64,000 nucleotides of DNA from Stackebrandtia nassauensis DSM 44728 (GTDB lineage Bacteria; Actinomycetota; Actinomycetes; Mycobacteriales; Micromonosporaceae): positions 2,666,001 to 2,730,000 of the forward strand of contig NC_013947.1 in assembly GCF_000024545.1 (NCBI RefSeq), read 5' to 3'. Positions 1-64,000 of the stretch are shown here, piece by piece. The notes beneath the pieces are model-generated. The model did no database searches, was not told where the DNA came from, and saw nothing but the letters and a program-made list of their open reading frames with translations. Numbering within the stretch: the stretch's first letter is position 1; the number at the start of each line of letters is the position of its first letter. The position numbers and the translations under genes are program-made.

Positions 1-322
1 GTTCGCGGCCCAGTCGATCCACCTGCTGATCAACGAACACCGCCGCATCACCCAGGCCCGGTACGAGATGGCGCTGGAGGCGACCCGCAGCCCCCGGCTG
101 CGGAAGATCTACGACGAGGCGGGAGTGCTGCCGCGCCGGTACACCGCTGACCTGCTGGCCGCGACCGGGTTCCAGGACGCCGAGCGCCGGGGCCGGGTGA
201 TGGTGTCCATGATCGACGGGATCATCTTCGACGCCATCGCCGGAGCCGGGGGCCAGCCGTCACTGGACGAACTGCGGCGGACGCTGCGGGAGATCCTGGA
301 AGGCATGTGGCACTCGGGCTAG
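1..322 (+). CDS. TetR-family regulator, C-terminal fragment
   Basis: An open frame enters from the left edge (reading from base 2) and stops at 322, giving about 106 residues. It is helical and ends in the pattern of a TetR ligand-binding domain: an Arg-rich helix (INEHRRITQARYEMALEA), then a conserved-looking stretch (RRGRVMVSMIDGIIFDA) and a final amphipathic helix. The DNA-binding N-terminus lies outside the window, so its target cannot be guessed. It reads toward the NACHT gene at 392, but a 69-nt gap with a possible -10 (CACAAT at 361-366) separates them, so co-transcription is uncertain. Confidence 0.75.
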   Translation, partial: FAAQSIHLLINEHRRITQARYEMALEATRSPRLRKIYDEAGVLPRRYTADLLAATGFQDAERRGRVMVSMIDGIIFDAIAGAGGQPSLDELRRTLREILEGMWHSG

Positions 323-391
323 CTGCATTTCGGAGGTCACGCTGCGGGGGTGGGTGATGGCACAATGGTGTGACCCTGCGGAAAGACTCTC

Positions 392-3300
392 ATGCCCATC
401 GAGCCCATCCTGAAAGCCATCGGTGCGCCCTGGCCGGTTTACGTGGTCGTCCTGCTGACCGCCGCGGTGCTGACCGCGACCCCACCGGGCCGCCGATTCG
501 TGGAGCGGGTCCTCACCTGGTGCGCGGTGAACATCCGGTTCCGGCTGCGGGCGTTGCGTCGGTACCGGGACGAGGTGCTGCGAGTGGACAGCGAGGTTCC
601 GCTGCCGTTCGTGGCGCACGGCGAGCACCCCGTCAAACTGACCCAGCTCTACGTTGGACGTTCGGTGGCGGACCGGTCGACGCGACCACGGGTGAAGCGC
701 TCGGACGAGGAGGCGGCGGAACCGGAACCTGATTCCATGGAGCGCAGGCTGAGCACCTCCGACCGCCGCAAGGCCGCGGTCATCACCGGCGAACCGGGAT
801 CGGGCAAGAGCTTGCTGTTGCAGGCGTTGGTGTACGGCTGGGCCAACAGGTTCAGCGAGGTCAGCAGCGAGCCGATTCCGATCCGGATCAGCCTTCCCGA
901 TCTGAGGCCCGAGCTGCGGCCCGAGAAACCGCATCCGCTGGACGAGGACGGCGAACTGTATCCGCTGCGACAGCTGATCGCGCGGAGCTTCCAGCTGCGC
1001 GGTGTCTCGCACGCGATGCGGTTCGTGCTCCACAGCCTGCGCAGCGGTCGGCTGTGGCTGTTGCTCGACGGACTCGACGAGGTGTCCAAGACCAATGAGG
1101 ACGAGGTGCGTCGGCTGCTGGTCCTGGCGCGGGAACGGTATCCGCGGTGCCGGTTCACGGTGACCTGTCGGGAAGCGGTGTATCGGCAGCGGCTCGCCGG
1201 ATACGACACCCTGTCGCTCGGCGGATTTACCGAATCCAACATCGACGAGTTTCTGGAGCGCTGGTCTGAACGCCCTGACGGGTCGCCTGAGCAGGTGCGG
1301 CGGTTGAAGGCTGACCTGAACGCGGGGGTCGACCGGCTGAAGCAGCTGGCCCAGAGCCCGTTGCTGCTGACATATATGGCCTATGTGTACGGTCGCACCG
1401 ACGTCGATCGTCCGTTGCCAGGTTCGCGCGGGAGGTTCTTCGAGGAGGTCGTCGACTTCCTGTTGACGCACAAGGCGGGGGACGAGTTCAGCGCCGAGTC
1501 GAAGTCCTTGGCGTTGCGGCAGCTGGCGCTTCGCGCGTTGCGGGCCGAACGGCAGGTGCTCAGTCACGAGCAGGTGATCGCGGAGATCAGGGCGACGCTG
1601 CCACAGGCGGGCCTGCCCGAGGACGTGGCGACGTCGCTGTTGCGAGAGATCGTCCACCGCACCGGACTGTTGCGGAAGTTGCACGCCCGCAACGAGTACC
1701 AGTTCGCGCACTTGAATCTGCAGGAGTTCTTCGCGGCGACGACGTTCGGGGAGCATCCGACGGAGTTGCTGTCGCACTATCGCTCTGATCCGGACACGTG
1801 GCGGGAGGTGGTGCGGTTGTGGTGTGGACAGGCGTCCGCGAGTGTTCCGTCGATTGTCGACATCCTTCAGCAGTCTGACTTCGCGCTGGCACTGGATTGC
1901 CTCGCTGAGTCCGATGGGGACTATATACCCGACTGGCTGACCGAGCGAGTCATGCAGACGTTCAGGGTTTTCACACCCGACGGCCTGGCCCTGCTGCCCA
2001 GCGCCCAGGATGAGGGCCGCGTCATGTCGGCGATCTCGTCGCTGGCGGCGGACTCACGATCACTCGGTACCCGGGTTCGCCAACTCCTCATGGACGGCAG
2101 TGACGGGGATCCGCAACTCAATGACGCCAGCATGATGCACGTGCTGGCGATGTCCGGGCACGAGGACGCGGCCGATCATCTGCTGCGTCGAATGCGGAAC
2201 GCGTCAAACGACGAAGGAGGTATCCAGCCGATCTGGTTCTTCCGGTTGATGGGGGACACCGCGGTCAAAGCACTGTGGAACCTCCATACGCCACCATGGA
2301 GTCAATCGATGAACCCCGGACCCGTCGCGAGCGACTTCGGGTATCCCGAAACAGGGTTCGAAGCCGAACTCGTCAGCGACATCGCGTTGATCGCGTCGCC
2401 GCTCGCGTTGCAGCGGCTCACCGAACTGCTTTCCGATCCCCGGTCTGAGGTGTGTGTTACCGCCGCCCTCAAGTTGGCGCAACTTGTGGCCATGCCGGGA
2501 CACGAGGCGGTGTTGCGGCGGATCAGTTTTCCCGAACCGACGGAACTGGACCTGCCGTGGCGGCCCTTCGAGGCCGGGTGTTCGGCGGACTTCGTCCGGC
2601 TGATGAATCGCATCGTCGCAATCCTGGCCGGGTTCCATCCCACGCGCGCCGACTATCCGATCAACCTCGAAGACCTGCAGATTGACAACCGGATCGCCAC
2701 ATACCTGGTGGCGGAGGCGGCCATGGCGGGAATACAGCGCGTTGAAGCACTGCCGATCGCCAACGCGCTGGAGTACTATCCGGCCGCCACGGACACCGAC
2801 CTTCGGGACACGGCCGGGGCCGCTGGTCATCGCTCGAACACGCCGGTGGAGAACCTCAGCCCGGACCGCGCGGAGGTTGTACTCCTGGAACTCGTGACAG
2901 CTTCGGGTGGTATTGACCGCGATGAGCGAGGCAAGCGGCCGGTGGGAATGGCCGCCTGGTTTCAGGTCCTGCGCGACAGCATCTCCGACACGGCGCTCGC
3001 CGGAGTGCTGTCGATGGCGAAGGGCAGGCCGTACCACGATCTCGACGTCGACTGGGTTCCGGTCACGCGGCTGGAACCCGACGCGAAACCGTCGAGCCCG
3101 ATGCGACATCTACAGTGGGCGTTCATGGCCACGTTCTCCGTGGCCGCGACGGTCGTGTTCCTGACGCTGGCGCCCGCCGAATCGTGGCATCCACTGTGGT
3201 TCCCGATCTTCGCGGCGTGCGTGGCGGTGGGCGGCACGGCGAGTCTGGTGATCCGCAGCGCGACCGCGATCGGGGTTGCCGTGGTGTTGCTCGTCGGCGT

Positions 3301-3916
3301 CGCGGCCATACCCATGTTGGTGGTGGGCGGTGCGCAGCTCGTCGACTGGTTCGGCCGGACACTCGGACTACTCGGCGCCATAGTGGTATTGATTGGTCTC
3401 GGGTTCGTCTCGCTCTACCTGCTGGGAGGACTGTCGGACCGCGCCTATCGGCGTTACCCGGGTTTGGCGGCGCTGCCGCTTGCCCCGTGGGCGGGGCTGG
3501 TCGTGTATCGGCTCTTCGCCGAGGACTGGGGCCCGGCATGGCTTCAGTGGCTCGCCGGGGCCGGAGCGGTCACGTATCTGCTGTACTGCTTCGAAGCGGT
3601 GGGCAGAGTGTTGGTGCTATACCGCAGCTTCATCGGCGCGTTCCTGCCTGTCACGGCACTGTCGTGGATCGGACTCGAGAACCGGTTCGATGCCCTGCCC
3701 GCGACGTTGCTCAGCGTCGGCGGCTACGCTTTCGCGGCGACCGTCACCATCGTCATCGATCGCTACCTGCTGCGGCGTGAGAACCCGCTTCGGGGGACGC
3801 TAGCGGAGCTGACGAAGCGCAACGACGAGATCAGCCAGCAACGACAGAGCCGCTTCGGCGACTGGGCGCACCCCGACGTCCTCGGCAAGTTCAAGCTCCA
3901 CTCGCCCATCGCCTGA
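392..3916 (+). CDS. Membrane-anchored NACHT (STAND) NTPase with a polytopic C-terminus
   Basis: A 1174-residue signal-transduction NTPase. Visible in order: one N-terminal membrane segment (about 12-32); a basic linker; a NACHT module with Walker A GEPGSGKS (133-140), Walker B LWLLLDGLDEV (221-231) and the family's Arg/Cys-containing sensor region (VTCREAVYRQRL); a helical region of about 400 residues resembling HEAT-like repeats; and about eight hydrophobic segments between 908 and 1130. The NACHT family oligomerises on ligand recognition, and bacterial members include antiphage sensors; this role is inference for this protein. The ATG has GGAAAG 6 nt upstream. The last 45 residues are charged and probably cytosolic. 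No partner gene is evident. Confidence 0.85.
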   Translation: MPIEPILKAIGAPWPVYVVVLLTAAVLTATPPGRRFVERVLTWCAVNIRFRLRALRRYRDEVLRVDSEVPLPFVAHGEHPVKLTQLYVGRSVADRSTRPRVKRSDEEAAEPEPDSMERRLSTSDRRKAAVITGEPGSGKSLLLQALVYGWANRFSEVSSEPIPIRISLPDLRPELRPEKPHPLDEDGELYPLRQLIARSFQLRGVSHAMRFVLHSLRSGRLWLLLDGLDEVSKTNEDEVRRLLVLARERYPRCRFTVTCREAVYRQRLAGYDTLSLGGFTESNIDEFLERWSERPDGSPEQVRRLKADLNAGVDRLKQLAQSPLLLTYMAYVYGRTDVDRPLPGSRGRFFEEVVDFLLTHKAGDEFSAESKSLALRQLALRALRAERQVLSHEQVIAEIRATLPQAGLPEDVATSLLREIVHRTGLLRKLHARNEYQFAHLNLQEFFAATTFGEHPTELLSHYRSDPDTWREVVRLWCGQASASVPSIVDILQQSDFALALDCLAESDGDYIPDWLTERVMQTFRVFTPDGLALLPSAQDEGRVMSAISSLAADSRSLGTRVRQLLMDGSDGDPQLNDASMMHVLAMSGHEDAADHLLRRMRNASNDEGGIQPIWFFRLMGDTAVKALWNLHTPPWSQSMNPGPVASDFGYPETGFEAELVSDIALIASPLALQRLTELLSDPRSEVCVTAALKLAQLVAMPGHEAVLRRISFPEPTELDLPWRPFEAGCSADFVRLMNRIVAILAGFHPTRADYPINLEDLQIDNRIATYLVAEAAMAGIQRVEALPIANALEYYPAATDTDLRDTAGAAGHRSNTPVENLSPDRAEVVLLELVTASGGIDRDERGKRPVGMAAWFQVLRDSISDTALAGVLSMAKGRPYHDLDVDWVPVTRLEPDAKPSSPMRHLQWAFMATFSVAATVVFLTLAPAESWHPLWFPIFAACVAVGGTASLVIRSATAIGVAVVLLVGVAAIPMLVVGGAQLVDWFGRTLGLLGAIVVLIGLGFVSLYLLGGLSDRAYRRYPGLAALPLAPWAGLVVYRLFAEDWGPAWLQWLAGAGAVTYLLYCFEAVGRVLVLYRSFIGAFLPVTALSWIGLENRFDALPATLLSVGGYAFAATVTIVIDRYLLRRENPLRGTLAELTKRNDEISQQRQSRFGDWAHPDVLGKFKLHSPIA

Positions 3917-3968
3917 CGTCTCGGCTAGGGTGCGCAGTAGTCGAACCCCCTAGCGACAGCGAGGCACG

Positions 3969-5537
3969 ATGGACCTGGTGTTTCGAGGTGCCGACATCAT
4001 CGACGGCACCGGCAACCCCCGATACCGCGCCGACCTCGGCGTCGCTGGCGGACGCATCGCGGCGATCGGCGACGTCCCCGACGCCGCCCGCGTCATCGAC
4101 GCGTCCGGCCTGGTGCTGGCCCCCGGGTTCATCGACATGCACGCCCACTCCGACCTGGCGTTGCTGAGCGACCCCGAGCACCTGGCGAAGGTCGGCCAGG
4201 GCTGCACGCTCGAAGTCATCGGACAGGACGGCCTGTCGTACGCGCCGATCGACGACGTCGTACTGCCCCAGCTGTGGGAGCAGCTGGCGGCCTGGAACGG
4301 CAAGCCGGAACTGGGCGTCAGCTGGCGCGACGTGGGGGAGTACCTGGAGCTGCTGGACCGTGGGATCGCCGTCAACGCCGCCTACCTTGTTCCACACGGG
4401 ACTGTGCGAATGCTGGCGATGGGGTACGACGACCGGCCGCCGACTCCGTCCGAACTGGAGCACATGAAGCGGCTGCTGGACGAGAGCCTCGCGTACGGGG
4501 CCTTCGGGATGTCGGCGGGTCTGAGCTACGTGCCCGGCATGTACGGCGGCACCGCCGAGTTGATCGCGCTGTGCGAGGTCGTGGCGGCGCACGGCGGGTT
4601 CTTCGCGCCGCACCAGCGCAGCTACGGGGCGGGGGCGCTGGAGGGGTACGCCGAGATGATCGAGATCGGACGGTCGTCGGGCTGCGGGGTGCATCTGACC
4701 CACGCGACGATGAACTTCCGGCCCAACGTCGGCCGCGCCGACGAACTGCTGGCCCTCATCGACTCCGCGTCCGACGTGGACATCACGTTGGACACCTATC
4801 CGTATCTGCCGGGGGCGACCTCGCTGTCGGCCCTGCTGCCGAGCTGGTCGTTCGAGGGCGGGCTGGCCGAGTGCGCCCGGCGACTGCGCGATCCCGAGAC
4901 GCGGGCGAAGATCCGCCACGAGCTCGACGTCGTGGGCACCGACGGCTGTCACGGCGTCGCGGTGGAGTGGGACCTGATCGAGATCAGCGGCGTCGCCCGC
5001 GACGAGCATCAGCACCTGGTGGGCCTGACCGTCGCGCAGGCGGCCGGAGCCGTTGAGCCGTCCGAGTTCTACGTCGAGCTGCTGCTGGCCGAGAACTTCG
5101 GCACCGGCTGCGTCATGCACGTGGGCCACGAGGACAACGTCCGCGCGATCATGCGTCACCCCGCCCACATGGCGGGCAGTGACGGTCTGCTGGTCGGCGG
5201 CCGTCCCCACCCGCGAGCCTGGGGCACCTTCCCGCGCTATCTCGGCCACTACAGCCGCGACCTCGGGCTGATGTCGCTTGAGGAATGTGTCGTGCACCTG
5301 AGTGGACGCCCCGCGAAACGGCTCGGTCTCACCGACCGGGGGCTGGTGCGCGAGGGCTGGGCCGCCGATCTGGTCGCCTTCGATCCGGCGACCGTCATCG
5401 ACACCGCCACCTTCGCCGAACCGCGCCGACAGCCGAGCGGTATCCCGTACGTCGTGGTCAACGGCGAACTGGCGATAGACGACGGAAACCGGACCGCGGC
5501 GCTCGGTGGCAGAGCGCTGCGGTCCGGCGTCCGGTAG
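3969..5537 (+). CDS. N-acyl-D-amino-acid deacylase (amidohydrolase superfamily)
   Basis: A 522-residue metal-dependent amidohydrolase of the D-aminoacylase/dihydroorotase-like family, expected to hydrolyse N-acyl-D-amino acids or related amides in the cytosol. The small beta-sandwich start (MDLVFRGADIIDGTG) leads into the metal motif HAH (58-60), followed by a Cys in GQGCT (79) in the position of the D-aminoacylase zinc cysteine, GQDG, and His residues in APHQRSY and VHLTHA. The C-terminal sandwich returns at GWAADLVAFDPATV. Length is normal for the family. GCGAGGCAC precedes the ATG. It ends two bases before the convergent azoreductase stop. Substrate range cannot be read from sequence. Confidence 0.88.
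   Translation: MDLVFRGADIIDGTGNPRYRADLGVAGGRIAAIGDVPDAARVIDASGLVLAPGFIDMHAHSDLALLSDPEHLAKVGQGCTLEVIGQDGLSYAPIDDVVLPQLWEQLAAWNGKPELGVSWRDVGEYLELLDRGIAVNAAYLVPHGTVRMLAMGYDDRPPTPSELEHMKRLLDESLAYGAFGMSAGLSYVPGMYGGTAELIALCEVVAAHGGFFAPHQRSYGAGALEGYAEMIEIGRSSGCGVHLTHATMNFRPNVGRADELLALIDSASDVDITLDTYPYLPGATSLSALLPSWSFEGGLAECARRLRDPETRAKIRHELDVVGTDGCHGVAVEWDLIEISGVARDEHQHLVGLTVAQAAGAVEPSEFYVELLLAENFGTGCVMHVGHEDNVRAIMRHPAHMAGSDGLLVGGRPHPRAWGTFPRYLGHYSRDLGLMSLEECVVHLSGRPAKRLGLTDRGLVREGWAADLVAFDPATVIDTATFAEPRRQPSGIPYVVVNGELAIDDGNRTAALGGRALRSGVR
5497..5519. terminator. Small hairpin at the convergent gene ends
   Basis: GCGCTC and GAGCGC form a 6-bp stem with a 7-nt loop, extendable by two pairs with one G-U. 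It lies in the last codons of the deacylase, next to the convergent azoreductase stop. No T-run follows, so function as a terminator is only suggested by position. Confidence 0.3.
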
Positions 5538-5539
5538 GA

Positions 5540-6172
5540 CTAGGCGGTGGCGAGGTCGCGGGCCCGCTTGTGGGCCTCGGCGTGGGTCTCGTCGTAGATG
5601 TGCTTGAACTGCGCCAGTGCCGGGACCACGTGGGACAGCGCCATCTCGGTGTGCAGGAAGGTGAGGTCCTTGGCACCCAGGAACTCGAAGAACCGCTCCA
5701 GGTACGGCTCCTGGTGGTCGAAGTGATGGCGCGGGGTGCCCGGGGCGTAGGAGCCGCCGCGCGAGGTCGCGATGACGAACTTCTTGTCACTGAGCTCACT
5801 CTTGCCGTCGTCGTCGGCGAAGAACCGGCCGATGGCGATGCGGTCCATCCACGCCTTCAGGTGGGAGGGAACCGAGAAGTTGTACATGGGCACACCCAGC
5901 AGGATCGTGTCGGCGGCCACGACCTCGTCGATGATGTGCTTGGCCGGACCGAAGGCCTCGGCCTGCTCGGGGGTGTGCTCGGATTCAGGGGAATTGATGG
6001 CGCCGTAGGTGACGGCGTCGATGTGGGGGATAGGGTCGGCGGCTACGTCCCGGTAGATGTAGCGGCCCTGCGGGTTGGCGGCCTGCCATTCCTTGGCGAA
6101 GGTGGCGGTCACCTTGCGGGAGTGCGAGTTGTCGCCGTTGATGCTCGAGTCGACGTGCAGCAGTACTGACAT
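5540..6172 (-). CDS. azoR: FMN-dependent NADH:quinone/azo reductase
   Basis: A 210-residue flavodoxin-fold enzyme that reduces quinones or azo compounds with NAD(P)H via FMN. The N-terminus has the FMN-phosphate loop pattern (HVDSSINGDNSHSRKV). Next come the family signature MYNFSVPSHLKAWMDRI, a TSRGGSY loop and the C-terminal LGAKDLTFLHTEM segment. The ATG at 6172 was chosen because AAGGAAAGG lies just upstream and the protein begins at the first strand; in-frame starts further up would add about 40 non-conserved residues. It is divergent from the MarR gene, the usual arrangement for an electrophile- or quinone-responsive repressor and its target. Confidence 0.9.
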   Translation of the reverse strand: MSVLLHVDSSINGDNSHSRKVTATFAKEWQAANPQGRYIYRDVAADPIPHIDAVTYGAINSPESEHTPEQAEAFGPAKHIIDEVVAADTILLGVPMYNFSVPSHLKAWMDRIAIGRFFADDDGKSELSDKKFVIATSRGGSYAPGTPRHHFDHQEPYLERFFEFLGAKDLTFLHTEMALSHVVPALAQFKHIYDETHAEAHKRARDLATA

Positions 6173-6201
6173 GGTCAGCCCTTTCCTTAGGACGAGTTCG
6201 G

Positions 6202-6285
6202 AACATACGGTACCAGATGATCCGAAGCAAGAATATCTAGCGGCGGAATGTGCACTTTGGCGATGTCTTGCCGTACCATTGCCCC
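6202..6285. promoter_or_regulatory. Divergent azoR/marR promoter region with paired GTACCA motifs
   Basis: On the minus strand TTGCTT (6225-6230) and TATGTT (6202-6207) are 17 bp apart, a good promoter for azoR. On the plus strand TACCAT (6274-6279) lies 6 nt before the MarR ATG. The azoR spacer contains CGGTACCA and the MarR -10 lies within CCGTACCA. These two similar motifs are candidate MarR contacts; that they bind the regulator is inference. Confidence 0.5.
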
Positions 6286-6786
6286 ATGTCATCGTCGGTC
6301 GAACCCTTCCCCACCTGTCCCAACACCTCCAGCGTCCGGACCGACATCGCGTGGCTGCTGCACCGGGCGGCGCAGCGAATTCGGCAGGAATGGGACGTGG
6401 CCGCCCGCGAACACGGGCTGCGGGACATGCGCGACTGGATCGTCCTGGCCGCCGTCGGGGAGGGCGAGAAACGCACCCAGTTGGCCATCGGCCAGGAACT
6501 CGGGCTGGACAAGACCACCCTGATGTCGGTGCTGGACCGGCTGGAGCGGGACGGCTTCGTGGTGCGCACCGTCGACCCCAACGACCGCCGGGCCCGGGTC
6601 CCGGAACTGACCGAGATCGGCGCGAAGGTCCGCGACCTGAAGGTCCCGGCGCGGCAACGCGTCGAGGAGGCGGCGCTGACCGGAGCCAGCACCGAGGACC
6701 GGCACGTCTTCTTCTCGGTGCTGAGCCAACTGGCCGGTGTGGACTCCGATTCCGAGGAGCCCTCGCACGGTTCCTGTATGCGGTGA
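6286..6786 (+). CDS. MarR-family transcriptional regulator
   Basis: A 166-residue winged-helix protein. The MarR core spans about 20-130: dimer helix (DIAWLLHRAAQRIRQEWD), recognition region (TQLAIGQELGLDKTTLMSVLDRLERDG) and wing with the typical DPNDRRARV. I start it at the ATG at 6286 because TACCAT sits 6 nt upstream, as for leaderless actinobacterial genes, and there is no ribosome-binding site. An ATG at 6250 would add 12 residues. It is divergent from azoR and probably represses it in response to quinones or oxidants. The C-terminal tail (about 145-166, acidic then Cys/Arg) is variable. Confidence 0.88.
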   Translation: MSSSVEPFPTCPNTSSVRTDIAWLLHRAAQRIRQEWDVAAREHGLRDMRDWIVLAAVGEGEKRTQLAIGQELGLDKTTLMSVLDRLERDGFVVRTVDPNDRRARVPELTEIGAKVRDLKVPARQRVEEAALTGASTEDRHVFFSVLSQLAGVDSDSEEPSHGSCMR

Positions 6787-6913
6787 TTGTGGAGTAAGTC
6801 CGTTCCGGGGTGAGAACGCAGGGCCACCACGTCTGGCGCCGAACAACTACAGTGGCGATATAGCTACCGCCGTGGTCCGACGGTGGGAATCACCCTGACG
6901 AGAGAGCTCCCCG

Positions 6914-7492
6914 ATGTACGACTATGGACCCGGACAACCGCAGGACCCCAACGCGTATCCGCAGCAACCACCACAGCCGCAACAACAACCGCCGCCGCCG
7001 GTGCAACCCACACAGCCCTACGATCCCTCGCCCCCGATGACCTCCGGGCCCCCGGCGCAGCCGACGGCGCCGCAGTTCACCGGCGGCACGGCCGTACCCG
7101 CCTACCCGACGGCGCCGGTCACCGGGGCGGGCCCGCTGGGGACGACGCAGTTCCCCGCCCCCGGCCTGCTGCCCCCGCCGCCGAAGAAACGCAGCGCGGC
7201 CGTCCCGATCCTGGCCGCCGTCAGTGCGCTGCTGCTCATCGGCGCGGTGGTGTTCATGATCCTGTACTTCAACACCAGGAGCGACCTGGCCGACGCCCGC
7301 AGCACCATCAGCGACAACGAGGACTCGATCGACAAGAAGGACGACGAGATCAAGGACCTCGAAGACGAGAAGCAGGACGCCGACGAGTGCGTCAAGCTCG
7401 TGGAGGAGATGTTCACCGAACTGAGCAGCACGCCCGACACCACCGAACTGGACCGCATCCTCCAGGAGATGGAGTCGACCTGCCAGTCCTGA
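6914..7492 (+). CDS. Proline/glutamine-rich single-pass membrane protein with coiled coil
   Basis: A 192-residue protein of unknown function with a clear layout. About 1-92 is low-complexity Pro/Gln/Ala/Thr and presumably cytosolic. KKR precedes one membrane helix (about 96-117, VPILAAVSALLLIGAVVFMI). The rest is an acidic, Lys/Asp/Glu-rich probable coiled coil (120-165) and a short C-terminal segment with two Cys (VEEM...ESTCQS) that could pair outside the cell. A weak GAGAG lies upstream of the ATG. Such tailed proteins are common in actinomycetes, but no specific family is recognised. It converges with the transferase gene that follows. Confidence 0.75.
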   Translation: MYDYGPGQPQDPNAYPQQPPQPQQQPPPPVQPTQPYDPSPPMTSGPPAQPTAPQFTGGTAVPAYPTAPVTGAGPLGTTQFPAPGLLPPPPKKRSAAVPILAAVSALLLIGAVVFMILYFNTRSDLADARSTISDNEDSIDKKDDEIKDLEDEKQDADECVKLVEEMFTELSSTPDTTELDRILQEMESTCQS

Positions 7493-7505
7493 CCCGGCGG
7501 GGGAG

Positions 7506-8087
7506 TCACCGCCGCCGCAGTCGCGCCAGATCCGCGGGGGTGTCGATATCGCGGGGGTCGCCGAGGCCGTCACACGCCACCTCGGTGATCAGATCCGGGT
7601 GAGCGCGCAGGAACTCGCGCGCCCCGACGTCGTCGTGCGCCGCCTCGGCGATCTCCGGCCACAGCCCGCGATCGAAACACACGGGGTGACCCCGTCGTCC
7701 GTTGTAGACGGCCATCGCGACCAACGCGCCCAGCGCGTGGGCCTCCCGGACCCGGCGAACCGACACCGGTGAGATGCCGGGCTGGTCGACCAGCAGGACC
7801 ACCACGCCCTCGTGCTCGCGATCCAGCGCCGCCAGTCCGGCCCGCAGCGAGGAGCCCATGCCGGTGTGCCACCGCGGGTTGTACACCGGGGTGAACGCGG
7901 TGGCCGAGCGCGCGCGGGCCGCGTAGGCACTGATGCCCAGCACGCCGTACACCGTCTCGCAGCCGCCCTCGCGCAGGATCGTCACCGCGCGATCCAGCAG
8001 TGTCGCGCCCCGATACTCCACAAGCGCCTTCGGCCGCCCGAACCGGGTTCCAGCTCCGGCGGCCAACACCAGGCCCGCGACGCTCAT
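7506..8087 (-). CDS. mocA: MocA-like nucleotidyltransferase (molybdenum cofactor cytidylyl/guanylyltransferase)
   Basis: A 193-residue NTP-transferase with the signature LAAGAGTRFGRPKALVEY at its N-terminus, the acidic metal site VVVLLVDQPGIS near the middle, GHPVCFDRG, and the C-terminal DIDTPADL typical of the family. Members attach CMP or GMP to molybdopterin so that hydroxylases such as xanthine dehydrogenase receive a dinucleotide cofactor. The start overlaps the PucR stop by ATGA (8084-8087), so the two are translationally coupled. Its position beside a xanthine dehydrogenase locus supports a role in maturing that enzyme. CTP versus GTP use cannot be decided here. Confidence 0.85.
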   Translation of the reverse strand: MSVAGLVLAAGAGTRFGRPKALVEYRGATLLDRAVTILREGGCETVYGVLGISAYAARARSATAFTPVYNPRWHTGMGSSLRAGLAALDREHEGVVVLLVDQPGISPVSVRRVREAHALGALVAMAVYNGRRGHPVCFDRGLWPEIAEAAHDDVGAREFLRAHPDLITEVACDGLGDPRDIDTPADLARLRRR

Positions 8088-9601
8088 GGCACCCGCAGCG
8101 CCAGGAACAGGTCCACCCGGTCGGTCAGGCGCCGCAGGTCCCGTCCGGTCAGCCGCTCCACCCGTTCGATGCGGTACCGCAGCGTGTTGACGTGCAGGTG
8201 GAGCTTGGCCGCGCACCGCGACCACGAACCCTCGCACTCCAGGAACTCCTCCAGAGTGGAGACGAGTTCGGACTTGTGCTCCTTGTCGTATTCGAGCACC
8301 GGTCCCAGCACTTTGGAGCGATAGGCGCGGCGCACGCCGTCGGGGACGGTGGCCATCAGCAGTACGTGCGAGGTCAGGTCGTCGGGTCCGGCGACCTCCA
8401 CCGCCGCCTCCCGGGCCGTGGCCAGGTGCACCGCGTGCCGGGCCTCCGACAGCGCGCCGGTCAGGGCCTCGGCCGAGTCGACGGCGTCGGAGATCCCGAT
8501 CGCCACCCGGTCGTCGCGCAGCCCCTTCGACAGCGTCGCGGCCACCTCGCGGGCGTGGGCGACGATCTCGGCGTGCCCGGACTCGACCCGGGCCACCGCG
8601 ATGACCTCGCCGTGCCGCCGCGCCAGGGTGAAGGCGGCGCTGGCCGGGGCGATCGCCTCGGTGAGCACCGACGGCCCCAGACTCAGCGAGGCCGGTCCGG
8701 TGGCGGTGCACACCGCCACCACGTAACCGCCCGGCCCGCTCAGCCCGGCGTGGGCCAGATGCGAGGCGAGGTGGTCGGCGCCGGTGTCGAGCGCGAGTAC
8801 CAGGTCGTGCTCGGACTGGTCGCGCTCGACGGTGCGGCGCAACTCCAGCGAGATCAGAGCCACGAGCTCCTCGGTGACGTCGCGGCGCTGCGGCGGCCAC
8901 TGAGTGTGGTCGTCGTCGACGACCAGCATCCAGCCACAGTGGGGGGACGGTCCGCCGACGCCGAACACCGAGTACTCGCTGCGCTTGTTCACCCTTATCC
9001 GGCGCGGCAACGGCCCGCCGCCCAGTACCTTGGCCGCGATCGTCCTGCGGGCCGACGCGCTGGGGGTCGCCTCGGGGGTGCTCGAACGGATGACGCGTCC
9101 GGTGGCCGACAGGATCTGGCAGTCCATGCCCAGCTCGTCGTGCACCAGCGCCAGCACCTCGCCCAGGCCGCCGCCCGAGGCGATGAGCTGCCGGTGCCGC
9201 CCCAGCACCGCCGCCACGTCGGCGGACCGGTGCGCCGACAGCCGCTGCACCACCCGCTCGGTGATCGTCGAGAACGACACCTCGGGGCTGACGTGGAACA
9301 GCGGCAGGTCGTGACGGCGGCAGGCGTCGACCAGTTCGGCCGGGATGTCGGAGCGCTCGGGGTCACCGGCGCCCAGGGCGCTGACCCCGGCGGCGGCGAT
9401 GCAGCCGACGAACTTGTCGGCGTCGGTCTCGTCGTGCCGCCACAGCATCCCGGTGAGGACGAGCTCGCCGCCGGACAGGTAACGCCGCGGGTCGGGCAGA
9501 TCGGTGGGAACCACCCAGCGGATCTTGCGGTCCAGGTGACCCTGTCCGGACAGCAGTGTCAGCCCCAGCTCCGGCATCTGGAGCAAAGCATGCAAATCCA
9601 T
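8084..9601 (-). CDS. pucR: PucR-family regulator of purine catabolism
   Basis: A 505-residue regulator. The N-terminal PucR domain (about 1-125) begins MDLHALLQMPELGLTLLSG and carries RYLSGGELVLTGM. A central GGDEF-like or linker region follows, and the C-terminal CdaR/PucR helix-turn-helix is near 440-500 (CAAKLHLHVNTLRYRIERVERL). The ATG at 9601 is preferred because AGGGG lies 6 nt upstream; a GTG at 9607 would add two residues. The gene is divergent from the uricase operon and co-transcribed with mocA, so it most likely controls the operon in response to a purine breakdown product, as in Bacillus. Confidence 0.9.
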   Translation of the reverse strand: MDLHALLQMPELGLTLLSGQGHLDRKIRWVVPTDLPDPRRYLSGGELVLTGMLWRHDETDADKFVGCIAAAGVSALGAGDPERSDIPAELVDACRRHDLPLFHVSPEVSFSTITERVVQRLSAHRSADVAAVLGRHRQLIASGGGLGEVLALVHDELGMDCQILSATGRVIRSSTPEATPSASARRTIAAKVLGGGPLPRRIRVNKRSEYSVFGVGGPSPHCGWMLVVDDDHTQWPPQRRDVTEELVALISLELRRTVERDQSEHDLVLALDTGADHLASHLAHAGLSGPGGYVVAVCTATGPASLSLGPSVLTEAIAPASAAFTLARRHGEVIAVARVESGHAEIVAHAREVAATLSKGLRDDRVAIGISDAVDSAEALTGALSEARHAVHLATAREAAVEVAGPDDLTSHVLLMATVPDGVRRAYRSKVLGPVLEYDKEHKSELVSTLEEFLECEGSWSRCAAKLHLHVNTLRYRIERVERLTGRDLRRLTDRVDLFLALRVP

Positions 9602-9814
9602 GGTCACCCCCTGGGGGTCGTGGTGGACGCAAGGTTAACCGTTCGGCAACTCACATGTGATCTGGATGATCCTCCAAATCTGGCCGGGATGTCGGGCCGA
9701 TGTTTTGTGTCTTGTGACACTGGCGGCGGTCCATGCCACGCGGGTTTACTTCCGTTTCATCGAGGTAAATGACTATCTCGATTCGACCGACTACTGTCCG
9801 CGAGGAGGCGAACC
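9602..9814. promoter_or_regulatory. pucR-uraD divergent control region
   Basis: A 213-bp intergenic region between pucR and the purine operon. Candidate operator elements are the palindrome GGTTAACC (9633-9640, partly like the GGTTAA core of Bacillus PucR boxes), the inverted repeat GTGTC-TTGT-GACAC (9707-9720), and TTTAC (9745-9749) paired with GTAAA (9765-9769) across 15 bp. GAGGAGG at 9802-9808 is the uraD ribosome-binding site. Which element PucR uses cannot be told from sequence. Confidence 0.45.
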
Positions 9815-10315
9815 GTGTTGAGCATGGAGGCATTTAATTCGCTCGAAGCGGACGAGGCGCGAGCGGCGCTGACCGCCGTGTGCGCCGCCCCCGCCTGGAT
9901 CGACGCCGTCGCGACCGGGCGCCCCTACGCCGACGCGGAAGCGCTGCGCGAGGCGGGGCTGGCGGCCTACGACGCGCTGACGCCGGAACAGATCCGGCAG
10001 GCCGTCGACGCGCACCCCGCGATCGGCGCCAAGGTCGGCGGCGACTCCGTCGAGTCGGCCTGGTCGCGCGGCGAACAGCGCGGCGCCGCGTCCGCCGACG
10101 CCGACACCGCGCGGGCCCAGGCCGAGGCCAACGCCGCCTACGCCGAACGCTTCGGCCACGTGTTCCTCATCTGCGCCACCGGACGCTCGGCGGCCGAGAT
10201 GGTCGCCGAGGCGCGGCGGCGGCTCGACAACGACCCCGAGACCGAAGCCGCCGAGGTGGCCCGAGAACTGCGGGCGATCGTCGCGCTGCGGTTGCGAAAG
10301 CTGGTGAGCACATGA
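9815..10315 (+). CDS. uraD: OHCU decarboxylase
   Basis: A 166-residue 2-oxo-4-hydroxy-4-carboxy-5-ureidoimidazoline decarboxylase, the last step from urate to S-allantoin. The family motif HPAIG includes the catalytic His (67), followed by SAWSRGEQRGA with the conserved Glu-Gln (87-88) and a helical FGHVFLICATGRSAAEM segment. The GTG start has GAGGAGG 6 nt upstream; an ATG three codons in is possible. Length is normal. It is first in the operon and its stop overlaps the next start by ATGA, so UraD and UraH are coupled. Confidence 0.93.
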   Translation: MLSMEAFNSLEADEARAALTAVCAAPAWIDAVATGRPYADAEALREAGLAAYDALTPEQIRQAVDAHPAIGAKVGGDSVESAWSRGEQRGAASADADTARAQAEANAAYAERFGHVFLICATGRSAAEMVAEARRRLDNDPETEAAEVARELRAIVALRLRKLVST

Positions 10316-10638
10316 GTCTGTCCACCCACGTCCTGGACGCGACCGCCGGGAAACCCGCGGCCGAGATGGGCGTCGAGCTGTGGTTCGAGTCCGAACCCGG
10401 TGAGTACGAACAGCTGCACGTCGGCGCGACCGACGCCGACGGCCGCATCGGCGGCTGGACGGTGCGCCAGGGCAAGCACCGGATCGTGTTCGACACCGGC
10501 GAGTGGTGGAAGCGCCGCCGCACCCCGACCTTCCACCCCGAGGTCATCGTCAGCTTCACCGTCACCGACCCGGACGCTCACCACCACGTGCCGCTGCTGT
10601 TGAGCCCGTTCGCCTATTCGACCTACCGAGGGAGCTAG
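10312..10638 (+). CDS. uraH: 5-hydroxyisourate hydrolase (transthyretin-like)
   Basis: A 108-residue HIU hydrolase that opens 5-hydroxyisourate between uricase and UraD. It begins MSLSTHVLDATAGKPA, which gives the active-site His (6), has the internal TGEWWKRR region and ends in the diagnostic YRGS tetrapeptide. Length is typical. The ATG overlaps the uraD stop, and uricase follows three bases after its stop. Confidence 0.95.
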   Translation: MSLSTHVLDATAGKPAAEMGVELWFESEPGEYEQLHVGATDADGRIGGWTVRQGKHRIVFDTGEWWKRRRTPTFHPEVIVSFTVTDPDAHHHVPLLLSPFAYSTYRGS

Positions 10639-10641
10639 ACC

Positions 10642-11463
10642 ATGGCCCGACTCGACGTCAACCAGTACGGCAAGGCCGAGACCCGGGTGGTGCGGCTGTG
10701 CCGGGACACCCCGCGTCACGAGATCCGGGACCTCAACGTGTCGATCGCGTTGTCCGGCGACCTCACCGACGTCCACCTGTCCGGCGACAACTCCCACGTC
10801 GTGCCCACCGACACCCAGAAGAACACCGTCTACGCCTTCGCCCGCGCAGGTATCGACCAGGTCGAGACCTTCGGGCTGCGGCTGGCCCGGCACTTCGTCG
10901 ACGAGTTCGACCCCATCCACGGTGCCTCGGTCGACCTGGACGAGTACGCCTGGCAGCGGGTCGGCGACCACTCCTTCAGTCGCGGCTCCGGAGGGGAGAC
11001 CCGCACCGCCCACATCGGATACGACGGGGACGTCGCCACGGTGTCCGCCGGACTGAAGGACCTGCTGCTGCTCAACTCCACCGACTCGGAGTTCACGGGC
11101 TACATAAAGGACCGGTATACGACCCTGCCGGAGACCAAGGACCGGATCCTGGCCACGGCCGTGTCGGCCACCTGGGTCTACGCCTCCGATGACCTCGACT
11201 TCACCCGCGCCTTCGCCGACGCGCGCGGCGCCGTCATCGCCGCGTTCGCCGACACCTATTCGCTGTCACTGCAACAGACCCTGTACTCCATAGGGGAACG
11301 CGTGCTCAGCGCGGTGCCCGAGGTGACCGAGGTGTCGCTGTCGCTGCCCAACAAGCACCACTTCGTGTACGACCTGTCCCCGTTCGGACTCGACAACCCC
11401 GGCCTCGTCTTCAACGCCGCCGACCGCCCCTACGGCCTCATCGAGGGCACGGTGAAGCGATGA
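10642..11463 (+). CDS. uox: Urate oxidase (uricase)
   Basis: A 273-residue cofactor-free uricase that oxidises urate to 5-hydroxyisourate. It shows the paired tunnelling-fold features: an N-terminal YGKAETRVV with the catalytic-type Lys (11), NSHVVPTDTQKNTVYAFA holding the conserved Thr, a central helix ending in the FTRAFADARGAV segment, and the C-terminal EVSLSLPNKHHFVYDLSPFGLDN typical of the family. GGGAG precedes the ATG. The stop overlaps the next gene by ATGA. Confidence 0.95.
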   Translation: MARLDVNQYGKAETRVVRLCRDTPRHEIRDLNVSIALSGDLTDVHLSGDNSHVVPTDTQKNTVYAFARAGIDQVETFGLRLARHFVDEFDPIHGASVDLDEYAWQRVGDHSFSRGSGGETRTAHIGYDGDVATVSAGLKDLLLLNSTDSEFTGYIKDRYTTLPETKDRILATAVSATWVYASDDLDFTRAFADARGAVIAAFADTYSLSLQQTLYSIGERVLSAVPEVTEVSLSLPNKHHFVYDLSPFGLDNPGLVFNAADRPYGLIEGTVKR

Positions 11464-12323
11464 CGGACATGGACTTCCACCGGCCCGCGACCTTGACCGA
11501 GGCGCTGGAGTACAAGGCCCGCAATCCCGGGGCCGTGCCGATCGCCGGTGGCACCGACATCATGGTGGAGCTCAACTTCGACGTCCACCGGCCCGCCGCG
11601 CTGCTCGACCTCAACCCGGTGACCGAACTGGCCGAATGGGGCAACGACGGCGACCGGATCCGCATCGGCGCCTGCGTCCCGTACTCGCGCGTCATCAACG
11701 AACTGGGCACCCGGCTGCCGGGCCTGGCGATCGCGGCCCGCACCGTCGGCTCCCCGCAGATCCGCAACCGGGGCACGCTGGGCGGAAACCTCGGCGCGGC
11801 CTCACCGGCAGGCGACGGCCACCCGCCGCTGGTCGCGTCCGGTGCCCACATCGAACTATCCAGTGTGCGCGGTGTCCGTCGGATACCGGCTCCGGAGTTC
11901 TTCACCGGCGTCAAACGCAACGTGCTGGAACCCGACGAGCTGATCACCGCGATCCTGGTCCCCGCCGCCCGGGGCCCGCAGCAGTTCGCCAAGATCGGCA
12001 CCCGCAACGCGATGGTCATCGCGGTGTGCGCCTTCGCGCTGTCGCTGGACCCCGAGTCGCGCGGCGTCGGCACCGGGATCGGTTCGGCCGCACCGACACC
12101 CCGGCGCGCCACCTCGGCGGAGACCTTCCTGTCCGAAGCCCTCGACTGGGAGAAGCGCTCCGACATCGACGAAACCGTTTCGCGGCGGTTCGGCCGGCTG
12201 ACGGCCGAGGCCGCCAGTCCCATCGACGACGTGCGGGGCTCGGCCGCCTACCGCCGTCACGCCCTGTCCGTCATGGCCCGCCGCACCCTCGGCTGGGCGT
12301 GGAAGGAGTACCAATGCGCGTGA
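11460..12323 (+). CDS. xdhB: Xanthine dehydrogenase FAD-binding subunit
   Basis: A 287-residue CoxM/XdhB-type flavoprotein subunit that passes electrons from the iron-sulfur clusters to NAD or another acceptor. The first FAD loop is PIAGGTDIMVELNF, and the second is IRNRGTLGGNLGAASPAGD. The CO-dehydrogenase flavoprotein C-terminal domain occupies about 180-280. Length is standard. Start and stop overlap the neighbouring genes (4 and 10 nt), so it is coupled to uricase and to the 2Fe-2S subunit. Confidence 0.92.
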   Translation: MTDMDFHRPATLTEALEYKARNPGAVPIAGGTDIMVELNFDVHRPAALLDLNPVTELAEWGNDGDRIRIGACVPYSRVINELGTRLPGLAIAARTVGSPQIRNRGTLGGNLGAASPAGDGHPPLVASGAHIELSSVRGVRRIPAPEFFTGVKRNVLEPDELITAILVPAARGPQQFAKIGTRNAMVIAVCAFALSLDPESRGVGTGIGSAAPTPRRATSAETFLSEALDWEKRSDIDETVSRRFGRLTAEAASPIDDVRGSAAYRRHALSVMARRTLGWAWKEYQCA

Positions 12324-12787
12324 AGTTCACGGTGAACGGATCCCCGGTGACCGTCGACGACGTGTGGCCCGGTGAGAGCCTGCTGTACGTGCTGCGGGAG
12401 CGCGCCGGGTACCCCGGCGCCAAGAACGCCTGCGAGCAAGGCGAATGCGGCTCCTGCACCGTCTATCTGGACGACGAGCCGGTGTGCTCGTGCCTGGTGG
12501 CCGCGCCCCAGGCCGAGGGCCGCGAGGTGCGCACCGTCGAGGGACTGGCCGAAAAGGCCGACACCGACCTGGCCGAGATCCAGAAGGCCTTCGTCGAGGC
12601 CGGGGCCGTGCAGTGCGGGTTCTGCACCCCGGGACTGCTGGTGTCCGCCGACGACCTGCTGAACAAGTCGGCCGAACCGTCCGACGCCGAGATACGGGAA
12701 GCACTGGCCGGAAACCTGTGCCGCTGCACCGGTTACGAGAAGATTCTCGACGCCGTGCGGCTGGCCGCGACGAGGAGGGCGGCATGA
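12314..12787 (+). CDS. xdhC: Xanthine dehydrogenase 2Fe-2S subunit
   Basis: A 157-residue subunit with two [2Fe-2S] clusters. The plant-ferredoxin-like site has Cys 40, 45, 48 and 60 (CEQGECGSC). The helical domain has Cys 101, 104, 136 and 138 (CGFC and CRC). All eight ligands are present. The ATG at 12314 has AAGGAG 6-8 nt upstream, inside the end of xdhB. This symbol follows the xdhABC subunit convention; the accessory XdhC-family protein is the separate gene at 18067. Confidence 0.93.
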   Translation: MRVKFTVNGSPVTVDDVWPGESLLYVLRERAGYPGAKNACEQGECGSCTVYLDDEPVCSCLVAAPQAEGREVRTVEGLAEKADTDLAEIQKAFVEAGAVQCGFCTPGLLVSADDLLNKSAEPSDAEIREALAGNLCRCTGYEKILDAVRLAATRRAA

Positions 12788-14157
12788 GCAGCCGACTGAT
12801 CATCGACAACGCCGCCGTCGCGACCGTCGACGACACCGACACCGAGCACCAGCGCGGGCACATCGTCGTCGAGGACGGCCGCATCACCGCCGTGGCCGCC
12901 GGAAGCGCACCGTCCTTTGACGACAACACCCCGACGCAGTATGTGGACGGTGCCGGGTGCCTGGCCACGCCGGGGCTCGTCAACACCCATCACCACCTGT
13001 ACCAGTGGGTGACGCGCGGCATGGCCGTCGACCACACGCTGTTCCAGTGGCTGACCGAGCTGTACCCGGTGTGGGCCCGGCTCGACGCCGACGGCCTGTA
13101 CGCGGCGGTGCGCGGCGGCCTGGGCTGGCTGGCCCTGACCGGCTGCACCACCAGTGCCGACCACCACTACGTGTACCCGCGAGCCGTCCGCTCCGAACTG
13201 GACGCCGCGCATATCGGTGCGGTGCGCGACATCGGGCTGCGCTTCCACGCCGCGCGGGGGTCAATGGACCGGGGCGAGTCCGACGGCGGACTGCCGCCGG
13301 ACCACCTGGTGGAGTCCATCGACGAGATCCTCTCCTCCACACAGGACCTCATCGGGAAGTACCACGACCCGTCCTTCGACTCGATGCTGCGGGTGGCCGT
13401 CGCACCGTGCTCGCCGTTCTCGGTCAGCAGCCGACTGCTGCGCGAGTCGGCCGAACTGGCCCGGTCGGCGAACGTCCGGCTGCACACCCACCTGTGCGAG
13501 TCCCTCGACGAGGAGGAGTTCTGCCGCGAGACCCACGGTTGCTCCCCTGTGGAGTACATGGACTCGCTGGGCTGGCTCGGCGACGACGTCTGGTTCGCCC
13601 ACGCCGTGCACCTGTCACCCGAGGCCGTGAAACGCCTGGGCGACACCGGAACCGGAGCCGCCCACTGTCCCAGCTCCAACGCGCGGCTGGGCACCGGCAT
13701 GGCCGGGGTCCGCGCCATGCTGGACGCCCGGATGCCGGTAGGACTCGGCGTCGACGGCGCCGCCTCGCAGGAGGCGAGCATGCTGATCGACGAGCTGCGG
13801 CTGTCGCTGTACACCGCCCGCCAACTCGGCGGACCCACGGCGCTGTCCTCGCGGCAGGCGCTGCGACTGGGCACCATGGGCGGTGCCGCCGTCCTGGGCC
13901 GCCAGCACGAGATCGGCTCGCTGGAGCCCGGCAAGCTCGCCGACATCGCGCTGTGGCGGCTGGACGGTCTGGCCCACGCCGACATCGCCGACCCGGTCGC
14001 GGCCCTGACCCTCGGGGCACCCGCGCCGCTGAAGCTGCTGACCGTCGGCGGCCGCCCGATCGTGGCCGACGGCGAGCTCCTCACCGCCGACACCGCCGAG
14101 CTGGCCCGCGAGGCCCGAGCCGCCAACCGTCGCCTCGTGAACGGAGAAGCGAAATGA
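12784..14157 (+). CDS. 8-oxoguanine deaminase (amidohydrolase)
   Basis: A 457-residue zinc amidohydrolase. The metal pair is NTHHH (His 69 and 71), with further ligands in RLHTHLCES and FAHAVHL and a catalytic Asp in GLGVDGAASQE. Sequence character (HLYQWVTRGMAVDHTLF, ASQEASMLIDELRL) fits the 8-oxoguanine deaminase group, whose product is urate. It could alternatively be a guanine deaminase-type enzyme. It sits between the small and large xanthine dehydrogenase genes with ATGA overlaps on both sides, so it is made with them. That placement supports a route feeding urate directly to uricase. Confidence 0.85.
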   Translation: MSSRLIIDNAAVATVDDTDTEHQRGHIVVEDGRITAVAAGSAPSFDDNTPTQYVDGAGCLATPGLVNTHHHLYQWVTRGMAVDHTLFQWLTELYPVWARLDADGLYAAVRGGLGWLALTGCTTSADHHYVYPRAVRSELDAAHIGAVRDIGLRFHAARGSMDRGESDGGLPPDHLVESIDEILSSTQDLIGKYHDPSFDSMLRVAVAPCSPFSVSSRLLRESAELARSANVRLHTHLCESLDEEEFCRETHGCSPVEYMDSLGWLGDDVWFAHAVHLSPEAVKRLGDTGTGAAHCPSSNARLGTGMAGVRAMLDARMPVGLGVDGAASQEASMLIDELRLSLYTARQLGGPTALSSRQALRLGTMGGAAVLGRQHEIGSLEPGKLADIALWRLDGLAHADIADPVAALTLGAPAPLKLLTVGGRPIVADGELLTADTAELAREARAANRRLVNGEAK

Positions 14158-16499
14158 CGAGCCAGGAACGCGAAGCGACCGGCCACGGTGCCACAGCTTC
14201 CGCCGTCACGCAGCGGTCGCTGCCCACCCCGCTCACGCAGGGGCTGCGGGGCGGCGTCGGCGACAGCCCCGTCCGCCCCGACGCCCGGCTGAAGGTGCGC
14301 GGCGAGTTCGCCTACTCCTCCGACCTGTGGATGGAGAACATGCTGTGGGGCACGACGCTGCGCAGCCCGCATCCGTACGCCCGCATCCGAAGCATCGACA
14401 TATCGCCCGCCCTCAAGCTCCCCGGCGTGCGGTGCGTGCTGACCGCCGAGGACGTCCCCGGCGTGAAGTTCTACGGCAACGACCACCCCGACCAGCCGGT
14501 GCTGGCCATGGATGTCGTCCGCTACCAGGGCGAACCGGTGGCCATCATCGCCGCCGACCATCCCGAGACCGGACGTCGAGCCGCCAAACTGATCGAAGTG
14601 GACTACGAGGTCCTCGAACCGCTGACCGACCCGCGGCGGGCCATTCTCGACGAGTCCGCGCCCCACCTGCACGAGGGCGGCAACATCGTCCGCCACCAGC
14701 CGGTGCGGGTCGGCGACCCCGACAACGCCACCGCCGACGTGGTCGTGACCGCCGAATACGAGGTCGGCATGCAGGACCAGGCGTTCCTCGGCCCCGAATC
14801 CGGGCTCGCGGTTCCCGCCGAGGACGGCGGCGTCGACCTGTACATCGCCACCCAGTGGATCCACAATGACCTGTGGCTTGTGGCGCCGTGCCTTGGCCTG
14901 CCCGAGGACAAGGTCCGCATGACGCAGTCGGGCGTCGGCGGCGCCTTCGGTGGCCGCGAGGACCTGTCGGTCCAGATCCACGCCTGCATGCTGGCACTCC
15001 ACACCGGTCGGCCGGTGAAGATGATGTACAACCGGGAGGAGTCGTTCTTCGGCCACGTCCACCGCCACCCCGCGTTGATGCGCTACGAGCACGGCGCCAA
15101 CCGCGACGGCAAACTCGTCTACGCCAAGGCCGAGATCATCCTGGACGGCGGCGCCTACGCCTCGACCACCCCTGCGGTTGTCGGCAACGCCGCCTCACTC
15201 GGCATCGGCCCCTACGAGGTCCCGCACATCAAGATCGACGCCTGGGGCACCTACACCAACAACCCGCCCTGCGGCGCGATGCGCGGCTTCGGCGCCGTCC
15301 AGGCCTGCTTCGCCTACGAGTCCCAGATGGACGCGATGGCCGCGAAACTCGGACTGTCCCCGGTGGAGTTCCGGCGCCGCAACGCCGTGTCCCAGGGCAG
15401 CGCGCTGGCCACCGGCCAGGTCATCGACTCACCCGCGCCGCTGGCCGAGATGCTGACCCGGCTGGAGGCCATGGAGTTGCCCCGACCGGTCGACGACGAC
15501 GGGTACGACCTGCGGGGACTGCCCGGCGGCGTCGCCAACACCACCCACGGCGAGGGCGTCAAGCGCGGCGTCGGCTACGGCGTCGGCATCAAGAACATCT
15601 GCTTCTCCGAGGGCTTCGACGACTACTCCACCGCGCGGGTCCGGCTGGAGGTCATCGGCGGCGAACCCGTCGCCCTCGTCCACACCGCGGGTGTCGAGGT
15701 CGGTCAGGGGCTGGTGACCCTTGAGGCCCAGATCGCCCGCACCGAACTCGGCGTCGAGCAGGTCACGATCGTCCCGGCCGACACTCAGGTCGGCTCGGCC
15801 GGATCCTCCTCGGCGTCGCGCCAGTCCTACATGACCGGCGGCGCGGTGCGGCAGGCCTGCCTGGCCGTGCGCGCCGTGGTCGCCGAACGCGTCGGCTCGT
15901 CCGCCGACGAGATCACGCTGACCGGCGGCAAGATCGTCTCGGCGACCCGCGGCGTGATCGGCGCGCTCGCCGAGATCCTGGGCGACTCGCCCATCGAGCA
16001 GACCCGCGAATTTCGTCACAGACCGACCCAGGAGATGGATCCGGTCACCGGCCAGGGCGACTCACACACCCAACTGGCCCTGTGCGTGCACCGAGCGGTT
16101 GTCGACGTCGACGTCGACCTCGGACTGGTCAAGGTCGTCGACCTGGCCGCCGTCCAGGACGTCGGCAAGATCCTCAACCGACTGTCCCTGGAGGGGCAGA
16201 TACACGGCGGTACCGCACAGGGCCTCGGCCTGGCCGTCATGGAGGAAATCCTCGTGACAGACGGGAAAGTACGCAATCCGTCCTTTACCGACTATCTCAT
16301 CCCGACGATCCTCGACATGCCACCCATGCGTATGGAGATCCTCGAGTATCCCGACCCGAACGCACCCTACGGACTGCGCGGCGCCGGCGAACCTCCCACG
16401 CTGTCGTCCACACCCGCCATCGCCGCGGCCATCCGCGACGCCACGGGACTGCGCCTGCCCCGGGTGCCCATCCGCCCGGAGCACATCACGAATACCTGA
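14154..16499 (+). CDS. xdhA: Xanthine dehydrogenase molybdopterin-binding subunit
   Basis: A 781-residue catalytic subunit that hydroxylates hypoxanthine and xanthine to urate. The a/b hammerhead domain (about 45-160) precedes the two molybdenum-binding domains. Motifs include GVGGAFGGRED, CGAMRGFGAVQ, AGSSSASRQSYMTGGA and GAGEPP, whose Glu is the active-site base position of the family. The N-terminal 40 residues are a non-conserved extension. The ATG overlaps the deaminase stop. A 92-nt gap separates it from the permease gene. Confidence 0.93.
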   Translation: MTSQEREATGHGATASAVTQRSLPTPLTQGLRGGVGDSPVRPDARLKVRGEFAYSSDLWMENMLWGTTLRSPHPYARIRSIDISPALKLPGVRCVLTAEDVPGVKFYGNDHPDQPVLAMDVVRYQGEPVAIIAADHPETGRRAAKLIEVDYEVLEPLTDPRRAILDESAPHLHEGGNIVRHQPVRVGDPDNATADVVVTAEYEVGMQDQAFLGPESGLAVPAEDGGVDLYIATQWIHNDLWLVAPCLGLPEDKVRMTQSGVGGAFGGREDLSVQIHACMLALHTGRPVKMMYNREESFFGHVHRHPALMRYEHGANRDGKLVYAKAEIILDGGAYASTTPAVVGNAASLGIGPYEVPHIKIDAWGTYTNNPPCGAMRGFGAVQACFAYESQMDAMAAKLGLSPVEFRRRNAVSQGSALATGQVIDSPAPLAEMLTRLEAMELPRPVDDDGYDLRGLPGGVANTTHGEGVKRGVGYGVGIKNICFSEGFDDYSTARVRLEVIGGEPVALVHTAGVEVGQGLVTLEAQIARTELGVEQVTIVPADTQVGSAGSSSASRQSYMTGGAVRQACLAVRAVVAERVGSSADEITLTGGKIVSATRGVIGALAEILGDSPIEQTREFRHRPTQEMDPVTGQGDSHTQLALCVHRAVVDVDVDLGLVKVVDLAAVQDVGKILNRLSLEGQIHGGTAQGLGLAVMEEILVTDGKVRNPSFTDYLIPTILDMPPMRMEILEYPDPNAPYGLRGAGEPPTLSSTPAIAAAIRDATGLRLPRVPIRPEHITNT

Positions 16500-16591
16500 A
16501 CCCGCAAGATCATGAACGGTCGACCGCTGACTTGCTCCCGCTCGCACGGTCGACACGCCCGAAAGATTCACACAAAAAGTGGGAGTTATTC

Positions 16592-18043
16592 ATGAGCAGC
16601 AGTACAACCAGGGCCGCCACCCGCCCCAAATCCGGTGGTGAGCCCGGCTGGTTCGACCGGTGGTTCCAGATCACCGAACGCGGCAGCAGCGTCGGCCGCG
16701 AAGTCCGCGGTGGCCTCACCACCTTCATGGCGATGGCCTACATCATCGCCCTCAACCCCCTGATCCTGTCCGGCGCCAAGGACGTCAACGGCGAGTCACT
16801 GTCGGTCGTCGGCGTCACCACCATGACCGCGTTCTCGGCGTTCGTGGCCACCCTCGTCATGGGCGCGCTGGGCCGGGTGCCGCTGGCACTGGCCGCCGCG
16901 CTGACCGTCAACGCCGTGGTCGCCTACCAGATCGCCCCGCAGGTCACCTGGCCGCAGGCCATGGGCCTGGTCGTCATCCAGGGCCTCGTGATCGTGCTGC
17001 TGGCCGCCAGCGGCGTCCGCACCATGATCATGAACGCGATCCCGCTCGACCTCAAACACGCCATCGGCGTCGGCCTGGGGCTGTTCATCGCCCTCATCGG
17101 ACTCGTCAACGCCGGTTTCGTCACCCGCCGTCCCGACGCCGACGGCACCTCGGTGCCGGTGACGCTGGGCCAGGGCGGCGTCCTCAAGGGCTGGCCGATC
17201 GTGGTGTTCGTCGTCGGCATGCTCATCATCATCGCGCTGTGGGCCCGCAAGATCCCCGGCTCGGTGCTGCTGGGCGTCGTGGTGGCCACGGTGCTGGCCA
17301 TCATCATCGAGTCGACGCTCCACCTTGGATCGAAGATCTGGGGGGTCGTCACCCCGGCGATGCCCGAGAAGGTCGCGCAGGCCCCGGACTTCTCACTGTT
17401 CGGGCAGGTCGACGTCATCGGCGCCATCACCCAGATCGGCTTCGTGTCACTGATCGTGTTCGTCTTCACGCTGGTGCTGTCGGGCTTCTTCGACGCCATG
17501 GGCACCGTGATCGCGGTGTCCGACGAGGCCGGACTGGTCGACAAGGACGGCCAGCTGCCCGGCATCGGACGGGTGCTGTCCATCGACGGCGCCGCGGCCA
17601 CCTTCGGCGGCATCACGTCCTCCTCGGCCAACACCGTGTTCGTCGAGTCGGCGGCCGGGGTCGGCGACGGCGCCCGCACCGGTCTGGCCAGTGTGGTCAC
17701 CGGCGGCATGTTCGGTCTGGCGATGTTCTTCGCGCCGCTGGCCACCGTGATCCCGCAGCAGGCCGCCGCCCCCGCGCTGGTCCTGGTCGGCGGTCTCATG
17801 TGCGCCCAGGCCAAGAACATCGACTGGAAGAACACCGAGATCGCCATCCCGGCGTTCCTGATCCTGGCCATCACCCCGTTCACCTACTCGGTGACCGCCG
17901 GGGTCGGTGCCGGGGTGATCGCCTACGTCGTCATCAAGGCCGTCAACGGCAAGTGGCGCGAACCCGGCTGGCTGCTGTGGATCGTGTCGCTGGTCTTCGT
18001 CGCCTACTTCGGAATACACACGATCGAGAGACTGGTGCAGTAG
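16592..18043 (+). CDS. NCS2-family purine permease (AzgA-like)
   Basis: A 483-residue integral membrane transporter of the hypoxanthine/guanine/adenine group. The N-terminal FQITERGSSVGREVRGGLTTFMAMAYIIALNP is the AzgA-type signature. About twelve to thirteen hydrophobic segments follow, and FDAMGTVIAV and SSANTVFVESAAGV match the substrate-binding half-helices of the family. GGGAG lies 6 nt before the ATG. Its place after xanthine dehydrogenase suggests it imports the purine bases the operon degrades. Confidence 0.92.
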   Translation: MSSSTTRAATRPKSGGEPGWFDRWFQITERGSSVGREVRGGLTTFMAMAYIIALNPLILSGAKDVNGESLSVVGVTTMTAFSAFVATLVMGALGRVPLALAAALTVNAVVAYQIAPQVTWPQAMGLVVIQGLVIVLLAASGVRTMIMNAIPLDLKHAIGVGLGLFIALIGLVNAGFVTRRPDADGTSVPVTLGQGGVLKGWPIVVFVVGMLIIIALWARKIPGSVLLGVVVATVLAIIIESTLHLGSKIWGVVTPAMPEKVAQAPDFSLFGQVDVIGAITQIGFVSLIVFVFTLVLSGFFDAMGTVIAVSDEAGLVDKDGQLPGIGRVLSIDGAAATFGGITSSSANTVFVESAAGVGDGARTGLASVVTGGMFGLAMFFAPLATVIPQQAAAPALVLVGGLMCAQAKNIDWKNTEIAIPAFLILAITPFTYSVTAGVGAGVIAYVVIKAVNGKWREPGWLLWIVSLVFVAYFGIHTIERLVQ

Positions 18044-18066
18044 CACCATTATGGAAGGAGCCGGAC

Positions 18067-19224
18067 ATGCGTGACATCGCCGCCGAACTCGCCGACTGGT
18101 TGCGGACCGGACGGCACTTCGCGATGGCATCGGTGATCGATGTCGCCGGTTCGGCTCCTCGCCCCATCGGCACCGCGCTGGCCGTCGACGCCGACGGGAC
18201 CGCCGTCGGCGGCGTGTCCGGCGGCTGCGTCGAGGGCGCGGTGTACGAACTGTGCCAACAGGTCCTGGCGACCGGCGAGTCGCGGATCGAGAGCTTCGGC
18301 TACTCCGACGAGGACGCCTTCGCGATCGGACTGACCTGCGGCGGCACCGTCACCGTCTTCGTCACCCGCGTCGAACCCGGCGACCCCGCACTGTTGGCCA
18401 CAGTGGACGCGATCCTCGCGGGCCGTTCCGTGGCCGTGGCCCGAGCGATCTCCGGCCCCGGCGCCGGACGGGCGCTGGCCGTGACCGACCAGGCCGCCAC
18501 TCCCGAGCGGCCGGACTGCCAGGCCGCCAGTGGTTCGCTCGGCGACGCCACCGCCGACACGGTGATCGGCTCGCTCGGCGCGGCCGACGTCGACGCCGCC
18601 GCTGCCGAGCAGGCCCGCGAGCTCCTGGCGCGTGGCGGTTTCGGCCGCTTCGACACCGGCATCGGCGAGGTCCTCGTCGAGACCTACCCCAGCCCGCCCC
18701 GGCTGCTGGTCTTCGGGGCCGTCGACTTCGCCGCCGCCGTGGTGCGGGCCGGGAAGTTCCTCGGCTACCGGGTCACCGTGTGCGACGCCCGCCCGATCTT
18801 CGCCACCGAGCTGCGGTTCCCCGAAGCCGACGAGGTCGTCGTCGACTGGCCGCACCGCTACCTCGACGCGACCACCATCGACGAACGCACCGCCGTGTGC
18901 GTCCTCACCCACGACCCCAAGTTCGACATCCCGCTGCTGGAACGCGCGCTGCGGCTGCCGCTCGGCTACGTCGGCGCCATGGGTTCGCGACGCACCCACC
19001 GCGACCGGGTCCGGCGGCTGCGCGAAAAAGGAGTCACCGACACCGAACTGGCCGCACTGCACTCGCCCATCGGCCTCGACCTGGGCGGCCGCACCCCCGA
19101 GGAGACCGCGCTGTCCATCGCCGCCGAGATCGTGGCGCTGCGCAACAACGCCGACGGCGGTTTCCTGTCGGCCACCGACGTCCCCATCCACCGCGGCCGC
19201 GGCGGCGCGGTCGAAGCGGCCTGA
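18067..19224 (+). CDS. XdhC/CoxI-family xanthine dehydrogenase maturation factor
   Basis: A 385-residue accessory protein thought to bind and deliver (sulfurated) molybdenum cofactor to xanthine dehydrogenase. The N-terminal XdhC_CoxI domain has GGVSGGCVEGAVYE and GLTCGGTVTVF. The C-terminal Rossmann domain (about 215-360) has LLVFGAVDFAAAVV, CDARPIF, LTHDPKFD and the GYVGAMGSRRTH motif. GGAAGGAG precedes the ATG. It complements MocA encoded across the locus. Confidence 0.92.
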   Translation: MRDIAAELADWLRTGRHFAMASVIDVAGSAPRPIGTALAVDADGTAVGGVSGGCVEGAVYELCQQVLATGESRIESFGYSDEDAFAIGLTCGGTVTVFVTRVEPGDPALLATVDAILAGRSVAVARAISGPGAGRALAVTDQAATPERPDCQAASGSLGDATADTVIGSLGAADVDAAAAEQARELLARGGFGRFDTGIGEVLVETYPSPPRLLVFGAVDFAAAVVRAGKFLGYRVTVCDARPIFATELRFPEADEVVVDWPHRYLDATTIDERTAVCVLTHDPKFDIPLLERALRLPLGYVGAMGSRRTHRDRVRRLREKGVTDTELAALHSPIGLDLGGRTPEETALSIAAEIVALRNNADGGFLSATDVPIHRGRGGAVEAA

Positions 19225-19268
19225 CCCCTCACGGCATCCCAACCCCCGATCCCCTAAGGAGCAAGCTC

Positions 19269-19649
19269 ATGGTCCACATGTTTCTCAACGGCGGCGCGAT
19301 GCGCGGCGGCCCGCTGCACGACAAACTGTGCGGCGCCCCGCTGGTGGCCGAGACCCGCTCGGCGCCCGAGTACCGCTTCTACTCCGTCGGGGATCGCTTC
19401 CCCGCCATGGATCCCACCGACGACCACGGCCACGCCGTGGTGGGGGAGGTGTACGACGTGTCACTGGACGTCCTGCACGACTCGCTGCTGCCCGCCGAGC
19501 CCGAGGAACTCGAACTGGGCGTCATCCGGCTCGCCGACGGGCAGCCCTGTCTGGCCATGGTGCTGCGCCGCAACCTGCGCGGCCACCCGTCACTGACCGA
19601 CATCTCGGACCTCGGTTCGTGGAACAACTACCAGGAGATCACCTCATGA
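19269..19649 (+). CDS. Small allophanate-hydrolase C-terminal-domain-like protein (GGCT fold)
   Basis: A 126-residue protein that resembles the C-terminal AH_C domain of allophanate hydrolase and the gamma-glutamylcyclotransferase fold. Visible features are MRGGPLHDKLCGAPLVAE near the start, RSAPEYRFYSVGDRFPAM, a Val-rich strand (AVVGEVYDVSLDVLHDSL) and LELGVIRLADGQ. No amidase domain is fused. AAGGAG lies 6 nt before the ATG, and its stop overlaps the hyi start by ATGA. Its catalytic role is unknown. In this operon it could handle a urea-, carbamate- or ureidoglycolate-type intermediate, which is inference. Confidence 0.75.
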   Translation: MVHMFLNGGAMRGGPLHDKLCGAPLVAETRSAPEYRFYSVGDRFPAMDPTDDHGHAVVGEVYDVSLDVLHDSLLPAEPEELELGVIRLADGQPCLAMVLRRNLRGHPSLTDISDLGSWNNYQEITS

Positions 19650-20443
19650 CCCGCTTCACCGCCAACCTGTCCATCCTGTTCACCGAGCTGCCGCTGCTCC
19701 AGCGGCCCGCGGCGGCACGGGCGGCCGGGCTGGAAGCCTGCGAGTTCTGGTGGCCGTTCCCGACCCCGACACCCTCGGATTCCGAAGTAGACGCGTTCGC
19801 CTCGGCCGTCACCGACGCCGGACTCCAGCTGACCGGACTGAACTTCGCCGCCGGGGACATGCCGGGCGGCGACCGGGGACTGCTGTCCTCCCCGTCCGAA
19901 TCGGCGGCGTTTCGCGACAACATCGACATCGCGCTCGGCATCGCCGATCGCCTGGGCTGCAAGGCACTCAACGCCCTGTACGGCAACCGCGTCGACGGCG
20001 TCGACCCCAATGCTCAGGACGCGCTGGGAGCCGAGAACCTGGCACTGGCGGCTGCTGCCGCCGCCAAACAGGACGCGGTGGTGCTCGTCGAAGCCGTCAA
20101 CTCCATCGAGAACCCCCGCTACCCGCTGACGTCCTCGACCGACGTCATCGCGGTCCTGGACCGGGTCGGTTCCGCCAACCTGAAGTTCCTCGCCGACTTC
20201 TACCACCTGGCCCGCATGGGGGAGAACTTCGACGAGGTGCTGTCCGTCCACTTCGACCGGATCGGGCACGTGCAGATCGCCGACGTCCCCGGCCGGGGTG
20301 AACCCGGCAGCGGAACCTTCGACTTCGCCGCGCTGTTCGACGACCTCGACGTGCGCGGCTACTCCGGCCTGGTGGGCCTGGAATACAAGCCCACCGTGGC
20401 CAGTGCCGACAGTCTCGGCTGGATGGAGAAACACCGGCAGTAA
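19646..20443 (+). CDS. hyi: Hydroxypyruvate isomerase
   Basis: A 265-residue xylose-isomerase-like TIM barrel that interconverts hydroxypyruvate and tartronate semialdehyde. Features are the N-terminal FTANLSILFTELPLLQRPAAA, the AGLEACEFWWPF strand, VLVEAVNS with the metal Glu, FLADFYHLARMGE, and GHVQIADVPGRGEPG leading to the C-terminal GLEYKPT, which provides the last metal ligand. Length is typical. It is coupled to the AH_C-like gene and precedes glxR in the glyoxylate branch. Confidence 0.9.
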   Translation: MTRFTANLSILFTELPLLQRPAAARAAGLEACEFWWPFPTPTPSDSEVDAFASAVTDAGLQLTGLNFAAGDMPGGDRGLLSSPSESAAFRDNIDIALGIADRLGCKALNALYGNRVDGVDPNAQDALGAENLALAAAAAAKQDAVVLVEAVNSIENPRYPLTSSTDVIAVLDRVGSANLKFLADFYHLARMGENFDEVLSVHFDRIGHVQIADVPGRGEPGSGTFDFAALFDDLDVRGYSGLVGLEYKPTVASADSLGWMEKHRQ

Positions 20444-20466
20444 CCCCCGACCACCACCGTCACTCG

Positions 20467-20481
20467 CGTCGCTTCGCGACG
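20467..20481 (+). other. Stem-loop in the hyi-glxR gap
   Basis: CGTCGC-TTC-GCGACG forms a perfect 6-bp, 3-nt-loop hairpin inside the 88-nt gap between hyi and glxR. This is the widest gap inside this half of the operon. No T-run follows. It may be an RNA-processing or attenuating element. Confidence 0.35.
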
Positions 20482-20531
20482 TCGTGTCGGCACCTCCTTG
20501 CCTTAATCCACGAACGAAAGAGGAAACAGCA

Positions 20532-21416
20532 ATGACGACCATCGGATTCATCGGACTGGGCATCATGGGCGCGCCCATGGCCAAACACCTCGTCGACGCC
20601 GGGCACCAGGTGCACGGCTTCGACCTCTCCGCCGACGCGACGGCCGCGCTGGCCGCGGGCGGCGGCAAGGCCGCCGGTTCCATCGCCGAGGCGGTCAACG
20701 GCGCCGACCTCGTCATCACGATGCTGCCCGCCGACCCGCACGTCGAGACGGCCGTGCTCGGCGAGGACGGCGTCCTGGCCCACGCGAAGACCGGCAGCCT
20801 GCTCATCGACATGAGCACCGTCAGCCCGCAGACCTCCCAGGCCGTCGCCGAAGCTGGAAAGGCACGTGGGGTCCGAGTACTGGACGCCCCGGTGTCCGGC
20901 GGCCAGGCGGGCGCTGTCGAAGGTGTCCTGTCCATCATGGTCGGCGGTGACGAGTCCGACTTCCGGGCCGCCGCCCCCGTCTTCGACGCCTTCGGCAAGA
21001 CCGTCGTCCACGTCGGACCCCACGGCGCCGGGCAGGTCGTCAAGGCCGCCAACCAGCTGCTCGTCGGCGGCATCATCGCGCTCAACGCCGAGGCGCTGGT
21101 GCTGATGGAGGCCAGCGGTGTCGACCCGCGACTAGGACTAGAGGTCCTCAATGGAGGGTTGGCCGGATCCACCGTCCTGACCCGCAAGATGGACAACTTC
21201 GTCAACCGCTCCTACGACCCGGGTTTCCGGATCGACCTGCACCACAAGGACATGGGCATCGCCCAGAACGCCGCCCGGGGCGCGGAGGTCGCGCTGCCGC
21301 TGACGGCGGCCGTCGCCCAACTCGTCGCCGCCGCCCGCGCCCAGGGGCTCGGCGACCGCGACCACTCCGCCCTGCTGGCGGTCATCGAGGGATTCAACAA
21401 CCGGAAGGAGACATAG
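20532..21416 (+). CDS. glxR: 2-hydroxy-3-oxopropionate (tartronate semialdehyde) reductase
   Basis: A 294-residue beta-hydroxyacid dehydrogenase that reduces tartronate semialdehyde to D-glycerate. The Rossmann motif GFIGLGIMGAPMAKHL is at the start. The substrate loop DAPVSGGQAGAVEG and the catalytic region GPHGAGQVVKAANQLLVGG (with the family Lys) follow, then the all-helical C-terminal domain. AGAGGAAAC precedes the ATG. It lies three bases upstream of gcl, whose product it uses. Confidence 0.93.
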   Translation: MTTIGFIGLGIMGAPMAKHLVDAGHQVHGFDLSADATAALAAGGGKAAGSIAEAVNGADLVITMLPADPHVETAVLGEDGVLAHAKTGSLLIDMSTVSPQTSQAVAEAGKARGVRVLDAPVSGGQAGAVEGVLSIMVGGDESDFRAAAPVFDAFGKTVVHVGPHGAGQVVKAANQLLVGGIIALNAEALVLMEASGVDPRLGLEVLNGGLAGSTVLTRKMDNFVNRSYDPGFRIDLHHKDMGIAQNAARGAEVALPLTAAVAQLVAAARAQGLGDRDHSALLAVIEGFNNRKET

Positions 21417-21419
21417 ACC

Positions 21420-23132
21420 ATGGCGAAGATGCCAGTCATGCAGGCGGTCGTGGAAGTGCTCAAGAGCGAGGGAGTCGACATCGCGTTCGGCTGCCCCGGA
21501 GCCGCGATCCTGCCGCTGTACCACGCGATGGAACAGAAAGGAGGGATCAAACACCTCATCGTCCGGCACGAGGAGGGCGCCACCCACATGGCCGACGGCT
21601 GGGCCCGCACCAACGGCAAGGTCGGCGTCGCCATCGGCACCTCCGGACCGGCCGGGACCAACATGATCACCGGCCTGTACACCGCGATCGCCGACTCGAT
21701 CCCGATGGTGTGCATCACCGGCCAGGCCCCACTGGCCAAACTGCACCAGGAGGCGTTCCAGGCGGTCGACATCGTCGACATCGCCGCCCCGGTGACGAAG
21801 TGGGCGGTGCAGGTCAAGGAGGCCGCGCAGGCGCCGTGGATCTTCCGGCAGGCGTTCCGCATCGCTCGGTCCGGACGCCCCGGCCCGGTCCTCATCGACC
21901 TGCCCCTGGACGTGCAACAGCAGCTCATCGAATGGGACCCGGCGATCGACTCACCATTGCCGGTTACCAGCGTCGAGCCGCACCTGCCCCGGGTCGAGAA
22001 GGCACTGGAGTTGTTGCTGGCGGCCGAGAAGCCGCTCATCCTCGCCGGAGGCGGCGTTATCACGGCCGACGCCTCCGACGAACTGCTGGCGGTCGCGGAA
22101 CTGCTGGACATCCCGGTGCAGGTGACCCTGATGGGCAAGGGCGCGCTGCCCGACGACCACCGGCTCAACGCGGGGATGACCGGCGTCCAGACCACCCAGC
22201 GCTACGCCAACCAGTCGTTCCTCGAGTCCGATGTGGTGCTGGCGGTCGGGGCCCGGTTCGGCGACCGCCACACCGGCGCGCTGGACGTCTACCGGGGCGA
22301 ACGGAAGTTCATCCACGTCGACATCGAGCCCACCCAGCTGGGCAAGGTGTTCGGGCCGGACCTGGGGATCGTCTCGGACGCGAAGATCTTCCTGCGGACG
22401 CTGCGCGACCTGGCCCGCGCCCGCGACACGGTGCCGAAACGTCCCGACTGGACGGCCCGCATCACGGAGCTGAAGGGCACACTGGAGCGTCGGCTGGACT
22501 ACGACGCGGTGCCGATCAAACCGCCGCGCGTGTTCGCCGAGATCAACGCGGCCTTCGGGCCCGACACGTACTTCGTGACCGCTATCGGGCTGTACCAGAT
22601 CTGGTCGGGCATGTACCAGAAGGTCCACAAGCCACGGCACTACCAGGTGTGTGGCCAGGCCGGGCCGCTCGGTTGGGAGATCCCGGCCGCGATCGGTGTC
22701 AAGAAGGCCCTGGAGTCGGCCGGACAGTCCGATACTGAGGTCGTGGGCGTCGTCGGTGACTACAGCTTCCAGTTCCTGGTCGAGGAGCTCGCCGTCGCGG
22801 CCCAGTACAACGTCGGGTTCGTGCTCGTCATGCTCAACAACGAGTACCTGGGCCTGATCCGGCAGGCCGAGCTGGAGTACGAGATGAACTACGAAGTGGA
22901 CATCCACTACGACGAGTACGGCGCCGACAACGTGGCCATCATGGAGGCGTACGGCTGCGCGGGGCGCCGCGTGTTCGAGCCGGGCGACATCGCCGAGGCG
23001 ATCACCTGGGCCCGTAAGGAAGCCGCTGCCACCAGCCGTCCGGTGCTGGTCGAGGTCATGGTCGAACGCGAAGCCAACTCGGCGCGCGGCAAGGCCATCG
23101 ACGCGATCATCGAACCCGAACCGATCGGCTGA
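21420..23132 (+). CDS. gcl: Glyoxylate carboligase (tartronate-semialdehyde synthase)
   Basis: A 570-residue thiamine-diphosphate enzyme that joins two glyoxylates to tartronate semialdehyde and CO2. It aligns without gaps over its first 50 residues with the E. coli enzyme as I remember it, and shares ITGLYTAIADSIPMVCITGQAP, RSGRPGPVLIDLP and CGQAGPLGWEIPAA. The ThDP motif GDYSFQFLVEELAV...NNEYLGLI is in the C-terminal domain. Residue 51 is Glu (VRHEEGATHMADG) where characterised carboligases have Val. GGAAGGAG precedes the ATG. Context (hyi, glxR, glycerate kinase) supports the call. It lacks the last 20 or so residues of the E. coli protein. Confidence 0.9.
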   Translation: MAKMPVMQAVVEVLKSEGVDIAFGCPGAAILPLYHAMEQKGGIKHLIVRHEEGATHMADGWARTNGKVGVAIGTSGPAGTNMITGLYTAIADSIPMVCITGQAPLAKLHQEAFQAVDIVDIAAPVTKWAVQVKEAAQAPWIFRQAFRIARSGRPGPVLIDLPLDVQQQLIEWDPAIDSPLPVTSVEPHLPRVEKALELLLAAEKPLILAGGGVITADASDELLAVAELLDIPVQVTLMGKGALPDDHRLNAGMTGVQTTQRYANQSFLESDVVLAVGARFGDRHTGALDVYRGERKFIHVDIEPTQLGKVFGPDLGIVSDAKIFLRTLRDLARARDTVPKRPDWTARITELKGTLERRLDYDAVPIKPPRVFAEINAAFGPDTYFVTAIGLYQIWSGMYQKVHKPRHYQVCGQAGPLGWEIPAAIGVKKALESAGQSDTEVVGVVGDYSFQFLVEELAVAAQYNVGFVLVMLNNEYLGLIRQAELEYEMNYEVDIHYDEYGADNVAIMEAYGCAGRRVFEPGDIAEAITWARKEAAATSRPVLVEVMVEREANSARGKAIDAIIEPEPIG

Positions 23133-23136
23133 GGCC

Positions 23137-24294
23137 ATGAGACGTGTCGTCGTCGCCCCGGACAAGTTCAAGGGCTCGCTGTCGGCTGCCGAGGTCGCGG
23201 CGCACTTGGCGGCCGGACTCCGCACGGAAGGGTCCGACGTCGAGTGCGTCCCGGTGGCCGACGGCGGCGACGGCACCGTCGCGGCGATGGTCACGTCCGG
23301 CTACCAAGCACAGTGGACCAGAGTCACCGGCCCACTCGGAGCCCTCGTAGACGCGATGTGGGCTAGCTCTAGCTCTGGAGCGGCGGTCGCGGTCGTGGAG
23401 CTGGCCCAAGCCTCCGGCCTCGTCCTCTCGCCCCGGCCGCTGGACGCCTTGCGCGCCAGCAGCCGGGGCACCGGCGAACTGCTGCGAGCCGCCCGCGACA
23501 GCGGGGCCCGCCACGTCGTCCTCGGCGTCGGCGGCAGCGCCTGCACCGACGGCGGCGCGGGCATGCTCCAAGCCCTCGGCGTCCGCCTCCTCGACGCCAA
23601 CGGCCGCGACCTCCCACCCGGCGGCGCCGCGCTGCGCGACCTGGCCAGCATCGACGCCGCCGAAGTCCCCGACGCCTGGCGCGACATCGAGGTCACCGTC
23701 GCCTGCGACGTCGACAACCCGCTGCTGGGCCCCAACGGGGCCGCCGCCGTGTACGGGCCCCAGAAGGGCGCGTCCCCGTCCGATGTGGCGGTACTGGAGG
23801 CGGGGCTGGCACGCTTCGCTGAGGTGGTTCGCCGCGACTTGGGCGTGGACGTGGCCGACTCGCCCGGCGCCGGAGCCGCCGGGGGAGTCGCATACGGCGT
23901 CTTGGCTTTCCTCGATGCCAGGCTCCGTTCCGGCATCGAGCTCGTGCTGTCGCTCGTGGACTTCGACAAACGGCTCGTCGGAGCCGACCTCGTCATCACC
24001 GGCGAAGGTCGCCTCGACACCCAGACCATGCGCGGCAAAGCTCCCGCCGGAGTCGCCGCCGCCGCGACCCGTGCGGGAGTGCCCACGATCGCCGTCTCCG
24101 GAGTGTGCGAGCTAACCAGCGCCCAACTGGTTGAAGCCGGGTTCACCGCCGCCTACCAGCTGTCCGACCTGGAGCCCGACCTCCAACGCTCCATCCGCGA
24201 CGCTGGCCCACTGCTCGAACGCATCGCCACCCACATCGCCGCCGACCTACTCGCGGCACCGGCCCACAATCCGACCGCACCGAGGAGCTCGTGA
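23137..24294 (+). CDS. glxK: Glycerate 2-kinase (type I, GlxK/GarK family)
   Basis: A 385-residue kinase that phosphorylates D-glycerate, moving the glyoxylate branch into glycolysis. Conserved stretches are APDKFKGSLSA at the start, VADGGDGT, VLGVGGSACTDGGAGMLQALG, ACDVDNPLLGPNGAAAVYGPQKGA and the C-terminal ADLVITGEGRLDTQT. It begins 4 nt after the gcl stop and its own stop overlaps the allB start region, so it is coupled to both. Confidence 0.92.
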   Translation: MRRVVVAPDKFKGSLSAAEVAAHLAAGLRTEGSDVECVPVADGGDGTVAAMVTSGYQAQWTRVTGPLGALVDAMWASSSSGAAVAVVELAQASGLVLSPRPLDALRASSRGTGELLRAARDSGARHVVLGVGGSACTDGGAGMLQALGVRLLDANGRDLPPGGAALRDLASIDAAEVPDAWRDIEVTVACDVDNPLLGPNGAAAVYGPQKGASPSDVAVLEAGLARFAEVVRRDLGVDVADSPGAGAAGGVAYGVLAFLDARLRSGIELVLSLVDFDKRLVGADLVITGEGRLDTQTMRGKAPAGVAAAATRAGVPTIAVSGVCELTSAQLVEAGFTAAYQLSDLEPDLQRSIRDAGPLLERIATHIAADLLAAPAHNPTAPRSS

Positions 24295-25601
24295 TGACCC
24301 ACGACGTAGTCCTGCGCTCGCGCCGCGCCATCCTGCCCGACGGCGAACATCCCGCCGCCATAGCCATCACCGACGGCCGCATCGCCGACATCGCCGCCCA
24401 CGACGCCCCGCTTCCCGCCCATCGTGACGAGGACTACGGCACCCTCCCGCTCCTGCCCGGGCTCGTCGACACCCACGTGCACGTCAACGAGCCGGGCCGC
24501 ACCCACTGGGAGGGCTTCGCCACCGCGACCCGGGCCGCTGCCGCCGGGGGAGTGACCACCATCGTGGACATGCCGCTCAACAGCCTGCCCCCAACGGTCG
24601 ACCCCGAAGCTCTGGGCGTCAAGCGTTCCGCCGCCGACGGCCAGGTGTTCACCGACGTGGGTTTCTGGGGCGGCGCGATTCCCGCCAACCTCGGCCGCCT
24701 CAAACCGCTGCACGACAGCGGGGTGTTCGGGTTCAAGTGCTTCACCGCGCACTCCGGAGTGGACGAGTTCCCGCCGCTGGACCCCGATCGGCTGCACAGC
24801 GCGCTGGCCGAGGCCGCACGGATCGACGTGTTGGTGATCGTGCACGCCGAGGAACCCGGGATGCTGGACGCCGCCCCGGCGGGCGCGGACTTCGCCGGTT
24901 TCGTCGCCTCGCGGCCGTCCGGCGCCGAGGTGGCGGCGATCCGGCAGGTCATCGACGCCGCCCGCCACACCGGCGCCCGGGTCCACATTCTGCATCTGTC
25001 GGCCGCCGAGGCCCTGGACGAGTTGCGGGCCGCCCGCCATGCCGGGCTGCCCGTCACCGCCGAGACCTGCCCCCACTACCTGGTGCTGGACGCCGCCGAG
25101 GTCCCCGACCTGGCCACCCAGTTCAAGTGCTGCCCGCCGATCCGCGACGCCGCCAACCGTGAGGCACTGTGGACGGCACTGGCCGACGGCCTCATCGACT
25201 GCGTCGTGTCCGACCATTCCCCGTGCCCGCCCGAACTCAAACAAGGCGACTTCGGGACCGCCTGGGGCGGCATCGCCTCCGTCCAGCTCGGCCTGTCGCT
25301 GATCTGGACCGCCGCCCGCGAACGCGGGCATTCGCTGTCCGATGTCGCCACCTGGATGGCGACCGCGCCCGCGTCGCTGGTCGGGCTGCACGGCAAGGGA
25401 AGCATCGCGATCGGCAACGACGCCGATCTGACCGTCTTCGACCCCGAACGGCGCTGGCGGGTACGCGGCGCCGAGTTGCACCACCGTCACCCCATCACCG
25501 CCTACGAGGGCCGCGAACTGACCGGCACCGTGACCGCCACCTGGCTGCGCGGTCGACCGGTCGGCGCGACCCCTCACGGGCGGTTGCTGTCCAAGGAGTA
25601 G
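24294..25601 (+). CDS. allB: Allantoinase
   Basis: A 435-residue cyclic amidohydrolase that hydrolyses allantoin to allantoate. The metal motif is DTHVHVNEPGRTHWEGF (His 61 and 63). The carboxylated-Lys position is FGFKCF (Lys 148), with HAEEP, ILHLSAAEAL and the catalytic SDHSPCP. The ATG at 24294 sits 6 nt after GAGGAG; a GTG one codon earlier is nearly as good. It overlaps the glycerate kinase stop, and allantoicase follows 4 nt later. Confidence 0.94.
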   Translation: MTHDVVLRSRRAILPDGEHPAAIAITDGRIADIAAHDAPLPAHRDEDYGTLPLLPGLVDTHVHVNEPGRTHWEGFATATRAAAAGGVTTIVDMPLNSLPPTVDPEALGVKRSAADGQVFTDVGFWGGAIPANLGRLKPLHDSGVFGFKCFTAHSGVDEFPPLDPDRLHSALAEAARIDVLVIVHAEEPGMLDAAPAGADFAGFVASRPSGAEVAAIRQVIDAARHTGARVHILHLSAAEALDELRAARHAGLPVTAETCPHYLVLDAAEVPDLATQFKCCPPIRDAANREALWTALADGLIDCVVSDHSPCPPELKQGDFGTAWGGIASVQLGLSLIWTAARERGHSLSDVATWMATAPASLVGLHGKGSIAIGNDADLTVFDPERRWRVRGAELHHRHPITAYEGRELTGTVTATWLRGRPVGATPHGRLLSKE

Positions 25602-25605
25602 CCCC

Positions 25606-26628
25606 ATGCAGTTCACCGATCTCCCCGACCTGGCCGTCCGTTCCCTGGGCGGGGCCGTGCTGGCCGCCAACGACGAGTCCTTCGCCGAGAAGGAGTGCCT
25701 CGTCCGTGATCCCGAACCCGTCTACACGCCCCACGACTTCGGCAACAAAGGACAGATCTACGACGGCTGGGAGACCCGCCGCCGCCGCGAACCCGGCCAC
25801 GACTGGGCGCTGATCCGGCTGGGCGTGCCCGGTCTGGTCCACGGCGTCGTCGTCGACACCGCGTTCTTCAAGGGCAACTATCCGCCCGAGGTCTCCGTCG
25901 AGGGCTGCACCCTCGGCGGCTATCCCGGTCCCGCCGAACTCGCCGAGGCCGACTGGCGTGAACTGGTTCCCCGCAGCCAGGCCAGCGGCCACACCAAGAA
26001 CCACTACAAGGTGGACAGTCCCCGGCACGTCACCCACGTACGCCTCAACATGCACCCCGACGGCGGTATCGCGCGGCTGCGGGTCCACGGCGAACCCGTA
26101 CCGGACCCGGCGCTGTTCACCAGGCTCCCGCTCGACCTGGCCGCGCTGGTCAACGGTGGCGGGGTCGTGGCCGCCAGCGACTCGTTCTACTCCCGTCCCT
26201 GGGGCGCCATCATGCCCGGCAACGCCAGTTCGCAGGCCGACGGCTGGGAGACCGGTCGCCGCCGCGACGACGGCAACGACTGGCTGACCGTGAAACTCGC
26301 CGGTCGCGGCGTGATCGCGGTGGCCGAACTGGACACCACCCACCTGAAGTTCAACGCCCCCGGCGCGGCGGCGCTGCGCGGCTTCGACGCCGCCGCCGGG
26401 GCCGACATGGACGACGAGTCCGCCTGGTTCGACCTGTTGGGCCGCACCCGGCTGCAACCCGACACCCCGCACCGGTTCGCCGTCGAGGACGCGCGCCCCG
26501 CGACCCATGTGCGCCTTGACATCTACCCCGACGGCGGCATGGCCCGGCTACGGCTGTTCGGCGAACTGACCGCCGAGGCATTGCGCGACATCGAGAGGAG
26601 GTATCTCACACTGACGTCCGCGACCTGA
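25606..26628 (+). CDS. alc: Allantoicase
   Basis: A 340-residue enzyme that splits allantoate into urea and ureidoglycolate. It is built of two repeats of the allantoicase jelly roll. QIYDGWETRRRREPGHDWALIRL (first) is echoed by QADGWETGRRRDDGNDWLTVKL (second), and HVRLNMHPDGGIARLRVHGE is echoed by HVRLDIYPDGGMARLRLFGE. GGAG precedes the ATG. It is the last gene of the purine operon. No ureidoglycolate lyase or urease follows. Confidence 0.94.
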   Translation: MQFTDLPDLAVRSLGGAVLAANDESFAEKECLVRDPEPVYTPHDFGNKGQIYDGWETRRRREPGHDWALIRLGVPGLVHGVVVDTAFFKGNYPPEVSVEGCTLGGYPGPAELAEADWRELVPRSQASGHTKNHYKVDSPRHVTHVRLNMHPDGGIARLRVHGEPVPDPALFTRLPLDLAALVNGGGVVAASDSFYSRPWGAIMPGNASSQADGWETGRRRDDGNDWLTVKLAGRGVIAVAELDTTHLKFNAPGAAALRGFDAAAGADMDDESAWFDLLGRTRLQPDTPHRFAVEDARPATHVRLDIYPDGGMARLRLFGELTAEALRDIERRYLTLTSAT

Positions 26629-26636
26629 CGCGCGAA

Positions 26637-26656
26637 GTTAGGGTAGCCTAACTCGC
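26637..26656 (+). promoter_or_regulatory. DtxR/IdeR-type iron box over a leaderless promoter
   Basis: GTTAGG (26637-26642) and CCTAAC (26647-26652) are perfect inverted arms around GTAG. The first 15 bases of the 19-bp DtxR consensus are matched except at one position. The same bases contain TAGCCT (26644-26649), exactly 7 nt before the ATG at 26657, so a bound repressor would cover the -10 of a leaderless transcript. Iron control of the next gene is inferred from this. Confidence 0.65.
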
Positions 26657-27385
26657 ATGACGGAATCCCCGGCCTTCGACCACCTGCTGCACTGTGTGCC
26701 CGATGTGGAGGCGACGGTCGCGAAGTACAGCGCCGCCGGTCTTCCCGCCCACGCCAACGAACCCTTCGAGGGCTTCCACAACGGCGCCTGGCTGCTGGAC
26801 GTCCGCTACGTCGAGATACTGACCATCGTGGATCGTGAACTGTTCGCGCCCTCCGCGTTCGGCAAGGCCACCACCGGCTGGATGCCCACGATCGACCGGC
26901 TGATGGGCGACGGCGGCGGAGCCCTGAACTTCGCCGTCAACGTCACCGACGTGGACGCCACCGCCGAGCGGCTGCGTCGGCAGGGCCACGACGTCGAGGT
27001 CACCACCTTCAGCTTCGACGGCTCCCCGGTCAGCTTCCGCGAGGCCATCCTCACCGACGCTCCACCATGGGCACCGTTCTTCATCACCTACACGCCGTCC
27101 CGCGAGGAGATCTGGACCAAGCTCGCGGCCGACCGCGTCAACCGCGGCACCCACGACCTGACCGGCATCGTCATCGAGACCCCGCGTCCCGACGAGGCCG
27201 CCACCTGGCTCAGCGAACTGACCGGCGTCCCCCGCGACGAAGACACCGCGGCCGTCCCGCTGCCCGGCGCCACCGTCCATTTCGTCCCCGGCGAGGCCGA
27301 CCAGATCACCACACTCCTGCTGGCCGAAGGGAACCCGCCGACCACCACCGTCGACGGCCTCGCCCTGCGCCCGGCTACGAACTGA
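26657..27385 (+). CDS. VOC/glyoxalase-like domain protein
   Basis: A 242-residue protein with a duplicated vicinal-oxygen-chelate (Glyoxalase_3-like) pattern: AFDHLLHCVPDVEATVAKYSAAG at the start, an inner LNFAVNVTDVDATAERLRRQGHDVE, and a second half beginning THDLTGIVIETPRPDEAA. Its substrate is unknown. The only potential metal ligands are scattered His/Glu residues (His 9, Glu in RYVEIL). It is preceded by a near-consensus iron box and probably starts transcription at its ATG. Its 3' end overlaps the convergent DUF3000 gene by 11 bp. Confidence 0.8.
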   Translation: MTESPAFDHLLHCVPDVEATVAKYSAAGLPAHANEPFEGFHNGAWLLDVRYVEILTIVDRELFAPSAFGKATTGWMPTIDRLMGDGGGALNFAVNVTDVDATAERLRRQGHDVEVTTFSFDGSPVSFREAILTDAPPWAPFFITYTPSREEIWTKLAADRVNRGTHDLTGIVIETPRPDEAATWLSELTGVPRDEDTAAVPLPGATVHFVPGEADQITTLLLAEGNPPTTTVDGLALRPATN

Positions 27386-27953
27386 ACGGCGCCTGCTCGT
27401 CCGGCGGCAACCCGGTCGCCGCCGCCAACAGCCGCTGCCAGGCCCGCGTGTGCGCCGCCAGGTCGTCCCCGCACGGCGTCCACGACGCCCGCAACTCCAG
27501 CACCGCCTCCGAATCGGCCCCGAAGTCCCGGGGATCCCGCAGATCCCCGAACCGGGTCGAGGTCGTGCACGTGACCGTGCCCCCGGCGGCGGTGAACCTG
27601 GCGTCGCAGGCGCCCAGACCCTCCAGCAGCCACGACCACGCCACCGGCGACAACATCGGATCGTTGGCCATCTCCAGGTCCACATCGACACTCAGGTACG
27701 TCACCAGCCGCAGCGTCCCGTTCCAGGAGTCGTGCCCGTCCGGGTCGTGCAACAGGATCAACCGCCCCTCCGCCTTGAACCCTTGTGGAGGATCGACGTC
27801 CGCGCTGAGCGCGAACGAATAGGGCGCGATGTGCCGGGGCGCGGTCGCCTCGGCGATGGTGATGCGGGCGCGAACCGCCCCCGAGCGCAACTGGTTCACG
27901 GCCCGGACGAAGGTGTCCGGAGCCGGTTCGTTAACCGCGGTCGTGGCAGCCAC
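27375..27953 (-). CDS. DUF3000 family protein
   Basis: A 192-residue actinobacterial protein of unknown function. It is recognised from APYSFALSADVD, GRLILLHDPDGHDSWNGTLRLVTYL, EMANDPMLSPVAWSWLLEGL, the CTTSTRFGDL strand and RASWTPCGDDLAAHTRAWQRLL. I place the start at the GTG at 27953 because TAAAGT lies 8 nt upstream as in leaderless genes; a GTG at 27986 would add 11 residues. In other actinomycetes this family often lies near hemE and ribonuclease D; here it stands alone. Confidence 0.8.
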   Translation of the reverse strand: MAATTAVNEPAPDTFVRAVNQLRSGAVRARITIAEATAPRHIAPYSFALSADVDPPQGFKAEGRLILLHDPDGHDSWNGTLRLVTYLSVDVDLEMANDPMLSPVAWSWLLEGLGACDARFTAAGGTVTCTTSTRFGDLRDPRDFGADSEAVLELRASWTPCGDDLAAHTRAWQRLLAAATGLPPDEQAPFSS

Positions 27954-28068
27954 GGTGAGACACTTTATGGCGGTGACAGGCGACACACCGGCCGCGGCGC
28001 GCCGGACGGACGCGAAAGTCCATAATGCCGCCGCCGACGATCTTGTGGACGGTGTCGCCGGGTTCGCC

Positions 28069-28074
28069 TATCAT
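28069..28074 (+). promoter_or_regulatory. Leaderless -10 box (TATCAT)
   Basis: TATCAT lies 6 nt before the ATG at 28081, with TGGACG 17 bp further upstream. No ribosome-binding site is present, so the transcript probably begins at or next to the start codon. Confidence 0.5.
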
Positions 28075-28080
28075 GCTGCC

Positions 28081-29310
28081 ATGACCACCCCCGGCGTACT
28101 GGTCGTCGATATCGGTAGCTCCCATACGATCGCGATGATCCGTCGCGGCGACGGCACGGTCGAGACACTGCTGTCCGACCACTCACCGCCGTCGCTGCCC
28201 GCGACCCTGGCCCAGGTCCGCGACGCGTGCGCCCGCACGATGCCGGAACCGCCCGCGTCGGTGACGATCACCCACCCGGCCAGCTGGGGACCGACGAAAC
28301 GCCTGGAAGTGGCCGAACATGCGCGGGACGCCGGCCTCGGCGCACCGACACTGCTGCCCGCCCCGGTCGCGGCCACCCGGTACCTGGTGGACGTGCTCGG
28401 CCACGCGCTGCCGGTCGGCGCGACGGTGTTCGTCGCCGACTTCGACGAAACCGGGTTCGCCGCCGCGGTGCTGTCGCACACCCCGGGCGGCTTCGCCGTG
28501 CTGGCCGCCGACGACGCGCGAGCACCGGACGCCACCGCGATGCCGGTGGAGTCGGCCGTGCGGGTGGGCCAGGCCGTGCTCGGCAGCGCGGGAGTGCCCG
28601 CCGAACGGGTCGCGACCGTGATGTCCATCGGCGCGGCCAGTCGCTCGCCGCTGGCGACCGACACCGTCCAGCGTGTCTTCGGGCGCCCGCCGTTCGTCGT
28701 CGACCAGCCCGAACTCGCCGCCGCGCACGGCGCGCTGTTCGACGTCCACGCGCTGCCCGGTCCGGGAGCGCCGCCGCTCATCCCCGTGTCCGGGACCCCA
28801 CAGCCGGGACCGGCGGCCCCGATGAAGCCGCCCCGGCGGCTCGCCACCGTGATCCTGGGGATCACCGCGGCCTTCGCGCTCGTGTTCGTCACCGTCACCG
28901 CCGTGGCCAACGCGACGATCGCCGCCCCCGCCGATCCCGAATCCACTGCGGACGTCAAGCGGGACGCCGGGACCGCGGCCGAGGCGCTCCTGTCCTACGA
29001 CCACAAGGACATGGACGCCTCCATCACCGAGGCGAAGTCGTACACCACCGAAGGCTTCGGCAGGGAGTACGTCCAGAACATGGAGGACCTGCGTCCCACC
29101 GCCGAGAGTGAGAAGGCTTCGATCGAGGCCGAGGTCGTCGACATCGGGATCGTCGAGAACACCGGTGAGGCCGTGGAAGTACTGGTCTTCGTCAACCAGA
29201 CCACCACCAACTCCAATATCGAGGGATCAAGAGTCGACAAGTCCCGGGTGACGTTGACGATGGTGCTCGGCCACGGCGGTTGGAAGGTCGACGACATGAA
29301 AGCGCTGTGA
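28081..29310 (+). CDS. Hsp70-like ATPase-fold / Mce-associated-domain fusion membrane protein
   Basis: A 409-residue protein with two unlike halves. Residues 1-240 follow the Hsp70/actin fold: LVVDIGSSHTIAMIRRGDG gives phosphate loop 1, SVTITHPASWGPTKRLE and PAPVAATRYL are typical Hsp70-like helices, and VFVADFDETGFAAAVL is a degenerate phosphate loop 2. A Pro-rich linker and one membrane helix (about 258-283) follow. Residues 285-409 look like an Mce-associated (NTF2-like) domain: LLSYDHKDMDASITEAK, EVLVFVNQTTTNS, RVTLTMVLGHGGWKVDDMKAL. Function unknown; it may be a membrane-tethered regulatory or transport-linked ATP-binding protein. The 3' end overlaps the DUF998 gene by 84 bp. Confidence 0.8.
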   Translation: MTTPGVLVVDIGSSHTIAMIRRGDGTVETLLSDHSPPSLPATLAQVRDACARTMPEPPASVTITHPASWGPTKRLEVAEHARDAGLGAPTLLPAPVAATRYLVDVLGHALPVGATVFVADFDETGFAAAVLSHTPGGFAVLAADDARAPDATAMPVESAVRVGQAVLGSAGVPAERVATVMSIGAASRSPLATDTVQRVFGRPPFVVDQPELAAAHGALFDVHALPGPGAPPLIPVSGTPQPGPAAPMKPPRRLATVILGITAAFALVFVTVTAVANATIAAPADPESTADVKRDAGTAAEALLSYDHKDMDASITEAKSYTTEGFGREYVQNMEDLRPTAESEKASIEAEVVDIGIVENTGEAVEVLVFVNQTTTNSNIEGSRVDKSRVTLTMVLGHGGWKVDDMKAL

Positions 29311-29949
29311 GCGCGAGACCCGAACGCCTTCCCCGCGCCGCCGTGCCGTGGCCGCCGCCATCACGAAGATCATCAGCGCCTGGACCACCAGCAGCACCCG
29401 CTGTGGCATGCCCCGCCACTGCCCGCCATCGGCCAGCTCCGGCAGGAACGTGTTCAGCGTCGTGACCAGCAGCGTCGCCGCGCTGACCGCGGTCAACACC
29501 ACCAGCCACCGCCGCGTCCGGGCGTCACCGGGCCGCAGCGCCCCGGCGTAACCGACGACCGTCATCAACACGAACGCCGCCCCGGCCGCGTAGCGGTGCA
29601 CCTGCCCCCCGAAGGACGACACCGCCACCCCGGAGTCGGTGGGAAACAGCACCACGAGCACGAACATCACCGAAGCCGCGCCCAACAGCGGCCGCACCAC
29701 CCCTGAACGGACCACGCCCGGCCACGGCGGCCGTGCCCGGTTCACCGCCAGCGCCGCGCACGCCACCGCGAACCCGAACGCCCCCAACGGAAACAGGACG
29801 CTCCCCGGCGCCGCCAACGCGTAGCCGCTGACCGGGTCGCGCAGCGGGCTGACCTGATCGGCCATGAACAGGTGCAGTGCCGCGAAACTGGCCAGGCCGG
29901 TGGCCCCACCGGCGACGGCCGTCCAGGCCAGTACACGTGTCTTCGTCAT
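29227..29949 (-). CDS. DUF998-like integral membrane protein
   Basis: A 240-residue polytopic protein with about six hydrophobic segments (VLAWTAVAGGATGLASFAAL, VLFPLGAFGFAVACAALAV, LGAASVMFVLVVLFPTDSG, YAAGAAFVLMTVVGYAG, and two more). The DPVSGYALAAPGSVLFPLGA start and FPTDSG are typical of DUF998. The start is the ATG at 29949, 7 nt after TAGCGT. Its C-terminal 28 residues are encoded opposite the end of the Hsp70-like gene and are not membrane-like, so the tail may be a recent extension. Function unknown. Confidence 0.75.
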   Translation of the reverse strand: MTKTRVLAWTAVAGGATGLASFAALHLFMADQVSPLRDPVSGYALAAPGSVLFPLGAFGFAVACAALAVNRARPPWPGVVRSGVVRPLLGAASVMFVLVVLFPTDSGVAVSSFGGQVHRYAAGAAFVLMTVVGYAGALRPGDARTRRWLVVLTAVSAATLLVTTLNTFLPELADGGQWRGMPQRVLLVVQALMIFVMAAATARRRGEGVRVSRSQRFHVVDLPTAVAEHHRQRHPGLVDS

Positions 29950-29956
29950 GGTCCGG

Positions 29957-30093
29957 ACGCTAAGTTCGTTCCGCCCGGCCGCCATCAACCCGCGAAGCGA
30001 CTTCGCCCGTCATACCCGGGGGTGACACCGCCGCCGCGACCTGGCTCCGTGGGTTGAGGCAATCCGCCCGGTGTTCGTCCTAAGTTGGTCACC
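29957..30093. promoter_or_regulatory. Divergent leaderless promoters (DUF998 / sensor kinase)
   Basis: On the minus strand TAGCGT (29957-29962) is 7 nt from the DUF998 ATG. On the plus strand TAAGTT (30081-30086) is 7 nt from the kinase ATG at 30094. Neither gene has a Shine-Dalgarno sequence. The 130 bp between carry no obvious palindrome. Confidence 0.5.
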
Positions 30094-31344
30094 ATGACCA
30101 CCGCCAACGACCAGTGGGTGCGACGGACGTTCAGCGTCCTCATCGACACCGGTCGCGTCGGCGACCCGTCCTGGCGCGGTTCACCGTGGACGCTGCTGGC
30201 CCTGTTCGGCCCCGGCTCGGTGCCGTTCGCCGTCCTGATGCTCCTCGTCCAGAACCAGGTACTGCGCTCCGAGTACTCCGTCGGCTGGCTGGCGCTTCCG
30301 CTGGCCGTGGCCAACGCGGCGTCGATCGTGCTGGCGCGTTTCCATCCGGTGTTGGCGTGGCTGCTGCTCAACACGACCTTCGTCGCCACCGCGCTGTTGA
30401 CCCCGGTCCGGACCGGCGAACCGTGGCCGTGGACGGTCGCGGGACTGTTCGCGCTGTTGATCGTCCAGTTCGGTGTCGCCCGCGACTGCCGCGTCCGGGC
30501 GGCCGTCGGCACCTGGTCGGTCGGTTTCCTGCTCGTCCTGTGGGCCAGCTCCCGCTTCAACACCGAGACCGCGGCGCAGAACCTGACCCTGGTGTCGCTG
30601 CTGTCGGTGGCCGCTGCCGCGATCGGCCTGGCCGTGCGGGCCACCCGCCGTGCCCAGCGCCGCATCGGCGAGGAGGAACGCCTCACCGCCGCCGAACGCG
30701 CCCGCCGCGAACAACTCGAGGACCGCGCCCGCATCGCCCGCGAACTCCACGACGTCGTGGCGCACCATATGTCGGTGATCTCCGTACAGGCCGCCACCGC
30801 CGAGTACCGGCTGCCGGAACTGCGCGAGGACGTCCGCGACGAGTTCCGCTCCATCGGCGGGCAGGCACGGCAGTCGCTGACCGAGATGCGGCGGCTGCTG
30901 GGGGTGCTGCGCGGCGAGAACGAGGCCGCCGAGACCGCTCCCCAACCCGACCTCGACCGGCTGCCCGAACTCGCCGAATCCGTGCGGCGAGCCGGAATCG
31001 AGGTCTCCCTCACCGTCAACGTCCCCGAACCCCCGTCCGATGCCGTCGCTCTGACCGGCTACCGGGTCGTCCAGGAAGCACTGAGCAATGTGGTGCGATA
31101 CGCTCCCGGCGCGGCCACCACCGTCACCGTCGCGACCACCGCGACGGCCCTGCTCGTGGACGTCGAGAACGAACCGCCGCCCGCCACCCCCGACCCGACC
31201 GGGACCGGCGGCGGCTACGGTCTCACCGGTATGCGCGAACGCGTCGTCCTGCTGGGCGGCGAACTCACCGCCGAAGCCACCGCCGAAGGCGGCTTCGCCG
31301 TACACGCCCGGATCCCTCTTGAGCCCGACGGGGAACAGCCATGA
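30094..31344 (+). CDS. NarL-type sensor histidine kinase
   Basis: A 416-residue kinase. The N-terminal half has about five membrane segments (FGPGSVPFAVLMLLVQ, VGWLALPLAVANAASIVL, LAWLLLNTTFVATALL and two more). The HisKA_3 dimerisation helix contains the phospho-acceptor in RIARELHDVVAHHMSVIS (His 219). The HATPase domain shows VVQEALSNVVRYAP and GGGYGLTGMRERV. The ATG at 30094 is 7 nt from TAAGTT. The stop overlaps the response regulator by ATGA, so they form one two-component system. There is no separate extracellular sensor domain, so the signal is probably sensed in the membrane. Confidence 0.92.
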   Translation: MTTANDQWVRRTFSVLIDTGRVGDPSWRGSPWTLLALFGPGSVPFAVLMLLVQNQVLRSEYSVGWLALPLAVANAASIVLARFHPVLAWLLLNTTFVATALLTPVRTGEPWPWTVAGLFALLIVQFGVARDCRVRAAVGTWSVGFLLVLWASSRFNTETAAQNLTLVSLLSVAAAAIGLAVRATRRAQRRIGEEERLTAAERARREQLEDRARIARELHDVVAHHMSVISVQAATAEYRLPELREDVRDEFRSIGGQARQSLTEMRRLLGVLRGENEAAETAPQPDLDRLPELAESVRRAGIEVSLTVNVPEPPSDAVALTGYRVVQEALSNVVRYAPGAATTVTVATTATALLVDVENEPPPATPDPTGTGGGYGLTGMRERVVLLGGELTAEATAEGGFAVHARIPLEPDGEQP

Positions 31345-32015
31345 CGATCACCGTGCTCATCGCCGACGACCAGGCCATGGTCCGCGCGGGCTTCGCCGCC
31401 CTGCTCAACGCGCAGTCCGACATCGACGTCGTCGGCGAAGCCGCCAACGGCCTGCTCGCCCTCGAACTGAGTCGGCAGCACCACCCCGACGTCGTCCTCA
31501 TGGACGTTCGGATGCCCGAAATGGACGGACTGGAGGCGACCCGCCGTCTCCTGGGCGGCAACGAGACCGAGTACCGCCCCAAGGTCCTCATGCTCACCAC
31601 CTTCGACATCGACGACTACATCTACGAGGCGCTGCGCATCGGCGCCAGCGGCTTCCTCCTCAAGGACTCGCCACCCGACGACCTGACCGCCGCCGTGCGC
31701 GTCATCGCCGCCGGGGAGGCGCTGCTGGCCCCGTCGGTGACCCGCCGCCTCATCGCCGAGTTCGCCCGCACCCGGCCGAAAGCCACCGCCACGTCCGCGA
31801 CGCTCGCGTCCCTGACCGACCGCGAGACCGAGATCCTCACCCTCATCGCCCGGGGCCTGTCCAACCGCGAGATCGCGGGCCGACTCGTCGTCGCCGAGCA
31901 GACCGTCAAGACCCACGTCGGCCGGATCTTCGCCAAACTCGGCCTGCGCGACCGGGCCCAGGCCGTGGTGTGCGCCTACGAGACCGGCCTGGTGACGGCG
32001 GGGGAGGACCGGTAA
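31341..32015 (+). CDS. NarL/FixJ-type response regulator
   Basis: A 224-residue regulator with an acidic pair (Asp 9-10), phospho-acceptor Asp 55 in VVLMDVRMPEMDG, Thr in MLTTFD and Lys in FLLKDSPP. The LuxR-type HTH (about 155-215) reads LTDRETEILTLIARGLSNREIA...AEQTVKTHVGRIFAKL. Coupled to the kinase by ATGA. Its likely targets are not evident; no transporter follows it. Confidence 0.93.
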   Translation: MTITVLIADDQAMVRAGFAALLNAQSDIDVVGEAANGLLALELSRQHHPDVVLMDVRMPEMDGLEATRRLLGGNETEYRPKVLMLTTFDIDDYIYEALRIGASGFLLKDSPPDDLTAAVRVIAAGEALLAPSVTRRLIAEFARTRPKATATSATLASLTDRETEILTLIARGLSNREIAGRLVVAEQTVKTHVGRIFAKLGLRDRAQAVVCAYETGLVTAGEDR

Positions 32016-32078
32016 TCCTCGACACGGCGCGCGACCGGCGCTCGGGTCCGGACGATTTCGTGTGGCAGTCTCGGTCAG

Positions 32079-32567
32079 ATGAGCATCTACGACATTCCAC
32101 TCAACACCTTGGACGGTAAGCCCGCGACGCTGGCGGACTACAGCGGCAAGGCGCTGCTCGTCGTCAACGTCGCCTCCCGCTGCGGCCTCACCCCGCAGTA
32201 CGACGGGTTGGAGAAGCTCCACGAACAGCTGTCCGGCAAGGGATTCGCCGTGCTGGGCTTCCCCTGCAACCAGTTCGGCGGCCAGGAACCCGGAACCGCC
32301 GACGAGATCGCCGAGTTCTGCTCCACGACCTACGGGGTCACCTTCCCGATGTTCGCCAAGATCGACGTCAACGGCCCCGACCGGCACCCGGTCTACGAGG
32401 AGCTGACCCGCACTCCCGACGCCGACGGCGAAGCCGGTGACGTGCAGTGGAACTTCGAGAAGTTCCTGCTGGGCACCGACGGCAAGCCGGTGGCGCGGTT
32501 CCGTCCGCAGACCACGCCGGACGACCCGCAACTGCTGGCCGCGATCGAGGCGCAGCTGCCGAGCTAG
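32079..32567 (+). CDS. Glutathione peroxidase-family thiol peroxidase
   Basis: A 162-residue cytosolic peroxidase. The active-site motif NVASRCGLTPQY uses Cys (35) in place of selenocysteine. FPCNQFGGQEPG supplies the second signature with Gln, and WNFEKFL supplies the Trp. Proteins of this type in bacteria without glutathione usually act through thioredoxin. A -10-like CAGTCT lies 7 nt before the ATG. It converges with the GNAT gene. Confidence 0.93.
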   Translation: MSIYDIPLNTLDGKPATLADYSGKALLVVNVASRCGLTPQYDGLEKLHEQLSGKGFAVLGFPCNQFGGQEPGTADEIAEFCSTTYGVTFPMFAKIDVNGPDRHPVYEELTRTPDADGEAGDVQWNFEKFLLGTDGKPVARFRPQTTPDDPQLLAAIEAQLPS

Positions 32568-32580
32568 TTCCGGACGGCGG

Positions 32581-33324
32581 TCACGGCGCGATCCGGTAGT
32601 GGTAGCCGCAGAGCTCGCGGAAACCCATGCGCCCGTACAGTCGCAGCGCGGCGTCGTTGTCGCCTTCGACCTGGAGGTACATGCGGTCCGCGCCGTTTCG
32701 GCCCGCCCACTCGGCCAGCGCCGCCAACACGGTGCGGGCCGCGCCCTTGCCGCGCGCGGCGGGCAGGGTCGCCATGCCGAACACCCCGGCCCAGCCGTCG
32801 TCGGCGACCGCGCGGCCGACCGCGATGGCCTCGCCGTCGGCCAACACACGGACGTATCCGACCGGCTGCCGCACCCGCTCACACATCGCCCGCTCCGCAG
32901 CGGGATCAACATCGTGCGTGGTTTGCCAGACGTCGAACCAGGCCGACGTGGGCTTCTCGTCCACGACGATCCGAAGCGGCGTGTCCGGGGCGTTGCCGAC
33001 GATCGTCGCCGTGTCGGCGGACTGCAACGACATCTGACCGCTGCGGCCGTACCCCCGTGCGGCCAGCGCGTCGTCCAGCCCCGGCGAACTCACCGGCGGC
33101 GAGATCTGGAACCGCGCGGCGGTGCCGTGTCCCGCGTAGAACTCCTCGGCGGCGATGATGCGCCGCATCATTTCGCCGGAGCTGGGCTCGCCATGCGCCA
33201 GAACGCTTCCCGCCCACCAGGACTTGCTGGTCGTGTACCGCAGCAGCCAGCCGTCGAGCCATTCGACGTGGTCGGGCGGCATTGCGCGGGCCGCCGCCTC
33301 CTGGACGATCCGAATCGTCTCCAA
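32581..33324 (-). CDS. GNAT-family N-acetyltransferase
   Basis: A 247-residue protein with a C-terminal GNAT domain: GVFGMATLPAARGKGAARTVL is the acetyl-CoA pyrophosphate loop (motif A) and AALRLYGRMGFRE is motif B. The N-terminal half (WLDGWLLRYTTSKSWWAGSVL) resembles a second, degenerate acetyltransferase fold. It starts at TTG (33324) with GGAGGG 6 nt upstream. The TetR stop lies 2 nt before its start, so it is the third gene of an operon. Acceptor unknown. Confidence 0.85.
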   Translation of the reverse strand: METIRIVQEAAARAMPPDHVEWLDGWLLRYTTSKSWWAGSVLAHGEPSSGEMMRRIIAAEEFYAGHGTAARFQISPPVSSPGLDDALAARGYGRSGQMSLQSADTATIVGNAPDTPLRIVVDEKPTSAWFDVWQTTHDVDPAAERAMCERVRQPVGYVRVLADGEAIAVGRAVADDGWAGVFGMATLPAARGKGAARTVLAALAEWAGRNGADRMYLQVEGDNDAALRLYGRMGFRELCGYHYRIAP

Positions 33325-33326
33325 CG

Positions 33327-33917
33327 TCAGCCCTCCGTTTTCAGTCCCCGCAGCAGCAGGTCACACAGATCGGCCAGGTCGGCCTCGAACCCCGGCCGGT
33401 TCCACTCGGCGGCGTGCAGCGGATGGTTGAAACGCGCCGAAGCCCGAAACACCGCCCAGCCGCTGCGCTCGGGATCGTCCACCGTGAACTCCCCGGCACG
33501 AACCCCGTCGGCGATGATCCCCGACAGTTGCCGGGCCAGATGTTCCTCGTGCGCCGCACCGACTCCCCGCGATTCGGAGGTCAGCCGGAAGTAGGTGGCG
33601 AACAGTTCCGGGTCGGACCCCGCCAGCTCGCGTTTCGCGGTGGCCAGCCGCAGCATCCACTCCCGCAACCGGTCGGCGGCCGGGCCGCTTCTGGCGGCGA
33701 TGTCGGCCAGCGGTCGCGAGATCCGGTCCAGCCAGCGCTCGGCGACCGCGTCGCGCAACGCGACCTTGCTGGGGAAATGCCGGTAGACACTGCCGTGGCT
33801 GACACCCAGCTGCCGGGCCACGTCGACGACGGTGGTCTTGTCGGGACCGAAGCGGCGGAGGACGTCCTCCGCCGCTTCGAGTATCCGGTCCGACGTGAGT
33901 GGACCACTCGGCTTCAT
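33327..33917 (-). CDS. TetR-family repressor
   Basis: A 196-residue regulator. The N-terminal HTH is RILEAAEDVLRRFGPDKTTVVDVARQLGVSHGSVYRHFPSK. The ligand domain follows, with RQLSGIIADGVRAGEF. It starts at the ATG at 33917, one base after the aldo-keto reductase stop. Because it is in an operon whose promoter carries a strong palindrome (34968-34991), it is probably autoregulatory and responds to a substrate of the reductase or acetyltransferase. Confidence 0.92.
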   Translation of the reverse strand: MKPSGPLTSDRILEAAEDVLRRFGPDKTTVVDVARQLGVSHGSVYRHFPSKVALRDAVAERWLDRISRPLADIAARSGPAADRLREWMLRLATAKRELAGSDPELFATYFRLTSESRGVGAAHEEHLARQLSGIIADGVRAGEFTVDDPERSGWAVFRASARFNHPLHAAEWNRPGFEADLADLCDLLLRGLKTEG

Positions 33918-33918
33918 G

Positions 33919-34917
33919 TCATCCCTGTTCGCTGTCCAGCAAGGCCATTTGATGCGCATCGTAGCGCTCACCGGCGACGGTTTCGACGGGCACGGCCGCC
34001 TCGATGGCCGCCAGGTCGGCCGCGTCGAGCTCCAGGTCCAGCGCCCCAAGGGATTCGCTGAGCCGTTCGCGGCGGCGGGCGCCGATCACCGGGACGATGT
34101 CCTCACCCCGCGACGCCACCCAGGCGATGGCAGCCTGGGCCGGGGTCGCCCCCTTGGCCTCGGCGACGGCGCGCAGCGCGTCCACCAGGGCCAGGTTGCG
34201 GTCCAGGTTGTCGCCGCTGAAGCGCGGGCTGTGGGCGCGGAAGTCCCTCGCGCCTTTCTCGCGGCTCTTGGTCCAGTGGCCGCTGATCAGGCCGCGCGAC
34301 AGCACGCCGTAGGCGGTGATGCCGATGCCCAGTTCCCTCGCTGTGGGTAGGACCCCGGTCTCGATGCCGCGACTGATGAGTGAGTACTCGATCTGCAGGT
34401 CGACGATCGGGTGCACCGCGGCGGCGCGGCGCAGCGTGTCCGACCCCATTTCGGACAGACCTATGTGGCGGACGTATCCCTCCTTGACGAGTTCGGCGAT
34501 GGCTCCGACGGTGTCCTCGATGGGCACGGCCGGGTCGAGCCGGGCGGGCCGGTAGATGTCGACGTGGTCGGTGTCCAGTTTCCGCAGGGTCTGGGCCAAA
34601 GCGTTCTTGAGCGTGGCGGGCCGGGTGTCGACGCCGACGAAGCCGCCCGCCGGGTCGCGCAGCGCGCCGGTCTTGACGCTGATGACGACCTGGTCGCGGT
34701 CGCGGCCCTTGAGCGCCCGGCTCAACAGCAGCTCGTTGTGGCCGGAGCCGTAGAAGTCGCCGGTGTCCAGCAGGTTGATCCCGGCGTCCAGGGCGGCGTG
34801 GACGGTGGCGATGGACTCGGTCTCGTCGGCGGGACCGTACATGTCGGACATGCCCATGAGCCCCAGTCCCAGGGTCGCCACGGTCGGGCCGGTGCTGCCG
34901 AGTTGCCGCTGTTTCAT
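33919..34917 (-). CDS. Aldo/keto reductase
   Basis: A 332-residue (alpha/beta)8 NADPH-dependent oxidoreductase. Tetrad positions Asp 51 and Tyr 56 (DTGDFYGSGHNE) and Lys 82 (ISVKTGA) are present. The usual catalytic His, in the stretch IYRPARLDP, is replaced by Ala 125. The NADPH loop near the C-terminus reads VPVIGARRRERLSES. First gene of the operon with the TetR and GNAT genes. Substrate unknown; the missing His suggests limited or altered carbonyl reduction. Confidence 0.88.
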   Translation of the reverse strand: MKQRQLGSTGPTVATLGLGLMGMSDMYGPADETESIATVHAALDAGINLLDTGDFYGSGHNELLLSRALKGRDRDQVVISVKTGALRDPAGGFVGVDTRPATLKNALAQTLRKLDTDHVDIYRPARLDPAVPIEDTVGAIAELVKEGYVRHIGLSEMGSDTLRRAAAVHPIVDLQIEYSLISRGIETGVLPTARELGIGITAYGVLSRGLISGHWTKSREKGARDFRAHSPRFSGDNLDRNLALVDALRAVAEAKGATPAQAAIAWVASRGEDIVPVIGARRRERLSESLGALDLELDAADLAAIEAAVPVETVAGERYDAHQMALLDSEQG

Positions 34918-34949
34918 GACTTTTCCTCTCACTGTCGGTGATGCTCGTT

Positions 34950-34997
34950 TCGACGATAGCGAAAGTGCTGACAAATTGCAAATTTTGTCAGTTGACA
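34950..34997 (-). promoter_or_regulatory. Operon promoter with TetR-type palindromic operator
   Basis: CTGACAAA (34968-34975) and TTTGTCAG (34984-34991) form perfect 8-bp arms around 8 bp. On the minus strand TTGCAA, a 17-bp spacer and TATCGT form a promoter for the aldo-keto reductase operon whose -35 lies inside the palindrome. TTGACA (34992-34997) follows on the plus strand and could serve priA, though no good -10 is 17 bp away. Confidence 0.6.
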
Positions 34998-35043
34998 GTG
35001 ACGGGGTTCGCTCCTGGTCACACCCACCGTGTACAAAGAGGGC

Positions 35044-36990
35044 ATGTTGTTCGACGCCCCACCGCAGCCCGTGGCCCGGGTGTGCGTCGACTCGCCGCTG
35101 CCACACCTGGACCGGCTCTTCGACTACCGCATCCCCGACGAAATGGTGCGGCAGCTGGCCGTCGGCTGCCGGGTGAAGGTGCGGTTCGCCGGCCGGCTGG
35201 TGTCCGGCTTCGTCGTCGAACTGGGAACCTCCACCGACTTCGCCGGGAAACTCCACCCGATCGAGAAACTCGTCTCCGCCGAACCGGTGCTCGACCGGCA
35301 CGTCGCCGGACTGGCCCGCGCCGTGGCCGACCGCTACGCCGGGAACCTGTCCGACGTGCTGCGGCTGGCGGTCCCGCCCCGGCAGGCCAAAGTGGAGAAG
35401 GACGCTCCCCGGGAACGCTGCGGCCCCGTCGCGGCCCCGCCCCGGGCCGCGTGGCGGCGCTACGAACACGGCGAGGCGTTCCTGACCGCGCTGGCCGAGG
35501 GCAAGTCACCGCGCGCGGTGTGGGACGTGCTGCCGGGGGAGGAGTGGCCGAAACGACTGGCCGAGGCCGCCGCCGAGGCCGCCGCCGCCAACCGGGGCGC
35601 GCTGCTGATCATGCCCGACCAGCGCGACCTCGACCGGCTCGACGCCGCACTGACCTATGTGCTGGGACCGGACCGGCACGTGTGCCTGTCGGCCGCCCAG
35701 GGCCCCGCCAAGCGGTACCGGGCCTTCCTGGCGGCCCGCCGGGGCGCGGTGTCGGTGGTCGCCGGTACCCGGGCCGCGATGTTCGCGCCGGTCCCCAACC
35801 TGGGCCTGGTGGCGATCTGGGACGACGGCGACGACTCGCACGCCGAACCGCACGCCCCCTATCCGCACGCCCGCGAGGTGCTGCTGACCCGCTCGGCCCA
35901 CAGCGACTGCGCCGCGCTGGTCGCCGGATACGTGCGCACCGTCCAGGGGCAGCTGCTGATCGAGTCCCGTTGGGCCACACCGATAGCGGCTCCCCGCGAC
36001 ACGCTGCGCTCGGCCGTGCCCCGGGTGGTGCCGGTCGGCGACGAGGCCGACCTGCGCGCCGACCCGGACTCCGGCGCCGCCCGGCTGCCCACCGTCGCCT
36101 GGCAGGCCGCCGCGGCCGCACTACGCGCCGAGACCCCGGTACTGGTCCAGACACCGCGACGCGGTTACCTGCCGGCCGTGGCCTGCCGCCGCTGCCGCAC
36201 CAAGGCCCACTGTCCACACTGTCACGGTCCACTGGGGCTGCCGTCCTCGACCCGGCCACCGCAGTGCCGCTGGTGCGGTCAGGCCGCCGAGGACTACCGC
36301 TGCGGCGAATGCGGCGACACCGGCCTGCGCTCCCTCATCGTCGGCGCGGCCCGCACCGCCGAGGAACTGGGCCGCGCCTTCACCGGGGTCGCCGTCCACG
36401 CCTCCAGCGGCGACAAGATCCTCGACACCGTCGAACCCGGTCCCTCCATAGTGGTGGCCACTCCGGGTGCCGAACCCGCCGTCGAGGGCGGCTACGGTGC
36501 GGTGCTGCTGCTGGACGCGTGGGCGCTGATGAACCGCGCCGACCTGCGCGCCGAAGAGGAGACGCTGCGGCGCTGGTCGATGGCCGCCGCCCTGGCCCGC
36601 CCGGCCTCGGCCGGCGGCACCGTCGTGGCCGTGGCCGACGGCGGTCTGCCGGTGGTGCAGGCGCTCATGCGCTGGGACCCGGACTGGTTCGCCGGACGGG
36701 AACTGGCCGCCCGCGCCGAGTTGCGATTCCCCCCGGCCATCCGGATGGCCTCCCTGACGGGTGAACCCGCCGCCATCGCCGACCTGATGGCGACCGCCCG
36801 ACCGCCCGACACCATCGAGACCCTCGGGCCGGTCCCGCTGGACGACAACACCGAACGGCTGCTGGTGCGGGTGCCCCGCCGCGACGGACCCTCGCTGGCC
36901 AAAGCGCTGCACGACGCCTCAGCGGCCCGCAGCCTCAAGAAGAAACCCGGAACCGTCCGGGTCCAAATAGACCCCCGCGAACTGCTGTGA
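35044..36990 (+). CDS. priA: Actinobacterial PriA-like primosomal protein N' (no helicase motifs)
   Basis: A 648-residue replication-restart protein. The N-terminal 3'-DNA-binding domain is RVCVDSPLPHLDRLFDYRIPDE. The zinc-binding Cys clusters CRRCRTKAHCPHC and CRWCG...CGECGD are intact. The region where PriA has its Walker A loop (KSPRAVWDVLPGEEWPK...NRGALLIMPDQRD) lacks GxGKT, and the DEEH box is degraded to IWDDGDD. Loss of helicase activity is the known state of actinobacterial PriA. The ATG at 35044 gives the natural N-terminus; a GTG at 35029 is possible. Confidence 0.9.
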   Translation: MLFDAPPQPVARVCVDSPLPHLDRLFDYRIPDEMVRQLAVGCRVKVRFAGRLVSGFVVELGTSTDFAGKLHPIEKLVSAEPVLDRHVAGLARAVADRYAGNLSDVLRLAVPPRQAKVEKDAPRERCGPVAAPPRAAWRRYEHGEAFLTALAEGKSPRAVWDVLPGEEWPKRLAEAAAEAAAANRGALLIMPDQRDLDRLDAALTYVLGPDRHVCLSAAQGPAKRYRAFLAARRGAVSVVAGTRAAMFAPVPNLGLVAIWDDGDDSHAEPHAPYPHAREVLLTRSAHSDCAALVAGYVRTVQGQLLIESRWATPIAAPRDTLRSAVPRVVPVGDEADLRADPDSGAARLPTVAWQAAAAALRAETPVLVQTPRRGYLPAVACRRCRTKAHCPHCHGPLGLPSSTRPPQCRWCGQAAEDYRCGECGDTGLRSLIVGAARTAEELGRAFTGVAVHASSGDKILDTVEPGPSIVVATPGAEPAVEGGYGAVLLLDAWALMNRADLRAEEETLRRWSMAAALARPASAGGTVVAVADGGLPVVQALMRWDPDWFAGRELAARAELRFPPAIRMASLTGEPAAIADLMATARPPDTIETLGPVPLDDNTERLLVRVPRRDGPSLAKALHDASAARSLKKKPGTVRVQIDPRELL

Positions 36991-37045
36991 TCCCGGCCTC
37001 TCAGCTTTGGGTAGGCTGGTCGTAACCCCGGCACGCGGAGGCACG

Positions 37046-40039
37046 GTGTCCGACGACCCCCCGACCAGCAAGGCTGCCACGACGATCGGCGCCCTGGTGG
37101 CCCTGGTTCCCGCTGGCGTCATCACGATCCGGCAAGCCTGGTCCCTGGTCGCCGGAAATCCACTGTGGTTCGCCGCGATCGTGCTCGGCTCCGTCCTGCT
37201 GGGCTTCGCCGCCCGCGTCATCGCCAAGGCCATCGCCGAGACCGAGAACCGGCTCGCCTCGGCCCTGCGCGGCCGCATCATCTCGGTGTGGCCCACCTTC
37301 CGGGCCCGCTACGCCCGCAAACTCAGCGCCCACTGCCAGCGCCGCCCGCTGCACGGCGTCAAGACCCTCGACCCCTTCGGCCCGATCCTCCAGGACGTCT
37401 ATGTGGAGGTCAGCCTCGACCAGCAGTGGATGAAGAAGCACAGTGGAAAACTGCGGGCCAGCTGGGAGACCGACGAACCCCGGCCGCTGGAGTACTTCCT
37501 GCGCAACGACGAGGCCAATATCTTCACCGTGACCGGCGCCGCCGGTTCCGGCAAGACCTCGATGCTGCGCCGCACCGCGTTTCGGCAGTGCCAGCGGCAA
37601 CCCTGGCTGCCGCGCCGGGTGCCGGTGCTGCTTTACCTGCGCGAACACCTGGAGGAGATCAAGGCCGCACCGACCGCCTACTCCCTTTTGGACGCCGCCC
37701 GGCAGCAGCCGTGGGCCCGCGACCTGCCGCCGGAATGGATCCGCCGCAAACTGGAACGCGGTCGCTGCCTGGTGCTGCTGGACGGCGTCGACGAGATCGT
37801 CGGCGAGGCCGACAGGTTCACCGTCATGGAGTGGATCGGCCGCCAGATCGAGATCTTCGAGGGCAACGACTTCGTCGTCACCTCCCGCCCGCACGGCTTC
37901 GACGACGGGAACCTCGAAGGACACGTCCGGCTGCAACTGCTGCCCTTCACCGTCGAGACGATCCTGCGGTTCCTGCGCGGCTGGTTCCTGCAGATGGAGA
38001 AACGCAGCTCCCAGGAGGGCACCGCCGACGTCGCCGAACAGGCCGACAAGGAATACCGCGACCTCAAGGCCCAGTTCGACCGGCGCCGCGAACTCTACGA
38101 CCTGGCCTCCCGGCCGCTGCTGCTGACGATGATCGCCAACGTCCACAAGTACAACCGGGAACTGCCCGGCAGCCGGGCAGAGCTGTACCAGGAGATGTGC
38201 GACATGCTGCTGCGTCGCCGCCAGGTCAAGGGATCCTCGGCCGAGTGGAGCATCTCGATCCAGCAACAGCGGGAACTGCTGGGACGGCTGGCGCTGTCCA
38301 TGACCCGCGGCAAACGCACCGAACTGTCGTTCCACGACGCCGCCAAGACCATTGAGGAGGCACAGCGCGACTATCCCGGCGAGGTCGTCGCCGACGACTT
38401 TCTGCGCGACCTGGTCCACGACGGACTGCTGGTTCCCGACCTCAACGACAGCTACAGCTTCCCGCACAGCACCTTCCGCGAGTACCTCACCGCCTCGGTG
38501 CTGTCCCACGACCGTCCCGACGACGTCGCGCTGCTGGTCGAACACGTCGACGATCCAGCCTGGCGCGAGGTCCTTTCCCTGTGGTGCGCCAGTTCCGACG
38601 CCAGCCCGATCGTCGCCGCCTGCCTGGACTCGATGACGGGCCACGCCATCGACCTGGCCTACGAGTGCGCCGAGGTCGCCCACCGGCTCAGCCGCGAACT
38701 CACCCAGCGGCTGCGCCAGCTGGAACGCCCCGGCAACACCGACGCCGACGGCCTGCCGGTCCACCTGCTGACCAAGGTGCGCCGCAGCTGCGACGACCTG
38801 ATCCCCGTCGACGAGTCCGCCTCCATCTGCCGGGTCCCGTTCAGCCACGAACTCATCCGGCTGCACTGGGAGGCATCCGAACGCGAACGCGGCCAGCTGC
38901 TGGCGCCGGAGTTCAAACGCGGCACCCCCGCCGACAGCGACCCCGCCCACGGCCTGTGGGAACGCGACGCCACCGGCCTGGTCGCGTGGGCCGACGACTT
39001 CTACGGCGACGAACGCCACTACCGGCTGCCCAGTGTCTGGGAGCTGGAAGCCCTGTACGCCAGGGACTCCGGCCTGATCCAGCAACCGGTGTGGGCTCGC
39101 GACGACGAGGAGATCCGGCTGTTCTGTCCCGAGGGGATCGACTCACCCTTCACACTGGACAACGTCCGCTTCGCCGCGTCGGTGCTCGAAGACCGCTGGG
39201 ACTCCCCGGTCTACCTCCTCATCGCGCTGGCCTACCTGCGGGCCGCCAGGAAGGACACGCTCAGCACCGGCAACACCTTCGCCAACGACTTCGACCACAC
39301 CATCAACTTCGAACACGCCTACACGATCGCCCGCGCCTACGACAAGGGCACCGACCCGGACCGGCCACTGGAGGACGCGCTGCGCTACGCCCTCATCAAG
39401 GTGCGCCAGGGAGTGTCGTCCCGAGTCATCGTCGACCCCGACGCCCCCGAATCGCCCGGCCTGCGACGCATCGAGACCACCGACCGGGTCAGGCTGTTCC
39501 GTCGCCACGGCGGCATGCACCGCACCCCGGCCCGCCACGACCACACCCTGATCCGCGCCTACTCGCTGTTCCTGACGCCGTGGATGACCGCACCGGACGA
39601 AGTCCCCGGCGCCCTGGCCAGCTTCGACATCTTCCTCATGGGACTGACCACCGACGACAGTGACGACGTCCCGCTCTACCCCGGCAGACTGGGCCCGATG
39701 CTCGACCGCGCCCAGGAAGCCGTCGCCCGCGAACCCGCCGACGACCACGCGACCCTGGGCGCGGTCAGCCGCCGGGTGGTGCGCGACGTCCGAGCCGACC
39801 TGACCCCGATGCTGGAACGCCGCGAACCCTACGACAACGCCAAGGCCCGCGCCGCCCGCCTGGGCCTGCTGGCCGCCTCGGCCGCCGCGACCTTCATGGA
39901 CGAACCCGACACCGCCGCCCTGCTGCGCTCCTGCGCCCGCGGCGTCGCGGTCCTGCACGCCCGCATCACCGGCGACATCGCACCCACCGAGGTGATCCGT
40001 CCGGCCTGCGTACGCGCCGTGCCAGCCCTTGAGGACTGA
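37046..40039 (+). CDS. Second membrane NACHT (STAND) NTPase with an FGE-like C-terminal region
   Basis: A 997-residue protein. Two hydrophobic segments (about 10-27 and 34-52) precede the NACHT module: Walker A GAAGSGKT (164-171), Walker B CLVLLDGVDEIV (241-252), sensor VTSRPHGF. A winged-helix/helical stretch to about 600 includes FPHSTFREYLTASVL. Then comes a region with an FGE-sulfatase-like cadence: GLVAWADDFYGDERHYRLPSVWELEALY (YRLP 659-662). The rest is helical. The GTG at 37046 follows GCGGAGG; an upstream TTG (37007) lacks a ribosome-binding site. It lies 55 nt downstream of priA. Sensor or defence roles are inferred from the family. Confidence 0.82.
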   Translation: MSDDPPTSKAATTIGALVALVPAGVITIRQAWSLVAGNPLWFAAIVLGSVLLGFAARVIAKAIAETENRLASALRGRIISVWPTFRARYARKLSAHCQRRPLHGVKTLDPFGPILQDVYVEVSLDQQWMKKHSGKLRASWETDEPRPLEYFLRNDEANIFTVTGAAGSGKTSMLRRTAFRQCQRQPWLPRRVPVLLYLREHLEEIKAAPTAYSLLDAARQQPWARDLPPEWIRRKLERGRCLVLLDGVDEIVGEADRFTVMEWIGRQIEIFEGNDFVVTSRPHGFDDGNLEGHVRLQLLPFTVETILRFLRGWFLQMEKRSSQEGTADVAEQADKEYRDLKAQFDRRRELYDLASRPLLLTMIANVHKYNRELPGSRAELYQEMCDMLLRRRQVKGSSAEWSISIQQQRELLGRLALSMTRGKRTELSFHDAAKTIEEAQRDYPGEVVADDFLRDLVHDGLLVPDLNDSYSFPHSTFREYLTASVLSHDRPDDVALLVEHVDDPAWREVLSLWCASSDASPIVAACLDSMTGHAIDLAYECAEVAHRLSRELTQRLRQLERPGNTDADGLPVHLLTKVRRSCDDLIPVDESASICRVPFSHELIRLHWEASERERGQLLAPEFKRGTPADSDPAHGLWERDATGLVAWADDFYGDERHYRLPSVWELEALYARDSGLIQQPVWARDDEEIRLFCPEGIDSPFTLDNVRFAASVLEDRWDSPVYLLIALAYLRAARKDTLSTGNTFANDFDHTINFEHAYTIARAYDKGTDPDRPLEDALRYALIKVRQGVSSRVIVDPDAPESPGLRRIETTDRVRLFRRHGGMHRTPARHDHTLIRAYSLFLTPWMTAPDEVPGALASFDIFLMGLTTDDSDDVPLYPGRLGPMLDRAQEAVAREPADDHATLGAVSRRVVRDVRADLTPMLERREPYDNAKARAARLGLLAASAAATFMDEPDTAALLRSCARGVAVLHARITGDIAPTEVIRPACVRAVPALED

Positions 40040-40045
40040 TACCTT
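40040..40045 (+). promoter_or_regulatory. Leaderless -10 box (TACCTT)
   Basis: TACCTT begins one base after the NACHT stop and ends 8 nt before the ATG at 40054. The small gene therefore probably has its own leaderless promoter besides any read-through. Confidence 0.4.
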
Positions 40046-40053
40046 CACGATCC

Positions 40054-40353
40054 ATGGAATTCGATATGACCATGCTGACGATCCTGGTCGCGATCACCCT
40101 GCTGACCAGCGTGCTGATCATGAACACCCTGTCGGGGCTGGTGACGACGAACCAGCGTCACCACGCCCGCGTGGACCGCAAACTCAACCAGATCATGGAA
40201 CACCTCGGCATCGACACCGCCGCCTCCGAACTGTCGGAGGTGACGGAACTGGCGCTTCGGGGCAAGAAGATCCAGGCCATCAAACGCCATCGCGAACTCA
40301 CCGGCTCCAGCCTGAAGGAGGCCAAGGACGCGGTCGAGCGCATGCTCGACTGA
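40054..40353 (+). CDS. Membrane-tethered ribosomal L7/L12 C-terminal-like protein
   Basis: A 99-residue protein: one membrane helix (about 5-26), a short amphipathic linker (TTNQRHHARVDRKLNQIMEHLG), and a C-terminal piece ALRGKKIQAIKRHRELTGSSLKEAKDAVERM. That piece follows the L7/L12 C-terminal pattern G-K-K-I-x-A-I-K-x-x-R-x-x-T-G-x-x-L-K-E-A-K. It lacks the L10-binding N-terminus, so it is not the ribosomal stalk protein. Function unknown. It lies directly after the NACHT gene. Confidence 0.75.
   Translation: MEFDMTMLTILVAITLLTSVLIMNTLSGLVTTNQRHHARVDRKLNQIMEHLGIDTAASELSEVTELALRGKKIQAIKRHRELTGSSLKEAKDAVERMLD
40333..40350. terminator. Hairpin between convergent genes
   Basis: GTCGAGC-GCAT-GCTCGAC is a 7-bp stem with a 4-nt loop abutting the stop codon of the L7/L12-like gene and 11 nt from the convergent serine-hydrolase stop. 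It could terminate both transcripts. No T-run. Confidence 0.4.
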
Positions 40354-40360
40354 CCCCGGC

Positions 40361-41497
40361 TCAGGGTGTGAAGGTGACGCCGAAGCCCGCCTCGAAGATC
40401 CGCTGGAGCACCTCCCACGAGGCCAGCTCGAAATTGGACTGGACCGAGATGACGTGCTCGCCGTCCTCGGTGCTCACCGTGAAGAACATGGCGCCCCAGA
40501 AGCTGCCGCCGACGCCGCGCAGCCGCCGCCCGCCGGTGACGTCCGGGTCGAACTCGAACAGACCGAGGCCGTAGCGGGTGTACGGCAGCCAGTTGGAGCC
40601 CTCGGTGGTGACCGTGGTCCACATCTCGCGGTGCTGCTCGGCGGGCAGCAGCTTTCCGCTGGCCAGCGCGCCGACCATCCGGATCATGTCGTCGGTGGTG
40701 GAGACGATGTTTCCGGGCACCCACGAGGTGTTGAACTCGGTCACGTCGAGGGGTTCCAGATCGGGGTCCTCCAGAAAGGACGCCCAGTTCTCCCCGTCGA
40801 CGGCGTTCAGGTCGGTGCCGTCCTTGTAGAACTGCCGCGAGTACCCGCGCGGGTGGGGATCGCGGTACGTGGTGTCGTTGTCGGGACGCACGTAGGTGTC
40901 GCGCAGACGGAGTGGCCGTATGACCCGTTTCTCGACCTCCTCGGCGAAACTGTTGCCGGTGATCTTCTCGATCATCGCCTCGGCGAGGTAGAAACCGCCG
41001 TTGGCGTACAGGAACCGTTCACCGGGCTGCCCGACCGGCGGCTGCGAGACCGTCATCGCGAACAGGTCGTCGGTGGTGAACTCGTGGTGCCGGTGCTTCA
41101 GGAACGAGGCCCGGGTGGCGAACCGGTGCGCGATCTCCGGCGCCAGCCCGGTGGCGAACAGTCCGGCGGTGTTCTGGAGCAGGTGCCGGATGGTGATCGT
41201 GTCGCCGTCGTAGCCGTTGACGTTCAACACGCCCGGCAGCCACCGGTTCACCGGATCGTCGATGCTCAGCTTGCCCTCGGCTTCGAGGCCCAACAGGATC
41301 GCGGCCATGACCGACTTGCCGCCACTGCCGATCTGGGCGTGCTCGCCGCGTCGGCGTGGGGCGCCGGTCTTGAGATCGGACACGCCCGCGGTACCGAACC
41401 AGGTCTGGTCGCCGTCCTTGACGTGGGCGACGATGCCGGGAATCCCGACCTCGGCCACCGCCCAGTCGAGCGCCCGCTGGATCTCGGTGTTGTTCAT
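40361..41497 (-). CDS. Serine hydrolase of the beta-lactamase/class C family
   Basis: A 378-residue protein with the SxxK motif SGGK (HAQIGSGGKSVMAAIL), the YxN motif YANGGF and the C-terminal GVGGSFWGAMFFTV in the place of the KTG strand region. No signal peptide is evident, so it is probably cytosolic: an esterase or D-amino-peptidase-like enzyme rather than a secreted beta-lactamase. The ATG at 41497 has GGGAGAC 5 nt upstream. It is divergent from the regulator at 41696 across an AT-rich region. Confidence 0.88.
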   Translation of the reverse strand: MNNTEIQRALDWAVAEVGIPGIVAHVKDGDQTWFGTAGVSDLKTGAPRRRGEHAQIGSGGKSVMAAILLGLEAEGKLSIDDPVNRWLPGVLNVNGYDGDTITIRHLLQNTAGLFATGLAPEIAHRFATRASFLKHRHHEFTTDDLFAMTVSQPPVGQPGERFLYANGGFYLAEAMIEKITGNSFAEEVEKRVIRPLRLRDTYVRPDNDTTYRDPHPRGYSRQFYKDGTDLNAVDGENWASFLEDPDLEPLDVTEFNTSWVPGNIVSTTDDMIRMVGALASGKLLPAEQHREMWTTVTTEGSNWLPYTRYGLGLFEFDPDVTGGRRLRGVGGSFWGAMFFTVSTEDGEHVISVQSNFELASWEVLQRIFEAGFGVTFTP

Positions 41498-41695
41498 TGC
41501 TGTCTCCCTCATGAATGAGTTATGTTTACGACTCTTAAAAAGTTACGTTGCATAAGCATGAAAGACCATCACTGATTCATGAAGCAACGAGAGAAGCAGC
41601 AGCTAAAATAAAGAATTTCGTTGCATGGCTCTGCCGACTAATGCAATGATGTCGTTGCATTAAGCGGTTGACGACTCGACACCCAAGGACACCCA
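41498..41695. promoter_or_regulatory. AT-rich divergent region with repeated TTGCAT and a 24-bp palindrome
   Basis: A 198-bp region far richer in A+T than its surroundings. TAATGCAA (41639-41646) and TTGCATTA (41655-41662) are perfect 8-bp arms around 8 bp. Further GTTGCAT copies end at 41553 and 41626. These are probable sites for the regulator encoded at 41696. AAGGA near 41687 serves that gene's TTG start. Confidence 0.55.
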
Positions 41696-42409
41696 TTGCC
41701 CGGAGAACGTCTCACCCAACAGGACCGACGACACATCGCGGCGGGACTGCGCGACGGACTGACCTACGCCGCCATCGCGCGCCGCATCGGCCGCCCGACG
41801 TCGACCGTCACCCGCGAGGTGACGCGCAACGGCGGGCCGCGCCACTACTACGCCGACCGGGCGCACCGCGCCAGCAAACACCCCGAACCCCGGCACCGAC
41901 CCACTCCCCGGCCAGCACGCGGCGGCGTCGATTTGGGCGGTCGCGATCCCCGCACGGTCGAGCAGACGGCGGCGCAGCTGACGGACCTGTTCGTCCAGAC
42001 CGGACTCTCGCAGATGGTGGCCAAGGTGCTCGCCGCGCTTCTGACCACCGACGGCGGCAGTCTCACCTCGGCCGAACTGGTGCGGCGGCTCGGTGTCAGC
42101 CCCGCCTCGATCTCCAAGGCCGTCGGCTACCTGGAGGGTTTGGAGATGATCAAACGCGAGCGCGATCCCCGTAACCGGGCCGAACGCTACGTCTTCGACG
42201 ACGACGCGTGGTTTCGCACCGTCATGGCCAACTCGCGCGTCGACGCGCTCATCGTCACCGTGTCCGCGCGCGGCGCCCAGTCACTCGGCGCTGAAACCCC
42301 CGCTGGCTCCCGGCTGGATCGCTTGAGCCAGTTCCTGAACCACGTCAACGAGGACGTGGCGCGTTCAGCCGAACGCTGGCGCCACGTCCTCTTCCCTCCT
42401 GAGCCCTAG
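41696..42409 (+). CDS. Two-domain regulator: HTH_38 plus MarR/GbsR-like winged helix
   Basis: A 237-residue protein starting at TTG with AAGGA 6-7 nt upstream. Residues 5-70 (LTQQDRRHIAAGLRDGLTYAAIARRIGRPTSTVTREV) match the HTH_38 module of IS30-type transposases, but no transposase catalytic domain follows. Residues 85-200 form a winged helix: LTSAELVRRLGVSPASISKAVGYLEGLEMIKRERDPRNRAERY, typical of GbsR/MarR. It probably controls the divergent serine hydrolase and itself. Its 3' end contains a long hairpin and overlaps the neighbouring pseudogene. Confidence 0.82.
   Translation: MPGERLTQQDRRHIAAGLRDGLTYAAIARRIGRPTSTVTREVTRNGGPRHYYADRAHRASKHPEPRHRPTPRPARGGVDLGGRDPRTVEQTAAQLTDLFVQTGLSQMVAKVLAALLTTDGGSLTSAELVRRLGVSPASISKAVGYLEGLEMIKRERDPRNRAERYVFDDDAWFRTVMANSRVDALIVTVSARGAQSLGAETPAGSRLDRLSQFLNHVNEDVARSAERWRHVLFPPEP
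42350..42391 (+). terminator. Long perfect stem inside the 3' end of the regulator gene
   Basis: GAGGACGTGGCGC (42350-42362) and GCGCCACGTCCTC (42379-42391) form a 13-bp perfect stem with a 16-nt loop that itself contains GTTC-AGCC-GAAC. It lies within the last codons of the coding sequence and is followed by a pyrimidine-rich stretch. It probably ends transcription from both sides. Confidence 0.55.
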
Positions 42410-42906
42410 TCGTCGATCGCCTGGTACAGCGTGGTCCAGAAATCGTTGATGAGCAGCGCGGAGTCCGGGGTGGACATTCCGGTCTGGGTGAGCAGGATCC
42501 CGGTGAGCCGGTTGTGCGGGTCGGCGTACACGGAGGTGCCGGAGCCGCCGTCCTAGCCGAACTGGCCGAGGGGCGCGTAGTCACCCCGGAAGGTGCGCAC
42601 CGCCATCCCGAAACCCCAGCCGCCGTGCTGTCCCAGGCCGTACGCCAGGTGCCCGCCCTCGGCCTCGTCCTCCACCTTGAACTCCCCGGTCTGCGAGTCG
42701 GGGGCGTACAGCGGCGGGAACCGGTCCATCTTGCCGGCGGGCACGTGGAAGCCGGTGTCCTTCATCCCCAACGGATCTAGGACCCGCACGCTGATCGGCC
42801 GTTTCGCCGGGACGGTGTCGTCGAGCGCACCGTCGGGATCCTTGAGCACCTGACGGTTCGCCAGTTCGGGCAGCCACTCGTCGACCGGCCGCCACCCGGC
42901 TGACAC
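42406..42906 (-). pseudogene. Decayed serine hydrolase remnant
   Basis: On the minus strand the frame reads DPLGMKDTGFHVPAGKMDRFPPLY, GGWGFGMAVRTFRGDYAPLGQFG, then a TAG at 42553-42555, then DGGSGTSVYADPHNRLTGILLTQ to a stop at 42406. In intact relatives this position reads FGWDGG, so the amber codon replaces Trp. The whole N-terminal half with SxxK and YxN is absent, and the piece before DPLGM looks rearranged. It is a 3' remnant of the same broad family as the intact hydrolase at 40361, but not a copy of it. Confidence 0.75.
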
Positions 42907-42937
42907 CGCACTGACACGACCGAAAACGGGGGCGGGG

Positions 42938-42987
42938 TTGTCGAATCGGCGCGGACGTTCTATGGTTAGTTAGTCAAGTAATGAACC
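42938..42987 (+). promoter_or_regulatory. GntR/ABC operon promoter and operator
   Basis: TTGTCG (42938-42943) and TATGGT (42961-42966) are 17 bp apart. An imperfect 24-bp palindrome (42964-42987, arms GGTTAGTTA and TAATGAACC, 7 of 9 pairs) overlaps the -10 and start point, as expected for repression by the YtrA-type regulator encoded next. Confidence 0.55.
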
Positions 42988-43014
42988 ACAGAGCTAGCGA
43001 ACGAGGAGGTGCCC

Positions 43015-43383
43015 GTGTTTGACGACCGCAGTCCGATCTACCGACAGATCGCCGAACGGATCAAAGGCGACATACTCTCCGGCGCGCTCGCGGAGGATTC
43101 GCAGGTCATGTCGACCAACGAGTACGCGGCCACCTACCGCATCAATCCGGCCACCGCCGCGAAGGGGCTGCGGGAACTGCTCGACGAGGGCATTCTCTAC
43201 AAGCGCCGCGGCATCGGCATGTTCGTCAGCCCTGACGCCCGCGCGAAGCTGCGCGAGGCACACCGCTCCCGTTTCTTCACCGACGTCGTCGACCCGATGA
43301 TCAGTGAGGCCCGGACCATCGGCATCCCGCTCGACGACGTGGTCGGGCACATCAAAGCAGCAGAAACCGGTGAGAACCAATGA
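43015..43383 (+). CDS. GntR-family regulator, YtrA type
   Basis: A 122-residue short GntR regulator: FDDRSPIYRQIAERIKGDILSGAL, the HTH SNEYAATYRINPATAAKGLRELLDEG (with T in the sequence at the turn), and a wing KRRGIGMFVS, then a small dimerisation helix only, as in YtrA. The GTG at 43015 has GAGGAGG 5 nt upstream. It overlaps the ABC ATPase start by ATGA, so it is the first gene of a self-regulated transporter operon. Confidence 0.92.
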   Translation: MFDDRSPIYRQIAERIKGDILSGALAEDSQVMSTNEYAATYRINPATAAKGLRELLDEGILYKRRGIGMFVSPDARAKLREAHRSRFFTDVVDPMISEARTIGIPLDDVVGHIKAAETGENQ

Positions 43384-44258
43384 ACTTCGGAATTGACGTC
43401 ACGGGCCTGTGCCTCGACTACGGCGACACCCGGGCCCTCGATGACATGACCTTCTCCATAGCGGGCGGAAAGATCGTCGGACTGCTGGGCCGCAACGGTT
43501 CCGGAAAGACCAGCCTGGTCTCGGTGCTGGCCGCGTACCGGCCCGAGACCGCGGGGGAGGTGCGCGTCAACGGGCAGCGCCCGTTCGAGAACGCCGCCGT
43601 CATGTCCGGGGTGTGCCTGATCCGGGAGGGTGGCGACGTCAGCGACACCAGCCGGGTGAGCACCGTGCTGGACTTCGCCGCCCGCTACCGGGCCTCGTGG
43701 GACTGGGAACTGGCCAACAAGCTCGTCGACCGGTTCGAGCTGCCGCTGCGCAAACGGGTCAGGGCGCTGTCGCGGGGCACCAAGTCGGCGCTGGGCGTCG
43801 TGCTCGGCATGGCCAGCCGGGCGCCGCTGACCATCTTCGACGAGGTGCACCTGGGCATGGACGCGCCCAGCCGCTACGCCTTCTACGAGGAACTGCTGGC
43901 CGACTACCTCGCGCACCCCCGGACCTTCATCCTGTCGACCCACCTCATCGAGGAAGTGTCCTCTTTGTTCGAAGAGGTGCTCATCATCGACAAGGGTCAG
44001 GTGGTGCTGCACGAACCCACCGAGGACGTGCGGGAACGCGGGGTGGCCGTCACCGGCCCGGCCGCCGCCGTCGACACCTTCACCGAGGGCCTGACCGTGC
44101 TGAACCGGCAGCAGCTGGGCGGTTCGGCGCAGGTCACCGTGTTCGGGGAGTTGTCCGACGACCGGCAGCGCGCCGCCAAGACCGCCGGTCTGGAACTGGG
44201 TCCGGTGCCGTTGCAGGACCTGTTCGTGCACCTGACCAAGCCGCGGGAGCGGACATGA
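43380..44258 (+). CDS. ABC transporter ATP-binding protein (YtrB-like)
   Basis: A 292-residue ATPase. Walker A is GRNGSGKT (37-44), Walker B LTIFDEVHLGMD and the switch His is in FILSTHLIEEV. The signature loop is LSRGT rather than LSGGQ, a variation seen in YtrB-like exporters. A C-terminal extension of about 70 residues follows the switch region. It is coupled by ATGA to the GntR regulator and to the following permease. Substrate not deducible. Confidence 0.9.
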   Translation: MNFGIDVTGLCLDYGDTRALDDMTFSIAGGKIVGLLGRNGSGKTSLVSVLAAYRPETAGEVRVNGQRPFENAAVMSGVCLIREGGDVSDTSRVSTVLDFAARYRASWDWELANKLVDRFELPLRKRVRALSRGTKSALGVVLGMASRAPLTIFDEVHLGMDAPSRYAFYEELLADYLAHPRTFILSTHLIEEVSSLFEEVLIIDKGQVVLHEPTEDVRERGVAVTGPAAAVDTFTEGLTVLNRQQLGGSAQVTVFGELSDDRQRAAKTAGLELGPVPLQDLFVHLTKPRERT

Positions 44259-44977
44259 CGGCGCCGACCGCCCGGCCGGTCCGGGTCACCGCCAACCTGC
44301 TGAGGTCACAGTGGTGGGTCGCCGCGATCTTCTGGGGCGGACTGTATCTGCTGTTCCTGACGATCGGTGTCATCGTCTCGGCGACCGCCGGGATGAAGGA
44401 GAGCGTCTGGATCGGCGCCTGCTGGTGGTCGCAGTACCTGATGCTGGCCGCCGGAACCGTCGTCACCTCGCAGTACGTGCGGATCTTCGTCGGACACGGC
44501 GTCACCCGACGCACCCTCACGATCGGCGCGGTGCTGTACGGCCTGGCCGGGTCCGCGCTGTTCGGGGTGCTGATGGAGCTGGGGTTCCTCGCCGAACGCG
44601 GAATCGCCATGGCCCAGGGGCTGCCGCCGTTCCCGGCCGCGACCGAGTTCGTCGCCTCGCCCGCGCGGATGCTCGAATCCACCGTGGAGTTCACGCTGCT
44701 GCACGTCGCGTACTTCTTCGCCGGTTGGCTGATCTCGGTGACCTTCTACCGGCACGGCGGCGTCGCCGGGATCGCGGTCATCGTCCCGGCCCTGCTGCCG
44801 GGGCTGTTCATGGACGTGGTGAAGCTCGGCGACAAGCCGTTGTCGGAGCTGTTCGCCAGCGTCGACCTCACCGGCCTGCCGCAGGTGGTGGCGGTGTCCG
44901 CCGACGCTCTGAGCGTCGCCGTACTGGCGCTGCTGTGCCTGCTGCTGACCCGAACCGTACCCATCAGGTCCACATAG
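44255..44977 (+). CDS. ABC transporter membrane subunit
   Basis: A 240-residue protein with about six membrane segments: VAAIFWGGLYLLFLTIGVIV, WWSQYLMLAAGTVVTSQYV, LTIGAVLYGLAGSALFGVL, LLHVAYFFAGWLISVTF, GIAVIVPALLPGLFM and ALSVAVLALLCLLL. The sequence GHGVTRRT after the second segment recurs in the third membrane protein of the operon as CGVTRRD. It is coupled to the ATPase by ATGA. Confidence 0.85.
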   Translation: MTAPTARPVRVTANLLRSQWWVAAIFWGGLYLLFLTIGVIVSATAGMKESVWIGACWWSQYLMLAAGTVVTSQYVRIFVGHGVTRRTLTIGAVLYGLAGSALFGVLMELGFLAERGIAMAQGLPPFPAATEFVASPARMLESTVEFTLLHVAYFFAGWLISVTFYRHGGVAGIAVIVPALLPGLFMDVVKLGDKPLSELFASVDLTGLPQVVAVSADALSVAVLALLCLLLTRTVPIRST

Positions 44978-45005
44978 ACCACCGACAGTGGAAGGAGGAT
45001 GAACC

Positions 45006-45281
45006 GTGATCGCATTCACCTCGATGGCAGCGTTCTTCGCCGGCTCGCCTCCCGAGCTGTCCCGCGAGTACCGACCGGGACACACCGCGGTCGCGCTGCT
45101 GATCGTCGTCTCGGTCCTCGGCGCCGCCGTCGTCACCGAGACCATCCGGCACCGCAACCGGCGCCGCGTCCACCACCCGGTGCCGCTGCCGGCGCGCCGG
45201 GTGCCCGCCCCCGTCGTCATCAAGGAGAGGAGAGGTCGTGACCTCGCACGCAGCACCGAACTGGTCGCGCATCGCTCGTGA
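45006..45281 (+). CDS. Small single-pass membrane protein of the ABC operon
   Basis: A 91-residue protein starting at GTG with a strong AAGGAGG 8 nt upstream. One membrane helix (about 27-45, HTAVALLIVVSVLGAAVVTE) is followed by a very basic, Pro-rich tail. Its last 44 bases overlap the next gene in another frame. It has no family I recognise. The good ribosome-binding site and operon position argue that it is real. Confidence 0.55.
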   Translation: MIAFTSMAAFFAGSPPELSREYRPGHTAVALLIVVSVLGAAVVTETIRHRNRRRVHHPVPLPARRVPAPVVIKERRGRDLARSTELVAHRS

Positions 45282-45966
45282 CGTTCTGGCCGACTACCTC
45301 AAGTGGTTCGCCGGGATCTGGCTGATCGCGATCGTGATCACCAGCACCATCATCAGTGTCGTCGCGTACCTCGGCACCCCGACCACCAGCATCGTCGACT
45401 TCGTCCTCAGCGCGCCCCGCTACTGGCTGTTCGTGGTGGGACTGCTCTTCACCAACGCCTGGCTGGGACCCTATGTCGCCTGTGGCGTGACCCGACGCGA
45501 CTTCGCCATCGGCGGCGTGCTCGCCGGACTGGCGGCCAGTCTCACCGCCGCGGCGATGCTGACGGTGACGATCTTCGCCGAGGGACGGCTGTACGCGGCG
45601 GCGGGCTGGAAACTGGACTACGAGTCGCCGCACCTGTTCGACTCACCCGACCAGTGGGGACTGCTGCTGCTGGAGTTCTGCCTGGTATTCGGCGCGCACT
45701 TCTTCGCCGGTTGGGCGCTGGGCACGCTGTTCTACCGCTACGGCGCCTGGGCCACCTTCGCGGCGGTGCCGGTGTTCGCGATGGCGACCGGCACCGAGGT
45801 GGCGCTGGGCACCGGCTGGGCCGCGCCGCTGGTCCTCGACAACCTGTACGACTTCGACCCCTCGTGGCCACTGGCGCTGACCGTCGGGATCGTGGTGATC
45901 GCACTGTTCTACGGCCTGCTGTGGGTGCAGTTGCGCAACGCCGCCATCCCCGCCAAGAAGTCCTAA
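45238..45966 (+). CDS. ABC transporter membrane subunit, second
   Basis: A 242-residue protein with six likely membrane segments (WFAGIWLIAIVITSTIISVVAY, YWLFVVGLLFTNAWLG, FAIGGVLAGLAASLTAAAML, LLEFCLVFGAHFFAGWALG, WATFAAVPVFAMATG, LALTVGIVVIALFYGLLW). It shares the GVTRRDF loop and the HFFAGW...FYRYG motif with the 44255 gene, so the two are paralogues that probably pair. It starts at GTG, preceded by a purine-rich AAGGAGAGG. Confidence 0.82.
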   Translation: MTSHAAPNWSRIARDVLADYLKWFAGIWLIAIVITSTIISVVAYLGTPTTSIVDFVLSAPRYWLFVVGLLFTNAWLGPYVACGVTRRDFAIGGVLAGLAASLTAAAMLTVTIFAEGRLYAAAGWKLDYESPHLFDSPDQWGLLLLEFCLVFGAHFFAGWALGTLFYRYGAWATFAAVPVFAMATGTEVALGTGWAAPLVLDNLYDFDPSWPLALTVGIVVIALFYGLLWVQLRNAAIPAKKS

Positions 45967-45998
45967 CTCGACAGATCGATGGGCATGTGGCAAATGTC

Positions 45999-46014
45999 CG
46001 TTTCACGTGGAACA
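45999..46014. promoter_or_regulatory. parS-like ParB-binding site
   Basis: CGTTTCACGTGGAACA matches the 16-bp parS consensus at 14 positions. The 14-bp core GTTTCACGTGGAAC differs by one base from the Streptomyces-type parS. It is intergenic, 33 nt after the ABC operon and about 100 nt before def. Confidence 0.6.
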
Positions 46015-46047
46015 TTCGCATAGGCGTAGTTCATGCGCCAATGCGGA

Positions 46048-46076
46048 TGTCACACGCGGCAAACGGCACTTAAACT
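46048..46076 (+). promoter_or_regulatory. def promoter
   Basis: TGTCAC (46048-46053) and TAAACT (46071-46076) are 17 bp apart, 40 nt upstream of the def ATG. The def-fmt-rsmB genes are overlapped and would be transcribed from here. Confidence 0.45.
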
Positions 46077-46115
46077 TGCCGGACACGCCTAAATCAGCTG
46101 TTGAGGAGCCTGTCG

Positions 46116-46667
46116 ATGTCCATCGTGCCGATTCGATTGTTCGGCGATCCGGTGTTGCGTACCCCCGCCGACGAGGTGAAGACCTTTGACAAGGAGTTTC
46201 GCAAACTCGTCCGGAATTTGACCGACACCATGCTCGACGAGGGCGGCGCGGGCCTGGCGGCGCCGCAGCTGGGCGTCGGACTGCGCGTCTTCGCCTTCGA
46301 CGTCGACGACGTCATCGGACATTTGGCCAACCCGGTGCTGGAGTTCCCCGACGAGGAGGAGCAGGACGGCCCCGAGGGCTGTCTGTCCATTCCGGGCCTG
46401 TATTTCGACACCGTCCGCCGCCAGAACGTGATAGCCAAGGGCTACAACGAATACGGTGACCCGATGCAGATCGTCGGCACCGGCTTGATGGCGCGTTGTC
46501 TGCAACACGAGACCGACCACCTGGACGGGATCCTGTTCCTGGACCGGCTCGACCCCGAGCGCCGCAAGGCCGCGATGAAGGAGATCCGGTCGGCCGAGTG
46601 GTACAACGATGACGTCAAGGTCAAGATCAGCCCCCACGACAACAAGGGTGTGTTCTTCAAAAAATGA
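46116..46667 (+). CDS. def: Peptide deformylase
   Basis: A 183-residue metalloenzyme that removes the formyl group from nascent proteins. All three motifs are intact: GAGLAAPQ (44-51), EGCLSIPG (87-94, metal Cys 89) and QHETDHLDG (His 131 and 135, catalytic Glu 132). The ATG at 46116 has GAGGAG 7 nt upstream. The stop overlaps fmt by ATGA, linking formyl addition and removal. Confidence 0.96.
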
Positions 46668-47590
46668 GGTTGGTGTTCGCGGGAACGCCCGAGGTGGCCG
46701 TCCCGTCCCTGCAAGCCATCGCCGACAGTGGACACGAACTGCTGGCGGTCGTCACCCGTCCCGACGCGCCCAGCGGCCGGGGCCGCAAACTGCACCGCTC
46801 CCCGGCGGGCGAATGGGCCGACGCCAACGGCGTCGAGGTGCTGACGCCCGCCAAACCCCGCGAACCGGAGTTCCAGCACCGGCTGGCCGAACTGGCGCCC
46901 GACTGCGTCCCGGTGGTCGCGTACGGCGCCCTGGTGCCGCAGTCCGCACTGGACATACCCCGGCACGGCTGGATCAACCTGCACTTCTCGCTGCTGCCCG
47001 CCTGGCGGGGCGCGGCGCCGGTCCAGCACGCGGTGCTGCACGGCGACGAGGTCACCGGCGCCTGCGTGTTCCAGCTGGAGGCCGGGCTCGACACCGGCCC
47101 GATCTACGGCAGCCTCACCGAAACCATCGGCGCGCACGACACCTCCGGTGACCTGTTGACCCGACTGGCCGACTCCGGCGCCCAGCTGCTGCGCGACGTG
47201 CTGGACTCCATCGAGTCCGGACAGGCCCGGGCCGTCCCGCAGCCGGAGCACGGTATCTCCATGGCCCCCAAGGTCTCCGTGGACGACGCCCGGATCCGCT
47301 GGGACGACCCGGCCTTCGCCGTCGACCGTCGCGTCCGGGCGGTCACCCCGGCACCGGGAGCCTGGACCACCTGGGACGGTCAGCGGGTCCGGCTGGGTCC
47401 GGTCACGCCCGACCCGCAGGGCCCGGCCCTGCTGCCCGGCGCCGTGGCGGTCTCCAAGTCCACGGTGCACGTCGGCACCGGCACCGACCCGGTGCGGCTG
47501 GGGGAGATCCAGCCGCCCGGCAAGAAACGCATGGCCGCCGACGCCTGGGGCCGGGGACTGCACACCAGCGACGAAATCGTGTTCTCGTGA
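46664..47590 (+). CDS. fmt: Methionyl-tRNA formyltransferase
   Basis: A 308-residue enzyme using 10-formyltetrahydrofolate to formylate initiator Met-tRNA. Features: [15 protein letters not shown], the catalytic [31 protein letters not shown], and a C-terminal OB-like domain with [14 protein letters not shown]. Length is standard. Overlaps def (ATGA) and rsmB (GTGA). Confidence 0.96.
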
Positions 47591-49185
47591 CCGACCGACG
47601 TCACGACCGCGGCGCCAGCCGCGACCCGCGCCACGGCCGCCACGGCCGCAGCGCCACCGTGGACAATCCGCGCCGGATCGCCTACGAGGTGTTGGCCGCG
47701 GTCTCCACACAGGACGCCTACGCCAACCTGGTGCTGCCGAAACTGTTGCGGCACCGCGGGGTCAGCGGCCGCGACGCCGCCTTCGCCACCGAACTCAGCT
47801 ACGGCACCCTGCGACGGCGCGGCAGTCTCGACGCGGTCATCGCCTCGGCCAGCGGCCGTGCCGTCTCCGCCCTGGACCAGTCGGTCGCCGACGTGCTGCG
47901 CCTGGGTGTCTACCAGCTGCTATACACGCGGGTCGCCGCCCACGCGGCCGCGAACACCACGGTCTCGCTGGCCCGCAAGGTATGCGGGCACCGTCCGGCC
48001 GGTTTCGTCAACGCGGTGATGCGCAAGGTCTCGCGCTACAGCCTGGAGGACTGGCTCGACAAACTGTCCACCGGCGAAGAACTCGCCGACCTGGCGCTGC
48101 GACAGTCGCATCCGGAGTGGATCGTGCGGCGCTTCGCCGAGGCACTGGCGGGTCCGTCCGAGTCCGGCTCGGCCAGCGGCGAACCGTCCGACTCCGGTGC
48201 CGGGCCAACCGGCCCGGCCGAGCTGCGGGTCGAGGTCGACGAGACCGGGTTCCTGCCGGAGACGTACCCGACCGCGGTCCGGCGTGACGAGTCGCGGGCC
48301 GCCGCGACGGACAGCCCCGCCGGTGCCGTTGAGCCGCACGGCGACACCGACGGGGCCGAGGCCGAGCCCGACGAACTCGTCGCGGCCCTGGCCGCCGACA
48401 ACGTCTCCCCGGCCGTGCAGTTGTGCGCCCGGCCCGGCCTCATCGACGCCACCGAACTCGCACGACAGACCGACGGCAGTCTCGGCCGCTGGTCGGCGTA
48501 CGCCGTGGAACTCGACAGCGGCGACCCCGGCGACCTCGCCGCGATCCGCGACGGCCGCGCCCACGTCCAGGACGAGGGCAGCCAACTCGTCGCACTGGCC
48601 CTGGCCGCCGCCCCGCTGACCGGCCGCGACGAACGCTGGCTCGACCTGTGCGCGGGCCCCGGCGGCAAGGCCGCGCTGCTGGGCAGCCTCGCCGCGCGGC
48701 GCGACGCGAAGCTCACCGCCGTCGAGGTCGCCGAACACCGGGCCCGGCTGGTCGCCGAGACGACCAAGGACCTCGACGTCGACGTCGTCACTGCCGACGG
48801 CCGCACGTACACCACAAGCGACAGTTTCGACCGCGTCCTCGTCGACGCCCCCTGTAGCGGCCTGGGTGCGCTGCGGCGCCGTCCCGAGGCCCGCTGGCGG
48901 CGCGCCGAATCCGACCTGGACGGTCTGCGGGAACTCCAGACCGAACTGCTGGCCTCGGCGCTGCGGCTGGTGCGCCCCGGCGGCGTGGTCGCCTACGTGA
49001 CCTGCTCACCGGTGATCGCCGAGACCCACGAGATCGTGGCCACCGCGACCGGCGCTTCCCTTGTGGATGCCCGGCCGCTGTTCCCGGCCGAGCTGCCGCA
49101 CCTGGGCGACGGCCCCACCGTGCAACTGTGGCCGCACCGCCACGGCACCGACGCCATGTTCTGCGCGATCCTGCGGCGCGACTGA
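47587..49185 (+). CDS. rsmB: 16S rRNA m5C967 methyltransferase
   Basis: A 532-residue RsmB/Sun protein. The N-terminal NusB-like RNA-binding domain is at about 20-150 ([46 protein letters not shown]). The SAM loop [19 protein letters not shown] and the two catalytic-Cys regions [20 protein letters not shown] and VAYVTCSP are intact. Between the NusB and methyltransferase domains is an Asp/Glu/Pro/Ser-rich insertion of roughly 75 residues (about 185-265), which explains the extra length. GTG start overlaps the fmt stop. Confidence 0.93.
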
Positions 49186-49199
49186 CCAGGCTGGCAGTC
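49180..49199 (+). terminator. Hairpin at the rsmB stop
   Basis: GACTG-A-CCA, loop GGC, TGG-CAGTC gives an 8-bp stem with one bulged A, straddling the rsmB stop codon. It is the likely end of the def-fmt-rsmB transcript, although no T-run follows. Confidence 0.4.
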
Positions 49200-49211
49200 A
49201 GATGCCACGTA

Positions 49212-49217
49212 TACAGT
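49212..49217 (+). promoter_or_regulatory. Leaderless -10 box (TACAGT)
   Basis: TACAGT lies exactly 7 nt before the ATG at 49225, and no ribosome-binding site is present. An independent leaderless promoter for the SWIM gene is likely. Confidence 0.5.
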
Positions 49218-49224
49218 GCACGGC

Positions 49225-50580
49225 ATGACCACGACCCCCCAGGTCTACCGCTACCTGCGACCCTCCACTATCGCCTCAGGGCGACTCGGCCTGGCCACCT
49301 CCGGCGGCGTGACGACCCAGGGCGCCGCCGCCAACCCCGACTTCTTCACCGGTTTCCTCCAGCACCCCGAGACCGCCGCCACCGGACTGCTGGCCACCGC
49401 CGCTGTCGCCAGGGCGCGGTACTTCCAGCCCGGCCTGGCCTCGCTGCGCGACCCCGTGGTGACCTGCGACGGCGACGGACTGCGGTTCGAGTCCTTCTCC
49501 TCCTGCGGCGGCGTCTACGCGCGCTTCGACGTCGCCTCGGCCGCCCTGGACGGCGAGATGCGCGACCGGGGCACCACCAATGTCGACTTCAACGCCGCGC
49601 TGTGCGAGGCACTGGCCAAAGTAGGCGGACGTGATCCGCTGCGCCTCAACGTCGGCGCCGAGGAACTGTCGGTGACCACTACGGACACCAAGGTCACCGA
49701 GAAGAAGGTCCCACTGCCGCAACGCTGGCTGCGCGGCTTCGCCGAAGTACAGGTGATCACGCCCCGCTTCGACCTGCGCGCCGAACTGTCCGCCCCTGAG
49801 GCCACCCGGTTCCTGCGCTCACTGCCGACCGGCGAACAGGCCGCCGACATCGTGTGGCTGTCCGTCGCCGGACGCGGCCTGCGCCGAACCTCGCGCCCCG
49901 CACCGGGAGCGGTCTGTCTCGCCGGACCGTCCCGGCTGGAGACCCTGCGGCCACTGCTGCGGTTCGCCAAGTCGCTACGCGTTTACGGCCCACCGGTCAC
50001 CCACTCGGCGCCACCGACCGCGTCGGCCTGGGAACTGGTGCTGCCGGACATGCGGCTGATGCTGACCCTGTCGCCCGAACCCCGCCGGGGCTTCTCCGGC
50101 GAGGGCGCCGTCCTCGACGCGCTCATCGACGACGCGGTGGAATCCGACGCCGAGTTGATCGGGAACCTGCTGGACTTCCGCCCCTACATCGACATCGCCG
50201 TCCTGGCCGACACCAGTGGACTGAGCCCGCAGCGGGTCCGGGCCGCACTGACCCAGCTGGGAACGGCGGGCCGGGTCGGCTACGACGTGGCCAACGCGTC
50301 GTTCTTCCACCGCGAACTGCCCTACGACGCCGACAAGGTGGAACAGCTCAACCCCCGGCTGCGCAACGCCCGCGCACTGGCCCGCTCCGGCGCCGTCCAC
50401 ATCACCGGAGACATCGCCAACGTCACCAGCCGCGACAAGCGCTACCAGGTGCGGCTCGACGCCGACGGCCTCCCGGCGGGCTGCACCTGCCGCTGGTGGG
50501 CCGAACACCGGGGCGAACGCGGCAAGTGCAAACACGTGCTCGCCGTCCACATGAGTCTCAACGGTTCCGACGAGTCCTGA
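49225..50580 (+). CDS. SWIM zinc-finger protein
   Basis: A 451-residue protein. The C-terminal SWIM motif is CTCRWWAEHRGERGKCKHVLAV (CxC then CxH). The N-terminal half (GVTTQGAAANPDFFTGFLQHPETAATGLLATAAVARARYF) is the domain common to bacterial SWIM proteins found with MoxR/VWA systems. A winged-helix-like stretch near 300-350 (DTSGLSPQRVRAALTQLGTAGRVGYD) could bind nucleic acid. It is followed 18 nt later by a large DUF6493-like gene. Exact role unknown. Confidence 0.88.
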   Translation: MTTTPQVYRYLRPSTIASGRLGLATSGGVTTQGAAANPDFFTGFLQHPETAATGLLATAAVARARYFQPGLASLRDPVVTCDGDGLRFESFSSCGGVYARFDVASAALDGEMRDRGTTNVDFNAALCEALAKVGGRDPLRLNVGAEELSVTTTDTKVTEKKVPLPQRWLRGFAEVQVITPRFDLRAELSAPEATRFLRSLPTGEQAADIVWLSVAGRGLRRTSRPAPGAVCLAGPSRLETLRPLLRFAKSLRVYGPPVTHSAPPTASAWELVLPDMRLMLTLSPEPRRGFSGEGAVLDALIDDAVESDAELIGNLLDFRPYIDIAVLADTSGLSPQRVRAALTQLGTAGRVGYDVANASFFHRELPYDADKVEQLNPRLRNARALARSGAVHITGDIANVTSRDKRYQVRLDADGLPAGCTCRWWAEHRGERGKCKHVLAVHMSLNGSDES

Positions 50581-50598
50581 CCCCGAAGAGGATCCCCC

Positions 50599-53382
50599 GT
50601 GGAGTGGAACGACCTGGAAACCCGGCTGACCGCCCGCCAGCCCGGTGATGTCGACGACTTCGCCGAGCAACTGGTGCGACTGGACGACCGGCAGCGCCGG
50701 GCCCTGTCGGGGCCACTGTCGACGTTCGTGAAGTCCTGGTGGAACGGCGAGGACAAGGCCAACGTGGAGTCGGCGCGGCTGGCCGTCGTCGGTGTCACGA
50801 ACAGTGCCGCCGCTGTCGCCAACTGGCTGCGCCGGGAAGCCGAACTGCTCCAATCGGCCTGGCACAACTTCCCGCGCGGCTTCGAGGTGACCGCCAGCCG
50901 TCAGCGGACCGACCGGCTGACCCGGGTACTGCACGCTCGTGACGACGCCTGGATCATCGACGTGTTCGAGAGCCTGGCCGCCCGGCTGCGTTACTCGGGA
51001 TCCAGCGAGTGGCGGGACTTCGTGGTCGCCAAGGTCTCCGAACTCGGCATCACCCCGCCGGTCACCCTCGGGTTCACCGAATGCTGGATCGGACGCTACA
51101 TCAACTACGGCGAGGCCACATACGACGAACGCCTGGCCCGGATGCGCGCCGACGCGCTACTGCCGACGATGCTCGACGCGCTGTTCGCCCTGGACGGCCT
51201 CGGGCGGCACTTCGAGATCCTGCTGTGGACCGACCACGGCAAGCTCGCGCTGCCGACCTATCTGGAATCGCTCATGGAGCGCGGCGACGTCGAGCGGGGA
51301 TTCCTCATCGACGGCTGCCTGCGCCGACTGCTGCGCGGCGGCAGGCCCGGCGACCTGCTGCCGTACCGCAAACTGCTGGAGAGCCTCGCGGCCACCCCGA
51401 CCGAGGTCGCCGAACGCGCCCGAGACTTCGCCGCCCTGCTCCCGGACGCCGCCCCCGCGACCGCCGGGGTCGCGCAGAAGGCACTGCGATCCGCCGACGA
51501 AGCCGGGCACCTCGACGGCTCCATCGTCGTCGACGCCGCCGAACGGGTGCTGTTCCGGCCGGAGCGCAAGATTGTCCGCGACCAACTGTCCTGGATCGAC
51601 AAAGCGGTCCGGCGACATGCCGATGTTGCCGCCGACCTGATGACCGCGAGCGCGATCGCCTTCGGACATGATTCCACCGATATCCAAAGCCGCGCCGTCA
51701 CACTGGTCGGCGCCCATGCCGCCGTGCTGACACCCGAAACCCGTACCGCCCTGGCGAGCCAGGCGACGACCCTGCCCACCGCCGAACGCGAACGCCTCGC
51801 CGGAATCCTCGACCTCGAACCGGTTCCGACACCCGAACCCGTCGCGGCACCCGACGCTCCCGGCTCGCTGCCGATGCCGGAACCCATCGCCTCGGTCGCG
51901 GAGCTCGCCGAACGGATGGCGGGCCTGCGCGCCACGCTCACCACCGACCCGCACGGCGAACGCCTTGACCCGGCGAGCATCGAACCGGTCCTGGCGGCAC
52001 TGGTGACGTTCAGCCACCGCGACCGTCCCGGTCTGGCGGCGGCACTCAAACCGGTACTGTCCGAACTCGACTTCATCGACCCGCGCTGGTACAACGGCCT
52101 CGAACCCCGACTGCTCGACGGCGTCCTGTACGCCGCCGCCCGCGCGGCCGGTGACGCCTACCCGATCGAACTGGACGCGGACATCCTCTACGGCCCAACG
52201 GTTCCCGAAGAACAGCGCACCAAGGAGTGGTCGACCCAGCTCTCATACTGGCGCAAGGGCCTGGCCGGGATGTCCGGCCCCGAACGGGTCCTGGCACACC
52301 GGCTGGCCGAAATCGCCTGGGCCATCACCGAACGACCGGTGCCGACGCTGGTGGCCACCCCGACCGACACGATCGGACGCATTGACCCGTCCGTCCTCAT
52401 CGAACGCATCGAACGCGCCGAATCCGAGGACTGGCAGCCGTGGGAGCTCGACTTCCAACAGGCCCTGCTGCGACTGCCGAACGACGCCGACGCGGACGTG
52501 ATCGCACGGGCGGCGAAACTGACCAGCCCGGCCGGGCGACGGCTGGCCGACTGGCTCGCGTCCCGCGACCGCCCCGAGATCAGCGTCGTCGAACGGCCCA
52601 TGGTCATGTACGACCGTTACGGCGACGAGGACGACGAGAAGGCGCTGCCGCTGGCCACAGTGTCGATCCGGCAACCGAATCCGGTCGGCACGCAACTGCT
52701 GGACCAGCTGCGACTGTCGTTCGCCCAGCGCGTCCTGGAGGAAGACGTCACCGTCGAGCGCCCGGACTGGCCCCGCACCTGGAGCGCCGTCTTCCCGGCC
52801 CGCCGCGACGTCCTGGCCGCCCACCTCGCCTGGCTACTGGGCCCGGAGGCGTACTGGGACCTGATCCAGCCCAGGGAAGATCGCTACTACCTGGCGATGC
52901 TGCCCGATCTGGCCGAAGCCGACGGCCCGACCGGTGTCAGCCTCACCACCTGCCTCGCCTTCGGGCTCACCGTCGCCACCGCCGCCGACCGCGCCTGCGC
53001 GGTGGAAGCGCTCACGGTGCTGGCCGCCCGCGACCAGCTCGACGCCGAAGCCCTCGCCGACGCGATGGCCGACAACGTCCTGTCCGGACTGGGCAAATGC
53101 ACCCGCATCGCGGTGGCGCTACGCGAAACCGCCGAAGCCGGTGCGGCCGAACAGGTCTGGCGAATCCTGGCGACGGCCCTGCCGAAACTCCTGACGACCG
53201 ACCCGGCACCCAACCGGCTCGCCGACCTGGCGGAACTGGCCGCCCGCACCGCCGAAACCGTTGGCGCCCACGGCGAAATCCCGACTATCGCGCAGACCGC
53301 CACCCGGCGCGGCTCCAGCAAACTACTGCGCGAGACCCGACGGCTGCACCAATACCTGACCCGCCCGAACCCCTCGCCATGA
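50599..53382 (+). CDS. Large helical-repeat protein (DUF6493-like), SWIM partner
   Basis: A 927-residue protein, soluble, mostly helical and rich in Leu/Ala/Arg/Asp, with repeated short helices that suggest HEAT-like arrays across about 180-760. Conserved-looking stretches are WHNFPRGFEVTASRQRTDRLTRVLHARDDAW at the start, LERVDGLLY-like LLDGVLYAAARAAGDAYP, and VLAHRLAEIAWAITERPVPTLVATPT. I associate it with DUF6493, encoded next to SWIM genes in actinomycetes. Starts at GTG with GAGGAT upstream. No catalytic motif is visible. Confidence 0.72.
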   Translation: MEWNDLETRLTARQPGDVDDFAEQLVRLDDRQRRALSGPLSTFVKSWWNGEDKANVESARLAVVGVTNSAAAVANWLRREAELLQSAWHNFPRGFEVTASRQRTDRLTRVLHARDDAWIIDVFESLAARLRYSGSSEWRDFVVAKVSELGITPPVTLGFTECWIGRYINYGEATYDERLARMRADALLPTMLDALFALDGLGRHFEILLWTDHGKLALPTYLESLMERGDVERGFLIDGCLRRLLRGGRPGDLLPYRKLLESLAATPTEVAERARDFAALLPDAAPATAGVAQKALRSADEAGHLDGSIVVDAAERVLFRPERKIVRDQLSWIDKAVRRHADVAADLMTASAIAFGHDSTDIQSRAVTLVGAHAAVLTPETRTALASQATTLPTAERERLAGILDLEPVPTPEPVAAPDAPGSLPMPEPIASVAELAERMAGLRATLTTDPHGERLDPASIEPVLAALVTFSHRDRPGLAAALKPVLSELDFIDPRWYNGLEPRLLDGVLYAAARAAGDAYPIELDADILYGPTVPEEQRTKEWSTQLSYWRKGLAGMSGPERVLAHRLAEIAWAITERPVPTLVATPTDTIGRIDPSVLIERIERAESEDWQPWELDFQQALLRLPNDADADVIARAAKLTSPAGRRLADWLASRDRPEISVVERPMVMYDRYGDEDDEKALPLATVSIRQPNPVGTQLLDQLRLSFAQRVLEEDVTVERPDWPRTWSAVFPARRDVLAAHLAWLLGPEAYWDLIQPREDRYYLAMLPDLAEADGPTGVSLTTCLAFGLTVATAADRACAVEALTVLAARDQLDAEALADAMADNVLSGLGKCTRIAVALRETAEAGAAEQVWRILATALPKLLTTDPAPNRLADLAELAARTAETVGAHGEIPTIAQTATRRGSSKLLRETRRLHQYLTRPNPSP

Positions 53383-53394
53383 GCCGCGACGACC

Positions 53395-54036
53395 TCAACT
53401 GGACGGACCCAGCAGGCCGCTGTCGTACCCGGCGGCCACCGCCGCCGCACGGTCGTTGACGCCGAGCTTGCCGTAGATGTGCAGCAGATGGGTCTTGACC
53501 GTGGCCTCGCTGATGAACAACGCGGCGGCGATGGCCTTATTGGAGTTTCCGGCCGCTACGAGCGACAGCACCTCGATCTCCCGGGCACTCAACGCGGACG
53601 ATCTCGCGGGACCCGGCGACCGCAGCCGGTCGACGAGCCGGGCCGCCACCGACGGGGACAGGGCCGTCTCGCCGTCGGCGGCCGAGCGCACCGCCCGGTA
53701 CAGATCCTGGCGGGGCGTGTCCTTCAGCAGGTAGCCCACCGCCCCGGCCTCCATAGCGGGCAGGACGTCGGCGTCGGTGTCATAAGTGGTCAACACCAGC
53801 ACCCGCACCCGCGGGTGCCGTTTCGCGATGAGCCGGATCAACGCCGCACCGGACGGGGCGGGCATGCGCAGATCGGTCAGCATCACGTCGACGTCGTGGT
53901 CCGACAGCATCGCCAGCGCCTCCTCTCCACCGGCGGCCTCACCGACGACGGTGAAGTCGGACTGGGTCGACAGCATGCCGCGCAAGCCATCCCGCACCAC
54001 CGGATGATCGTCCACGATCAGCAAAGCGATCGTCAT
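53395..54036 (-). CDS. NarL/FixJ-type response regulator
   Basis: A 213-residue regulator with acidic pair Asp 9-10, phospho-acceptor Asp 55 (VMLTDLRMPAPSG), LTTYDTD and YLLKDTPR. The LuxR-type HTH is LSAREIEVLSLVAAGNSNKAIA...SEATVKTHLLHIYGKL. Coupled to the upstream kinase by ATGA (54033-54036). It converges with the DUF6493-like gene with a 12-bp gap. Confidence 0.93.
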   Translation of the reverse strand: MTIALLIVDDHPVVRDGLRGMLSTQSDFTVVGEAAGGEEALAMLSDHDVDVMLTDLRMPAPSGAALIRLIAKRHPRVRVLVLTTYDTDADVLPAMEAGAVGYLLKDTPRQDLYRAVRSAADGETALSPSVAARLVDRLRSPGPARSSALSAREIEVLSLVAAGNSNKAIAAALFISEATVKTHLLHIYGKLGVNDRAAAVAAGYDSGLLGPSS

Positions 54037-55301
54037 TGGTCGTCACCGTCGAGCGGGAGACTGACACTGACGGCGGTACCCGCACCGGGCTTCGACTCGA
54101 TGTGGACACTGCCGTCGAGCTGCTCCACCCGCTGCCGCATCGCGGTGAGACCAAACCCCTGACGAGGCTCGGCGTCGACGGCGAATCCCTCGCCGTCGTC
54201 GCGAATGTCCAGCACCAGCATGTCCTCCATATATGACAGTGTGACGCCGAGCCGGGACGCCTTCGCGTGCCGGGCGGTGTTGGACAGCGCCTCCTGAGCC
54301 ACCCGCAGCACCGCCTCGTCCACCGCCGCGTCGAGCGGGACCGGCGTCCCGGTGACCGTGAACGTGGCGGCGATGTCGTTGCGGTGCCGCCACGCGTCGA
54401 CCTCGCGAGCCAGCGCCTCGGCGAGATCGGCGTCGTCGAGCAGCGCCGGACGCAGCGCGGCGACGCTGCGGCGCACCTCCACGAGACTGTCGCGAGCCAG
54501 GTCACGGGCGATGCGCAACCGTCGGGCGGTGTCGTCGGGATCGGCCTCGGCGGTTTCGAGCTGGGTGACGATCCCGGCCAGCCCCTGGGCGACGGTGTCG
54601 TGCATGTCGCGGGCGAGCCGAGCCCGTTCGGCCGTGACACCGGCCTGGCGGGCCTGTTCGACGAGGCGCGCCTGCAGGGCGGCGTTCTCGTCGGCCAGCG
54701 CGACCAGTCGGGCGTTGACCTCGCGGCGTCGGATGGCCTCGCGCTCCACCGTCCGCATCATGGCCCCGATGAAACTCGCCACCGCCACCCCCACCGTCGG
54801 GAACAGCAGGTCACCGAGGGTCAGTCCTTGCCACAACCCTCGCGGTGCCTCGGGAACTGTCAGCAGACTCAGCAGCACCACTCCGGGGTAGGCCCATGCT
54901 CCCGGCAGCGCGACAAACGCCATCGGAAAGAAGCCGGATACCGCGATGACGAAGACCTCGTCCCGCGAACGCAGCGCGGCCAGCAGTGCTATCGCGCCGA
55001 GGAAGTACACCGCCATGTGTGCCAGCGACTGTTCTGGCCACTGTGGATTACACAGGATCCACCAGATGTGCCAGCCCGCCAGAGCCACCGCCAGCGCGAG
55101 GATCAACCCGCGCGCGATCCATCCGGTCGTGTCGAGGGCGGCTATCACCGACGCCGGTGCCAGCAACGCGAACGGCAGCAGCGCCCAGATGCGGTTCCAG
55201 CGGTGTTCCAGGGGCTCGGGATCGCCGCCGGGAGCGGTACCAGGCCCGGCCAGGCGGCCAGCGGAGGCCGAGACCGGGCGAGGTCCGTGGGGTGTCGTCA
55301 C
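54033..55301 (-). CDS. NarL-type sensor histidine kinase
   Basis: A 422-residue kinase. The N-terminal region has about five membrane helices (IWALLPFALLAPASVIAAL, GLILALAVALAGWHIWWIL, MAVYFLGAIALLAAL, VFVIAVSGFFPMAFVALP, LLFPTVGVAVASFIGAMM). A coiled linker leads to RLARDMHDTVAQGLAGIV with the phospho-acceptor His. HATPase motifs VAQEALSNTARHAKA and GFGLTAMRQRV follow. GTG start, 13 nt after the DUF418 gene, so the three genes form an operon. Confidence 0.9.
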   Translation of the reverse strand: MTTPHGPRPVSASAGRLAGPGTAPGGDPEPLEHRWNRIWALLPFALLAPASVIAALDTTGWIARGLILALAVALAGWHIWWILCNPQWPEQSLAHMAVYFLGAIALLAALRSRDEVFVIAVSGFFPMAFVALPGAWAYPGVVLLSLLTVPEAPRGLWQGLTLGDLLFPTVGVAVASFIGAMMRTVEREAIRRREVNARLVALADENAALQARLVEQARQAGVTAERARLARDMHDTVAQGLAGIVTQLETAEADPDDTARRLRIARDLARDSLVEVRRSVAALRPALLDDADLAEALAREVDAWRHRNDIAATFTVTGTPVPLDAAVDEAVLRVAQEALSNTARHAKASRLGVTLSYMEDMLVLDIRDDGEGFAVDAEPRQGFGLTAMRQRVEQLDGSVHIESKPGAGTAVSVSLPLDGDDQ

Positions 55302-55314
55302 GGGCGCCAGTCTC

Positions 55315-56481
55315 TCAGGACCTGCGGTAACTCAACCGGCGCAGCAGCGTCTCGGCCGGTCCCCGCCGACCGGCGCGCCGCAGTAGCTCCGCCAGGCCGA
55401 CCCCGGCCAGCCAGGTCGCCAGCGCCACGCCCGCGGTGGCCGCCGAACCCAGTTCGCCGCCGAGTCCCAGTGTGTACGGGACGAACAGTGCCACGAATAT
55501 CACCGACTGGAACAGATAGAAGCTCAGCGAACGCTGCCCGCACGCGGCCACGGCCCGCAGCACCGGCCCCGGCCGATTGCCGATCCGGGCGGCCAGCAGA
55601 CCGAACAGGGCGGCGTAACCGAGGCCACCGGCCACTCCGGTGACGACGTGGACCGCGGAGACCGCGTAGTCGGTGCCGAAGGAGGTCGAAGACCACACGC
55701 CCGCCACCTGCGTACCGATCGGGATGCCCCCGAGCACCGACAGCCCCACGCCGATGGCGGCGACCCGCTTCAGCAGCGTCCGGTGGCGGCCGGGCTGGTC
55801 CAGTACTCCGTGCCGGGCCGCCCACATCCCGGCCAGCGCGGCACTGAAGACGCCCACCAAGCCGAACGGGGTCATGAGCCATTCGCCGACACGCAGTCCG
55901 GCGGCCGCGAGCGGTTCCGTGGTGGTGAAGGACCAGAAGAAAGCCCGCTCCTCGTTCGGGCCGGAATCACTGTAGACAAGGCCCTGGACCACGGCCGCGA
56001 GCACCAGCCACGCCCCGCCGACGATCAGGAGCGTCCTGTCGCGCAGCCGCAGCATCGTCAGCAGGATCAGGCTGAGTACCCCGTACAGGCCGAGAATGTC
56101 CCCGGAGAACAGCACAAGTGCGTGCACGGCTCCGAAGACGATCAGCCAGAACCCGCGCCGTCGCAGGATTCCTCGGGCTCGGTGGTCGTCGGATGCGGCC
56201 CGACCGCGGCGGTAGGCATGGACGACGCCGTAGCCGAACAACGCCGCGAACAGCGGGTATGCGCGGACCTCGACGAACACCGTGTTGACGAACGCGACCA
56301 GCCGATCGAGGAACTCGGTCTCGATGATGTGCTGCCGAGCCCCGTAGGGCCGGTTGTAGAGGTAGACAGCGGAATTGGCCAGCGCGATGAGCGCCAGCAT
56401 CAAACCCCGGCCCAGATCCGGGGCCAGGGATCGTTCGGTGTCGGCGACGGGCCCGACAGGCTGCACAGTGGACGTCGACAT
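55315..56481 (-). CDS. DUF418-family integral membrane protein
   Basis: A 388-residue protein with about ten membrane segments. DUF418 features are the N-terminal DLGRGLMLALIALANSAVYLY, RRRGFWLIVFGAVHALVLFSGDIL and the C-terminal GQRSLSFYLFQSVIFVALF. The family is related to acyltransferase-type membrane proteins but has no proven activity here. GGGAGG lies 4 nt before the ATG. As first gene of the operon with the following kinase and regulator, it could be sensed or controlled by them. Confidence 0.88.
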   Translation of the reverse strand: MSTSTVQPVGPVADTERSLAPDLGRGLMLALIALANSAVYLYNRPYGARQHIIETEFLDRLVAFVNTVFVEVRAYPLFAALFGYGVVHAYRRGRAASDDHRARGILRRRGFWLIVFGAVHALVLFSGDILGLYGVLSLILLTMLRLRDRTLLIVGGAWLVLAAVVQGLVYSDSGPNEERAFFWSFTTTEPLAAAGLRVGEWLMTPFGLVGVFSAALAGMWAARHGVLDQPGRHRTLLKRVAAIGVGLSVLGGIPIGTQVAGVWSSTSFGTDYAVSAVHVVTGVAGGLGYAALFGLLAARIGNRPGPVLRAVAACGQRSLSFYLFQSVIFVALFVPYTLGLGGELGSAATAGVALATWLAGVGLAELLRRAGRRGPAETLLRRLSYRRS

Positions 56482-56580
56482 GGAGCCTCCCAGAGTTGGT
56501 GCCCCAATCCTGGAAGTCTTGCCGCCCTGCGGAATCGACCCGCTGGCGGATTCGGTCGGTCAACCGATCGGTGGATGCCC

Positions 56581-57255
56581 TCAGGCGCCGACCAGGCCGG
56601 GCAGCTGCCCGATGTCGTCGAGAACGTGGGTGGCCCCGGCCTTGCGCAGGGCGTTGGCGTCGTGGGATCCGGTGGTGACCCCGGCGACGACACTGGCCCC
56701 TGCGCGAAGGCCACTGTAGACGTCGTTGACGCTGTCGCCGACGACCGCGACCTCACGGACGTCGTCGATGCCCAGCCGCAGCACCGCGTGCAGCACCATG
56801 TCCGGGTTCGGCCGACCCCGCAGCTCCTTGCCGGGAGCCACGGCCAGATCGATCAGCGTCTCCCAGTCGAGGGCCCGCAGGATCGCGTCCTGGGTCGCCG
56901 GGGCGAAACCCGTCGTCAACGCGATCTTGATGCCCTTGTCCCGCAGCGCTTTCAGCGCGTCGACCGCGTGCGGCAACGCCGTGATCCGCCCGTCGGTGGC
57001 CAGGGCGGAGATATTGCGTTCGAAGGACGCGTTGGCCAGCTGGGCGGTGTCCTCATCGGAGGTGACGGCCCGGAACACCTCGATCTTGGACTGACCCATG
57101 GTCTGACGGATGTAGCTCATCGCGGAATCGTGACCGGACGATCCGGCCGGTATCCCGCACTCCTCGAGCGCGACCGAAGCGGCCTGCTCCACAATGCCCC
57201 CGTCGGACACCGTCGTACCGGCCATGTCGGCACACACCAGGGAAATTCGATTCAT
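56581..57255 (-). CDS. Phosphonatase-like HAD hydrolase
   Basis: A 224-residue HAD-superfamily protein. The nucleophile motif is CADMAGTTVSDGG (Asp 10, with the DxAGT of phosphonoacetaldehyde hydrolase). The cap region MGQSKIEVFRAV retains a Lys (57) that aligns with the Schiff-base Lys of phosphonatase. LTTGFAP, GRPNPDM and VGDSVNDVYSG supply the remaining HAD motifs. AAGGAGGG precedes the ATG. It lies 69 nt after lysR on the same strand. No other phosphonate gene is near, so substrate is uncertain. Confidence 0.85.
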   Translation of the reverse strand: MNRISLVCADMAGTTVSDGGIVEQAASVALEECGIPAGSSGHDSAMSYIRQTMGQSKIEVFRAVTSDEDTAQLANASFERNISALATDGRITALPHAVDALKALRDKGIKIALTTGFAPATQDAILRALDWETLIDLAVAPGKELRGRPNPDMVLHAVLRLGIDDVREVAVVGDSVNDVYSGLRAGASVVAGVTTGSHDANALRKAGATHVLDDIGQLPGLVGA

Positions 57256-57324
57256 TGCACACCCTCCTTCACACGAATGCCATCGTCACGGGCGTGGGTG
57301 GCGAAAAGGTGGCCAGTATCGAAC

Positions 57325-58251
57325 CTACTCCGATGCGCGAGACGAAGTTTCGACGCCATCACGCTGGGCTGCCGCGACCGCGAGTTCGGTGAACGCCCGC
57401 ACCCGCGCGTTGTCCTCGCCCCGGCGCCAGATCAGCGTCGACCGGGAGTCGGGCAGCCCGTCGACCGGGACGAAGGTGATGTCACGGTGGCCGTTGTACG
57501 CGGGGAAGTTGTCGCAGAACAGCATGACGCCCCGATTCGTGGCGATCTGGGACAGCACCTCCTGCACGGTGCAGGCCACCGGGCCCCGGGGGATCGGGGT
57601 GCCGCCGGGAGTGCGGGTCGGCGAGGAGCGTTCCCGCCACCGGCTCGGCGCGGGCTCCTTGATGTCGATCATGCGGCAGTCGGCCAGTTCCTCGGCCGCG
57701 ATCCGGGACCGGGACGCGAACGGGTGCGCCACCGAGACGCCGACCACCAGCGGCGCGGTGGCCAGCGCCCCCGCCGACTCCAGCCCGGTGTCGACGACCG
57801 GCTCGCACACCGCCGCCAGATCGACCTCGCCGCGATGCAGCGGCCCGAACGGGTCGGACAGCTTCAGCTCGTACATCTCCAGGTCACAGCCGGGGTAACG
57901 CTCCTGGAACCGCGGAATGGCGTCCAGCAGCGTCAGGTCGGCGCCGCCGGTGAACCCGATGCGCAGCACCCCGTCCAGGCTGCGGGTACTGGCCCGCGCC
58001 TCCTGGAAGGCCGCGTCGAGCAGCCGAAACGCCGGACCCGCCTCGGACAGGAACCGGGTGCCCAGCGGCGTCAGTGTGACCCGGCGACTGGAGCGGTCGA
58101 ACAGCCGGCCGCCGATGCGGTGCTCCAACCCCCGCAGCAGCTGGCTGACCCGGCCCTGCGACAGGAACAGCCGCTTGGCGGTACGCCCGAAGTGGAGCTC
58201 CTCGCTGAGGGTGAGGAACACCTCCATCTCGTCGCGCTCCACGCCCGCCAC
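57325..58251 (-). CDS. LysR-family regulator
   Basis: A 308-residue regulator: HTH LSEELHFGRTAKRLFLSQGRVSQLLRGLEHRIGGRLFDR, then a substrate-binding domain with GVLRIGFTGGADLTLLDAIPRFQERYPGCDLEMYEL. The GTG at 58251 has AAGGAG 5 nt upstream; an ATG at 58293 would place the palindrome 58271-58285 inside the gene. It is divergent from the MFS exporter and followed by the HAD gene, both plausible targets. Confidence 0.9.
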   Translation of the reverse strand: MAGVERDEMEVFLTLSEELHFGRTAKRLFLSQGRVSQLLRGLEHRIGGRLFDRSSRRVTLTPLGTRFLSEAGPAFRLLDAAFQEARASTRSLDGVLRIGFTGGADLTLLDAIPRFQERYPGCDLEMYELKLSDPFGPLHRGEVDLAAVCEPVVDTGLESAGALATAPLVVGVSVAHPFASRSRIAAEELADCRMIDIKEPAPSRWRERSSPTRTPGGTPIPRGPVACTVQEVLSQIATNRGVMLFCDNFPAYNGHRDITFVPVDGLPDSRSTLIWRRGEDNARVRAFTELAVAAAQRDGVETSSRASE

Positions 58252-58270
58252 CGGTACTCCTTCGCCGTCG

Positions 58271-58285
58271 ATTAGCCGCGCTAAT
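58271..58285. promoter_or_regulatory. LysR-type palindrome (T-N11-A)
   Basis: ATTAGC-CGC-GCTAAT is a perfect 6-bp-arm palindrome between lysR and the divergent MFS gene, 57 nt from the MFS start. It fits the T-N11-A rule for LysR sites. Confidence 0.55.
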
Positions 58286-58341
58286 ACAAGCATTGCCACT
58301 TCGCCGTTGTTCCATCCCCGCGCTGACCTGAGTCTTGGGCC

Positions 58342-59550
58342 ATGACAACCACGCTGACACCGGCACCCACCCGCCCCCGACGCTCGGCCGCGCTCGGCTG
58401 GATCGGCGTCGTGGCCGTGGCGACCGGAACCTTCTCGATCGTCACCACCGAGATGCTGCCGGTGGGCCTGCTGACACGCATCGGCCCCGACCTCGGCGTC
58501 TCGGACGGCGCGAGTGGACAGTTGATGACCACCGCCTCGTCGATGGCGTTTGTGGCGGCGCTGACGATCGTGCTCGTCGCCGGACGGCTCGACCGGCGGT
58601 TCGTCCTGGCGGGCATGATGGGCGTGCTGCTGGTCGCCAACCTGGTCACCGCGCTGACCGACAGCTTTGTGGTGCTGCTGGCCGCGCGGGTGATGGTCGG
58701 GATGGCCATCGGCGGTTTCTGGGCCATCGGCGCCAGCCTCGCGACCCGGCTGGTGCCGGAACGGTCCGTTGCCCGGGCCAGCTCGGTGATCTTCAGCGGC
58801 GTGTCGATCGCCTCGGTCGCCGGAGTCCCGGCGGGCATGTTCATCGGCGACCACGCCGGTTGGCGGGCCGCGTTCCTGGCGCTGGCCGGACTGTCGGCGA
58901 TCGTGCTCGTCGCGATGCTCACCCTGCTGCCCGCCCTCCCGTCGCGACGTTCGCTGCGGCCCCGGGACCTGGCCGTGCTGCTGCGAAACCGTCCCGTCCT
59001 GATCGGACTGGGCGGGCTGGCGCTGATCGTGATCGGCCACTTCACCGCTTACACCTACGTGACCCCGGCACTGAAGGCCGCCGCCGGAATCGACGGCGGC
59101 GCCGCCGCGGTCGTCCTGCTGATCTACGGCAGCGCGGGCATCGCCGGGACCTTCGTCGCCGGGGCGCTCACGGGCGGACACCTGCGGGCGGTGTTGTTGA
59201 CCAGCGGCGGGTTCATCGTCGCGGCCACCGTCGCGATCCCGCTGCTCGTGTCCGGCCCCATCACCGCGACGGTGACGCTGATCGTGTGGGGCCTGGGCTA
59301 CGGCGCCGTCCCCGTCGGACTTCAGGTGCTGACGCTGCGATCGGCACCCGAAGCGCCCGAAGCGGTCTCGGCGCTGTTCGTGGCCGGGTTCCAGGTCGCG
59401 ATCGGACTGGGCGCCGTGTTCGGGGGAGTGGCGGTCGACCTGTCCGGCCCGCAGGCTCCGATGTGGGTGGGCGCGATCGCCGCCGCCGCGATGGTGGCGC
59501 TGGTGTTCGCTGCCGTGCGGCTACCTCACCGGCCCCGGGACAGCAGGTAG
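58342..59550 (+). CDS. MFS transporter, DHA1 (AraJ/YdhP-like) type
   Basis: A 402-residue, 12-segment exporter. The first helix pair is GTFSIVTTEMLPVGLLTRIGPDLGVSDGASGQLMT, typical of the AraJ/sugar-efflux and drug-export group. GGFWAIGASLATRLVP and FSGVSIASVAGVPAGMFIG follow. The start has GAGTCT 6 nt upstream and no clear ribosome-binding site. It is divergent from LysR. Its 3' end overlaps the DivIVA-repeat gene by 25 bp. Confidence 0.9.
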   Translation: MTTTLTPAPTRPRRSAALGWIGVVAVATGTFSIVTTEMLPVGLLTRIGPDLGVSDGASGQLMTTASSMAFVAALTIVLVAGRLDRRFVLAGMMGVLLVANLVTALTDSFVVLLAARVMVGMAIGGFWAIGASLATRLVPERSVARASSVIFSGVSIASVAGVPAGMFIGDHAGWRAAFLALAGLSAIVLVAMLTLLPALPSRRSLRPRDLAVLLRNRPVLIGLGGLALIVIGHFTAYTYVTPALKAAAGIDGGAAAVVLLIYGSAGIAGTFVAGALTGGHLRAVLLTSGGFIVAATVAIPLLVSGPITATVTLIVWGLGYGAVPVGLQVLTLRSAPEAPEAVSALFVAGFQVAIGLGAVFGGVAVDLSGPQAPMWVGAIAAAAMVALVFAAVRLPHRPRDSR

Positions 59551-60026
59551 GTCTGCACCTGGTCCAGCCAGGCGTCCACCGGATCGACCGCGTAGCCGCG
59601 AAACCCGGTGCCGAACCGCACCGACCGGGTCTCGTGCGAGGTCAAAGTGGTGTTCAGCGTCGACGACACCCGCTCCACAAAGGCGTCCACATCGCCGGGA
59701 CGGTAGGCGTTGCCGAACCGTTTCGGGAACCGGTCACCGCGCGGCCGGGTCGACAGACTCGGCACCGCCGCGACCGTGGGCCGCTGCGGCTGGCCACTTG
59801 CTGCCAGGGCCGTGACGGTGCTGGCGAGGAACTGGTCCACCTGCTTGGTCTTGAATCCCCGCGCCACCACCGGCAGCTTCACGTCCCGCAGCTCGGCGGC
59901 CGTGATGGCGTCCGGGTTGTCGTGCGCCGCGGCGATCCTGGCCACGAGCTGGTTCACCCGCTCGACGTCGTAGCCACGCATGACGATCGTGAACGTGGGC
60001 GGCTGGAACGGGGTGTTCACCGTCAT
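59526..60026 (-). CDS. DivIVA-domain repeat protein
   Basis: A 166-residue protein with four copies of a DivIVA-like motif (F-x-x-x-x-R-G-Y-x-x-x-x-V-D-x-F/W-L): FTIVMRGYDVERVNQLVARI (12-31), LPVVARGFKTKQVDQFL (about 51-67), AYRPGDVDAFVERV (about 104-117) and GFRGYAVDPVDAWLDQV (about 140-156). No long coiled coil, unlike DivIVA itself. Start has AGGAG next to a large hairpin. Possibly membrane-curvature or cell-pole related, by family only. Confidence 0.75.
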   Translation of the reverse strand: MTVNTPFQPPTFTIVMRGYDVERVNQLVARIAAAHDNPDAITAAELRDVKLPVVARGFKTKQVDQFLASTVTALAASGQPQRPTVAAVPSLSTRPRGDRFPKRFGNAYRPGDVDAFVERVSSTLNTTLTSHETRSVRFGTGFRGYAVDPVDAWLDQVQTYLLSRGR

Positions 60027-60034
60027 TCTCCTGT

Positions 60035-60080
60035 GGTCTGTCGGCGGGGGACGGTGGGAGTCTAGCCCCGCCGACAGACC
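60035..60080 (-). terminator. 15-bp perfect stem-loop between MFS and DivIVA-repeat genes
   Basis: GGTCTGTCGGCGGGG (60035-60049) and CCCCGCCGACAGACC (60066-60080) form a perfect 15-bp stem with a 16-nt loop, 4 nt after the MFS stop. It is immediately followed by AGGAG of the next gene. A strong terminator for the MFS transcript, without a T-run, or a structure controlling the next start. Confidence 0.7.
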
Positions 60081-60083
60081 TTC

Positions 60084-61448
60084 TCAGGCGAGGCTGGGGC
60101 GACGGACCCGGCCGACGGACGCGTAACCGAGCGCCGCCAGTCCCAGCAGCACCGCCGAGCCGATCAGTACCGAGTTGACGCCGTCGGCCCAGCCCAGCCC
60201 GCCGACCACGGCGATGCCGATCGCGACCCCCATCGCCGAACCGACGTAGCGGGCGGTGTTGGCCGCGCCCGAACCCATGCTGGCGTTCGCGGAGGGGACG
60301 CTGTCGACGGCCATCCGGGCGTTGGCGGCGTTGACGAAACCGGCGCCGATCCCGGCGATCAGGTACGAGATCACCACCCGCGGCATCGACCAGTTCGTCA
60401 TCGAACCCACCATGAGCAGCTGCGCCAGCGACAGTCCATAGCCGATGGCCAGCAGCCGGATCGGCGGCACCGGCACGTATCGCGCCAGCCGCGCGATGAC
60501 CAGCGCCGCCAGCGGGTACACCGTGAACGGGATCGCCATGTGCAGCGCGTCGAAGTGGTGGGTGTGCTGCCACGCGGTGGGCAGCACGCTCATCACCCCG
60601 ATCATGAGCAGACCGTTGAGGCCGGAACCGGTGACCGACAACAGGAACGGCCGGTGCCGGAACAGTCGCATGTCGACCATCGGCGCGTGGTGCCGCAGCG
60701 ACAGTGCCACGAATCCGGCCAGCGCCACCACCGTCGCACCCAGCAGCACCAGCACCGGGAGCCGCGTCCAACCGGTGCGGGCCAGCGTGATCGCCGCCAG
60801 CAGGAAGCACATTCCGGACACGAAGCTGACGATCCCGGCATAGTGGACCGGTCGCCGCTGTTCGGCGCGCGACTCGTCCAGTCTGGTGACGGCGACCGCC
60901 AGCGCGATCGACACGGCGGCGTAGACCCAGTAGATGGCCCGCCAGCTCCACGCCTCGGTGAGCGCCCCGGTGGCCAGCGGCCCGACGGCCAGCCCGGCCC
61001 CCAAGGCCATGGCCCACAGCCCGGTCGCCCGGCCCCGCTCGGCCGGGTCGGTGTAGTTGCTGCCGAGCAGGCCGAGGCTGGCGGCGATGATGGCCGCGCC
61101 CGCGACTCCCTGCCCGATCCGGGCTCCGATCAGGACAGCGGCGTCGGTGGACAGTGCCACGATCGCACTGGTCAAGCCCATCCCGAGCGCGCCGACCAAC
61201 AGCATCCGCCGGCGTCCGAAGTTGTCGGCGAGGATCCCGGCCACCAGCAGCGCGGCGGCCAGTCCCAGGGGAGAGGCGTTCATGATCCAGGTCTGCGCGA
61301 GCGGTCCGGCTCCCACTCCGGCGGCGGTCTCCGGCAGTGAGATCAACGGCGAGGTGTAGTTCATGAGCACCGGGACGATCGCGGCGCACGCGATCGGCAG
61401 TACGGCCCGCGATCGGGTCTGTGGGGCGGTAGGGGAGGCGACGGCCAT
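60084..61448 (-). CDS. MFS transporter, DHA2 (EmrB/QacA-like) type
   Basis: A 454-residue transporter with about 14 membrane segments: QTWIMNASPLGLAAALLVAGILADNFGRRRMLLVGALGM, then RIGQGVAGAAIIAASLGLL and WRAIYWVYAAVSIALAVAV, the usual drug:H+ antiporter landmarks. AAGGAG lies 8 nt before the ATG. It is divergent from an HxlR regulator across a duplicated operator, so it is probably de-repressed by its substrate. Confidence 0.9.
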   Translation of the reverse strand: MAVASPTAPQTRSRAVLPIACAAIVPVLMNYTSPLISLPETAAGVGAGPLAQTWIMNASPLGLAAALLVAGILADNFGRRRMLLVGALGMGLTSAIVALSTDAAVLIGARIGQGVAGAAIIAASLGLLGSNYTDPAERGRATGLWAMALGAGLAVGPLATGALTEAWSWRAIYWVYAAVSIALAVAVTRLDESRAEQRRPVHYAGIVSFVSGMCFLLAAITLARTGWTRLPVLVLLGATVVALAGFVALSLRHHAPMVDMRLFRHRPFLLSVTGSGLNGLLMIGVMSVLPTAWQHTHHFDALHMAIPFTVYPLAALVIARLARYVPVPPIRLLAIGYGLSLAQLLMVGSMTNWSMPRVVISYLIAGIGAGFVNAANARMAVDSVPSANASMGSGAANTARYVGSAMGVAIGIAVVGGLGWADGVNSVLIGSAVLLGLAALGYASVGRVRRPSLA

Positions 61449-61460
61449 GGGGAGGGCTCC

Positions 61461-61531
61461 TTGGTTCGGTCATTGAACTGTCGGAACCCTAACAGCTTTG
61501 GTTCGGTGATTGAACTGAGTTTCGCTATGAT
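61461..61531. promoter_or_regulatory. Duplicated operator and leaderless promoter (MFS / HxlR)
   Basis: Two 20-bp direct repeats (61461-61480 and 61498-61517) differ at a single base, and each contains GTTCGGT-S-ATTGAAC, an imperfect inverted repeat. They are spaced 37 bp start to start. TATGAT (61526-61531) lies 7 nt before the HxlR ATG at 61539. The repeats are the probable HxlR sites controlling both genes. Confidence 0.65.
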
Positions 61532-61538
61532 GGACGTC

Positions 61539-62057
61539 ATGGCACTCGGCAAGGGCTACGGCAACCAGGACTGTTCGATGGCGCGCGGCCTGGAACTGGT
61601 CGGTGAACGCTGGACGCTGCTGATCGTTCGCGACGCCTTCTACGGCGTCCGCCGCTTCAGCGACTTCCTGGCCCACCTGGAGATTCCGCGCGCGGTGCTG
61701 TCGGAACGGCTCCAGTACCTGACCGACATGGGCGTGCTGTCCAAGGACAGCCACGAGGGCTCGACGCGGGCCGAATACGCCCTCACCGACACGGGGCTGG
61801 CGCTGTGGCCCGTCCTGGCCTCACTGTCGCAGTGGTCCAACGAATACCTCCACAGCGAGGCCGGACCGTACCTGATCTACGAACACGACCCGTGCGGCAC
61901 CGAACTGGCCGACCGCCTCAACTGCCCGACCTGCGGCGAGCGCGTGCGGCTGGCCGATATCGCGACATCCCCGGGCCCGGCCGCCAACCGGACCCGCGAC
62001 GACGTGGTCAGCCGGTCGCTGCTGAAGCGACGGCGACTGCTCGACCCGATCCGGTAA
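61539..62057 (+). CDS. HxlR-family regulator
   Basis: A 172-residue winged-helix protein: GKGYGNQDCSMARGLELVGERWTLLIVRDAFYGVRRFSDFLAHL, with the redox-type Cys (11) near the start, then PRAVLSERLQYLTDMGVL and the wing YALTDTG. A C-terminal extension carries CGTELADRLNCPTCGERV, a possible metal site. The start at 61539 is set by TATGAT 7 nt upstream; ATGs at 61527 and 61530 are alternatives. Divergent from the DHA2 exporter it likely represses. Confidence 0.9.
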   Translation: MALGKGYGNQDCSMARGLELVGERWTLLIVRDAFYGVRRFSDFLAHLEIPRAVLSERLQYLTDMGVLSKDSHEGSTRAEYALTDTGLALWPVLASLSQWSNEYLHSEAGPYLIYEHDPCGTELADRLNCPTCGERVRLADIATSPGPAANRTRDDVVSRSLLKRRRLLDPIR

Positions 62058-62918
62058 CTCCCGGCGGGGTTTCGAGACCGGCGGCCACTGGTTCGGCTCA
62101 TGGTCGGCGGTGGCGTCGGTGAAGTTCACGGTGCCGTGAAACTTGGCTTGGTCAAAGGAAGTCGTGCCACTGAAATGGGCGGACTCGAAGTTGGCGCCGT
62201 GCAGTTCGCATCCGTTGAGGTCCAGGTTGATCAAGACCGCGCCGGTCAGATCCAGCGCCTTGTGCGTCCAGAAACTCGGACCGTTCCTCAAGTGTCGCAA
62301 GAGGACTCGCTGCGCCGTCAGCCGTACCTGCCGTTCGACCCGTGAATAGGCGTCGATGTCGCCGTCATCGTCTTCGCCTGGCGCATATGGCATCCGCAGA
62401 TAAGCGCAGATCTCCGACAACACCAACGGCCGCAACTCCGGATGATCCTCACCCAGCCGCTCCAGGTTGTGCAGCCCGCCGATCCGCACCGGCGCCTTGT
62501 CCGAACCCAGTTGCTCCACCGCCTGGATCCGCATCTCCGTGATCCGGCGATGCGCGGCGTCCTCCTCGACATGCCGGGCCGCGCGCTCCCGCTGCTCGTA
62601 GTCGAGCTTCGTCGTCTGCTCGTGGTGGTACTGCTGTCCCTCGTAGAACTTGTGCTGCCGTTCCACGAACTGCTGCCGCCGAAACGCCAGCAGCAGCGCC
62701 GCGACGCCACCCAGCCCCGCGCCCACCGTCAGCGCGTTGCGGATGATGTCCACCTGAACCTGGGCGGCCTTCGGATTCGGGGCCTCGGCGGCAGCCGCCG
62801 ACAGCCACTCGTAGACGCCCCAGATGGACACGACGATCGCGGCGATGCCGCAAACCGCTATCCACCAGGAGATCGGGCGCAGCTGCTTCGGGGGTGAGGC
62901 GGGGTCCTCGACAGGCAT
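61821..62918 (-). CDS. Membrane protein with pentapeptide-like repeats, 3' end running into hxlR
   Basis: A 365-residue frame. Two membrane helices (about 17-36 and 61-78) and a charged coiled region (FVERQHKFYEGQQYHHEQ) precede AVEQLGSDKAPVRIGGLHNLERLGEDH, common in actinomycete pentapeptide proteins. A few A(D/N)LXX-type repeats follow (ALDLTGAVLINLDLNGCELHGANFESAHFSG...FTDA). From about residue 288 on, the frame is antisense to hxlR and has no repeat character, so the natural 3' end appears lost. Leaderless: TATAGT is 6 nt before the ATG. Confidence 0.65.
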   Translation of the reverse strand: MPVEDPASPPKQLRPISWWIAVCGIAAIVVSIWGVYEWLSAAAAEAPNPKAAQVQVDIIRNALTVGAGLGGVAALLLAFRRQQFVERQHKFYEGQQYHHEQTTKLDYEQRERAARHVEEDAAHRRITEMRIQAVEQLGSDKAPVRIGGLHNLERLGEDHPELRPLVLSEICAYLRMPYAPGEDDDGDIDAYSRVERQVRLTAQRVLLRHLRNGPSFWTHKALDLTGAVLINLDLNGCELHGANFESAHFSGTTSFDQAKFHGTVNFTDATADHEPNQWPPVSKPRRELPDRVEQSPSLQQRPADHVVAGPVGGRARGCRDIGQPHALAAGRAVEAVGQFGAARVVFVDQVRSGLAVEVFVGPLRQ

Positions 62919-62924
62919 GTCGTC

Positions 62925-62930
62925 ACTATA
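62925..62930 (-). promoter_or_regulatory. Leaderless -10 box (TATAGT) overlapping an upstream stop codon
   Basis: On the minus strand TATAGT lies 6 nt before the ATG at 62918 and includes the TAG stop of the preceding gene at 62928-62926. Confidence 0.45.
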
Positions 62931-64000
62931 GGACCGCCTTGCGCCGCACCGCGAACACCAGTGCCAACGCCGTCATGCCGAGGCTCACCCACACCAGCCA
63001 GTCCCCGAACCGCGAGTACACCGTGGACGCGCCGTTCGTGCCGACCTCCGCGACCGCGACCTCGGCATCCTCCGCCAGCACCCGCCCGTACTGGTCGCTG
63101 ACCGTCACGAGCCCCTTCTGCCCGGCCCGCACCAGCGACACGCCCTGCTCGACGCCCCGCGTCACCGCGACCCGGCTGTGCCACCAGCCGTCGGTGTCGA
63201 AGTCGAGCGCCGGAGCGAAGATGATCGTCGCCCCCGCCTCCCGGTACCGTGCGACGAAGTCCACAAAGTCCAGATCCTTGCAGATCGCCAGCGCCCAGGA
63301 GTCCGGTCCCGGCACGAACGTCAGCTCGTCCGAGGGCTTCAGGTAGCTCTCCAACCCCGGGATCATGTGGTGCTTGCGGAATATCGTCGGCTCGGAACCG
63401 TTGGCCGGGAACCACACCGCCGCGTTTGACACGTGGTCCTGCTCCTCCAGCTCCATACCCAGCACCACATTGATCTTCGCGCCCCGCGCGACCTTCCCCC
63501 ACTGCGCGAAGTAGTCGTCCTTGTGCTTCTTGTCCACGATGACCAGTTTCTCCGGCAACACGACGGTCACGACGTCCTCGGCGGCCAGGTCCCGCACCCC
63601 GTCGCGGTACTGCTCGAAGACCCGCTGGTGTTCCGGCGTTCCCACCTTCGCCGAGCCGTCGTCGCGCGGATAGGCCAGCGCGGCGGTTCGGGTCGCGTCG
63701 TCGCTCGGCTGTGGCCGCGCGAACCCGTATCCCAGCGCGGCGGCCAGCAGAACCGCCACACCGCCGCCGACCCACGCCTGGGCCGAAACCGTTGCCCCGG
63801 GGGCGAAACAGACCGCGACCGCCGCTGGGACGACCATCAACAGGAACGCGATCCCCGCCGTGCCCGCCAGCGACGCCGTTTGCAGCACCGGAAGCAGGTC
63901 GGCCTGCGTGTACGCGATGCTGTACCAGTTTCCGGCCGCCTCCCGGTTCAACAGCGACATCAGGTACTCGAAGGCGACCCACGCGGACGCGAAACCCACC
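62926..64000 (-). CDS. Apolipoprotein N-acyltransferase-like protein (5' end outside window)
   Basis: A partial gene of at least 358 residues; its N-terminus lies beyond the right edge. Membrane segments are followed by a carbon-nitrogen hydrolase domain with the catalytic Glu (VVLPEKLV), Lys (IFRKHHMIPG) and Cys (LAICKDLDF), and by a final membrane helix and a basic tail (FAVRRKAVL). This matches Lnt-like proteins that N-acylate lipoproteins at the membrane. It may instead be a nitrilase-related membrane paralogue: the G-Y-E-x-x segment of Lnt reads ICKDLDF here. Confidence 0.8.
   Translation of the reverse strand, partial: VGFASAWVAFEYLMSLLNREAAGNWYSIAYTQADLLPVLQTASLAGTAGIAFLLMVVPAAVAVCFAPGATVSAQAWVGGGVAVLLAAALGYGFARPQPSDDATRTAALAYPRDDGSAKVGTPEHQRVFEQYRDGVRDLAAEDVVTVVLPEKLVIVDKKHKDDYFAQWGKVARGAKINVVLGMELEEQDHVSNAAVWFPANGSEPTIFRKHHMIPGLESYLKPSDELTFVPGPDSWALAICKDLDFVDFVARYREAGATIIFAPALDFDTDGWWHSRVAVTRGVEQGVSLVRAGQKGLVTVSDQYGRVLAEDAEVAVAEVGTNGASTVYSRFGDWLVWVSLGMTALALVFAVRRKAVL

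Follow-up and report, generated by a model that had tools for sequence, protein, structure and literature searches.

A glyoxylate carboligase of Stackebrandtia nassauensis with glutamate at position 51 belongs to a common and probably ancestral branch of its family

Introduction

Glyoxylate carboligase (Gcl) from Escherichia coli is the usual illustration of a thiamine enzyme able to function in the absence of its glutamate. PMC3534367 describes it as representing the whole family and gives valine at position 51 as characteristic of every Gcl. In the PDB, valine occupies this position in all five distinct E. coli Gcl sequences (query, residues 1-120 of E. coli Gcl) and, once the Deinococcus enzyme 7ct6 is added, in all six distinct sequences named Gcl among the matches of the window protein. 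Introducing glutamate into the E. coli enzyme (V51E) was reportedly found by Kaplun in 2008 to speed ylide formation and slow the overall reaction.

Here we analyse a window of 64,000 nucleotides from Stackebrandtia nassauensis DSM 44728 (NC_013947.1, positions 2,666,001 to 2,730,000), which encodes a Gcl with glutamate at this position. We consider it probable that the protein is a genuine Gcl of an older Glu51 branch, acting in a purine-to-glycerate operon with canonical activation by glutamate, and that the Val51 form arose once.

Results

Glutamate 51 and the surrounding operon

The gcl reading frame gives an uninterrupted translation of 570 residues that starts MAKM and carries R49, H50, E51, E52 and G53 in the motif RHEEGATHM. 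With phmmer it aligns from residue 1, gap-free past residue 51, to the Gcls of E. coli (8i05) and Deinococcus (7ct6), both of which read RHVEGASHM and place Val51 opposite the window's Glu51. Translation and alignment thus bear out the initial annotation, which had set Glu51 against the E. coli valine without gaps from Met1. Three trivial explanations fall away: a one-residue slip of the alignment, as E52 is kept in all 194 distinct Gcls; a sequencing accident, as Glu51 also occurs in 78 of 80 loci gathered by similarity, a sample biased towards the query in which the other two have Val51; and a single odd gene, as Glu51 recurs in relatives and in both the class and phylum samples described below.

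The neighbourhood reads, from its domain assignments, as a probable pathway for purine breakdown to glyoxylate and then to glycerate, and the genes upstream of gcl, from the deaminase-like ORF to glxR, all run in its direction. Pfam or NCBIfam matches uphold the operon partners named in the initial annotation, hyi, glxR and glycerate kinase:

12445..14157, + strand: ORF with a guanine/8-oxoguanine deaminase-like enzyme, whose domain starts near ORF residue 115 (NF006055, 648.5 bits, cut-off 532)
14154..16499, + strand: xanthine dehydrogenase molybdopterin subunit (PF02738, PF20256, PF01315; start by eye)
16592..18043, + strand: xanthine/uracil permease family protein (PF00860, 90.3 bits; start by eye)
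18067..19224, + strand: xdhC, xanthine dehydrogenase accessory protein (PF13478, PF02625; start by eye)
19269..19649, + strand: stand-alone AH_C (allophanate-hydrolase C-terminal, GGACT-like) protein, 126 aa (PF21986, 89 bits; start by eye)
19646..20443, + strand: hyi, hydroxypyruvate isomerase-like, 265 aa (PF01261, 124.3 bits for the enclosing ORF; start by eye at ATG)
20532..21416, + strand: glxR, tartronate semialdehyde reductase, 294 aa (TIGR01505, 368.9 bits for the enclosing ORF, cut-off 340.75; start by eye)
21420..23132, + strand: gcl, Glu51-type glyoxylate carboligase (tartronate-semialdehyde synthase), 570 aa (NCBIfam, Pfam)
21570..21572, + strand: Glu51 codon (residue 51 of the translated protein)
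23137..24294, + strand: glxK, glycerate kinase, 385 aa (TIGR00045, 406.6 bits, cut-off 168.45)
24291..25601, + strand: allB, allantoinase, 436 aa (TIGR03178, 571.5 bits, cut-off 357.85)
25606..26628, + strand: alc, allantoicase, 340 aa (TIGR02961, 375.6 bits, cut-off 277.9)

Directly after the allantoicase lies a glyoxalase-like protein (26657-27385, + strand; PF13468, 115 bits). Among relatives, an AH_C protein accompanies 12 of the 24 Glu51 gcl places with allantoicase in the flank and 7 of the 112 without it, in flanks of unequal length. The window's own genome encodes allantoicase, but PF04115, the model for AllA-type ureidoglycolate lyase, has no match in it; the same search finds the E. 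coli control. The AH_C/GGACT-like protein may be a non-orthologous enzyme for the step from ureidoglycolate to glyoxylate.

The Glu51 type is common

Across all searches we collected 194 distinct Gcl genes, 137 with Glu51 (86 GAG and 51 GAA codons) and 57 with Val51 (45 GTC, 7 GTG, 4 GTT and 1 GTA). A sample of 394 genomes of the window's class, its own included, was searched with the Gcl family model at 1e-190, a cut-off that could miss weak members, and 75 genomes matched. Their scores form two groups with nothing in between: 47 places at 1022-1238 bits, where residue 51 was read in 42 and was always valine, and 30 places in 28 genomes at 650-717 bits, where it was read in all 30 and was always glutamate. 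Glu51 is thus present in 28 of the 75 Gcl-bearing genomes. At phylum level, 31 of 296 genomes (overlapping the class sample, window's genome included) match at 1e-125, of which 19 have Glu51 and 12 Val51, one of the two places in genome G724 being unread. The initial annotation had treated the glutamate as a peculiarity that would lose its force were it usual in actinobacterial carboligases; this is partly so, Glu51 being common there alongside Val51 Gcls. Because it is common, the window protein is not odd within its lineage, and we regard it as an ordinary member of a common Glu51 branch of a textbook enzyme family.

Closer to the window, all 17 Gcl-bearing genomes among 150 of its family have Glu51, and within its genus only the window genome, of five, has a Gcl (1e-140). 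Further away, Glu51 Gcls also occur in a few Proteobacteria: matches were found in 7 of 289 genomes of the class of Inquilinus (3 Glu, 4 Val) and in 5 of 274 of the class of a Burkholderiaceae locus, L084 (1 Glu, 4 Val), each sample including its own centring genome (one Glu, one Val). Both types were never seen together among the 75, 31, 7 and 5 Gcl-bearing genomes of these overlapping samples; scoring was limited to the top few candidates of each genome, and the second G724 place (61% identical) was unread.

Two genomes carry two Glu51 copies each, about 74-75% identical to the query in one (L133 and L137, G406) and 65% in the other (L136 and L139, G204). A record titled Mycobacterium sp. 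KBS0706 (L076, 6001-7713) holds a Gcl 61% identical to the query; it groups with genes of G1093 and Alsobacter, with Inquilinus genes close by, and the record may be misnamed.

Conserved residues and operon partners of relatives

Seven residues, E52, T259, I393, P420, L421, L478 and I479 (E. coli numbering), are invariant across the 57 Val51 and the 137 Glu51 Gcls and absent from all 14 acetolactate synthases read. Q115 and I479 are assigned to the pocket on the basis of PMC13327070, which tabulates both for Gcl; the other Gcl-specific residues presumably belong to it too. Q115 and I479 are present in all 194 Gcls, and Q115 is also present in all 14 acetolactate synthases. One PDB entry, 8beo, is titled as the I393A mutant of E. 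coli Gcl with MAP. Judged by these residues, the Glu51 enzymes resemble Gcl at the sites presumed to govern substrate choice. I393 presumably bears on that choice, as we take the MAP of 8beo to be a pyruvate analogue.

Gene context was counted at 190 distinct places (136 Glu51, 54 Val51) within 1.5 kb of gcl for either partner. Next to Glu51 genes, hyi occurs in 122 of 136 places, glxR in 119 and both in 114; next to Val51 genes, hyi occurs in 27 of 54 and glxR in 34, figures for which a close comparison between types is unsafe, because flank lengths range between roughly 1.5 kb and at least 6 kb across loci. One or other partner is missing nearby in 22 of the 136 Glu51 places, only some of which are accounted for by short flanks, and both are missing in nine. 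Eight of these nine belong to the window's family or to named Micromonosporaceae, and the ninth (L078) is an Inquilinus gene near a contig end. Four Micromonosporaceae loci (L011, L017, L081 and L085) have no hyi or glxR in 6-kb flanks of their Glu51 gcl. Of three ORFs scanned at L011, one is TauE-like, one is ketopantoate-reductase-like and one has no match; L081 and L085 have genes for GntR/FCD regulators and aldehyde dehydrogenase close to gcl. Another TPP enzyme is also encoded near the gcl of L081. Such Glu51 copies without hyi and glxR may serve another route.

These exceptions bear on the idea that the Glu51 type, though related to Gcl, has taken on another function, using glyoxylate as donor with another acceptor such as an aldehyde, or accepting a broader range, so that tartronate semialdehyde would be one product of several. 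Two residues lend it some substance: R484 is arginine in 24 of 27 Val51 representatives versus only 4 of 39 Glu51 representatives, and N283 is asparagine in 27 of 27 versus only 4 of 39, counts which suggest that substrate contacts may differ in Glu51 Gcls. The Micromonosporaceae copies that lack both partners, including the two beside regulators and aldehyde dehydrogenases, point the same way. We nevertheless think this explanation unlikely for the branch, as hyi and glxR, which belong to the tartronate semialdehyde pathway, adjoin gcl in the large majority of places and the seven Gcl-specific residues are unchanged. These partners and residues support the prediction that the Glu51 enzymes carry out the same reaction as other Gcls.

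Val51 forms a single derived clade

For phylogeny, 88 representatives were chosen by identity from 244 loci and five distant ones dropped. The tree of the remaining 83 was built with column 51 removed, rooted on acetolactate synthases within an outgroup of 17 rows (13 acetolactate synthases and four distant thiamine enzymes lumped by score), with 200 bootstrap trees. All Gcls form one clade (100/100), inside which the 27 Val51 rows form one derived clade (100/100). The Glu51 Gcls make up a grade: an actinobacterial clade (87/65) takes in 34 rows, and five others join the Val51 clade at 100/99, one from an actinobacterial family (f72) and the others Inquilinus-like, Alsobacter and relatives. 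Removing the four long-branched distant outgroup rows leaves these groups unchanged. A FastTree of 208 rows likewise groups the 57 Val51 rows into one clade free of Glu51; branching among its nearest Glu51 rows is partly weak (support 0.256 at one node). Nine Glu51 genes share features with Val51 Gcls, namely I69, M150 and W241 (9/9), D113 (8/9), N283 (7/9) and a short insertion. Constraining every Glu51 Gcl into a single sister group of the Val51 clade costs 12.55 log units, which an AU test does not reject (p 0.239); paraphyly of the Glu51 type is not proven by this test, and the ancestral glutamate is independent of it.

As the outgroup and all non-Val51 Gcls have glutamate, a single Glu-to-Val change suffices. 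That Glu51 is ancestral and Val51 most simply derived once is well supported by the tree, and of the two histories offered in the initial annotation, a lineage that kept the canonical glutamate fares best. The other, in which Gcl started out with Val51 and glutamate was restored in the actinobacterial lineage, we regard as highly improbable: a single base separates GTG and GTA from GAG and GAA codons, but the Val51 Gcls are split from the outgroup by one branch in 100% of the 200 bootstrap trees, and at E. coli positions 31, 48 and 82 the Glu51 Gcls moreover match the residue most frequent in the outgroup, so that several reversions would be needed.

The change at position 51 has company. We counted as switching any residue that reaches 93% or more among the Val51 Gcls, is absent from the nine Glu51 genes near Val51 and stays below 3% in the other 128, which yields N31, A48, V51, S55, D82, Y178, A188, T392, S396, L404, W412, N414, T424, L443, S444, D448, H468, Q483, K521 and L555. 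About twelve of these besides position 51 are nearly absolute, and at 31, 48 and 82 the Glu51 residue is the commonest of the acetolactate synthases (11, 12 and 14 of 14). Near-fixed changes at some twelve further positions accompanied the rise of Val51. Judging from the fold, positions 31, 48, 55, 82, 392, 396 and 448 presumably lie near the cofactor, and we propose that the accompanying changes may compensate for the lost Glu51. With a long stem leading to the Val51 clade (0.46 changes per column), however, drift is expected to account for some switching positions.

Family identity of the window protein

Several lines of evidence place the window protein among the Gcls. It passes the curated cut-off of NF008431 (914 bits against 791; scored on the window protein only) and, by 0.3 bits, that of TIGR01504 (711.5 against 711.2); it contains all three TPP-enzyme Pfam domains; in the tree it falls among known Gcls and outside the acetolactate synthases (100/100); and it lies in an operon with hyi, glxR and glycerate kinase. 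The borderline TIGR01504 score counts against this assignment, and most of its type score lower still: 27 of the 30 Glu51 places of the class-wide search (650-708 bits) miss the cut-off, so strict use of this model would leave most of them unnamed. An AlphaFold2 model from 32 sequences (mean pLDDT 82.0, below 50 at 476-498, the stretch that holds the equivalents of L478 and I479) is closest in predicted fold to E. coli Gcl (TM 0.91-0.92). Gcl structures occupy ranks 1 to 7 (TM by query 0.88-0.92), followed, among the best 50 rows, by acetohydroxyacid synthases and an HKA synthase (TM 0.79-0.87).

Within the window's own genome the next best match is only 38% identical, and matches other than this acetolactate synthase are at most 31% identical. 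It is scarcely credible that the window protein is itself an acetolactate synthase or other thiamine enzyme misnamed Gcl, as its canonical glutamate and borderline TIGR01504 score might suggest, since its TIGR00118 score of 507.9 bits is below the acetolactate synthase cut-off of 538.35, it lies outside that clade at 100/100, contrary to the first of the two placements, among acetolactate or among sulfoacetaldehyde enzymes, that the initial annotation had named as fatal to a Gcl, the separate 38%-identical gene (L002) is the one that falls among acetolactate synthases, and no small subunit was found by Pfam or NCBIfam among the neighbours scanned.

Discussion

Although PMC3534367 presents valine as a mark of the entire family, this does not hold in our wider set for genes assigned to Gcl by operon context and tree. 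Val51 marks one clade only, 57 of 194 genes, and we do not take it as family-defining; under the printed definition, the window protein, which has Glu51, would be a sister or basal subfamily and no member. The oddity lies less in the window protein than in a literature that, as far as seen, treats Val51 as family-wide. We recognised no description of a Glu51 Gcl in literature listings, with most subscription journals outside their scope, and claim no absence from print; as far as the literature searched goes, the branch is common yet unremarked.

In the proposed mechanism, the surrounding operon would degrade purines via allantoin to glyoxylate. We infer that, like its counterpart in acetolactate synthase, Glu51 would form a hydrogen bond to N1' of thiamine diphosphate and speed ylide formation. 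The ylide would then attack glyoxylate, CO2 would leave, and the resulting carbanion would attack another glyoxylate. The product, tartronate semialdehyde, would be reduced by GlxR to glycerate, the substrate of GlxK. The Val51 form would descend from such an enzyme by one Glu-to-Val change on the stem of one clade, accompanied by about a dozen other near-fixed changes.

A large Glu51 branch with the same partners and residues implies that the glutamate was lost inside the family, most simply once. Natural before-and-after pairs of enzymes thus exist, which opens the reason for dropping the glutamate to kinetics and reciprocal mutants. More tentatively, the family may comprise two catalytic types: a Glu51 type with ordinary activation, and a later Val51 type in which much of the cofactor site (31, 48, 51, 55, 82, 392/396 and 448) was refitted and fast ylide formation traded for faster later steps. 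If so, the rate-limiting step, the protonation state of N1' and the by-products would set the two apart, and the switch could be retraced between living enzymes, one residue at a time.

Among described enzymes, E. coli Gcl (2PAN, 8I01; P0AEP7) is 51% identical to the window Gcl over the match and has the same predicted fold. The two have I393, P420, L421, L478, I479, Q115 and R284 in common, and E. coli gcl likewise lies near hyi, glxR, allB and glxK. They differ at position 51, valine in E. coli and glutamate in the window, and in a short insertion near E. coli 498-506 that the window Gcl lacks. In place of the Val51 with N31, A48, D82, S396 and D448 of the Val51 type, the window protein has E51, L31, V48, N81, Y392 and S449 in its own numbering; in E. 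coli numbering its L31, V48, T55, N82, Y396 and S448 stand against N, A, S, D, S and D in the 57 Val51 Gcls (S55 in 56 of 57). Its best PDB sequence match is the Gcl of Deinococcus metallilatus (7CT6, organism by title; 628 bits), which differs in being of the Val51 type. Acetolactate (acetohydroxyacid) synthase large subunits share the three-domain fold, have glutamate at position 51 in 14 of 14 and resemble the window Gcl at L31 (11/14), V48 (12/14) and N82 (14/14), but they are only 34-40% identical to it (13 representatives), form a separate clade at 100/100 and have none of the seven Gcl-specific residues.
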